A program made the position numbers and the translations under genes. The notes below the pieces were generated by a model, which worked only from the letters and a program-made list of their open reading frames with translations, made no database searches and was not told where the DNA came from. This document shows positions 1 through 35,360 of a DNA stretch of 35,360 nt, one piece after another (the first letter of the stretch is position 1; each line of letters begins with the position of its first letter). The DNA comes from Candidatus Woesearchaeota archaeon (GTDB lineage Archaea > Nanobdellota > Nanobdellia > Woesearchaeales > ARS49), in contig WJKI01000057.1 in NCBI GenBank assembly GCA_014729195.1, positions 1 through 35,360 of the forward strand, in the 5' to 3' direction.

Positions 1-10
1 AGTTATTAAG

Positions 11-1570
11 ATGAGCATAAGAGGAAGCAAACGCCTGATAATGGCCGGATTTGCCACAGACGAGTTTAAAAAGGAATACCCAAACTGGGGCTCATTATCA
101 GACTCAGAAAAAAAAGAACTGCTGGACAAAATAGAATCAAAAGCAAAAGACAATGCAGAAGAAAAACTTGCATCATATGCCAAACATGATGAAATAGTAA
201 TGGGACAAGACCAATTAATGCTTGTAGATTATCCCAAACCAATAAACAGGTATCAAGTAGTATATGAAAGCCCACATTCTTCAGTAGAACCATACTATTA
301 TTTTGTATACCATAACCTTCATTATTCATTTAATTTTCCAATAGTGGACAAAATAACAGACATATTCACAGCATCAGAACACAGCTCATTCTATGGAGCA
401 GCAGCACAAAGACTAGGACTTGCACAAGACAAAGTATCGCAATACATGGCAGCAATAGGACAATTTGTTAGAAAAGATCTGTTTCAGTTGATTCGTGATT
501 TACGCTGGCTGGAAGAAAGAATAAAAATACATGAAGACGCCCGTCAATACACAAAAGAAGGCAAATTGCAGGACGAATCAGCAGAAATAACCTTGAAGGG
601 GATATGGACAGACTTGGTTGACGGAGTAGTGCAGGGACAAAGAGTATCTGCAAATGTCTTTCAAATGGCACAGCAGCTGCAGTTTACATCTCTTCCAGAT
701 TTCTTTTTTTCAATACACCCACAAAACGACGCAGAAATAAACAAAAAAGTAGATGCACTGGATACAACAAACAACCTGAAAAGCGTGCTAAAAAGAAAAC
801 TAAAAGATTTTCTGATATGGAAAGAAGCAAACTACAAGGAATTAAAAGTCCGTAAGAATTTTGAACTAAAATATTTAAGACAACATTACAGCATAATAAA
901 CATGTATCTCCAATGGGTAAAACCCTACATGAAACACATGGCAAAACTCCGCGGAGACGTGGAAAAAGCAGACACAGCAGAACTAATATCTGCATTTGAA
1001 GGCTCAATGATAGAAATAGAAGTTTTGGGACAAAGACTGGAAAGAGGCAATAAAAAAGTCTTTACATGCATACTAGCAACAATTGAATACCGAACAAGAC
1101 CTTCTTTGAGTTATCAGCAAGAAGCAGGATTCCACCGCGGACCAATACACATGGGCGAAATGAAATTGACATATAGATGCTATGCATGGACAAAAAAACA
1201 AATAGAAGCATACAAAAAAATGAAACAAAAAGAAGACATGGAATTATTTGAGGAAGTAAGTTCAGGAGTCAAGGCAACAATGGATGCGATTCGCGAAGAC
1301 TTGGACAGATTCCTAAAAGAAGCAGAAGGAAAAAAAGAAGAAGCAAAAGAAAAGAAAAAACCAGAAAGTGTCTTAGCACCATTCACTTCAATAGGCAAAG
1401 GATTTGGAGACGTATTTAAGATGTTCATTCCCAATCCTCCAAAACCAGGAGCAAAAGCAGAAAAAGCAATGATAAAAGGAGAAACAAAAACAGCAGAAAA
1501 ATCTGCCAAAAGTTTCATGTGGCTGAACTATAAAGCATTTAAGAAAGCACACAAAATGCTTACTTGGTAG
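11..1570 (+). CDS. Large hypothetical protein, possibly extending past the left edge
   Basis: I do not recognise this family. The reading frame is open right up to the window edge, so the true start may lie outside. Internal Met12 (MAGFATDEF) is an alternative start, but no clear ribosome-binding site precedes either Met. The protein is 519 residues, mainly charged and helical, with aromatic-rich stretches around residues 95-110. A Lys/Glu-rich segment at about residues 405-450 looks coiled-coil, and the tail is basic. There is no signal peptide and no convincing membrane segment, so it is probably cytoplasmic. Third codon positions are strongly biased to A. Its stop lies one base from the stop of the convergent gene at 1572-2348. 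No function is proposed. Confidence 0.75.
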   Translation: MSIRGSKRLIMAGFATDEFKKEYPNWGSLSDSEKKELLDKIESKAKDNAEEKLASYAKHDEIVMGQDQLMLVDYPKPINRYQVVYESPHSSVEPYYYFVYHNLHYSFNFPIVDKITDIFTASEHSSFYGAAAQRLGLAQDKVSQYMAAIGQFVRKDLFQLIRDLRWLEERIKIHEDARQYTKEGKLQDESAEITLKGIWTDLVDGVVQGQRVSANVFQMAQQLQFTSLPDFFFSIHPQNDAEINKKVDALDTTNNLKSVLKRKLKDFLIWKEANYKELKVRKNFELKYLRQHYSIINMYLQWVKPYMKHMAKLRGDVEKADTAELISAFEGSMIEIEVLGQRLERGNKKVFTCILATIEYRTRPSLSYQQEAGFHRGPIHMGEMKLTYRCYAWTKKQIEAYKKMKQKEDMELFEEVSSGVKATMDAIREDLDRFLKEAEGKKEEAKEKKKPESVLAPFTSIGKGFGDVFKMFIPNPPKPGAKAEKAMIKGETKTAEKSAKSFMWLNYKAFKKAHKMLTW

Positions 1571-1571
1571 A

Positions 1572-2348
1572 TTATTCTGGACGGGGTATAAAAACTTTTT
1601 TTGATTCTCTAATTTCTAGCGGTTCAAAAGTATAGTTAGGTTTTTTTGTTCCAAGTCCAATATGTCTTACAAATTGTATAAATTCTCCATCTCCCCAGTT
1701 TATATCTGCTGCGCGGAATTTAAACTGATAAAATTCTATTTTTCTTCCTGTAGACATCAGTGTCGGATTAATTTCAAATTGTACTGGCAGAGGTGCTCCT
1801 TCTTCTTCAGCTTTTTGATACGCTTTTGACTTGAATTTTGCCCAGCTATACCCCGCATCGCTAGTCAATGTCCCAAATTGCGAATGACAAGTACTTAACT
1901 CCAAGCCATACCTATGAGATCGAATAGGTATTACTTGCTTTTTGTTTATCATTATTAATATATCATATAAATTAGCAGCATCACGATATTTTGATGTTCG
2001 TCTTTTTCTTGCCCAACAATTTGGATTAGGAGAAAGTGATTTGTCTGATATGTCTGGCAGCAGAATATCTGAATTAAGAGTAATTGCCATTTCAACGCTA
2101 TGTCCTAGCGGGCCGAGTAATTCCTCTGCCTCAAAAAAAAACTTAATCGAAGGTCTACCTTCATAGGAATAGAAAAAACGCCCCCAACTAACAAATTCAT
2201 TTTTTTCAATTAATTTACGTAATTTATCTATATCCTTATTTGCTTTGCCAAGCACTTTTTCATATTTTATAATTGCATTAGTTATGATATTCCTAGAAGC
2301 TAATTCCTCAAGAGTGTCTATATGTATTGCTGTTTTTAGTCTTTTCAT
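1572..2348 (-). CDS. Hypothetical cytoplasmic protein (258 aa)
   Basis: The family is not recognised. The open frame runs back to 2567, but that extension would cover the start of malate dehydrogenase. I therefore take the ATG at 2348 (MKRLKTAIHI), which follows a TATA-like CTTTAAAAA about 25-30 nt upstream, as in a leaderless transcript. The N-terminal 60 residues look helical. The rest is a mixed fold with aromatic-rich strands (for example WGRFFYSYEG near residue 54) and conserved-looking WGDGEFIQF near residue 222. No signal peptide or membrane segment is visible. It is divergent from mdh and convergent with the large protein to its left. Confidence 0.7.
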   Translation of the reverse strand: MKRLKTAIHIDTLEELASRNIITNAIIKYEKVLGKANKDIDKLRKLIEKNEFVSWGRFFYSYEGRPSIKFFFEAEELLGPLGHSVEMAITLNSDILLPDISDKSLSPNPNCWARKRRTSKYRDAANLYDILIMINKKQVIPIRSHRYGLELSTCHSQFGTLTSDAGYSWAKFKSKAYQKAEEEGAPLPVQFEINPTLMSTGRKIEFYQFKFRAADINWGDGEFIQFVRHIGLGTKKPNYTFEPLEIRESKKVFIPRPE

Positions 2349-2414
2349 CTTGAAAAAGAAGTAGAAGAACATTTTTAAAGATTTATGTTCGCGAGTTATA
2401 TCTGATTCGCAATG

Positions 2415-2422
2415 TTTATAAA
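2415..2422 (+). promoter_or_regulatory. TATA box of the malate dehydrogenase gene
   Basis: TTTATAAA is centred about 28 nt before the ATG at 2446, and no Shine-Dalgarno sequence lies between. This is the arrangement expected for a leaderless archaeal mRNA. The 97-bp region also holds the start of the divergent gene at 2348. Confidence 0.6.
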
Positions 2423-2445
2423 TCACCAGGCACTGTTTTTGTCCT

Positions 2446-3339
2446 ATGACCAAAATCAGTTTTATTGGGGCGGGGAACGTAGGAACAACTGCTGCTTTGA
2501 GAGTAATTGAGAAACAACTAGGAGATGTTGTATTGTTAGATATTGATTCTGAAATGGCTCTTGGCAAATCACTTGATTTATCTGACTATCAAAGCTCTGT
2601 TAACGGCAAATGCAAGATAATCGGAACATCTGATTATTCTTTGATAAAAGATTCAGATATAATCGTTGTAACAGCTGGCAGAGCAAGAAAAAAAGAAGAG
2701 AAAATAACGCGCGAAGGTCTTGCACAAATTAATACAGATATTATTAAAACAGTTGCAGAAAACATAAAAAAATATTCTCCTGACTCAATAGTATTAACAG
2801 TTACTAATCCAGTAGACAAAATGAACAAAATAATATTTGATATACTGCAAACTGACAGGAAAAAAATAATCGGGGTTGGCAGTCTGCTTGATTCTTTTAG
2901 ATTAAAAACAGTCATTTCTGAAGAATTGAAAACTCCTTCATCCGCTGTTTTAGGAATGGTTATTGGTCCTCACAATGATGATATGATACCCTTGTTCAGC
3001 AAAACAACTGTTAATGGAAAAAAAATTACTGAATTAATTACTGCTGACCGTTTAACTGAATTGAAAAAAGAAATACAATTACGCGGTAAAAAAATAACTT
3101 CTTTAATGGGGAGCGGGTATTATGCAATAGGAAATACAATTTCCTTGATGATAGAAACGATATTACAAGATAAAAAGGAAATAATCCCTGCAAGTATCAT
3201 TCTTGAAGGAGAATACGGCATTACTGATATCAGTGTGGGTGTTCCAATAAAGTTAGGTAGAAATGGAGCTGAAGTAGTTGAAATGGACTTTTCTGAGAAG
3301 GAAGAATTAGTTGAGATTGCTGGAAATATGCTTAATTAA
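2446..3339 (+). CDS. mdh: NAD-dependent malate dehydrogenase (LDH/MDH family)
   Basis: It probably interconverts malate and oxaloacetate in the cytoplasm. The 297 residues match the LDH/MDH family length. Visible features are the dinucleotide-binding GAGNVG at residues 8-13, an Asp at the end of strand beta-2 (D32, favouring NAD), TNPVD near 120, LLDSFR near 147-152 with the substrate-orienting Asp/Arg, and the catalytic His in GPHNDD (H176). The substrate-specificity position reads GRARK (R81), and Arg rather than Gln indicates malate over lactate. The active-site loop RKKEEKITR is two residues longer than the usual RKPGMTR, and the His motif has N where GEHGD has G, so exact specificity should be measured. 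It stands alone behind its own promoter. Confidence 0.9.
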   Translation: MTKISFIGAGNVGTTAALRVIEKQLGDVVLLDIDSEMALGKSLDLSDYQSSVNGKCKIIGTSDYSLIKDSDIIVVTAGRARKKEEKITREGLAQINTDIIKTVAENIKKYSPDSIVLTVTNPVDKMNKIIFDILQTDRKKIIGVGSLLDSFRLKTVISEELKTPSSAVLGMVIGPHNDDMIPLFSKTTVNGKKITELITADRLTELKKEIQLRGKKITSLMGSGYYAIGNTISLMIETILQDKKEIIPASIILEGEYGITDISVGVPIKLGRNGAEVVEMDFSEKEELVEIAGNMLN

Positions 3340-3505
3340 ATTTTCTAGAATATCCTGAAATCTATTCAAAACTGGAATATTTATTGCTTTTTTGATTGTA
3401 AAAAGGAATAAACTTCTTAATTTTCCATATTCAAATATGATATTATGGGATAATCCCTAATAAGAAAAAAATATTTATATTATATTTGTAATATATTCCA
3501 ATAAA

Positions 3506-3952
3506 ATGAAAATAACTGAAAAAGATTTGAAAATACTTGCTGAACTGGGCAAGAATTCCAAAAACACAGTTGCTTTGATATCTGCAGCCACTGGAGTTCC
3601 TGTAACCACTGTTCATAATAGAATAAAGCAAATGGAACGCTCTGGAGTGATTAAGAAATACACTTTAGAACTAAACCATGCAATCTTGGGAAATACACTA
3701 ACTGCTTATTTAATGATACATACCAACACCATGCTTGCAAACGGAATGAAAGTCAATCAAAAAGATATTGCTAATGAAATAAAAGAAATAAAAGGTGTTG
3801 AAAAAGTAGAATTATTAGCAGGACATGGAGACATACTAACTAAAGTCAGAGCAAAAGATACTGCCGAGCTTAATGAGTCTGTAATGCAAAAAGTAAGAAA
3901 AATAGACGGTGTAGACAAAACACAAACAATGGTTGTGCTTGAGGAATTCTAA
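3506..3952 (+). CDS. Lrp/AsnC-family transcriptional regulator
   Basis: This is a DNA-binding regulator of the feast/famine type, 148 residues as is usual for the family. Residues 1-55 form the winged helix-turn-helix (LAELGKNSKN, then VPVTTVHNRIKQMERSGVI, including the recognition helix). Residues 65-148 form the RAM/AsnC effector domain (GVEKVELLAGHGDILTKV). These proteins usually form dimers or octamers and sense amino acids; the effector here cannot be read from sequence. An AT-rich promoter lies just upstream (about 3465-3485). Its 3' end overlaps the convergent SpoIIM-like gene by 4 bp. Its target is unknown; mdh or its own promoter are possible by proximity only. Confidence 0.9.
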   Translation: MKITEKDLKILAELGKNSKNTVALISAATGVPVTTVHNRIKQMERSGVIKKYTLELNHAILGNTLTAYLMIHTNTMLANGMKVNQKDIANEIKEIKGVEKVELLAGHGDILTKVRAKDTAELNESVMQKVRKIDGVDKTQTMVVLEEF

Positions 3953-4761
3953 AGAACAAAATGAATAACCTTTGCACTTACAAATACTTCTAAAACAGCT
4001 GCAAAAAAAATAAAGGCCAGGCCGGCAACAAACATTAACAAAGAATTCTGAACAACATTCTTAAAATAAGAAGAACCCCAATGCTCACGCATAATAGCAA
4101 CAGACAAGACAGAACCCGCCATTGCAGCAAGAAGAAAACCGGCAATCTCAGGAATAAAATGAACAAACAAAACCAAACTAGGCAGTTTAGGACTAAGATT
4201 GTTAACAACAAACAAGAAAAAGCCAGCAAAAAGAGTAGCATTCAAAACTATCAAAAAAACAGCACCAGCACCATAAAAAACAGACAAAACCAAACAAATC
4301 AAAGCAACCTCAAGATTAAAAGTAAACAAACCAAGAGCATCACCAAAAGAAGGATTAAACACGCCAGAACCAAATTCCTGCATCAAAGAAAGACCTCTAT
4401 GTCTAAACAGAAAATCAGTCTGATAAGAGAACAACTCAGAAGGAAGAAAAAAACTCACAGCCAGCAAACCAAGAATAACACCCAAAAAAACAAAACAAAA
4501 AACCTTGAAAAAATGCCGGTGATTAGAAATAAAATGCTTTAAGCCCTCCTTGCGCTCTGTCTTTTCCTCAACAGAAACAATATGATGCAAAGAAGGAACC
4601 AACAACAAAGTTAAAGTAAAAACAGCAACAACAGAAACAGAAGATGAAAAAAACAAATAAGCAATGCCATAAGCGATTAAAACATAAAAAAAAGTCAACA
4701 ACAAAATAAAAAAAGGATTCTGCTTAATCCTATTTGTATCCAGCAACTGCTCAAAAACCAT
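3949..4761 (-). CDS. SpoIIM (stage II sporulation M)-like integral membrane protein
   Basis: The protein has 270 residues and about six hydrophobic segments. The family signature is visible in the second half: a Gly/Asn-rich membrane segment (FYGAGAVFLIVLNATLFAG) followed by HFIPEIAGFLLAAMAG, matching the conserved H-x-x-x-E of SpoIIM/DUF95 proteins. In archaea these proteins are not linked to sporulation and their role is unknown; a membrane-remodelling or transport-accessory role has been suggested. The start lies 3 bp after the stop of the large Ig-like surface protein on the same strand, so the two are probably co-transcribed. Confidence 0.8.
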   Translation of the reverse strand: MVFEQLLDTNRIKQNPFFILLLTFFYVLIAYGIAYLFFSSSVSVVAVFTLTLLLVPSLHHIVSVEEKTERKEGLKHFISNHRHFFKVFCFVFLGVILGLLAVSFFLPSELFSYQTDFLFRHRGLSLMQEFGSGVFNPSFGDALGLFTFNLEVALICLVLSVFYGAGAVFLIVLNATLFAGFFLFVVNNLSPKLPSLVLFVHFIPEIAGFLLAAMAGSVLSVAIMREHWGSSYFKNVVQNSLLMFVAGLAFIFFAAVLEVFVSAKVIHFVL

Positions 4762-4764
4762 TCT

Positions 4765-7176
4765 TTACCTGAACTTGGGACCCCAATCAATCTCATCAGA
4801 GCCCTTTTTCTTTTTCCTAAAACTATAAACTCCTCCAGCAATTAATCCTGCAAGAGTCAATATTATCAAGCCCCACTTGACTGGCTGTCCAAGACTGTCA
4901 AACAATCCAGTTGCAGCGCCAGTAGCCAACGGAACTCTTGGCTCTTCTTCAGGAATTTCCTCTACAACAACCGGTTCTTCTGTTGGTTCAATTAATTCAG
5001 AAGCAGAAGCTTCTCCAGATGGCTCTGGTTCTGGTTCAGGAGCAGGTTCTTCTGGCTTGATACCTGAATAACCTCCCTGATAATCAAAAGGAATGCCTTT
5101 GCTTCCGCTGCCGCTATCACTTGTCTGCTGAGCAGGGGAAACAACACTAAAAGACTCTGTTGCACGGTAAATAAGGTTTTCAGTTTCATAAGCCACAATA
5201 ACATCATAACTGCCGTCTGAATCAGGAGCAGTAAAGTCATAACTAAAATCAGAATTCTCATTTAGTTCAACATCTGCTGCACCATCAGGATAAGTAATAG
5301 TAACTATTCCTGCAACTTCTGAAGAATCATCCTTTGTAACACCGCCAGTCACTGCAATATTAGCATTTGGTTCAACAGAACCAGGCAGATTCACATTTAC
5401 TTCATAATTTTCAACAACAGTCATTTCCTCAACAACAGTGTTTATCTGGTCATTATTATCCATTGCTTCTACAGTAATATCATAATCTCCAGGAGTCTGA
5501 TCTGCAGGAATTGAAATAACTGCCTGATAAACATCATTACCCTGGTCTACTAAGGTTAATAAATCACCTTCAAAGTTAGCAGTAACCTGCTTGACACCGC
5601 TGATGTCTGTTACAGCAGCTTCCAAGGTCAAATCAGTTCCTCTGGCAACATAATTGATATCATCAACAAAAATATCAGGACCTGTCAAGTCTTCAGCAGT
5701 TGCAGTCCTCTGCTCTGACTGTGCAGAATTACCCAAATCATCAACACAAAGCATATACCATGAGAAATTACCCAAAGGAAGCATAACATTAATTGTAGAT
5801 TCTTCGCCGGAATTAACTTCCTGAGTAACAGGCTCGGCAACACTTGTGCTTACCGCGCACTCAATAGAATCATCATAATCATCGGTTACTTGAACAACAA
5901 AAGTTCCATGATAATCAAAAGAAGCACCATCTTCAGGACTGACAATACTAATTTCAGGAGCCTTCCGGTCAACATAAAAATTAAAAACTTCCTCTGCAGT
6001 ATTTCCTGCCTTATCAACTGCGATTACTGATAAGGTATTTTCTCCATCAGGCCACACAGAAGAGTTCAATTCCCGACTATAATCAACTGTATCAATCTCA
6101 TAATTATCTGAAACAGCAATATCAATCATGACATCTTTTATTCCAGAATTATCAGCAGGACCATTCAAGTCAATCATTGGAGGGGTAATGTCATAAATGA
6201 AGGAATCCTGGTCCTCACCTTGCAAACCAACAGCATCTGTGCACATGATTTTCCAGTCATGTGCTCCTTCACTGACATTAGCCTCTAATGCAAACGCGTT
6301 AATGCCCTCAAATGCTTCTATCTCCTGAATATCATTCAAAGTATCAATCTCTATTTCGCAGTCGAATTGGGTTGCTTTATTATCAAAAACCTCAAACCTG
6401 AACATATTGTTAGAATAACTATTATTCACAGGAGATAATAAAGTAACAGTGGGCGGTGTGTTGTCAAAACCAAAAGAACCGCTTATTGTTGTTGTTTCTT
6501 CTGCATTGTTTGTTATTTCAACTGTAAAGCAGGCAGTATCGTTTTCGCCGTAATTTGCGAAATCAGCATTTCCAGTGCATTCTCCTTCATTGCAGGTTAA
6601 GTTCACTTGCGTCGCAGGGTTTGTGCAGTCACTATACTCATATTGAACTTCTTTGATTCCTGTTTCAGAGTCAGAAGCATTAATCCTTATTTCCTGATTA
6701 TTATTATACGCTCTTGCATAACTGTTATTCGCAGGGAAAATATTGTTTAAAACAGGGGGAGTATTATCATTTTTGATTGTAACGTTTATTGAGAAATCCT
6801 CTGTTGTAAAGTCATCATAAGTCAAAGTGCCGGCAATAGTTCCTGCTTCATCCTGATTTACTAAGCCTGCCTTGGCAGTATAAACAAATAAGGCATTTTT
6901 GACATTATTTTCTACGGTTCCATCATACCATGTGATTTGCGAGGAGGATAAATCACTAGACCAACCAAGAAAATCCAAAACATCAATCAATTCCAAATCA
7001 GGAGAATTTAATTCAACCTGGGTTATTACATCATAACCTAAATAATTATCAATCTGCATATTGAACTCTGCTTCAACACTCTCATAAGTTTCTACAGGTG
7101 TTAAAGTCACTTCAGCTGCTAAAACTGGTGCAACCAGAATTAGTAATACTACCGCAAATACAAAGACATTTTTCAT
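4765..7176 (-). CDS. Large cell-surface protein with Ig-like repeats and C-terminal membrane anchor
   Basis: I choose the ATG at 7176, which has GAGGG upstream; a TTG six codons earlier is also possible. The 803-residue product starts with a signal peptide (KNVFVFAVVLLILVAPVLAA). Several Ig/cadherin-like beta-sandwich domains follow, marked by repeated NDNTPPVLN, FDNTPPTVTLLSPVNNSYS, YDITPPMIDL and VDRKAPEISIVSP boundaries. Next come a Pro/Glu linker (EEPAPEPEPEP), an acidic segment, one transmembrane helix (WGLIILTLAGLIAGGVYSF) and a short basic tail. Asn-x-Ser/Thr sequons and paired cysteines suggest a glycosylated, partly disulphide-bonded exterior. The role is probably cell envelope or adhesion; ligands are unknown. 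It heads an operon with the SpoIIM-like gene. Confidence 0.85.
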   Translation of the reverse strand: MKNVFVFAVVLLILVAPVLAAEVTLTPVETYESVEAEFNMQIDNYLGYDVITQVELNSPDLELIDVLDFLGWSSDLSSSQITWYDGTVENNVKNALFVYTAKAGLVNQDEAGTIAGTLTYDDFTTEDFSINVTIKNDNTPPVLNNIFPANNSYARAYNNNQEIRINASDSETGIKEVQYEYSDCTNPATQVNLTCNEGECTGNADFANYGENDTACFTVEITNNAEETTTISGSFGFDNTPPTVTLLSPVNNSYSNNMFRFEVFDNKATQFDCEIEIDTLNDIQEIEAFEGINAFALEANVSEGAHDWKIMCTDAVGLQGEDQDSFIYDITPPMIDLNGPADNSGIKDVMIDIAVSDNYEIDTVDYSRELNSSVWPDGENTLSVIAVDKAGNTAEEVFNFYVDRKAPEISIVSPEDGASFDYHGTFVVQVTDDYDDSIECAVSTSVAEPVTQEVNSGEESTINVMLPLGNFSWYMLCVDDLGNSAQSEQRTATAEDLTGPDIFVDDINYVARGTDLTLEAAVTDISGVKQVTANFEGDLLTLVDQGNDVYQAVISIPADQTPGDYDITVEAMDNNDQINTVVEEMTVVENYEVNVNLPGSVEPNANIAVTGGVTKDDSSEVAGIVTITYPDGAADVELNENSDFSYDFTAPDSDGSYDVIVAYETENLIYRATESFSVVSPAQQTSDSGSGSKGIPFDYQGGYSGIKPEEPAPEPEPEPSGEASASELIEPTEEPVVVEEIPEEEPRVPLATGAATGLFDSLGQPVKWGLIILTLAGLIAGGVYSFRKKKKGSDEIDWGPKFR

Positions 7177-7326
7177 CCTCTTTTTCCCTCGCAAAATTGT
7201 TATATATAGTGCTCATACATAATTACTATATAAATATATTGATTTGTATACTGGTTTCTGAGAGCATTATTTAGTAGTGATAAAGAATTTTAAAGCTGAG
7301 AAATCAAATTCAATATAGGGGATGGT

Positions 7327-7794
7327 ATGAGAGTTGAACTAGTATATGTTGGGATACTATTGTTTATCCTAGGATTTAGTGTATCATCAATGCTGTCAGA
7401 AGTTCAGACAAGAGTGGCTATCGGGGGAACTGTGGATAGAAACAACCCATCTGATTCTATTAATTCAGATGAAATACATTTATACTCTGACAGAATGGTG
7501 GTAGAGAAAAAAGGATTAACATATGCTCCTGTGGAAGATACAAAATCAATGGAGCCATTATTAAGCTCTAATTCACATGTGATCGAAAAAGAAGTTGATT
7601 TTTCAGAATTAGTTGTTGGAGATATTATCTCTTTTTCTAAAAAAGGACAAGTAATAGTTCATTCTGTTGTTGAAATAGGAGAAGATTCTATTGGAAAATA
7701 CGCTTTGACAAAAGGATATAACAATGATTTTATAGATGACTGGAAAGTTAGAGCATTTGAACTGAAAGGAAAAGTAGTAGGAGTTCTGAATTAA
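7327..7794 (+). CDS. Archaeal-type signal peptidase I (S26 family)
   Basis: This is a membrane-bound serine peptidase expected to remove signal peptides from exported proteins. One N-terminal membrane helix (residues 6-23) is followed by an external catalytic domain. Catalytic-type residues are visible: S74 in TKSMEPLL, H112 in VIVHSVVEIG (archaeal/ER type, where bacteria have Lys) and Asp in TKGYNNDFIDD (D134 and D137/D138). At 155 residues it is close to the minimal archaeal Sec11-like form. AGGGGATGG before the ATG is a plausible ribosome-binding site. It lies among several secreted or lipoprotein genes. The usual SGSMEP reads TKSMEP and the H-R pair reads H-S, so it could be a specialised paralogue. 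Confidence 0.8.
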   Translation: MRVELVYVGILLFILGFSVSSMLSEVQTRVAIGGTVDRNNPSDSINSDEIHLYSDRMVVEKKGLTYAPVEDTKSMEPLLSSNSHVIEKEVDFSELVVGDIISFSKKGQVIVHSVVEIGEDSIGKYALTKGYNNDFIDDWKVRAFELKGKVVGVLN

Positions 7795-7832
7795 AGATAA
7801 TTTTAAATAAATCAAGCACATATTCTCCATTA

Positions 7833-8375
7833 ATGAAAAAAATAGATTTTACGCAAATCAAGAAGTTACCTCCTGAAGAAAAAATCAAGGTACTTGAAAG
7901 AGTAGAGGGAGAATTAAAAACATTAATTGAAAAACGCAAAAAAGAAATTGAAGAGAAAAATCTAGAAATAGAAAATGCAGAAGAATTATTACAAGAAGCA
8001 CAAAACGAAGCAAAAGTTTTAGAAGAAATCAAGACACCGGAAATTAAAAAAGTAGACATCGGAAAATTATTCCATCCTGAAGAAAAAGATCTGGAAGGAA
8101 TAGCAGCAACAGCACCCTCTGAAGCAGAAAAAAAAGCACAAATTGAAGAGCTAAGCAAGCAACCAGTGCAGGAATTATATAACACTGTTGTTGGAATCAA
8201 AAGCGAAATAGATAAAACAGGAATAGAAACTTTATATCAACAGGAGAAAATAGAGCAGATAAATGAAGCCCTTTATGAGAAGAAAAAAGCAGTAGAGAAC
8301 AAACAATATAATCCCACCAAAAAAGCGCGGCACTTACTGACTGCTGCAGAGCAAATGATGGAAAATTATATGTAG
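7833..8375 (+). CDS. Coiled-coil protein of unknown function
   Basis: The family is not recognised. The product is 180 residues, soluble and highly charged. Residues 14-65 form a long predicted coiled coil rich in Glu and Lys. A short linker (IKKVDIGKLFHPEEKDLEG) leads to a second helical part ending near residue 176. There is no signal peptide. A TATA-like TTTTAAATAA lies about 25-30 nt before the ATG. The next gene, a transglutaminase-like lipoprotein, starts 3 bp after this stop, so the two probably form an operon. Confidence 0.75.
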   Translation: MKKIDFTQIKKLPPEEKIKVLERVEGELKTLIEKRKKEIEEKNLEIENAEELLQEAQNEAKVLEEIKTPEIKKVDIGKLFHPEEKDLEGIAATAPSEAEKKAQIEELSKQPVQELYNTVVGIKSEIDKTGIETLYQQEKIEQINEALYEKKKAVENKQYNPTKKARHLLTAAEQMMENYM

Positions 8376-8378
8376 AAA

Positions 8379-9452
8379 ATGATTAAAAAAATAATAGTGA
8401 TGACAATTCTCTTATTTTTAATAGGCTGTGTTATCGAACCCCGAGAAGAAATTCAAAAAGAAAATGTAAATGATACGCAAATTCAAGCTGGCGAAGTTAT
8501 AGTTAAGGAAAGTGCTGTTGAAGAAAAATCAGTAGACATTCGGCGATGTAATGACGGAACATTGTATAATGAATGCTCTGTACAAAAACCATACTATTGT
8601 TTAGACGGCAATATTATCAAAAAAGCTTCTGTCTGTGGATGCCCCAAGAATCAAATCGCGTCTTATGAAAATTGTGTGTCTGCATTTGAAATAACGCCTT
8701 TTGAACAAACATTTACTTACACTCTTAACGGCAGAGAAAACTCAATTTCATTAACAGTCTACAAAGAACTAAACGATTTTTTAAGCGCAAAACCAAGAAA
8801 ATATTACTGCAATCCGGAATGCCCTTCTTCGCGCGAAATAGAAATGAAATACATAGATAATACAGAACAAAAACCATATATGAAAAAATTAGTTTCTAAG
8901 ATCAAATCCAAAACCTCAGATAAAAAAGAACAAGCAAGAATAGCAATCGCTCTGGTTCAAAGAATACCATATGCAGACACTGAACGCAGAAATAACGCAT
9001 TAACCGGAAGATATCCATACGAAGTTCTTTTTGATAACCGCGGTGTTTGCGGAGAAAAATCCTTATTATTAGCATTCTTATTACGCGAAATAGGATACGG
9101 AGTTTCCCTATTCCATTATCCCGAAGAAAAACACATGACTGTTGGATTAAAATGTCCCTTAGAATATTCTTATCAGGAATCAGGCTATTGTTTCATAGAA
9201 ACAGTAGAGCCAATAATACCAACATATATTCCTTCAAAATATGTAGATATCGGTTCTCTTGATTCTGACCCGGAAATAATACAAGTATCAGAAGGAAAAA
9301 CATTTGACATATCTGAAGAATATTCTGACGCCCGTGAACTGAAACGAATCAATTCAATCGGATTAGTGTTACAGCCAAAAGACTATGCAATCTGGAGAGA
9401 CCTGATGAAAAAATACGGAATATATGTTAGAGGAAGATTGTTTTTTAGGTAG
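8379..9452 (+). CDS. Secreted lipoprotein with transglutaminase-like cysteine-protease domain
   Basis: The N-terminus is a lipoprotein signal with lipobox LIGC (lipidated Cys17). A Glu-rich linker follows, then a small Cys-rich segment at about residues 50-100 (CNDGTLYNECS and CGCPKNQ), and a papain-like transglutaminase domain at about residues 185-290. The catalytic Cys sits in NRGVCGEKSLL near residue 224 and the His in EEKHMTVGL near 252; the third acidic residue is probably in the FIETVEP strand. Such archaeal domains usually act as proteases or amidases rather than crosslinkers. It is probably anchored to the outer membrane face. It is the second gene of a two-gene operon with the coiled-coil protein. 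Confidence 0.82.
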   Translation: MIKKIIVMTILLFLIGCVIEPREEIQKENVNDTQIQAGEVIVKESAVEEKSVDIRRCNDGTLYNECSVQKPYYCLDGNIIKKASVCGCPKNQIASYENCVSAFEITPFEQTFTYTLNGRENSISLTVYKELNDFLSAKPRKYYCNPECPSSREIEMKYIDNTEQKPYMKKLVSKIKSKTSDKKEQARIAIALVQRIPYADTERRNNALTGRYPYEVLFDNRGVCGEKSLLLAFLLREIGYGVSLFHYPEEKHMTVGLKCPLEYSYQESGYCFIETVEPIIPTYIPSKYVDIGSLDSDPEIIQVSEGKTFDISEEYSDARELKRINSIGLVLQPKDYAIWRDLMKKYGIYVRGRLFFR

Positions 9453-9607
9453 CTCTATCAGAAATTCTACTGTTAAACACGGAAATAATCTGATTTTTCT
9501 TGGGAAAGACATATTAAACATTAATACGTAATCTAATATCATAATAGATTAACATATAGTTTAACATTAAATTTAACCTAAAGTTTTATATACTCGCGGT
9601 GTTTACA
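9453..9607. promoter_or_regulatory. AT-rich control region upstream of the putative toxin-antitoxin pair
   Basis: This 155-bp gene-free stretch holds an inverted repeat, TAATCTA (9529-9535) and TAGATTA (9545-9551). It also holds several variants of the box TTAAACA/TTTAACA near 9473, 9514, 9550, 9560 and 9571. A TATA-like TTTTATATA lies at 9584-9592. Repeated boxes before a toxin-antitoxin operon fit autoregulation by the antitoxin; this is inference. Confidence 0.4.
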
Positions 9608-9787
9608 ATGAAAAAGAAGCAGATAAATATCGAAACATATGCCTTTTTCAGAATGCTTGAAAGAGGAATGCAATACGAACTCGATTATTATGAAACAAAA
9701 GAACGCGCATATGAGGCCGTAAGAACCGGCAAACGTAACAAAAAAACGCAAATCAAGAATATTCAAAACATATTATCGGTATTTTAA
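9608..9787 (+). CDS. Small putative toxin of a toxin-antitoxin pair (DUF4258-like)
   Basis: A 59-residue basic protein starts at the ATG at 9608; a GTG three codons earlier is possible. The core YAFFRMLERGMQYELDYYE resembles the 'RM-x-ERG' signature of DUF4258-type small proteins, which are often found beside zinc-finger antitoxins. The tail (RTGKRNKKTQIKN) is strongly basic, fitting RNA binding. The partner gene 84 bp downstream encodes a YgiT-type zinc finger, the usual antitoxin layout of MqsRA-like systems. The family assignment is weak because the protein is short; the pairing is the main argument. Confidence 0.55.
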   Translation: MKKKQINIETYAFFRMLERGMQYELDYYETKERAYEAVRTGKRNKKTQIKNIQNILSVF

Positions 9788-9871
9788 TGATAATCTGTCT
9801 TTTTATGTTATCTGCCAGAAAAACAAAAACCAGATGTTAATCAAAACCGTCATAATAGAAAAAGGTAAAAA

Positions 9872-10192
9872 ATGAAAAAGAAATGCATCAATTGCAACAT
9901 CCCGATGAAAAAAACCTCTGTAAAATATAAAGGAATAAAATTTGAAGCAATGCAATGCCCCAAATGCAAACAAAAAATCTTTACAGAGGACTTGGCAATG
10001 AAAGCAATAAACAAAATAGAATCAGAAAGACTAAAATCAGAATATATAAAACACCCAATAAAAATAGGCCACAGCTGGGGAATAACATTTCCAAAAGAAA
10101 TCACAGACGTGTTTGAACTAAACAAAGGAAACACAAAACTAAAAATACATCCAGATGTTACAAGAGGAAAAATAGAAATTTCATTAAAATAA
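9872..10192 (+). CDS. YgiT-type zinc finger fused to AbrB-like domain, putative antitoxin
   Basis: The 106-residue protein has two parts. Residues 5-37 carry two CxxC knuckles (CINC and CPKC), the YgiT/MqsA-type zinc finger. Residues 65-106 (IKIGHSWGITFPKEITDVF, then LNKGNTKLKIHPD) match a SpoVT/AbrB swapped-hairpin DNA-binding domain. MqsA-type antitoxins normally carry a helix-turn-helix here, so an AbrB-like module is an alternative DNA-binding end. It would neutralise the small protein upstream and repress the shared promoter. AAAGGT precedes the ATG. Confidence 0.7.
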   Translation: MKKKCINCNIPMKKTSVKYKGIKFEAMQCPKCKQKIFTEDLAMKAINKIESERLKSEYIKHPIKIGHSWGITFPKEITDVFELNKGNTKLKIHPDVTRGKIEISLK

Positions 10193-10273
10193 GCTTTTTA
10201 AACCTCTAAACATTATTACAAAACAAGGCTTTCTACCCAAAAATCATACACCGAAAAATATAATTTTTCAAGA

Positions 10274-10323
10274 TTAAAAGTTTCTGACGAAACTTTTAAA
10301 TACTTAATATACTAAAAAGTATA
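10274..10323. promoter_or_regulatory. Two inverted repeats around the promoter of the TIM-barrel gene
   Basis: TTAAAAGTTT (10274-10283) and AAACTTTTAA (10290-10299) are perfect 10-bp arms with a 6-nt spacer. TATACT (10308-10313) and AGTATA (10318-10323) are 6-bp arms with a 4-nt spacer, ending seven bases before the ATG at 10330. The first repeat overlaps the TATA-like CTTTTAAATAC, so a repressor or activator binding here would control transcription. The regulator is unknown. Confidence 0.45.
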
Positions 10324-10329
10324 CTGAAA

Positions 10330-12144
10330 ATGGTAGAATTTCAAAGTGACTATTACCATCCAATGGACCGCGAGTATGAAGTAGGCATAGCTTCAGGAGT
10401 AGGAAAACAAAACAAAATAGAAGAACCAATAGTAACAATAGGAGAACTAGGACAAACAGTGCCGGAAAAAGATCCTGCAGGAAAATTCAAAAACATGGTC
10501 CAGGGAGTACAGGCAGCAATGAGAGCCGGCTCAAAAAACATCCAATTAGTAATGTCAGAATCCCATACAAGTCCGATGGGCGGAAGACCAAAAGCATATG
10601 GCAAAGAAGTAAGACAAGCAATGAAAGATGCTTTCCTGGCAAATGATGCACGATTAATCGGAATAGAAATGCCAACCAGATCTATGAACAACTTATCAGG
10701 ATTTGACCAGCAACAAGGAGTATTCAGTGAAACAGCAAGAAAAAAATCACTAGACGAAGTAAAAGAAGCAATACGATTTGCATCAGACGTAGGACAAGGA
10801 GGAGGAGTAGACATAGTTGCATTTGAATACAACAGACCAATATCTGATATTGCAAATGAAAAACAAGGATTCATGCCAGAAGAAGAGGAAGTAGTACAAA
10901 TAGTTGACAAAGAAACAGGACAAATACAAGCATTCAGAAAATCACAAGTAAGAATACAACTGCCTTATGATCCAAAAACAGGAAAAGAAATAACCGATAT
11001 TCAAGACGGATTGCCGGTATTAAAAGAATGGAGATGGGAAGATTTTGAAAAACTGGCAGAAAGAAAAGGTCCGGACTATGACCCTGGAAAAGAATTCTTA
11101 AAAATGCAATACGACGGTCAAATAAGGATTGCACAAAGCTGGGCAAGAAATTATGCAGGAAGATTAGACAAATTGAAAGAAGCAAAAGATGAACTAGAAC
11201 AAATTCCCCATAGAACTCCTACACAAGAAAGTGAATTACACAATATAAAAATGCAAATACAATCTTCAAGAGATATGGCATTTGGACAACAACAACAAGC
11301 AGCAGAATACGAAGAAAGAAAAAAAAGAATGATTCCTGTATCAGATTATGCTCAAAAGAAATCAATGATGTCATATGCAGAATTAGGAGTTGCAGCAATG
11401 GATGAATCAAACAATAATCCAAAAATAAGACATCCAATACACGTCGGACCTGAAATAGGATGGCCGCATGCATACGGCGGACATCCAGAAGAATTCATAG
11501 AACTAATACGGGGCGCAAGAAAAGAAATGATAAACTTGCTTACAAAACCAGAAATATTAGACCCAAAAACCGGCGGAATAAAACGAAATCCTTTTTATAG
11601 AGGACTAAACCCAAAACAAGCTCAAAAAGAAGCAAATGAACACATAAGAGGAATGTTTGACACAGGACACTTAGGAATGTGGCTGGAACATTTTAAACCT
11701 CATCTGCCTTACAGAGAAAGAGTAAAACAATTCAACAATTGGTTCATGGAACAAGTTGATAAAATCTCCAAAGCAGATGTAGTAGGAGGAATACAGGCGG
11801 TAGATTCAGCAGGGGCAGCACACGGACACCTACCTGCAGGACAAGGAATATTTCCAGTAGTAGAAGCAGTAAAAAAACTAAAAAAAGAAGGATTTAAAGG
11901 ATATATTGTATCAGAAGGACATGAAGAAGAACAATTTGGAGAAGGAAGAATATTATTAAACACCTGGAAAGCATTTAATGCACCAATAGAATCAAGATAT
12001 GGGCCAGGAGTTCACGGCGGAAGACAATTCAATGATGTTCATCAAGGATATTTTGGAAGACAAAGACCTCCTCAACAAATGTTTGGGTCATACACCCCTC
12101 CATTTGGAGAATACAAGCCATGGTCTGAAATACCCTTTGAATAA
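10330..12144 (+). CDS. Xylose-isomerase/AP-endonuclease-2-like TIM-barrel protein (604 aa)
   Basis: The barrel motifs of the sugar-phosphate isomerase/endonuclease IV superfamily are visible: LIGIEMPTR near 110, VDIVAFEYNRP near 160, FDTGHLGMWLEHF near 443, DSAGAAHGHLPAGQGIF near 490 and YIVSEGHEEE near 523. The His, Asp and Glu in these motifs are typical metal ligands. The protein is about twice the usual 280-300 residues. The extra length is a charged, partly coiled insertion at about residues 185-370 plus a Gly/Pro-rich tail. It has no signal peptide. Substrate is unknown; sugar isomerisation or AP-site cleavage are both possible. A-ending codons are unusually dominant. It has its own promoter. 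Confidence 0.75.
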   Translation: MVEFQSDYYHPMDREYEVGIASGVGKQNKIEEPIVTIGELGQTVPEKDPAGKFKNMVQGVQAAMRAGSKNIQLVMSESHTSPMGGRPKAYGKEVRQAMKDAFLANDARLIGIEMPTRSMNNLSGFDQQQGVFSETARKKSLDEVKEAIRFASDVGQGGGVDIVAFEYNRPISDIANEKQGFMPEEEEVVQIVDKETGQIQAFRKSQVRIQLPYDPKTGKEITDIQDGLPVLKEWRWEDFEKLAERKGPDYDPGKEFLKMQYDGQIRIAQSWARNYAGRLDKLKEAKDELEQIPHRTPTQESELHNIKMQIQSSRDMAFGQQQQAAEYEERKKRMIPVSDYAQKKSMMSYAELGVAAMDESNNNPKIRHPIHVGPEIGWPHAYGGHPEEFIELIRGARKEMINLLTKPEILDPKTGGIKRNPFYRGLNPKQAQKEANEHIRGMFDTGHLGMWLEHFKPHLPYRERVKQFNNWFMEQVDKISKADVVGGIQAVDSAGAAHGHLPAGQGIFPVVEAVKKLKKEGFKGYIVSEGHEEEQFGEGRILLNTWKAFNAPIESRYGPGVHGGRQFNDVHQGYFGRQRPPQQMFGSYTPPFGEYKPWSEIPFE

Positions 12145-12146
12145 AC

Positions 12147-12272
12147 TCATTTCTTTGAATGTTTCTTAGCCAAATAAGCTTTGTAGGCCCGCATTGCAGC
12201 AGACTTGGTCTTATACATACATTTTCCAGAGCCAATACGCCACTTTCCATTAGAACATTTTCTCACAGGCAT
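12147..12272 (-). CDS. 41-residue basic Cys-containing microprotein
   Basis: A short gene sits between the TIM-barrel and phosphatase genes on the opposite strand. GAGGTG lies 5 nt before the ATG at 12272, an excellent ribosome-binding site. The product starts MPVRKCSNGKWRIGSGKC and ends YKAYLAKKHSKK. Two Cys sit 12 residues apart, with a helical Ala/Tyr/Lys-rich second half. Small basic proteins of this look occur in phage and archaeal genomes and may bind nucleic acid. The function is unknown. The stop lies two bases after the stop of the convergent TIM-barrel gene. Confidence 0.65.
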   Translation of the reverse strand: MPVRKCSNGKWRIGSGKCMYKTKSAAMRAYKAYLAKKHSKK

Positions 12273-12365
12273 GGTTTCACCTCTTTTATTGATTAATAAA
12301 TTTGAACTATTTAAAATATTTGTACTTGACGAATCTTTTTAAACGCAAAGCAATTCTTAGGAAAT

Positions 12366-12992
12366 ATGCAATATTTTTCATTTTCAAAAAAAGGAAACAG
12401 ACCAATCAATGCAGATTATCTTATCACTGATGCAAAAAAAGGCATATTCATAATTGCAGACGCAGTTGGAAGCAATGATTCAGCAAAAAAAACAAGCCAA
12501 ACAGCATGTACAATTGCACACGAGGAATGCCTGAAAAAAGAAATCAAAGAACCAATGATAAAAATTATTTCTGCATTGGATGAAGCACATAATTCTGTAG
12601 TAAGAAATCTTCCTGGCAGCGCAACAACACTTGACCTGCTTTTAATTGAGAATAAACAAGCATATATCGGGCACTTAGGAGATTCAAGAGTTTATCTATT
12701 CAGAAACCATGAATTACGGCAGTTAACAGAAGATCATTCAATCAGACACAAGATATACCAGGCAATAGGCCTGCCAGATTCAGTTCCTGACCAAATAAAT
12801 CCGCCAAAACTTAAAAGAGGCGACTTGATAGCAATGACCACTGATGGAGTTCATAACTCTGTATCAAGAGAAGACTTGACATACCTGTTTAATACAGGGA
12901 TAGCACTTCCAGATCTTGCAGAGGTTCTTATATGGGAAATAGAACGAAAAGGAGAATATGATAATTATACAGGGATATTGATAAGAATTTAA
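12366..12992 (+). CDS. Compact PP2C-type serine/threonine phosphatase
   Basis: The 208 residues fit a minimal PP2C fold. Visible motifs are NRPINADY near 11 (family R-x-x-N-x-D), FIIADAVGSNDS near 28-39 at the place of the metal-binding DGxGG, GHLGDSRVYLF near 103-113, MTTDGVHNSV near 157-166 and YDNYTGILI near 198. The metal-binding Asp residues are kept in most motifs, but DGxGG is changed to DAVGS, so activity could be reduced. It has no membrane helix and no attached kinase gene. The ATG follows a TATA-like CTTTTTAAAC, giving a leaderless layout. Confidence 0.85.
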   Translation: MQYFSFSKKGNRPINADYLITDAKKGIFIIADAVGSNDSAKKTSQTACTIAHEECLKKEIKEPMIKIISALDEAHNSVVRNLPGSATTLDLLLIENKQAYIGHLGDSRVYLFRNHELRQLTEDHSIRHKIYQAIGLPDSVPDQINPPKLKRGDLIAMTTDGVHNSVSREDLTYLFNTGIALPDLAEVLIWEIERKGEYDNYTGILIRI

Positions 12993-13001
12993 GTTGAATA
13001 A

Positions 13002-13062
13002 GTCGTTTCTGTGGGCGATAGAAATCGCGGGTGTGGGGGGATTGCTATGCCCACTTCACGAC
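13002..13062 (+). ncRNA. Candidate structured RNA in a GC-rich intergenic segment
   Basis: The 146-bp gap after the phosphatase gene contains a G-rich block unlike its surroundings. It can fold as an outer stem GTCGT/ACGAC (13002-13006 with 13058-13062), a hairpin GCGAT-AGAA-ATCGC (13015-13028) and a second hairpin GTGGG/CCCAC (13033-13037 with 13050-13054). In an AT-rich archaeon, a GC-rich foldable intergenic block is a classic sign of a non-coding RNA. No family (C/D, H/ACA, riboswitch) is recognised and the strand is not certain. Confidence 0.35.
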
Positions 13063-13138
13063 ATTATTGTAACTAGAGAGTGATAATATATCGGCCTTTA
13101 TAAAGCTTATGGTTATTTGGTACTGAACAGTGGTTAAT

Positions 13139-13693
13139 CTATTTTGTTGAGAATACCATAAAAGAACTAGCATCATACATGAACTTCCAAAGCCCTGGAT
13201 TCATGGCCTTGAAAAACAAATTACTTTCTTTTTCTTCAAAAGTCTCATATTCACCCACAAAAAGACCCTCATTTTTCATCTTGGCATGAAAATTAGTCTT
13301 GATTGCAGTATTAAATGCTTTTGTTTCCCGAGCCTGAATAGTATTATTTTCCTGTTTATCTGATTGATACGGTTTTTCATAATACGTATTTAAAGTAGTA
13401 GGAGAATCCTCTCTCTGCCAGTACTGCAAAATATTGGAATAAGACGTCTCAATCTGCTCAGGCATCTGCTGATAAACATCCAAATCCACAGTAACAGGTT
13501 CAGAAATATCCGTGTCATCGATAACAGAATCAATAGCGTCTTCAATCTCTTTGTTAATCAATTCTGTCTCATCAGGCTCTGTCAAAGAAGCAATAGACTT
13601 AATTTCTTCTGTTTCATTCGGCTCTACAACAGAATTTAAAACAGTATCAATAACATTCAATTCTTCTATTGGTGTTTCATCTTCCCCTGACAT
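13139..13693 (-). CDS. Hypothetical acidic protein (184 aa)
   Basis: The family is not recognised. The N-terminal 80 residues are very acidic, with repeated PxET/PDET segments (VVEPNETEEI and LTEPDETELI), and look disordered. The rest is mixed and ends in an aromatic-rich segment (NPGLWKFMYDASSFMVF). There is no clear signal peptide or membrane helix. The gene is isolated between the phosphatase and nucleotidyltransferase genes and divergent from the latter. Acidic disordered N-termini can mark protein-interaction or DNA-mimic proteins; nothing here proves either. Confidence 0.6.
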   Translation of the reverse strand: MSGEDETPIEELNVIDTVLNSVVEPNETEEIKSIASLTEPDETELINKEIEDAIDSVIDDTDISEPVTVDLDVYQQMPEQIETSYSNILQYWQREDSPTTLNTYYEKPYQSDKQENNTIQARETKAFNTAIKTNFHAKMKNEGLFVGEYETFEEKESNLFFKAMNPGLWKFMYDASSFMVFSTK

Positions 13694-13816
13694 CGTAATG
13701 CATAAAGGTTTTTTATTTTCTTTTTAAGCTTTACTAATCATAAGCATCTTACTCACGAAGTGACCATTCTTCAATAGTGATAAAGTTATTTAAAAACTCC
13801 TGATAGTAACAGAATA

Positions 13817-14629
13817 ATGGAGTTTGAAACTAGAGAAAGGACTCATCCAAACATAAGAAGCTACAGTGCTGACGATTTTAAGCTGGCAAGAGAATTCTCA
13901 GACAAGATACAAAAAGAACTTGAAGGAGGCTTCCTGAAAGCGACAATACTATTCGGAAGCACTGCAAGAAAAGAAAAAACATATCACGAGCCAGACATAG
14001 ACATTTTATTAGTCATTAATGACCTAACCATGATCCTAAGCCCAGAAGTAGTAGAGGCGTATAGGGTAATAACACGAAACGTTGCTTCAAAAATATCTAA
14101 ACGACTTCACATAACAACATTTAAAATAACCTCATTTTGGGACTATCTGCGAAACGGAGACCCAGTAGCAGTGAATATACTCAGGGATGGTGTGCCATTA
14201 TACGACGCCGGCTTTTTTGAACCTGCGCAGGCTCTACTATTTCAAGGCAGGATAAGACCAACAAAAGAAAGTGTATGGACCTATTTTACTCGCGCTCCAA
14301 ACACAATCAAAAGTGCTGAATGGCATTTATTACAGGCTTCTTTGGACTTATATTGGGCAGTAATAGATTCAGCACATGCTGCTTTGATGCATTACAAAGA
14401 AGTACCGCCATCACCATCGCATGTTGCAGACATGATAATGTCCAAATTAGTAACAAGAAAACTCTGCACAAAAAGAGAAGCAGAAACAATGAAATTCTTC
14501 TATGATCTAAGCAAGAAAATAACACACAGACAAATAGCAGAAATCACAGGAAAACAATACGACGAACATTTGAAAAGAGCAAAACAATTTGTTGATGCCA
14601 TGGAACGAATAATTGAAGGAAGAAGGTAA
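13817..14629 (+). CDS. Nucleotidyltransferase (MNT-like) with C-terminal HEPN-like helical domain
   Basis: Residues 38-70 hold the nucleotidyltransferase core: ILFGSTARKEK (GS at 47-48) followed by EPDIDILLV, giving the D-x-D metal pair D60/D62. Residues 150-265 are all-helical and HEPN-like (SAEWHLLQASLDLYWAVIDS). The canonical R-x4-6-H RNase motif is not clear; KKITH near residue 233 is the nearest. MNT and HEPN domains are usually separate antitoxin and toxin proteins, so this is a fused form. The third acidic catalytic residue is not obvious. It could adenylylate a protein or RNA target; none is identified. Confidence 0.75.
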   Translation: MEFETRERTHPNIRSYSADDFKLAREFSDKIQKELEGGFLKATILFGSTARKEKTYHEPDIDILLVINDLTMILSPEVVEAYRVITRNVASKISKRLHITTFKITSFWDYLRNGDPVAVNILRDGVPLYDAGFFEPAQALLFQGRIRPTKESVWTYFTRAPNTIKSAEWHLLQASLDLYWAVIDSAHAALMHYKEVPPSPSHVADMIMSKLVTRKLCTKREAETMKFFYDLSKKITHRQIAEITGKQYDEHLKRAKQFVDAMERIIEGRR

Positions 14630-14662
14630 AGCTTTATATTCTGAATTCTAATCAATTCAATC

Positions 14663-15220
14663 ATGACTTTTGAACTGGACAAACAAAATATACTAGGGAA
14701 AATAGATAAATCTCAGATTGGGACAATCGATTCTGGAATTGCCGAGATTTGCGATTTAATAAATTATAAAGAAAACTATTACACAACATCATCATGTTCC
14801 GGAAGAATAGTTCTGCTTGAATCTGAATCTGACAAGAAAAACGAAGTAAACTGGTTATTTGTTTCGCATGATTTAGTTGATTTTAATGAAGCGAGTTCTA
14901 AGCTTTCATCTGAAAAAGATATCTGGCTAAGACAGGAAGGAGCAATACTCCATGTTTGCTGTAAAACAATAAAAGATGCAGAAAAATTAATCAATTTAGT
15001 CAAATCAATCGGATTTAAACGAACAGGAATGATATCAGTTAATAGCAGGTTTATAGTAGAGATAATAAGTTCTGAGCATTTATGCGCTCCTGTGATGAAA
15101 AAAGGAATTAAGGTTGTTTCTGATGAGTATTTTAAACTATTAATTTCTGAGGCCAAGTATAAGATGGAAAAGAATAAGAAGAAGCTAAACAAACTTACCA
15201 AAGAGCTACGAAACCTTTAA
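14663..15220 (+). CDS. taw3: tRNA-Phe wybutosine-derivative methyltransferase Taw3/TYW3
   Basis: This enzyme methylates N4 of the tricyclic nucleoside 7-aminocarboxypropyl-demethylwyosine at position 37 of tRNA-Phe, a step of wyosine-derivative synthesis. At 185 residues it has the family's usual length. The hallmark YYTTSSCSGRIVLL lies near residues 39-52. WLFVSHD, then LHVCCKTIKDAEKLI and GFKRTGMISV follow in the expected order, and SRFIVEI closes the core. The C-terminal 25 residues are a Lys-rich helix. It is cytoplasmic. It is found only in archaea and eukaryotes, which supports the archaeal origin of the window. No other wyosine genes are nearby. Confidence 0.92.
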   Translation: MTFELDKQNILGKIDKSQIGTIDSGIAEICDLINYKENYYTTSSCSGRIVLLESESDKKNEVNWLFVSHDLVDFNEASSKLSSEKDIWLRQEGAILHVCCKTIKDAEKLINLVKSIGFKRTGMISVNSRFIVEIISSEHLCAPVMKKGIKVVSDEYFKLLISEAKYKMEKNKKKLNKLTKELRNL

Positions 15221-15244
15221 AAACTAAAGAATATTAGTAATATT

Positions 15245-15370
15245 ATGGAAGTGAAGATGACTAAAGAGGCCAAGGACCCTTGTTTTGGAAAAAAATACAA
15301 GACCTGCCCTCAATGCGAAAACTGCTGGGTAGAAACAGCATGCCTGATTTGTTTCAGAAATAAAAAATAA
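15245..15370 (+). CDS. 41-residue Cys-rich zinc-binding-like microprotein
   Basis: This short frame lies directly after taw3 and ends one base before the stop of the convergent lamin-tail gene. It starts MEVKMTKEAKDPCFGKKYK. Six Cys are spaced C13, C21-x2-C24-x2-C27, C33-x2-C36, suggesting a small zinc- or iron-binding knuckle. A TATA-like CTTTAAAAAC lies about 28 nt before the ATG, as in leaderless genes. An internal Met5 is an alternative start. The partner and role are unknown. Confidence 0.6.
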   Translation: MEVKMTKEAKDPCFGKKYKTCPQCENCWVETACLICFRNKK

Positions 15371-16498
15371 TCATTCTGCACGTAGGACAATCAAATCCTC
15401 ATAACTTCCCAAGTCAGTATTCTCCGGAATCTCAACCTTTAAGGACAACTCCTGCTGTTTGCCTGCTCCTAATTCAAAACTATCCTCAAAAGTCAGAAAA
15501 TCATCCTCTAGTTTGTATTGAAAATTGAACATGCTTTCTGTCTCAAGGTTAAAAAGAAGATTAACATTTCCTTTGTTAAGGATTTTGATCTTATTCGAGG
15601 AAATACTGGAAGTTCCTGGAATAACATTAAACTTAATCTTGTCTGCAATTACCTTGTAAGAAACAATTTCCTTTATTTCAAACTGTAATTCAGTATTGTC
15701 TGAGAAATAAATAGAGTAATTGCCCGGTGCCTGATAATAAGGAATGAAAAATCTTGTTTCATAAGTTGAATTATCAATTTTTGTCAATGTTTTTGTAATA
15801 TCCAAGAAGGTAGCAGACATTGATTTCCCTGCACGGACATGAATCGTCGTGTTTGAACCGGCATTTGGGATAATGCTGCCGCCCTCTAAAAGATAAGCAT
15901 TGCTTTGAACAGAATTTGTAATGTTAATCTCGGTTTGAACTATATTATTTCCATAAAAATCCGGCTCTGTGATGATAAAATCATTGGAATTGTCTCCTGT
16001 GTTATTTATCCTTAACAGAGCAAATCCCTGTGAAGCATCATTAGTCGGAGTGCCTGAAAATAGATTATTATTTATTCCCTCAACAGCTCCCCAACCAACT
16101 GCATCTATCAATTGATTTGAGGAATTGAAAAGAGCAACACCTGAATCAACATTATTCAAAGTAATGGGTGTCATGAAATCAGCATTTCTCCAATTTGAAT
16201 CATCCTTTCTCTCATCCCAGCGGTTATCAGCTAATAAATAATAATCATTAGATTTGATAGTGGTATTGGCTGGAATTATTGCATCCTGCATTGAAGACTC
16301 TGTAGCAATAATCCAGCCGCCAATATCCACATCAAAGGGGTGCGGGTTAAAGAACTCTACAGCTTCACCACCAGATTCGCTGTTAACAGGATCATAATAG
16401 ATTTGATGAATTTCCACTGCTGAAACAAGTTTTGGAAAGATTAAAAGACAAATGATTAATAATATTTTTTTGTTGTTCATAATTGAAATTTTATTCAT
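15371..16498 (-). CDS. Secreted lamin-tail-domain (LTD) protein
   Basis: I choose the ATG at 16498, which has GAGGTGA 7 nt upstream; a TTG two codons earlier is too close to that site. The 375-residue product begins with a signal peptide (ILLIICLLIFPKLVSA). Next comes a lamin-tail domain at about residues 27-150: IHQIYYDPVNSESGGEAVEF, then VDIGGWIIA and NDYYLLADNRWDE. Two Ig-like beta-rich segments follow to the C-terminus, rich in Asn-x-Ser/Thr. There is no anchor helix, so it is released or bound to other envelope proteins. Archaeal and bacterial LTD proteins are often linked to cell surface or nuclease functions; no nuclease domain is present here. Confidence 0.82.
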   Translation of the reverse strand: MNKISIMNNKKILLIICLLIFPKLVSAVEIHQIYYDPVNSESGGEAVEFFNPHPFDVDIGGWIIATESSMQDAIIPANTTIKSNDYYLLADNRWDERKDDSNWRNADFMTPITLNNVDSGVALFNSSNQLIDAVGWGAVEGINNNLFSGTPTNDASQGFALLRINNTGDNSNDFIITEPDFYGNNIVQTEINITNSVQSNAYLLEGGSIIPNAGSNTTIHVRAGKSMSATFLDITKTLTKIDNSTYETRFFIPYYQAPGNYSIYFSDNTELQFEIKEIVSYKVIADKIKFNVIPGTSSISSNKIKILNKGNVNLLFNLETESMFNFQYKLEDDFLTFEDSFELGAGKQQELSLKVEIPENTDLGSYEDLIVLRAE

Positions 16499-16533
16499 TT
16501 TCAAATCACCTCAAGAATTAGAAAAAATTAATC

Positions 16534-16618
16534 TTTAAAATATATTACTGAGAGAAAACCGGAAAAATCGAGGAGAGAATCGGAAGATGTAATGGATTAT
16601 CCAGAAGGAATATTTGAA
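16534..16618. repeat. 85-bp direct repeat, copy 1
   Basis: The block matches 17861-17945 at 84 of 85 positions (T/C difference near its right end), 1,327 bp apart in the same orientation. It contains several CGGAA motifs, and a further CGGAAAA lies beyond its right end. On the minus strand its left end supplies the AT-rich promoter-like sequence of the lamin-tail gene. It bounds the left side of the half-MFS/RelBE cassette. Confidence 0.9.
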
Positions 16619-16698
16619 TCAAGAAATAAAACACGGAAAATTTTTGGAGAAATCGGAAAAAATAATCGAGTTTAATCTTCTAATTAGTATAATTTTTA

Positions 16699-17241
16699 TT
16701 ATTCTTTTAGTTTGAACATAAGTGTAGTTGAAATTATGAAAATTACTGCCACTATATAAAATACTATTTCAAAACCAAACTGTCCTACTAGAAAACCACC
16801 TGCAAAAATAGCAATTGCTTCTGAAATTCCTACTACTGCATCGTATTTTCCAATGTCTGCGCCGCGTTTTTCTTTTTCAGTCATATCTCCTAAAAACGCT
16901 GCTTCAGATGTTTCAAAAAGAGCTATAATTAGACCACTAAAAATCTGTAATAGATATAATTGCCAAAGAGAACCTATTATAGTATAAAGAAAAACAACTA
17001 AAGCAGAAGCATATCCTCCAAAAATAAGGAAAGGCTTTCTGCCAAACTTATCAGAATATTTGCCGACAAGTAAAGAAGTTAATGCTCCAGATAAGACAAC
17101 TAAGCCGACTGCAATACCGAAATTTTCTATACTGCCCCCGATTTTATTGATGAAAATTAAGTAAAACGGTCCAAACAATCCAAAAGCAAGAGCTATTAAA
17201 GCATTAGAAAAAGTAAATATTTTAAGATTTCTTTTTTTCAT
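16699..17241 (-). CDS. Half-size MFS transporter (six membrane segments)
   Basis: The 180 residues match only the N-terminal half of a major facilitator transporter. Six hydrophobic helices are visible. The family signature between helices 2 and 3 reads GKYSDKFGRKPFLIFGG (consensus G-x3-D-x2-G-R-R/K), and GADIGKYDAVVG near 126 resembles the later motif. A full transporter has about 400 residues and 12 helices. Here the frame ends cleanly after a basic tail (TLMFKLKE) and I see no second half downstream, so it would have to work as a dimer or is a remnant. It lies inside the repeat-bounded cassette with relBE and appears to have its own TATA box. Confidence 0.78.
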   Translation of the reverse strand: MKKRNLKIFTFSNALIALAFGLFGPFYLIFINKIGGSIENFGIAVGLVVLSGALTSLLVGKYSDKFGRKPFLIFGGYASALVVFLYTIIGSLWQLYLLQIFSGLIIALFETSEAAFLGDMTEKEKRGADIGKYDAVVGISEAIAIFAGGFLVGQFGFEIVFYIVAVIFIISTTLMFKLKE

Positions 17242-17316
17242 TGATTTAATATAAAATGTTAATACTTAAATAGTTTTCTAATATTAATGATTCTGCACAC
17301 TTTAAAAACCAATTTT

Positions 17317-17568
17317 TTATTCCTTATAAATCTCTTTTCTGTGGGCGATTTTTATGACCAGAATTAGTAGTTTATTATCTTTTATGTTCATTATAACTCT
17401 GTAATTTCCTATTCTTAACCTAAAATAAGGACTATTAACTAATCTTTTGACATGAGCATGAGGACGGATTCTGCATCTTTCAAGAACTGTGATTATTCTT
17501 TCTTTGTGTTGTTTATCTAATTTTTTAAGGAATTTCTTTGCATTTTGAGAAAGAGTTACTTGATACAT
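17317..17568 (-). CDS. relE: RelE/ParE-family toxin
   Basis: The 83-residue basic protein has the RelE fold order: VTLSQNAKKFLKKLDK, then the helix KERIITVLERC, then the strand block YFRLRIGNYRVIMNI and LLILVIKIAHRKEIY. Catalytic-type Arg, Lys and Tyr residues are kept. RelE toxins cleave mRNA in the ribosomal A site; ParE members instead target gyrase, and sequence alone does not separate them fully. Its start abuts the stop of the antitoxin gene with no gap, so the two are translationally coupled. The symbol denotes the family. Confidence 0.88.
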   Translation of the reverse strand: MYQVTLSQNAKKFLKKLDKQHKERIITVLERCRIRPHAHVKRLVNSPYFRLRIGNYRVIMNIKDNKLLILVIKIAHRKEIYKE

Positions 17569-17787
17569 CTAAAGCCTCAATTCTTTTTTAATCTCTTCAA
17601 GAGTGTGGAATTTTCCCTCTTTGAACTCTTTTTCTGCTTGTTTAATATCTTTTATAGTTTCCTCGCTTAATTCCATTGTATCCTCAATTAAATCCCAAAT
17701 AACATCTTCATAGCTTTCTTTAGAATACATTTTTCTCTTTTTAAGTTCTTGAAGTAAATCATTACTTATCTGAATTGTTGTTGCCAT
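17569..17787 (-). CDS. relB: RelB-like antitoxin of the RelBE pair
   Basis: I take the ATG at 17787 (MATTIQISNDLLQEL). The frame is open 17 codons further upstream, but a TATA-like CTTTAAATA sits 25-30 nt before this ATG. The 72-residue product has a short strand and ribbon-helix-helix-like N-terminus (TTIQISNDLLQELKKRK), then an acidic helical part that would wrap the toxin. It would bind RelE, neutralise it and repress the operon. It precedes the toxin directly, the usual order. The right-hand 85-bp repeat lies 73 bp upstream. Confidence 0.82.
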   Translation of the reverse strand: MATTIQISNDLLQELKKRKMYSKESYEDVIWDLIEDTMELSEETIKDIKQAEKEFKEGKFHTLEEIKKELRL

Positions 17788-17860
17788 AGAGACTATATAA
17801 GTTGATATAGTATTTAAAGGTTTTGATTCAATATCCATGTTTTTAGAAAAATCAGGATTG

Positions 17861-17945
17861 TTTAAAATATATTACTGAGAGAAAACCGGAAAAATCGAGG
17901 AGAGAATCGGAAGATGTAATGGATTATCCAGAAGGAACATTTGAA
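17861..17945. repeat. 85-bp direct repeat, copy 2
   Basis: This is the partner of 16534-16618 with one mismatch. It lies between the S-layer-like gene and the antitoxin gene. After the repeat ends, the sequence differs from copy 1, although another ATCGGAAAAAA follows near 17979. The gap 17788-18011 holds this repeat and no gene. Confidence 0.9.
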
Positions 17946-18011
17946 ATAGGTCAAAAAAATCGTAAGAAACACAGGTTAATCGGAAAAAAGTAAAAGAAAA
18001 AAATAAAGAAA

Positions 18012-19397
18012 TTATTCTTCGTCCAAAGGTCTTCTGAACAACACAATCAGCAACACTATAACAATAACTGCCAATAGCACGCTGATACCGGCCAACAACC
18101 AGATATATGCTGGACTGTCCTTAAATGAGGAAGCACTAGCACTTCTAACTCTTGCACTTGTTGCGCCAGTAGTTGTAACACTTGTATCAGAGGTTGTCAC
18201 AGTAGTAGTTGAATCATCATCAGATGAATCATCTGTTGTTTCAGCTGTTTTTTCACACTCTTCAACAACAAAATCAAACCTTTGAGTATTGCTTAAGGCT
18301 GTTGTGTCAAAAAATGTTTTCAGTTCAAGCGAATAAACTCTTGATTCAGTGTCTTTAGGTATTGTGAAACTAAAGGTCATTCTTTCAGAGTCATCCTCGT
18401 CCAATTCAGTGGTTTTTTTCTGCTCTAACTCCAAATCTGGAATTATTGCCTTGACAACAACTTCTTCTTCGTCTCTTTTACCAATGTTAAGAACGGTTGC
18501 ATCAACATTAAGTCTAGTATCACTGCAAGCACTCATCTGAACCGGCGTTATTGAAGCGGACTTAATCTTCAAATCATGCTTCAATCTGTCAACTTCCAAA
18601 TCAATTTCCCACATTTCCCCGTGGTAAGCATTGTTTTCGTCAATTCCGTAAACACGGATTTCAACAGGATAATTTCCATCTTCAAGATCTTCTTCAAGCT
18701 CAAAATCAAATGTGATTTCATCCTTATCATCTGCACTTAAATCAAGATCATCATCTTCATCCAGGTCCAAATCACTATCCATGCTTTCCACTTCGATATA
18801 TACCGGATCAAATTCAATATCTCCGATTTTCTGGTCATTCCGATCATCATCATTAAACGTATTTTCAAATTCAACAGTTATATAACAGTCCATATCAGGA
18901 GAAAGTTCTTCAAATTCCTCTCCATCATCAAGTCTTTCTGAATTATCATTACATACAACATTAACTTCATCTATTTCCAGTTGGTTAACTGCCTGCATGT
19001 TGAGATCTGCGATAATTTCAGTAGAACCAGATGCTGCTTTTATTGTTCCTATCTTGAAGGGGGTTTCATCAAGGAAATCTGAAGCGCCGGAGTTTTTAAC
19101 AACAGCATCAAAATTAACAGGAATGTCTCCTTTAACTGTGACTGTCTGTGTGGCTCCTGCAGCCAGATTAAATGTAGTAGGTTCAAATCGTATATTATAT
19201 GTAGAATCACCTGCAAAAGACATCACTACGTTTGTCAGATTAGTAGTTCCGTCATTTGTGACTGTGACAGTTGTGGACACGTCTTTAATACGGTCCTGGT
19301 CTGCGTTACCAATAGTTGCAGAACTTAGCTGCAATGCACTTGCTCCTGTTGCGAACAACACAACAAAAACCATTAACATCAATAAAATCTTTTTCAT
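18012..19397 (-). CDS. S-layer-like surface protein with C-terminal membrane anchor
   Basis: The 461-residue product has a signal peptide (KKILLMLMVFVVLFATGASA). Tandem beta-sandwich domains of the COG1361/NEW3 type follow (VSTTVTVTNDGTTNLTNVVM near 40). A very acidic Asp-rich segment lies near residues 205-235 (DSDLDLDEDDDLDLSADDKD), possibly calcium-binding. A second Ig-like region comes next, then a Thr/Ser/Asp-rich stalk near 385-430 likely to be glycosylated, one transmembrane helix (AGISVLLAVIVIVLLIVLF) and a short charged tail. GGGGGGAGAT before the ATG is a strong ribosome-binding site, suggesting high expression. It may be a major envelope protein. Confidence 0.85.
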   Translation of the reverse strand: MKKILLMLMVFVVLFATGASALQLSSATIGNADQDRIKDVSTTVTVTNDGTTNLTNVVMSFAGDSTYNIRFEPTTFNLAAGATQTVTVKGDIPVNFDAVVKNSGASDFLDETPFKIGTIKAASGSTEIIADLNMQAVNQLEIDEVNVVCNDNSERLDDGEEFEELSPDMDCYITVEFENTFNDDDRNDQKIGDIEFDPVYIEVESMDSDLDLDEDDDLDLSADDKDEITFDFELEEDLEDGNYPVEIRVYGIDENNAYHGEMWEIDLEVDRLKHDLKIKSASITPVQMSACSDTRLNVDATVLNIGKRDEEEVVVKAIIPDLELEQKKTTELDEDDSERMTFSFTIPKDTESRVYSLELKTFFDTTALSNTQRFDFVVEECEKTAETTDDSSDDDSTTTVTTSDTSVTTTGATSARVRSASASSFKDSPAYIWLLAGISVLLAVIVIVLLIVLFRRPLDEE

Positions 19398-19523
19398 GTT
19401 AAATCTCCCCCCAATATCTTTGTTATTAGTCTAGAGTAGTTACTTATTATTTAAAGGTTTTGGTTTTAGTTATATTACAATCTATATGTTATAGAATATA
19501 AAAGAAAAAGGTAAAAAATAAAA

Positions 19524-19901
19524 TTACTGCTGTTTTCCAGCCAATAAAATAACAGCTACCAAAGCAATTGCTGCAACAACCATAACAATACCTGTTGACA
19601 AGGGAGGCATTGAAAGAACAGAACTACCTACTCCAGCTGCGACACCACCAGTAATGGTTCTATAACCATAGTATATTAGTAAGATTGCCAAAACTATTAC
19701 TATTAACGCAGCTATTATAGCAAAATTATTTCTCTTAACAGGCTTTCTTTGAACTGCAGATAAATTAACTGTTGCAGGAGTATAGGCTCTAACAGGCCTT
19801 GCTTTTCTGGAAACTCTCTTAACAGGCTTTGGCTTAGTAGGTCTTTTTCTTCTTCTTTTAGGAGCCTTTTTTTTAGCTTTCTTCCTTTTTTTCTTAGCCA
19901 T
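19524..19901 (-). CDS. Small membrane protein with long Lys/Arg-rich N-terminus
   Basis: The family is not recognised. The first 57 residues are extremely basic (starting MAKKKRKKAKKKAPKRRRKR) with Pro and Val, resembling histone-tail or ribosomal-protein extensions. Two membrane helices follow, NFAIIAALIVIVLAILLIYY near 59-78 and TGIVMVVAAIALVAVILLA near 103-121, joined by a Gly/Ala loop. By the positive-inside rule the basic tail stays in the cytoplasm, where it could bind nucleic acid or acidic lipids. AGGGTGAT precedes the ATG. It lies downstream of a coiled-coil and a DUF1189 gene on the same strand. Confidence 0.72.
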   Translation of the reverse strand: MAKKKRKKAKKKAPKRRRKRPTKPKPVKRVSRKARPVRAYTPATVNLSAVQRKPVKRNNFAIIAALIVIVLAILLIYYGYRTITGGVAAGVGSSVLSMPPLSTGIVMVVAAIALVAVILLAGKQQ

Positions 19902-19953
19902 AAAATATCACCCTAGTCAATACTCTAGTACATCGCATATATAAACTTTACTA

Positions 19954-20334
19954 TTATCCCTGAACATCTTCTGCAACTTCTATGATGTCTTCTACTTCTT
20001 TAACATCCTGTTTAATTTCATTAATTTTCTTTTTCACTTTTTCAAATGTCTTATCATCTTTCCCACATTCTTTAATATCCTTTTTCAACTCTTCCTTGAC
20101 TTCTTCAAGTCCTTTCTTGATTTCTTTTAACTTTTCTTTTTCCTTTTTTTCCTTTTGTTCAAGCCCTTTAATTTCTTCTTCCATCAAATCACCTATTGGT
20201 TTTGTTTCATTTTCAACAGAATTCTCAATAATTTCCCTGGCTCTCTGAGTTGCTTCTTCAATAGAACAAGCAATATGCATGTTCTTCAGCTGCAAAGCCA
20301 GCTTAGACACCCTTGCCTCTTTTGAGTTAGTCAT
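19954..20334 (-). CDS. Hypothetical coiled-coil protein
   Basis: I take the ATG at 20334 (MTNSKEARVSKLAL); the frame is open six codons further. The 126-residue product is soluble and almost entirely helical. An N-terminal segment with two Cys/Met positions (LKNMHIACSIEEA) is followed by a long Lys/Glu coiled coil at about residues 45-115. The family is not recognised. It starts 26 bp after the stop of the DUF1189 gene on the same strand, so an operon is likely. Confidence 0.68.
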   Translation of the reverse strand: MTNSKEARVSKLALQLKNMHIACSIEEATQRAREIIENSVENETKPIGDLMEEEIKGLEQKEKKEKEKLKEIKKGLEEVKEELKKDIKECGKDDKTFEKVKKKINEIKQDVKEVEDIIEVAEDVQG

Positions 20335-20360
20335 TAGGCAAAGAGAATACAAGCAATATA

Positions 20361-21140
20361 TTAATTTTTTGAATGCTTCTGGGACTTAAAGAAATGGAGC
20401 AAAACAACAAACGCCAAGGACAAAATCAACCAGGCAACAAGAGGTATAAGATAAATATGCAAATTCCAAAAAGAAACCAAAGGAACCATCCATTTGGAAT
20501 AAACCGCAGAAGAAACAGTCTCAACACTGATTATTATAGTAGAAGAATAACAGGTTGCAAGAACACATTTTCTCCAAGGCTGACTAAACCTTGTCAAATC
20601 CGCCATAAGAAAAACAATCGTTCCCACCAAAAAAGCAAACAAAAAATATTTCAACCAAATACCTGCAAAAGTATAGAATATAACAGACGGAGCAATGAAT
20701 AACAGTATGTATAATAATAACTTACTTACCACCGGCTTGTCCAGATTCTTAATCTGGGACAAAGGAACCTCTTTTCTTCCTGCAAAAAATTTATAATATA
20801 ATGAATCCCTTGTTATAGTCACTTTTTCTCTTCCTGGATTTACTTCATTACCAGTAGCATCAATAATTATTAACGGCTCTTTCTCGGGAATCTGAATAGC
20901 ACTGGACTGCAAAACAGTACCCTTTGCCTCAAACTGCTCAAATTTTGTTAATTCATCCTGAATATCAGATTTCAACGAAACCAAGGAAGGAATCAACAAA
21001 ATTACCATGACTAAATAAGCAATAACCAGAATTTTAGTATAATATTTAATTCCCTTAGAAATCGGTGCATCAACCAAAGTATCATACCATTTAGGATTAA
21101 ACGTCCTTGCAATATCCTTTGTAAAATCTTCCAAAAACAT
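20361..21140 (-). CDS. DUF1189-like integral membrane protein
   Basis: The 259-residue protein has one membrane helix near residues 33-55, an extracellular loop of about 100 residues containing strands (PLIIIDATGNEVNPG), then four membrane helices clustered in the C-terminal half. The N-terminal motif FNPKWYDTLVDAPISKGIKY and overall layout resemble DUF1189 family proteins, known in bacteria and archaea with no established role. A TATA-like TTTATATATT lies about 25 nt before the ATG. It is the first gene of a minus-strand run leading to the coiled-coil and basic membrane proteins. Confidence 0.7.
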   Translation of the reverse strand: MFLEDFTKDIARTFNPKWYDTLVDAPISKGIKYYTKILVIAYLVMVILLIPSLVSLKSDIQDELTKFEQFEAKGTVLQSSAIQIPEKEPLIIIDATGNEVNPGREKVTITRDSLYYKFFAGRKEVPLSQIKNLDKPVVSKLLLYILLFIAPSVIFYTFAGIWLKYFLFAFLVGTIVFLMADLTRFSQPWRKCVLATCYSSTIIISVETVSSAVYSKWMVPLVSFWNLHIYLIPLVAWLILSLAFVVLLHFFKSQKHSKN

Positions 21141-21216
21141 GTTTATATAATATAATTGAACTAATATATAAATATTTAGTGAAATTTTTTAAAGAAACCA
21201 CACTTTCCAAACCAAA

Positions 21217-21693
21217 ATGATAGACCAAATAATAAACTCACTAAAAAGGCCAATAAAAAAACACAAGGCAAAATACAGGGGGAACAGTTATTTTCATCCA
21301 CTCTTTTCGATGATGCCCTATGAATTAGGAAACACACGCGGAGTAATGATACAAACCAAAAGAGAAGATTTTCTTGAAATAAACCTATCCTCAGATCCAG
21401 ATGGAGAAGAAAACCTGCTCGAACTGGCTATTGCGAACACAGATAATATATCTTTGCAAAATGAACTGGAACAATACAAATCAAAATCAAAAAAATACAC
21501 AAAAGTTATCGAAAAAATCCTGGATTACCTGCGCCACAGAATGGATTTTGGAACAGACCCTGCAAAAGCAGAAGTAATAATACCCTATTCAAAACAAGAG
21601 CAAAAATACGTGATAAGAATAATCAATTCATTAATCACTCACAAAAACAAATCAAATCAAAAGCATCGACGTCCAAAAAACGAACATTACTGA
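21217..21693 (+). CDS. Hypothetical protein (158 aa)
   Basis: The family is not recognised. The product is soluble, starts with a basic helix (IINSLKRPIKKHKAKYRG), has a middle beta-like segment (GVMIQTKREDFLEINLSS) and ends in a Lys/Arg/His-rich tail. Its last 59 bp overlap the 3' end of the convergent methyltransferase gene, so the basic tail may be an extension into that gene. A TATA-like TTTTTTAAAG lies about 27 nt before the ATG. Confidence 0.62.
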   Translation: MIDQIINSLKRPIKKHKAKYRGNSYFHPLFSMMPYELGNTRGVMIQTKREDFLEINLSSDPDGEENLLELAIANTDNISLQNELEQYKSKSKKYTKVIEKILDYLRHRMDFGTDPAKAEVIIPYSKQEQKYVIRIINSLITHKNKSNQKHRRPKNEHY

Positions 21694-22111
21694 ATAACTG
21701 CGAAATCAATATTAAAATCTTATCCTTATTCCCAGACTTCTTCAGAACAGTCAAGGCAAAAATATTTTTTCCAACTCTTCTGATTTCTTTCAAACCTTTT
21801 TCAATATCATTAAAATTGTGTATTGACGTAACTGCAATAACTACATCAAATTCATTATCGCTAAAAGGCAACTTTTCTGCACATGCTTTAACTGTCTTAA
21901 AAGGACAATTAGCCAACAATTTTTCAGCAGGATCAACACCAGTTATATTACAATCGAAAACCCTTGCAGACAAGCCGGTGCCGCATCCAATATCCAACAA
22001 TTTTGTGTCTTTATTTATCTGCAGATACTGCGCAATTATTTTTAATTTAGCAAGCTGTTCACTGCCGTGTAATTCATCATATCCTTCTGCAATATCGTCG
22101 TAATAAGACAT
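21635..22111 (-). CDS. Class I SAM-dependent methyltransferase
   Basis: I take the ATG at 22111 (MSYYDDIAEGYDELHGSEQ), because the longer open frame would run into the divergent gene. The 158-residue product shows the Rossmann methyltransferase order: LLDIGCGTGLSARVF near 38 (motif I, SAM binding), ITGVDPAEKLL near 55, AEKLPFSDNEFDVVIAV near 77-93 (motifs III/IV) and GLKEIRRVGKNIFAL near 107. It is shorter than the usual 200-plus residues at the C-terminus, so substrate-binding elements may be reduced. The substrate is unknown. It starts 34 bp from the divergent DegT-like gene. Confidence 0.82.
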   Translation of the reverse strand: MSYYDDIAEGYDELHGSEQLAKLKIIAQYLQINKDTKLLDIGCGTGLSARVFDCNITGVDPAEKLLANCPFKTVKACAEKLPFSDNEFDVVIAVTSIHNFNDIEKGLKEIRRVGKNIFALTVLKKSGNKDKILILISQLFSNVRFLDVDAFDLICFCE

Positions 22112-22145
22112 AAGCTTTATTAAGCCCCAGAACTTTATATTAGTT

Positions 22146-22922
22146 ATGGAAGTCACAGAAAAACTCCACGAATTATTCAGAAAAAATAACATCAAACTAG
22201 TTGAATCAGGAGACCACGCCATCTTTTCTGTACTTAAATATCTTCAATCAAAAAACAAATCAAAAGTGCTTATACAAGACCAAGGAGGATGGCTGACCTA
22301 TAGAGATTACCCTAAAAAATGTGACATGCAGATAATTGAATTAAAGACCGATTATGGATTAATAGACTTAGACGACCTGCGTATGAAGGCAGACGCCAAT
22401 TCAGTCCTGCTTGTAAATTCCCTAAACGGATATTTTGCAGAACAAAACATGAAAGAAATTCAGCAAATATGCGCTGATAAGAATTGTCAACTCATCAATG
22501 ACGCATCAGGCTCGGTTGGAACAGAAAACGCAGTTTTTGGAGACATAATAATCTGCAGTTTTGGAAAAGACAAACCGATAAATTTACATTACGGAGGATG
22601 CATAGCATTTAACACCGGAACATTCTCCGGAGAATTTGATGAAAAGAAAACAGACAAATTAAGCAAAGAACTGGACGCACTGTTTTTCAGGCTGCAAAAA
22701 TGGGAAGAAACCCATCACAAAATCAAAAAAGATCTCAAGGATTTTGAAATAATTCATCCTGAATCACGGGGAATAAATGTAATTGTCAAATTTAAAGACG
22801 ATGAAGAAAAAAATAAAATAATCAAATACTGTGATGCGAATAAATACCCATATACTTTATGTCCAAGATACATCCGTGTTAAAGAGAAAGCAGTTTCTAT
22901 TGAGGTCAAAAGAATCAATTAA
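22146..22922 (+). CDS. DegT/DnrJ-like PLP-dependent aminotransferase-fold protein, shortened
   Basis: The 258-residue protein resembles fold-type I PLP enzymes. VLLVNSLNGYF near 96, then CQLINDASGSVG near 115-126 (Asp that would contact the PLP pyridine N) and ICSFGKDKPINLHYGGCIAF near 136-155, where a Lys in GKDKP would hold PLP and the Gly-Gly matches the DegT signature. DegT enzymes have about 370 residues; here the N-terminal and C-terminal parts are reduced. It may act on a sugar or amino-acid substrate, or may be a non-catalytic homologue. It is divergent from the methyltransferase, with only 34 bp for both promoters. Confidence 0.68.
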   Translation: MEVTEKLHELFRKNNIKLVESGDHAIFSVLKYLQSKNKSKVLIQDQGGWLTYRDYPKKCDMQIIELKTDYGLIDLDDLRMKADANSVLLVNSLNGYFAEQNMKEIQQICADKNCQLINDASGSVGTENAVFGDIIICSFGKDKPINLHYGGCIAFNTGTFSGEFDEKKTDKLSKELDALFFRLQKWEETHHKIKKDLKDFEIIHPESRGINVIVKFKDDEEKNKIIKYCDANKYPYTLCPRYIRVKEKAVSIEVKRIN

Positions 22923-22974
22923 CAAAAAATTTAAAAACAAAAACAATTACTTGTTTTAGTGAGGTGAAGTTCGT

Positions 22975-23394
22975 ATGGTTTTAAAGATGCCCAATTCAAT
23001 GGAAGAATGTGTTTATTTTACCCGGCGCAAATTAGAGGACAAAGGATTTGCAATCGCCTGGGTCTACAGGGAAAAATGCCCCAAATGCAAAAAAGGATTA
23101 ATGGGAAAACCCAGAGATGAAAAAACAGGCAAAGTCAAGATTCTTGCCAAAGAATACGTATGCCCTGAATGCGGATACACAATGGAAAAAGGGGAATACG
23201 AAGACACTTTAACTGCAGATATCCAATATACCTGTCCTCACTGCGAATACAAAGGAGAACACCAGATGAGCTTTAAAAGAAAAAAAGTAAAGGTATTTGA
23301 CAAAGAAGAACAAAAAAAGAAATCAGTGGATGCACTCAAGTTCAAATGCGGAAAATGCGGAGAAGACATATTGATTACCAAGAAGATGAAATGA
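22975..23394 (+). CDS. Zinc-ribbon protein (139 aa)
   Basis: The protein has four CxxC knuckles: CPKC near 35, CPEC near 63, CPHC near 87 and CGKC near 125, enough for two zinc ribbons. The N-terminus SMEECVYFTRRKLEDKGFA resembles a small helical domain. No enzyme motif is present. GAGGTGAAG before the ATG is a good ribosome-binding site. Such proteins often bind nucleic acids or act in translation or transcription. It sits 39 bp ahead of metG on the same strand; metG has its own TATA-like sequence. Confidence 0.75.
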   Translation: MVLKMPNSMEECVYFTRRKLEDKGFAIAWVYREKCPKCKKGLMGKPRDEKTGKVKILAKEYVCPECGYTMEKGEYEDTLTADIQYTCPHCEYKGEHQMSFKRKKVKVFDKEEQKKKSVDALKFKCGKCGEDILITKKMK

Positions 23395-23433
23395 TAGGCA
23401 ACATTTAAATACAGTTGCCTTTTAATTCTTACT

Positions 23434-25410
23434 ATGACCAAAAAGAAATTTTACATAACCACAGCAATATTTTATCCTAATGCAAAACCGCATGTAGGAC
23501 ACTTGTACGAACAAGTAGTAGCTGATGCTATTGCGCGATGGCACAGACTAAAAGGAGAAGACGTATTCTTTCTTACAGGAACAGACGAGCACGGCCAGAA
23601 AATATACAAGACAGCAATAGAGCAAGGAAAAAAACCAAAAGTATTCGTAGACGAAATGCTCCCATTTTTCAAGGAACTCTGCACAAAACTAAATATCTCC
23701 CACACCCGTTTTATCAGGACAACAGAAGAAGGACATATCAAAACATGCCAGGAAATATTCAAAAAACTGGAAAAGTCAGGAGACATATATAAGGGAAGCT
23801 ATGAAGGACTTTATTGTTACGGATGTGAGGCATACTACACTGAAAAGGAACTGATAGAAGGTTTATGCCCGGTGCATAAAAGAAAACCAGAAGCATTCAA
23901 AGAGGAAACATATTTCTTTAAAATGTCAAGATATCAAACAAAATTAATAGACCACATCAAAAAAAATCCAGAATTCATACAACCAGAGTCTAAAAGAAAT
24001 GAAATATTAAACAGATTAAAAGAACCCTTAAGGGACTTATGCATTTCCAGACCATCAAAATCACTTCCGTGGGGAGTTCCTGTTCCCGGAGATCCAGATC
24101 AGATATTATATGTTTGGCTGGATGCGTTACTGAATTATATTTCCGGTATAGACTACCCCTCTGAAACATTCAAAAAATACTGGCCAGCAGATGTGCACAT
24201 AATCGGCAAAGACATAAATTGGTTTCATACAGTAATATGGCCCTGCGAGCTAATGTCTGCAGGAATAGAACTGCCAAAAACAGTGCAAATCCACGGATTT
24301 GTAAATCTCGGAGGAGAAAAATTATCCAAGTCAAGAGGAATAACTGTTGACCCAATAAAATTAGTAGAAGAATACGGAGTTGACCAAGTAAGATATTTCT
24401 TTATCAAAGAAATACCTGCAGGAGAAGACGGAAATTTCTCGTACGAAGCATTAACAGAAAGAACAAACTCTGACTTGGCAGACGACCTTGGAAATTTATT
24501 ACAACGAACAATGGTTTTGATTCACAAAAACTTTGCAGGAAAAATACCCTCCCCCTCAGAACTCACATCTACAGAAGAAGAACTAATAAAAGAATCAGAC
24601 ATTTTCAAAGAAACAGATTCACTAATGCAAAAATACGAATGGCACAGGGCAATAAACAAAATATGGGGATTTATACGAATGTGCAACAAATACATCAATG
24701 AAACAGAACCATGGAGATGCAAGGATGACAAAAAAAGATTAGCAACAATACTATACACACTTGCAGAAAGCCTGAGAATCATCTCAATTTATATACGGCC
24801 GTTTATTCCAGCAACTGCAGAAAAAATAACAGAGCAAATAGGACAAAATAAAGAGGACTTTTCAAGCATAAAATTCAGAAAAACAACCAAAGGAACACTT
24901 GAAAAACCGGAAATATTATTCAAAAAAACAGAAATAAAATCAGAAGATCCCTTTTCACATTTAAGCCTGAGAGTTGCAGAAATTAAAGAAGTAAAAGAAC
25001 ACCCATCAGCAGACAAATTGTTGATACTCCAAATTGATTTAGGAAAAGAAAAAAGACAAATAGTTGCAGGACTAAAACCATACTTTGACAAAGATGAACT
25101 AACAGGGAAACATATTGTTGTGGTAACTAATCTTAAACCAACCAAACTAAAAGGCGAAGAAAGCAATGGAATGCTATTAGCTGCAGAACACAAAGACAAA
25201 GTAGTATTATTAGAAGCGCCCTGCTCAGAACCAGGAGACCTGGTAAAAGTAGAAGGGATAGAACCAGAAGGAAAACAAATAACAATCAAGAACTTTACAA
25301 AAATCAAAATCACAACCAAAGACGGAAGAGCAGTCTACAAAGACAAGCCATTAAAAACCAAAAAAGAAGAAATAGAAGCAAACATAAAAGATGGAGCACA
25401 AATATCTTAG
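23434..25410 (+). CDS. metG: Methionine-tRNA ligase with C-terminal tRNA-binding domain
   Basis: This enzyme charges initiator and elongator tRNA-Met with methionine in the cytoplasm. The 658 residues carry PHVGHLYE (HIGH motif, residues 19-26), a zinc knuckle CYGCE near 128 with CPVH near 145, the WLDALLNYI segment near 229, KLSKS (KMSKS motif) near 296, the helical anticodon-binding domain at about 360-480, and an EMAP/Trbp111-type OB domain at about 507-620 (LRVAEIKEVKEHPSADKL). The single CxxC knuckle, short connective region and fused tail look like the bacterial Bacillus/Thermus type rather than the usual archaeal two-knuckle type, suggesting transfer. A TATA-like CATTTAAATAC precedes the ATG. 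Confidence 0.95.
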   Translation: MTKKKFYITTAIFYPNAKPHVGHLYEQVVADAIARWHRLKGEDVFFLTGTDEHGQKIYKTAIEQGKKPKVFVDEMLPFFKELCTKLNISHTRFIRTTEEGHIKTCQEIFKKLEKSGDIYKGSYEGLYCYGCEAYYTEKELIEGLCPVHKRKPEAFKEETYFFKMSRYQTKLIDHIKKNPEFIQPESKRNEILNRLKEPLRDLCISRPSKSLPWGVPVPGDPDQILYVWLDALLNYISGIDYPSETFKKYWPADVHIIGKDINWFHTVIWPCELMSAGIELPKTVQIHGFVNLGGEKLSKSRGITVDPIKLVEEYGVDQVRYFFIKEIPAGEDGNFSYEALTERTNSDLADDLGNLLQRTMVLIHKNFAGKIPSPSELTSTEEELIKESDIFKETDSLMQKYEWHRAINKIWGFIRMCNKYINETEPWRCKDDKKRLATILYTLAESLRIISIYIRPFIPATAEKITEQIGQNKEDFSSIKFRKTTKGTLEKPEILFKKTEIKSEDPFSHLSLRVAEIKEVKEHPSADKLLILQIDLGKEKRQIVAGLKPYFDKDELTGKHIVVVTNLKPTKLKGEESNGMLLAAEHKDKVVLLEAPCSEPGDLVKVEGIEPEGKQITIKNFTKIKITTKDGRAVYKDKPLKTKKEEIEANIKDGAQIS

Positions 25411-25981
25411 ACTTCTCGGAATTGTTCTTGTTGTTGTTTCTGTTTACTTGTTAAGTTTTTCAATGGTTGTGTTTCATTATCCTATTTATGAGAAATTTAT
25501 TTTACAATACAGCGCAGACAAGACAACAGCAGAACTGCAAACAAAAAACATTATTTCATATTTTCAAGGCAAAGAAGAACTTCGCGGATTTACAAAACCT
25601 GAAGCAGACCATCTGAAAGATGCAAGATTTGTGATATGGCTTTTGATTCTTGTCTTAATATTTTCAATAATTGGTTTGTTCCTGATTAAAGATCAAAAAG
25701 CAATGGTTTACGGAGGATTGCTTAGTTTAATCATTCCCTTGATTTTGTATGCAATTCCATTTGAGCTGTTGTTTAACTATTTTCATTTTATTTTTTTCCC
25801 GCAGGGAAACTGGATGTTTGATACAAATTCTGTTTTGATACAAATGTATCCGATAGATTTTTTTTATGGTTTTTTCAAAGACATAATTTTAAGAGGATTT
25901 ATCTTTGGGATAGTGATAACAATAGTTTTTTCAATGAAGTTTCTAAAACACAAAATATATTTTACACTACAACAAAATTAA
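25391..25981 (+). CDS. DUF1461-like integral membrane protein
   Basis: The 196-residue protein has about four membrane helices: residues 8-28, 78-98, 106-126 and 165-185. The family-like loop FNYFHFIFFPQGNWMFD, then MYPIDFFYGFF, matches the DUF1461/TIGR01906 signature of conserved integral membrane proteins with no known role. Its ATG overlaps the last 20 bp of metG, so it is probably co-transcribed with it. The third codon positions turn from A-rich to T-rich across the junction. Confidence 0.78.
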   Translation: MEHKYLRLLGIVLVVVSVYLLSFSMVVFHYPIYEKFILQYSADKTTAELQTKNIISYFQGKEELRGFTKPEADHLKDARFVIWLLILVLIFSIIGLFLIKDQKAMVYGGLLSLIIPLILYAIPFELLFNYFHFIFFPQGNWMFDTNSVLIQMYPIDFFYGFFKDIILRGFIFGIVITIVFSMKFLKHKIYFTLQQN

Positions 25982-26032
25982 TAAATAGGATTGTTATTCT
26001 AAGATGATAACAACCTTAAAGAGGGGGATATT

Positions 26033-27292
26033 ATGGATACGAGAGTCAGAAAAATAATATTGGCAAGTTTAACAGTTCTAATAGTACTAATGCTAACAGG
26101 ATGTGCATTAAAGGATTTTAAAATCAAAAGAAAAGCACAGGTAACAGACACAGAAATGGACGACATAGACAAGGCACTGGAAGAAATAGAAAAAGTATCA
26201 GAACTGATAGAACAGGAAGACGCAGACGTGCCAATAGAAGAAATGAAAGACCAAACCCCTTCTGAAGATGAAGAAATAGATGAAAGCGGACTCCCAATCA
26301 AAAAGGTAAAAGAAGGAGAACTAATAAGCTTTCCAAACCTTAAAGCAACAGACCCAGACGGAGACCCAATCACATACACTTTCAGCTCACCATTAAACCA
26401 AAGAGGAATGTGGCAGACAAAAGAAGGAGACGCAGGAAGATACAAAGTAACAATCACTGCATCAGACGGAGTAAATAAAGTATCACAAGACGTAATACTA
26501 ATTGTAAAAGCACTAAACAAACCACCAAAACTAGAACTTGCAGAAAAAGAAATAATAGTCAAAGAAGGAGAAAAAGTAATACTAACAGCAAGAGCCACAG
26601 ATCCCGACGGTGATGAAGTAGAAATCTCATACACAGGATGGATGCTGATGCCCACAAAAGTAACTGACTACAGAGATGCAGGAGAACACACAGTAATAGT
26701 AACAGCATCAGACGGAAAAGAAAAAGTACAGGAAGAAGTCAAAGTAATAGTAGAAAACGTAAACAGAGGGCCAAAAATAGAACCAATAACAGACATAGTA
26801 ATAACAGAAGGAGACAAGATAACAATAGAACCGCGAGCAACAGACCCAGACGGAGACGACCTAAGATTTGAATACTCCAAACCAGTAGATAACATGGGAA
26901 AATGGCAGACACAAGAAGGAGATGCAGGAAAATACAGAATAACAGTCACTGTAACAGACGGAGAAGCCGAGGATCAGACAAGCTTTTACCTTGTTGTTGA
27001 ATCACTAAACAAAGCACCGATAATAACAGTGCCAGCAGACGTAATTTACGTAAACGAAGGAGAAACAGTAAGCATAAACGCAGAAATAACAGACCCAGAA
27101 AACGATGAAATGACAATAACCTACACCGGATGGATGAACTCAGACACATATGTTACCGACTACGAAGACCAAGGAACACACAAAGTAATAATCAAAGCAA
27201 CAGACGGCATAAACACCGCTGAGAAAGAACTAACAGTAGTAGTAAAAGACATAAACAGAGCACCGGTATTTGAAACAGGAGCTTTTGATTAA
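26033..27292 (+). CDS. Lipoprotein with four Ig/cadherin-like repeats in ABAB order
   Basis: The 419-residue product has a lipobox LTGC (Cys24) after a hydrophobic signal, an acidic linker to residue 95, then four beta-sandwich repeats of about 82 residues. Repeats 1 and 3 share ATDPDGD then GxWQTxEGDAG. Repeats 2 and 4 share TDPxxDE, SYTGWM or TYTGWM, and VTDY. Each ends with an (A/V)(S/T)DG motif. The DPDGD motifs look like calcium-binding sites. It is attached outside the membrane and may serve cell-cell contact. GAGGGGGA before the ATG is a strong ribosome-binding site. Confidence 0.85.
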   Translation: MDTRVRKIILASLTVLIVLMLTGCALKDFKIKRKAQVTDTEMDDIDKALEEIEKVSELIEQEDADVPIEEMKDQTPSEDEEIDESGLPIKKVKEGELISFPNLKATDPDGDPITYTFSSPLNQRGMWQTKEGDAGRYKVTITASDGVNKVSQDVILIVKALNKPPKLELAEKEIIVKEGEKVILTARATDPDGDEVEISYTGWMLMPTKVTDYRDAGEHTVIVTASDGKEKVQEEVKVIVENVNRGPKIEPITDIVITEGDKITIEPRATDPDGDDLRFEYSKPVDNMGKWQTQEGDAGKYRITVTVTDGEAEDQTSFYLVVESLNKAPIITVPADVIYVNEGETVSINAEITDPENDEMTITYTGWMNSDTYVTDYEDQGTHKVIIKATDGINTAEKELTVVVKDINRAPVFETGAFD

Positions 27293-27295
27293 ATT

Positions 27296-27317
27296 CTTTT
27301 TTTTAACTTTTTTTTCC
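27296..27317 (+). terminator. T-rich terminator after the repeat lipoprotein gene
   Basis: Two runs of eight Ts separated by AAC follow the stop codon within a few bases, the usual archaeal intrinsic termination signal. No hairpin is needed. Confidence 0.6.
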
Positions 27318-27387
27318 ATAGAACTCTTCTAATATATTTCTCTCTAAAAGTATCTTTTCTAAATACTTTTATTATTTTAAAATAGAA

Positions 27388-27978
27388 TCAGAGTTTTGAA
27401 AAATCAGGCAATAAATCATGAGTTCTTAAAACCGAAACAAGAACTTCCAAAGGCAAGGAAAAATCAGCATGATAATATCCTTTTACAGTAAGACCAAATG
27501 TTCCTGCAAATTTACCCCTAGGATTTAACGCACCAGCATTACTAAACGGCTCTCCAGAAGCAATATAATTATCAACATCTACCTCTCTAAAACCACTAAA
27601 AATATAATTGGCGTGAAATGTCCGGGCAAACGATTCCTCAGGAGAAATAACACAAACGCCGGTATATTGATTATCAGGATATTTTTCAAGCATCATAATC
27701 ATTTCTTTAGCTTCTTCTTTTGTCCTGGGCTTGCCAAGAATTTTTCCATTACGAACACTAACAGTATCACAACCAACAACAATATAATCCCCTGATAAAT
27801 CAGCAGCAACGGTCTCAGCCTTTGTCTTTGCAAGAATTTCAACCAAGTCCAAAGGATCACTATGCTGCTCTATTATTTTGGCTTCATCGATATCTGCAGG
27901 AGCAATAATAAAAGGAATACCCAGTTCCCTTAATAACTCCGCTCTTGCAGAAGACCTAGAAGCAAGATATAATCTCAT
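27388..27978 (-). CDS. maf: Maf-family nucleoside-triphosphate pyrophosphatase
   Basis: Maf proteins hydrolyse non-canonical or modified NTPs to NMP and PPi. The 196 residues match the family length. The phosphate-binding start is LYLASRSSARAELLRELGI (residues 3-21). GCDTVSV follows with the catalytic Asp71, then LGKPRTKEEA with Lys83, YTGVCVISPE near 105, and SNAGALNPRGKFAG near 145. It is cytoplasmic. A divergent paralogue lies 66 bp upstream on the same strand, and each gene appears to have its own TATA-like sequence. Substrate preference (dTTP/UTP versus m7GTP) cannot be read. Confidence 0.9.
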   Translation of the reverse strand: MRLYLASRSSARAELLRELGIPFIIAPADIDEAKIIEQHSDPLDLVEILAKTKAETVAADLSGDYIVVGCDTVSVRNGKILGKPRTKEEAKEMIMMLEKYPDNQYTGVCVISPEESFARTFHANYIFSGFREVDVDNYIASGEPFSNAGALNPRGKFAGTFGLTVKGYYHADFSLPLEVLVSVLRTHDLLPDFSKL

Positions 27979-28044
27979 ATTCAGAATAAATAAAGAAGTG
28001 TTTAAATGCTTTTATTAAGTGCAGAATATATTTCCTGAATAAAA

Positions 28045-28644
28045 CTAATGAGAAGAAAAATCACTAAACTCATAACCCCTTAAAATCTTCTCCAACTTAT
28101 CCCAGCATAGGTGATGAGTCAACACAGGATTGCGTATTCTTTTATCAAAATAATACCTGCAGGTAAATTTTACTATCGGCTCCAGACCGACAAATTCCGT
28201 TTTATCAGTTAAAAAATCTTTTATCTCCTTAATAGAACATTTGAACTGGCTTTCTGCACGGGTATACCCCGCAGTTTCTTTTCCAGTTTCAGAATCAACC
28301 ACATAGACAGCAGCATAAACACCAAAAGGATTCATGGCACAGCGCATCAATACTGATTTCATTTCTTTATTATCCCCGGGAGGCATGATAATTATTTCAG
28401 GACCCACTGCTTTTTTTTCAGCCAAAACACAACCGCAACCAACTATCAGTGCATCTCGCAACCTATCTGGCGCACTTAAGCAAGCGATTTCTGCATTTGC
28501 CTTTGCCTGCGTTAACGCAGTCTTAACAGCATTACCCTCAACAGCACTAACATCAAAACCAGGAATCCACTGATGAGGAATATCCCTTTTCTTCAAAAAC
28601 CTTGACGGAAATTCTTCATTTGCAATCACATATAATTCAGTCAT
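28045..28644 (-). CDS. Degenerate Maf paralogue lacking catalytic residues
   Basis: I take the ATG at 28644 (MTELYVIANE), with a TATA-like AATTTAAAT about 27 nt upstream. The 199-residue protein aligns with the neighbouring Maf without large gaps. DALIVGCGCVL stands opposite DYIVVGCDTVS with the same numbering, so catalytic Asp71 is Gly. The phosphate-binding LASRSSARAELL is replaced by VIANEEFPSRFL, and the LGKP lysine is also lost. GVYAAVYVVDSETGKETAGY matches the YTGVCVI strand. It is probably not a pyrophosphatase but may have a regulatory or subunit role with Maf. Confidence 0.72.
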   Translation of the reverse strand: MTELYVIANEEFPSRFLKKRDIPHQWIPGFDVSAVEGNAVKTALTQAKANAEIACLSAPDRLRDALIVGCGCVLAEKKAVGPEIIIMPPGDNKEMKSVLMRCAMNPFGVYAAVYVVDSETGKETAGYTRAESQFKCSIKEIKDFLTDKTEFVGLEPIVKFTCRYYFDKRIRNPVLTHHLCWDKLEKILRGYEFSDFSSH

Positions 28645-28760
28645 GCAGTATATTCTCAACAAGGCATTTAAATTAATTTATCGTCTCTAAAATATATTTC
28701 ATAATAAACTGTATACTCTATCACAATAGACTTTAATAAATCTCTTGTTTTAATCTGATT

Positions 28761-30818
28761 ATGCTCCTGAAATCTCTTTATCTGGAAAACATACGAAGCT
28801 ACACTTCACAAAAAATAGAATTTCCCTCTGGAATTGTTTTATTATCCGGAGATATTGGCTCTGGAAAATCAACAATCCTGCTGGCCATTGAATTTGCACT
28901 GTTCGGAATACTGCCCGGAGAATTATCAGGAGGAACATTGCTGAGAAACGGAGAAGACAAAGGAACAGTAGAAATAATCTTTGAACTCAACAACCAAAAA
29001 ATAAAAATTCAAAGAACCCTGAAAAAAACCAAAACATCTGTGACACAAGGAAACGGCCACATCATAAAACAAGGAATAAAAAAAGACATGACGCCGGTAG
29101 AACTAAAAACCGCAGTGTTTGACTTGCTCGGATATCCCAAAGAAATGCTCACAAAAAGCAAAAATATCTACCGATTTACAGTCTATACTCCGCAGGAAGA
29201 CATGAAGCGGATTTTAATGGAAAAAAAAGAAGACAGACTTGATGTTCTCAGAAAACTATTCGACATAGACAAATACAAAAGAATTCAGGACAATACTTCA
29301 TTATATGTCAGGCAGATAAAAGAAAACCAAAAAGAAAAAGCAGGAATAACATCAGATCTGGAGGAAAAGAAAAAAAACAGAGATGCAAGGCAAAAAGAAT
29401 TTATACTCGCAGAAAAGAAATTACACGAATTAAAACCAAAAGTAGACGCGGCAAAAATAAAAGTGCAGCACAAACAAAAAATAATAACCGAAATTGAAAA
29501 AAGACAAAAAACATTAACTGAACTAAAACAAAAAATTGCAGTAATAGAGTCTGAAATAACCAGTAAAAAAGAACAGCACAAGACCAATCTCTCACAGGCA
29601 AAAGAACTCGAAAAGGAAACAACAAAATTAAGAGAAGAACTTTCGGGAACTGAAATAAAAAAATCTTTTATCGAAGAAATCGACTCATTAAACAAAAAAA
29701 TACAAAAAATATCCAAGGAAACACAAGCAATCCTTGAAAAGAAAACAATCCGCGAAACAGACAAAAAAAGAAGCGAAGAACTGAAGAAAAAAATAGCTGA
29801 ACTTAACAATTGCCCCACTTGCCTGCAAATCGTCGACAAAAACCACAAAGAACAAATTGCCTTTAAAGAAGACGAAAAAATACAGGAATTAATTTTACAT
29901 ATTGACAAACATTTAAAAGAAATATCTGAAAAAGAAACAATCAAAAAAGAACTGGAAAATAAAATAGAAGAACTGCGCAAAAAAGAGAAACAAACAGCAG
30001 AACTGCGAATAAAACAAAATACCCTTGAAAACAAAGAAAAACAGATTGATAATATCACGCAAACGCAGGAAAAACTTCTCAAAACAATAGACGCTGCTGA
30101 AACAGAAAAGGAGAAAATACAAACAGAAACAAAAAAATACAAAGATTTAGAAAAAGAACTGCAGGAGCACAAAAAAGAACTTAATTTCCTGCAGGAAACA
30201 GAGAAAAAAGAAGAAATAGAATTCAACAGGGCGGCAGAAAAAAAAGAAAACATAAAATCAATAATACAAGAACTTGATATGGAAATTAATAAAAAAGAAA
30301 AAATCCACTCTGAACTGATGAAACTAAATGACATAAAAAACTGGCTTTCAGACTATTTTATCAAACTGACAGAAACCATAGAAAAACAAGTAATGCTAAG
30401 AGTTTACCACGAATTCAACGAACTATTCCAGACCTGGTTTGATGCTCTGATAGCAGATGAAACCATTTCCTGCCGGCTAGACGATACATTCACTCCGGTA
30501 ATAATACAAAACGGATATGACGTGGATGTTGTTAATCTTAGCGGAGGAGAAAAAACCGCATGCGCACTTGCTTATAGACTTGCTCTGAATAAGGTAATCA
30601 ATGATTTAATCACAGGAATCAATACCAAGGAATTACTCATACTTGACGAGCCAACAGACGGATTTTCATCTGAACAACTAGACCAGATGAGAGATGTTTT
30701 AGAACAATTGAACATGAAACAAATAATAATAGTAAGCCATGAAACCAAAGTAGAAACATTTGCAGACCAAATAATAAAAGTACAAAAAAATGAACACATA
30801 AGTGAAATCCAGCAATAG
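28761..30818 (+). CDS. rad50: Rad50-type SMC ATPase with zinc hook
   Basis: This DNA double-strand-break repair ATPase normally works with Mre11. The 685 residues contain Walker A GDIGSGKST (residues 30-38), a long coiled coil at about 180-345, the zinc hook CPTC at 351-354, the returning coiled coil at about 360-530, the ABC signature LSGGEK at 593-598, Walker B LLILDEPTDG near 624-633 and the switch His in VSHET near 650. It is shorter than the usual 850-900 residues because the coiled coils are short. No mre11, herA or nurA gene is in the window. Its ATG follows a TATA-like CTTTAATAAA; transcription appears independent. Confidence 0.93.
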   Translation: MLLKSLYLENIRSYTSQKIEFPSGIVLLSGDIGSGKSTILLAIEFALFGILPGELSGGTLLRNGEDKGTVEIIFELNNQKIKIQRTLKKTKTSVTQGNGHIIKQGIKKDMTPVELKTAVFDLLGYPKEMLTKSKNIYRFTVYTPQEDMKRILMEKKEDRLDVLRKLFDIDKYKRIQDNTSLYVRQIKENQKEKAGITSDLEEKKKNRDARQKEFILAEKKLHELKPKVDAAKIKVQHKQKIITEIEKRQKTLTELKQKIAVIESEITSKKEQHKTNLSQAKELEKETTKLREELSGTEIKKSFIEEIDSLNKKIQKISKETQAILEKKTIRETDKKRSEELKKKIAELNNCPTCLQIVDKNHKEQIAFKEDEKIQELILHIDKHLKEISEKETIKKELENKIEELRKKEKQTAELRIKQNTLENKEKQIDNITQTQEKLLKTIDAAETEKEKIQTETKKYKDLEKELQEHKKELNFLQETEKKEEIEFNRAAEKKENIKSIIQELDMEINKKEKIHSELMKLNDIKNWLSDYFIKLTETIEKQVMLRVYHEFNELFQTWFDALIADETISCRLDDTFTPVIIQNGYDVDVVNLSGGEKTACALAYRLALNKVINDLITGINTKELLILDEPTDGFSSEQLDQMRDVLEQLNMKQIIIVSHETKVETFADQIIKVQKNEHISEIQQ

Positions 30819-30865
30819 AAAAGTATATAAATAAGCAGAAATCTGAACTATATATAGGGGTAATA

Positions 30866-32281
30866 ATGAAAAAAATAGGTTTGATGCTCTTGTCGGTACT
30901 TATTCTAGCCACAGCAGTCTATGCCCAAGACTTCTCAGCATCACTCTTATCCCATTCTGACTCAATAAAACAAAACGAAACAGCAAAATACTCACTAATG
31001 ATATCACACCCATACGGGACACCGCAAACATTTGAAGTCTACTCAACAGACATACTGTGGGATGTAAGAACAAAAGACACCCTAATAGTAGAACCAGGAA
31101 AAACACTTGAAACAGAACTTTATTTACGTCCATTAAACCTAAATCCAGGACTATACAGCATACCAATCCACATCAAAAAAACAGGAACAGACCAAATAGT
31201 AAAACAACACGTGCAACTGGAAGTACTCTCACAAAGACCGCCAGTAGCAACATACCTGCCAGCAATAAGAGGAACAGTGACAATGGCACGCAAGGCAGAT
31301 CCAAAAGATCCAATAAGAGTATATGTCCGCCTGGAAAATCAAAACAAAAAACTACTAAAAAATGTCCAAATAAAACTAAGAAGCAATGTAATAAACAAAG
31401 ACTATGATGCTGAACTAAAACCGCAAGAATCCAAAAAATTTACATTTGAAGCAATAGTAGACCCATACACATCCCCGCAAAAAGACGTGATGAAAGTAAC
31501 AGTAGTAGTGCAGGAAGCAGGAGAAGTATACCAGTTTGACCTCAACCCCGTGGAATTCACAGTCATAGAATACAGCGACTTTATAAAACTAAAAGAAGAA
31601 ACAACCAAAGAAACATTCAAGACAATAACGGAAATATGGCTGGTAAACGAAGGAAACACCCATTTACAGGAAAAATACTACCTACCAACAAATTTCATTG
31701 AAAGCATGTTCACAATAACAGAACCAGAATCCGAACGAATGAGAACACAACTGGCATGGGAACTGGACATTCCAAAAGGACAAACACAAAAAATAGTAAT
31801 AGTTACCAATTACAGGCCATTGGCATTTCTGATAACTGCCTTTATTGTGCTAATAATCGCTTATTTTATTTTCCGAAGCCCCATCATAATGAGAAAACAA
31901 GCAGCAGTAATAGGAACACAAGAAGGAGGAATATCAGAACTAAAAGTTCTCCTAACAATAAGAAACAGAAGCAAAAATAAAGTAAAACACCTAAAAATAA
32001 TAGACTTAGTCCCCCGCATAGCTTCCCTGAAAACAGATTCAGAAATAGGAACAGTAAACCCAGACAAAGTAGTCCGCAATGAACTCCAAGGAACTATCTT
32101 AAAATGGCATCTTGACTCAATAGATCCAGGAGAAGAACGACTGATATCCTATAAAATACAATCAAAACTAAGCATCTTAGGAGGAGTGACTCTACCCGTT
32201 GCTGTAGCAAAATTTTCAACACTGCGCGGAAAAATCAGACATTCTAATTCTAACAAAGCAAGAATTGGATTTCTAGGATAA
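30866..32281 (+). CDS. COG1361-like surface protein with an additional domain beyond the membrane helix
   Basis: The 471-residue product begins with a signal peptide (KKIGLMLLSVLILATAVYAQ). Two NEW3/Ig-like domains follow at about residues 22-125 and 135-235, then a third beta segment to 310. One transmembrane helix (LAFLITAFIVLIIAYFIF) lies near residues 318-335 with basic residues after it (RSPIIMRKQ). A further Ig/DUF11-like domain of about 120 residues follows (SELKVLLTIRNRSKNKVKHL, then WHLDSIDPGEERLISYKI). This last domain should lie in the cytoplasm, which is unusual for such modules. AGGGGT precedes the ATG. Confidence 0.8.
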   Translation: MKKIGLMLLSVLILATAVYAQDFSASLLSHSDSIKQNETAKYSLMISHPYGTPQTFEVYSTDILWDVRTKDTLIVEPGKTLETELYLRPLNLNPGLYSIPIHIKKTGTDQIVKQHVQLEVLSQRPPVATYLPAIRGTVTMARKADPKDPIRVYVRLENQNKKLLKNVQIKLRSNVINKDYDAELKPQESKKFTFEAIVDPYTSPQKDVMKVTVVVQEAGEVYQFDLNPVEFTVIEYSDFIKLKEETTKETFKTITEIWLVNEGNTHLQEKYYLPTNFIESMFTITEPESERMRTQLAWELDIPKGQTQKIVIVTNYRPLAFLITAFIVLIIAYFIFRSPIIMRKQAAVIGTQEGGISELKVLLTIRNRSKNKVKHLKIIDLVPRIASLKTDSEIGTVNPDKVVRNELQGTILKWHLDSIDPGEERLISYKIQSKLSILGGVTLPVAVAKFSTLRGKIRHSNSNKARIGFLG

Positions 32282-32300
32282 ACAAGCCATTCTCGAAAAC

Positions 32301-32308
32301 TTTATAAA
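32301..32308 (+). promoter_or_regulatory. TATA box of tRNA-Tyr
   Basis: TTTATAAA lies 27-34 nt before the first base of the tRNA, the normal archaeal spacing. Confidence 0.6.
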
Positions 32309-32370
32309 GATTTGAACAGTTGTTTTTACTAAGTCCCTGTGTAGCTCAATGGTGGAGCGTCCGGCTGTAG

Positions 32371-32424
32371 AAACATATCAGACTATAAGCATAAGATGCT
32401 AAGAATGATGATAAGTCAGCTGGA
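32371..32424 (+). other. Intron 1 of tRNA-Tyr (position 37/38)
   Basis: This intron restores the standard loop CTGTAGA when removed. The central helix expected for splicing is imperfect (CTGT against GCTG with one mismatch; GCTG/CAGC is an alternative), so the boundaries are uncertain by one or two bases. Confidence 0.7.
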
Positions 32425-33210
32425 ACCGGAAGGCTGCCGGAGATTTTCATAAACACTGTGAAAATCGGCGAATTCGAGTCCGGCCACAGGGATGTTTTTT
32501 AATATATTAATTCTTTCAGGATACTTAGTGTGCGCAGGACAGAAACCGGTTTTTTGCCAGAGAATCAATTTTGTTAAATGCTTAGGATTTCTAAAACCAA
32601 TACTATCCATCCATTTTTTTAGATTCTCAATACCATTTATATTAATGCAAAAACTAGGGTAATCCGCGGGATTGCCAAAACCAGTTTTCCTAATCCTTCT
32701 TGTGTATGTATAAGAAATGCCCAGCATACTAATTACTTCACAAATGTCTTGTATAAGTTTATTCGAAGCAAATTCTGCTGAAATTACCGGATAATAATTT
32801 ATTTGTTTATGTCTTTTTTTAAAAGTCAAACAGAAATCAGTATCTGCTAATCCTCGCATAAAAGATAATAAGAATTTCTTGTTTTGCTTTATTTTCTTAG
32901 GAATCTGTATTATTCTTGCTTTTTTACCGGCTTTTAATCCATTTTCTTCAAAAAATTCTAAAATAAATTTGAAATTTAAACGCAATCTCAAACAATCTTT
33001 ATTGACTATTAATTTCGGAATAATTCCGAATTGTTCTGAAAATAATTTAATTAGAATTTTGAAAAAATCTGGCTCGTCGATTAAATCTCCAAAAACTTCC
33101 ACTTTATAATCTGTTCGTTTAGAAGAAATATACTTAGTGATACACCCATCACCTGCTACAACTCCGATAAGATAGGCTGTATCTGAATTAAGATCGGGTG
33201 AATAAGACAT
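32416..33210 (-). CDS. LAGLIDADG homing endonuclease, antisense into tRNA-Tyr
   Basis: The 264-residue protein has two LAGLIDADG-type helices: LIGVVAGDG (residues 14-22) with catalytic Asp21, and FMRGLADTDF (117-126) with Asp125; the final Gly of the second is Phe. This is the single-chain two-motif form that cuts DNA at a long site. It starts at 33210 with a TATA-like ATTTATAAATC about 25 nt upstream. Its last 25 or so residues (after INILKN) are encoded antisense to the tRNA exons and the T-arm intron, and its stop codon lies in tRNA intron 1. That tail is probably not part of the fold. Its cut site may be this tRNA locus. Confidence 0.85.
   Translation of the reverse strand: MSYSPDLNSDTAYLIGVVAGDGCITKYISSKRTDYKVEVFGDLIDEPDFFKILIKLFSEQFGIIPKLIVNKDCLRLRLNFKFILEFFEENGLKAGKKARIIQIPKKIKQNKKFLLSFMRGLADTDFCLTFKKRHKQINYYPVISAEFASNKLIQDICEVISMLGISYTYTRRIRKTGFGNPADYPSFCININGIENLKKWMDSIGFRNPKHLTKLILWQKTGFCPAHTKYPERINILKNIPVAGLEFADFHSVYENLRQPSGSS
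32441..32472 (+). other. Intron 2 of tRNA-Tyr (T-arm, position 53/54)
   Basis: The 32-nt insertion is flanked by a bulge-helix-bulge. TGCC (32435-32438) pairs with GGCG (32467-32470, one G-U), with 3-nt bulges GGA and AAT, each cut after its second base. The intron itself forms an 8-bp hairpin GATTTTCA/TGAAAATC. Removal joins GCCGG to TTCGAGT, a normal T-arm. Confidence 0.8.
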
Positions 33211-33243
33211 ACTTTTATAAAGTGTTACTGATTTATAAATACT

Positions 33244-33264
33244 GCGCCAGACTGGCCAGTGGCG
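33244..33264. promoter_or_regulatory. GC-rich imperfect palindrome between divergent genes
   Basis: The core ACTGGCCAGT (33251-33260) is a perfect 10-bp palindrome flanked by CGCC and GGCG. It stands just upstream of the TATA-like sequence of the homing endonuclease and about 50 bp before the start of the lipoprotein gene. It is a candidate operator or endonuclease site. The rest of the 104-bp gap is AT-rich promoter sequence. Confidence 0.4.
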
Positions 33265-33314
33265 TTAATTTTTATGTCAGAACGTTTTTAAACTTATAAA
33301 ACTGGTAAAAACAC

Positions 33315-34139
33315 ATGAAAAGAATACTACCAACAGCATTAAGCATAATACTTGCATGTTGTTCATCTACAAAACCGATACAACTCACAGAAACACAATT
33401 AAATCCAATACCTGTCGGCGCACAAGAACAAACAATAAAACAAAAAAGAGAAAATTTACTTGAAGAAATACTTGAACAAAACCCCTGCAAGCACATTAAA
33501 AAAATAATATACTACGAAGACGAAAACAAAGACACCTTCTGCAAACTAATAGAACAAGAATACAACGCAACCAGAGCCCAAAGCACAAAACTCTGGCACG
33601 GACTAGCAACAAGACAAGAAGAATACGCAGCACTAACCCTAAGCTCAAGACAACAAACAGCTCAAGGAAAACAATCTATATGCGTAATATTTCCAAAACT
33701 ATTCCAAATAAGAGAAAACAAAGAAGACATCCTAAGCTGCATAGTAGACCACGAATACATACACGCAAAAGACAATTTTGAAGGAATAATACTCTGCAAT
33801 GAAAAAATAACAAATGAAATAATAAAAAAAATCAAACCCCTGAATTACCAGGACATACTGGAACTAAGAGCATATTCCCATCAACTGGAACAGATAGAAA
33901 AAGGAAAAAGAAAAACAAGCAAATCATGCAAAAAAGAAGCAATATACAAATACACCGAAGCATACATCAGAGTCCGCGACCAAAAAAACAAATACGCAAA
34001 CCAAGCACTCAAACAAGCACCATACTTTCCATTCCCCGACATTCCAAATGACAAACTTCTTTTATACAGAAAAGAAAATCTGCCCAAAATAAAAGAACAA
34101 TTAAGAAAATACCTAAAAGAATCATTCAAAGACAAATAA
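33315..34139 (+). CDS. Putative zinc-metallopeptidase lipoprotein (HExxH)
   Basis: The 274-residue product has a short signal with a lipobox-like IILACC (Cys15 or Cys16). A zincin motif HEYIH lies at residues 146-150, in CIVDHEYIHAKDNFEG. A Glu in ELRAYSHQ near 182 could be the third zinc ligand, giving a gluzincin-like spacing. Four to six further Cys may form disulphides. The C-terminal 70 residues are basic and helical. It may be a surface protease; the family is not recognised beyond these motifs. A TATA-like TTTTTAAACTTATAAAAC lies 15-30 nt before the ATG. Confidence 0.65.
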   Translation: MKRILPTALSIILACCSSTKPIQLTETQLNPIPVGAQEQTIKQKRENLLEEILEQNPCKHIKKIIYYEDENKDTFCKLIEQEYNATRAQSTKLWHGLATRQEEYAALTLSSRQQTAQGKQSICVIFPKLFQIRENKEDILSCIVDHEYIHAKDNFEGIILCNEKITNEIIKKIKPLNYQDILELRAYSHQLEQIEKGKRKTSKSCKKEAIYKYTEAYIRVRDQKNKYANQALKQAPYFPFPDIPNDKLLLYRKENLPKIKEQLRKYLKESFKDK

Positions 34140-34204
34140 AGACACACAACCCTTTCTTAAACTCTCATCTTAACAATGTCATGCTGTTCTTTATTTACGC
34201 AAGA

Positions 34205-34212
34205 TTTAAAAA
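34205..34212 (+). promoter_or_regulatory. TATA box of tRNA-Asp
   Basis: TTTAAAAA lies 26-33 nt before the tRNA start. Confidence 0.5.
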
Positions 34213-34237
34213 CTATCTTAATTTATTTGCCTTACAA

Positions 34238-34369
34238 GCCCCAGTAGTGTAGTGGCCTATCATGGAGCCCTGTCGAGTAACCTTTTAAAAAAAGGTTAAT
34301 CAAAACAGCGGACTAAATTCCGCCGTGCATAGAAAGGCTCCGACCTGGGTTCGACTCCCAGCTGGGGCG
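34238..34369 (+). tRNA. tRNA-Asp(GUC) with one intron
   Basis: The acceptor stem GCCCCAG/CTGGGGC (34238-34244 with 34362-34368) has discriminator G at 34369 and no encoded CCA. The D-arm GTGTAGTGGCCTATCAT is typical of archaeal tRNA-Asp. The anticodon stem GAGCC/GGCTC encloses CTGTCG-A with anticodon GTC. The T-arm is CTGGG-TTCGACT-CCCAG. A 59-nt intron sits at position 37/38. The mature length is 73 nt. The next gene on the minus strand ends three bases downstream. Confidence 0.92.
34276..34334 (+). other. Intron of tRNA-Asp (position 37/38)
   Basis: CTGT (34270-34273) pairs with ATAG (34329-34332, one G-U) as the central helix of a bulge-helix-bulge. The 3-nt bulges CGA and AAA are each cut after the second base. 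Two internal hairpins are visible (AACCTTTT/AAAAGGTT and GCGG/CCGC). Confidence 0.85.
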
Positions 34370-34371
34370 TT

Positions 34372-34731
34372 TTAAACCCTTAACAAATGTTCTGTGCAGG
34401 TAGAAACTATTCTTAATCTTTTGTCATCAGGCATGTCGCGCTCAATAACTTTTTCTAACTGAGCTTTACTTTTTTCAGGACATATTCTGCGCAGCAAAGA
34501 TTTTAAATCAATTTCGCTTTTATCAGGATTACAAACAGTCATGGTGACAGTTGTTTTACCCTTACTATCTGAAAGATACTCCAGGGATAATTCCTTTCCA
34601 TACTGCAATGCCTGCTTCAATGCCTGACCTTCATCAGAACCAGGAAATTCCTTTTCAACAATTGCTACATCATCATGTTTGCCACCCAAACATGTTACAC
34701 CGTGTGTTATTTCATAAGATGCATTATACAT
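34372..34731 (-). CDS. Hypothetical small protein (119 aa)
   Basis: I take the ATG at 34731 (MYNASYEITHG), with GGGAGGT 7 nt upstream. The product is soluble, with a mixed fold: a Cys/Gly segment (GVTCLGGKHDD), a helix (GQALKQALQYGKELSLEYL), a strand (KTTVTMTVCNPD), then a Lys/Arg helix and a C-terminal Cys. The family is not recognised. Its stop is three bases from tRNA-Asp on the opposite strand. Confidence 0.62.
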   Translation of the reverse strand: MYNASYEITHGVTCLGGKHDDVAIVEKEFPGSDEGQALKQALQYGKELSLEYLSDSKGKTTVTMTVCNPDKSEIDLKSLLRRICPEKSKAQLEKVIERDMPDDKRLRIVSTCTEHLLRV

Positions 34732-34847
34732 TTTAAATACCTCCCACAAAGACTATTAAGAGTGTAATTTATTTAAGCTTTTTGATGTATTTAAACCACA
34801 CTTTTAAATACTATTTCTGTTTTATATTGATAAGGAGGGATGCTAAC

Positions 34848-35246
34848 ATGAATAAAAACGCACCGTTATTTGGAATAATCACAACAATATTTGTTGTAGT
34901 TCTGATATTAGGGGCAATTCTTTACGGCTTTCCAAAATACAATGTTTGGAGAAAAGAACTAAGCGGAAAAGCCCAGCTAAAAGAAGCAGAGTGGAGCAGA
35001 CAAATAGCAGTAGAAGAAGCAAAAGCAAGAAAAGAAAGCGCAATATTAGACGCAGAAGCAGAAATAGAAAGAGCAAAAGGAGTAGCAAAAGCTAATAAAA
35101 TTATAGGAGACAGTCTTAAAGGAAATGAGGCATATCTAAGATATTTATGGATACAAGGATTACAGGATGAAACAAGCGAAGTAATCTATGTGCCAACAGA
35201 AACAAACCTTCCAATACTGGAAGCAACAAGAGGACTGCAAAGATAA
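34848..35246 (+). CDS. Prohibitin/SPFH-like membrane protein lacking the SPFH domain
   Basis: I choose the ATG at 34848 because AAGGAGGG lies just upstream; the frame is open 22 codons further but without a start signal. The 132-residue product has one N-terminal membrane helix (FGIITTIFVVVLILGAILYG), then a long Ala/Glu/Lys helix at about 35-90 (IAVEEAKARKESAILDAEAE), and a C-terminal segment YLRYLWIQGLQDETSEVIYV followed by PTETNLPILEA. These last parts match the tail of stomatin/prohibitin proteins, but the beta-rich SPFH domain that should lie between is absent. It may form membrane rings or assist a protease. Confidence 0.72.
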   Translation: MNKNAPLFGIITTIFVVVLILGAILYGFPKYNVWRKELSGKAQLKEAEWSRQIAVEEAKARKESAILDAEAEIERAKGVAKANKIIGDSLKGNEAYLRYLWIQGLQDETSEVIYVPTETNLPILEATRGLQR

Positions 35247-35308
35247 TTTTTTAATTTATATTTTGTTGTATCTAAAGATTTAAATAAGATGCAGGGTTAT
35301 TGATTAAT

Positions 35309-35360
35309 ATGAGCATAGACAACATAATTCAAAGAGCAACAATAGTTTTTCCACAGGGAA
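35309..35360 (+). CDS. Start of a gene cut by the right edge
   Basis: An ATG at 35309 opens a frame MSIDNIIQRATIVFPQG that runs off the window. A TATA-like GATTTAAATAAG about 25-30 nt upstream supports the start as leaderless. Seventeen codons are too few to identify the product. Confidence 0.5.
   Translation, partial: MSIDNIIQRATIVFPQG

Follow-up and report, generated by a model that had tools for sequence, protein, structure and literature searches.

The stretch of DNA analysed here (the window; 35,360 nucleotides, contig C44) belongs to an archaeal genome of 0.81 Mb in 60 contigs, 91% complete. Two adjacent genes transcribed from the minus strand, P0001 and P0002, lie 66 bp apart in the slot between a lipoprotein gene and a gene for a Rad50-type ATPase. 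Both reading frames had been noticed in an earlier reading of the sequence alone, and their coordinates were confirmed. The features of the locus are as follows:

26033 to 27292, plus strand: PKD/cadherin-like lipoprotein, left flank
27388 to 27978, minus strand: P0001, Maf nucleotide pyrophosphatase by Pfam, TIGRFAM and a 123-Maf alignment, 196 aa
28001 to 28006, minus strand: archaeal TATA-like box (TTTAAA), 28 nt ahead of the P0001 start
28045 to 28644, minus strand: P0002, remote Maf homologue, 199 aa
28645 to 28760, no strand: divergent intergenic region between P0002 and the Rad50-type gene, 116 bp
28667 to 28672, minus strand: archaeal TATA-like box (TTTAAA), 28 nt ahead of the P0002 ATG
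28761 to 30818, plus strand: Rad50/SbcC-type ATPase, right flank

A gene for a Lit-type lipoprotein intramolecular transacylase (25391-25981, plus strand; PF07314, 53.6 bits) directly precedes that of the archaeal PKD-domain lipoprotein. Besides the Rad50-type ATPase gene, the window holds a TYW3/Taw3 gene and, at 32416-33210 on the minus strand, a gene for a free-standing LAGLIDADG-like protein whose match to PF14528 is just over cut-off. The assignment of the genome to the archaea is based on the TYW3/Taw3 gene, the Rad50-type ATPase and the TATA-like boxes that precede many start codons.

By family match and signature, P0001 is a normal Maf pyrophosphatase with predicted activity. It scores 120.7 bits against PF02545 (cut-off 27) and 118.7 bits against TIGR00172 (cut-off 117.15), and in the 123-Maf alignment it carries the full S-R-E-K-D-K signature defined by Tchigvintsev and co-workers (PMC3899018), represented by Ser9, Arg12, Glu32, Lys53, Asp71 and Lys83. 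It differs from the R-T-Q triplet of the YhdE subfamily, but only at positions outside this signature. The YxIQG base-pocket motif is replaced in several Mafs of the order (those of loci L005, L007 and L008, and P0001), for example by GYDPEGK or ALNPRGK; such proteins probably form a subfamily with another substrate preference.

Recognition of P0002 as a Maf relative required more sensitive comparisons. A hmmscan search of Pfam returned no Maf match up to an E value of 10, and no NCBIfam family was found over cut-off; weak Pfam and PDB matches to Citrate_ly_lig and to antibody-like proteins lie below cut-off and were dismissed as chance. A single BLASTP comparison shows 22% identity between P0002 and P0001 (E 0.04). 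The Smith-Waterman score of the two proteins is 62, against 29.7 +/- 4.7 for shuffled sequences, none of 2,000 of which scored as high. A profile built from 40 archaeal Mafs of this order gives P0002 22.8 bits (5.6 at most for 2,000 shuffled copies), and HHalign assigns its pairing with Maf a probability of 94.1% (7.0% at most for 300 shuffles). Since profile and HHalign scores exceed those of the shuffles, P0002 is a genuine but remote homologue of Maf, at the superfamily level, and the profile tests rule out an unrelated ORF. Among 122 Mafs its best global match is P0001; its best local matches are other Mafs.

Aligned at the same residue numbers, Cys70-Asp71-Thr72 of P0001 faces Cys70-Gly71-Cys72 of P0002, as the sequence-only reading had pointed out. 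The loss of the phosphate-binding start and of the LGKP lysine, noted at the same time, is equally evident (Ser9 to Glu, Arg12 to Pro, Lys83 to Pro), and the alignment adds two further replacements, Glu32 by Val and Lys53 by Asn. All six signature residues are thus replaced, E-P-V-N-G-P standing in place of S-R-E-K-D-K; this, together with the remote homology, supports the proposal that an intact Maf has an inactive paralogue of Maf fold as its neighbour. Among the 123 distinct Mafs of the alignment (archaeal relatives and bacterial loci, with P0002 present twice in the raw counts), 115 have the complete signature and six have a single substitution, which never affects the Asp. Replacing the Asp, or the equivalents of Arg and the two Lys, by alanine inactivates the enzyme in five Mafs, and mutants of the Glu have low activity (PMC3899018). 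Because mutants at these residues are so affected, we strongly infer that P0002 is devoid of catalytic activity. Binding or hydrolysis of nucleoside triphosphates in the manner of Maf would not be expected either, since P0002 has lost the Asp that acts as general base, the Glu that binds the metal and the triphosphate-holding Ser, Arg, Lys and Lys. The suggestion that the paralogue senses nucleotides in this manner is accordingly weakened, because the triphosphate ligands are gone as well.

The corresponding slot was compared in two other genomes of the genus. G001 has there a sole Maf-like gene, P0003 (locus L065, 1448-2116; 222 aa). No intact Maf was found next to it or elsewhere in this MAG, which is 65% complete, so that an active Maf may lie elsewhere in the genome. 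In G002, the lipoprotein and Rad50 flanks are separated by 19 bp with no Maf gene between them. Comparison of the 66 bp preceding P0003 with those preceding P0001 gives a match score of 67.5; over the 44 ORFs of the window, the next values are 45, for P0002, and 35. The intergenic region between P0002 and the Rad50-type gene likewise matches that between P0003 and its Rad50 neighbour (89.5, versus 40.2 +/- 6.7 for shuffles; 0/1,000 as high). These upstream and intergenic matches indicate that the slot is homologous across the congeners, while the proteins encoded in it diverge far faster than the flanks: mutual identity among P0001, P0002 and P0003 is only about 20-27%, compared with 79-80% for the lipoprotein among the three congeners and 74-75% for the first 260 aa of the Rad50-type ATPase. 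Catalytic Asp71 is missing from P0002 and P0003 only among the 123 distinct Mafs. With S-H-I-R-E-S as its signature, P0003 is changed at five of the six positions; its loss of activity is less sure than that of P0002, because the K-to-R and D-to-E changes are conservative. In the tree, P0002 and P0003 sit on branches of 3.9 and 3.6 changes per site. None of four groupings is rejected (p-AU 0.23-0.31), so that P0003 could be the orthologue of P0001 or of P0002, and, as the tree cannot place the two diverged proteins, shared origin and duplication are unproven. An argument for tandem duplication from promoter identity was also abandoned, the similarity between the regions upstream of P0001 and P0002 (37.0) being not above that of other promoters in the window.

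The statement that the paralogue has kept its length and core strands holds for residues 1-149 and fails for the C-terminal part, which scores no better against the Maf profile than shuffled sequences. The N-terminal part gives 19.7 bits for P0002 and 35.5 bits for P0003; the C-terminal part gives -2.8 and -1.2 bits, respectively, both within the range of shuffles, against 25.0 for P0001. A single-sequence AlphaFold model of P0002 was unusable (pLDDT 39). When an alignment of P0001 with 28 bacterial Mafs was supplied, mean pLDDT reached 77.7; in blocks of ten residues it was roughly 72-92 up to residue 150, and it fell below 50 at 150-176. A Foldseek search of the PDB with this second model ranked Maf structures first (E 1.8e-9), HAM1/ITPases second (about 1e-4) and KomBC chains next, the Maf alignment used as input biasing the result toward Maf. 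The structure prediction called for in the sequence-only reading thus placed Maf first, from Maf input, and the match to a different fold that would have refuted that reading did not appear; as the support is partly circular, P0002 is to be regarded as compatible with the Maf fold rather than proven to adopt it. Mafs are dimers, and the published interface lies in the C-terminal region (residues 155-183 in B. subtilis; PMC3899018). This segment falls in the Maf-unlike part of P0002, is similarly lost in P0003 and is kept in P0001. In neither of the inactive proteins has any other part diverged as far.

No relatives of P0002 were found in the 57 nearest genomes, in the family, in 353 genomes of the order (searched with a three-row profile), or in GTDB contigs, IMG/VR viruses and phages. 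Maf itself is patchy, occurring in 47 of the 353 genomes of the order and, at a loose threshold, in 33 of 371 genomes of the phylum (28 over cut-off). Where a genome has two full Mafs, these are on separate contigs. Over the order and phylum searched, a Maf/pseudo-Maf pair was seen in one genome only and the congener locus holds one such gene or none, contradicting the description of the pair as conserved. No disrupted copy of the paralogue, the finding that had been expected to speak against it, was seen among relatives, one congener, G002, being without both genes. Two degraded Mafs were encountered in the course of the survey. At L007:1501-2067 (minus strand; genome G043), a Maf is split into two ORFs by one in-frame TGA with its signature residues kept, and represents a pseudogene or a sequencing error. 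At about 4300-4460 of L066 (genome G041), a short Maf-like remnant covers profile positions 143-186 and contains two stops; an intact Maf lies about 2 kb away.

The reading that best accommodates these data, and to which we would give an even chance, is that P0002 is a fast-evolving, genus-restricted pseudoenzyme derived from Maf, kept as an ORF and probably serving a new, stand-alone and non-catalytic role. Duplication or acquisition at the lipoprotein/Rad50 slot is the probable origin of the gene, and this slot would be a fast-changing, genus-specific Maf site, occupied by two genes in the present genome, by a single, different inactive gene in G001 and by none in G002. With the alpha/beta core of an NTP pyrophosphatase retained over about residues 1-149 and the C-terminal part rebuilt, the protein most likely works alone, in binding or as a scaffold, leaving P0001 to carry on the ordinary house-cleaning of a Maf pyrophosphatase. 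Many start codons in the window are preceded, at about 28-31 nt, by TATA-like boxes. The spacing is alike for P0002, which is therefore predicted to have its own leaderless-type archaeal promoter. Counting against a pseudoenzyme are the lack of a P0002 orthologue in the collections searched, its modest codon score and its unplaced position in the tree.

The lack of conservation and the modest codon score, with the very long branches, the loss of catalytic residues and the absence of the genes from G002, would also be expected if P0002 and P0003 were copies that decay under relaxed constraint, with frames still open by chance. We consider this unlikely. The chance of an open 200-codon frame at the composition of P0002 is about 3e-7, and in neutral simulations starting from P0001 and run to 26% identity or less, none of 400 sequences stayed open even without indels, the mean being 10 stops. 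Full-length ORFs are kept in two species, and the P0002 promoter is intact. The in-frame codon score of P0002 (-0.148) is below that of most window genes and about 3.7 SD above shuffles. That P0002 is still selected as an ORF appears to be the best reading of these figures; a recent or partial relaxation of constraint is possible. Alternatively, P0002 could be a non-catalytic partner of its neighbour, forming a heterodimer with P0001 or tuning its activity or substrate choice, as was proposed when the pair was first noticed. Adjacency on the same strand, with 66 bp between the genes and a TATA box equally distant from each, is consistent with this, as are the dimeric nature of Maf proteins (PMC3899018) and the archaeal precedent of a paralogue serving as a subunit, Pcc1/Pcc2 of KEOPS (PMC9889334). 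However, the pair exists in one genome only and has separate promoters rather than an operon, the eroded P0003 stands alone in a genome (65% complete) with no active Maf in sight, and the segment of P0002 aligned to the published interface no longer resembles Maf. The solitary P0003 and the divergence of the interface segment weaken the proposal, making it unlikely overall and an obligate Maf heterodimer less likely. The same two observations, the interface segment being lost in P0002 and P0003 and not in P0001, count for the independence of P0002; an independent role without catalysis is the one we prefer, with moderate confidence.

It is also conceivable, if very improbable, that P0002 uses its Maf core for a newly gained enzymatic, metal or redox function, perhaps through its cysteines. 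These make up 7 of 199 residues (3.5%, versus 0.85% in 23 window genes) and include Cys72, beside the former catalytic site. Signalling roles are within reach of proteins with this general fold, as illustrated by KomB, which binds dITP as a signal (PMC12948488), and the fold search lists KomBC chains as weak matches. On the other hand, the cysteines form no recognisable motif, only Cys70 is common to P0003, and P0002 has no match to a defence family. A broader conjecture, which we regard as improbable, is that the slot is a hypervariable site where Mafs have repeatedly lost catalysis and become sensors or effectors that evolve fast and are not enzymes, directed for instance at mobile elements, by analogy with KomB.

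P0001 and P0002 make up a real and unusual gene pair of narrow distribution, at present a genus-level curiosity. No description of a catalytically dead Maf was found in the open-access literature searched. Different disabled Mafs at one locus in two congeneric archaea amount to a small natural experiment in the passage from a house-cleaning NTPase to a pseudoenzyme. In the Kongming system, KomB binds the non-canonical nucleotide dITP as an immune signal (PMC12948488); the match of KomBC to P0002 is weak (TM-score about 0.43), and P0002 is without the triphosphate-binding residues of Maf. No KomA or KomC neighbour was recognised among the flanking genes tested. The PADLOC defence models gave no match to P0001 or P0002 and, for P0003, only JetD (14.8 bits, E 0.003). 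Pcc2 of KEOPS resembles P0002 in being a diverged archaeal paralogue, in its case a complex subunit (PMC9889334), but is reported to be widely conserved in Archaea, whereas P0002 occurs in a single genome. HAM1/ITPases (RdgB) have the general fold of the P0002 model and formed the second Foldseek group (E about 1e-4), weaker than Maf (E 1e-9), and P0002 has no HAM1 family match in Pfam. The closest relatives are the Maf/YhdE-YceF pyrophosphatases (PF02545), of which P0001 is a member: P0002 has the N-terminal core in common with them, as judged from profile and predicted fold, and differs in lacking the six S-R-E-K-D-K residues and a recognisable C-terminal third.
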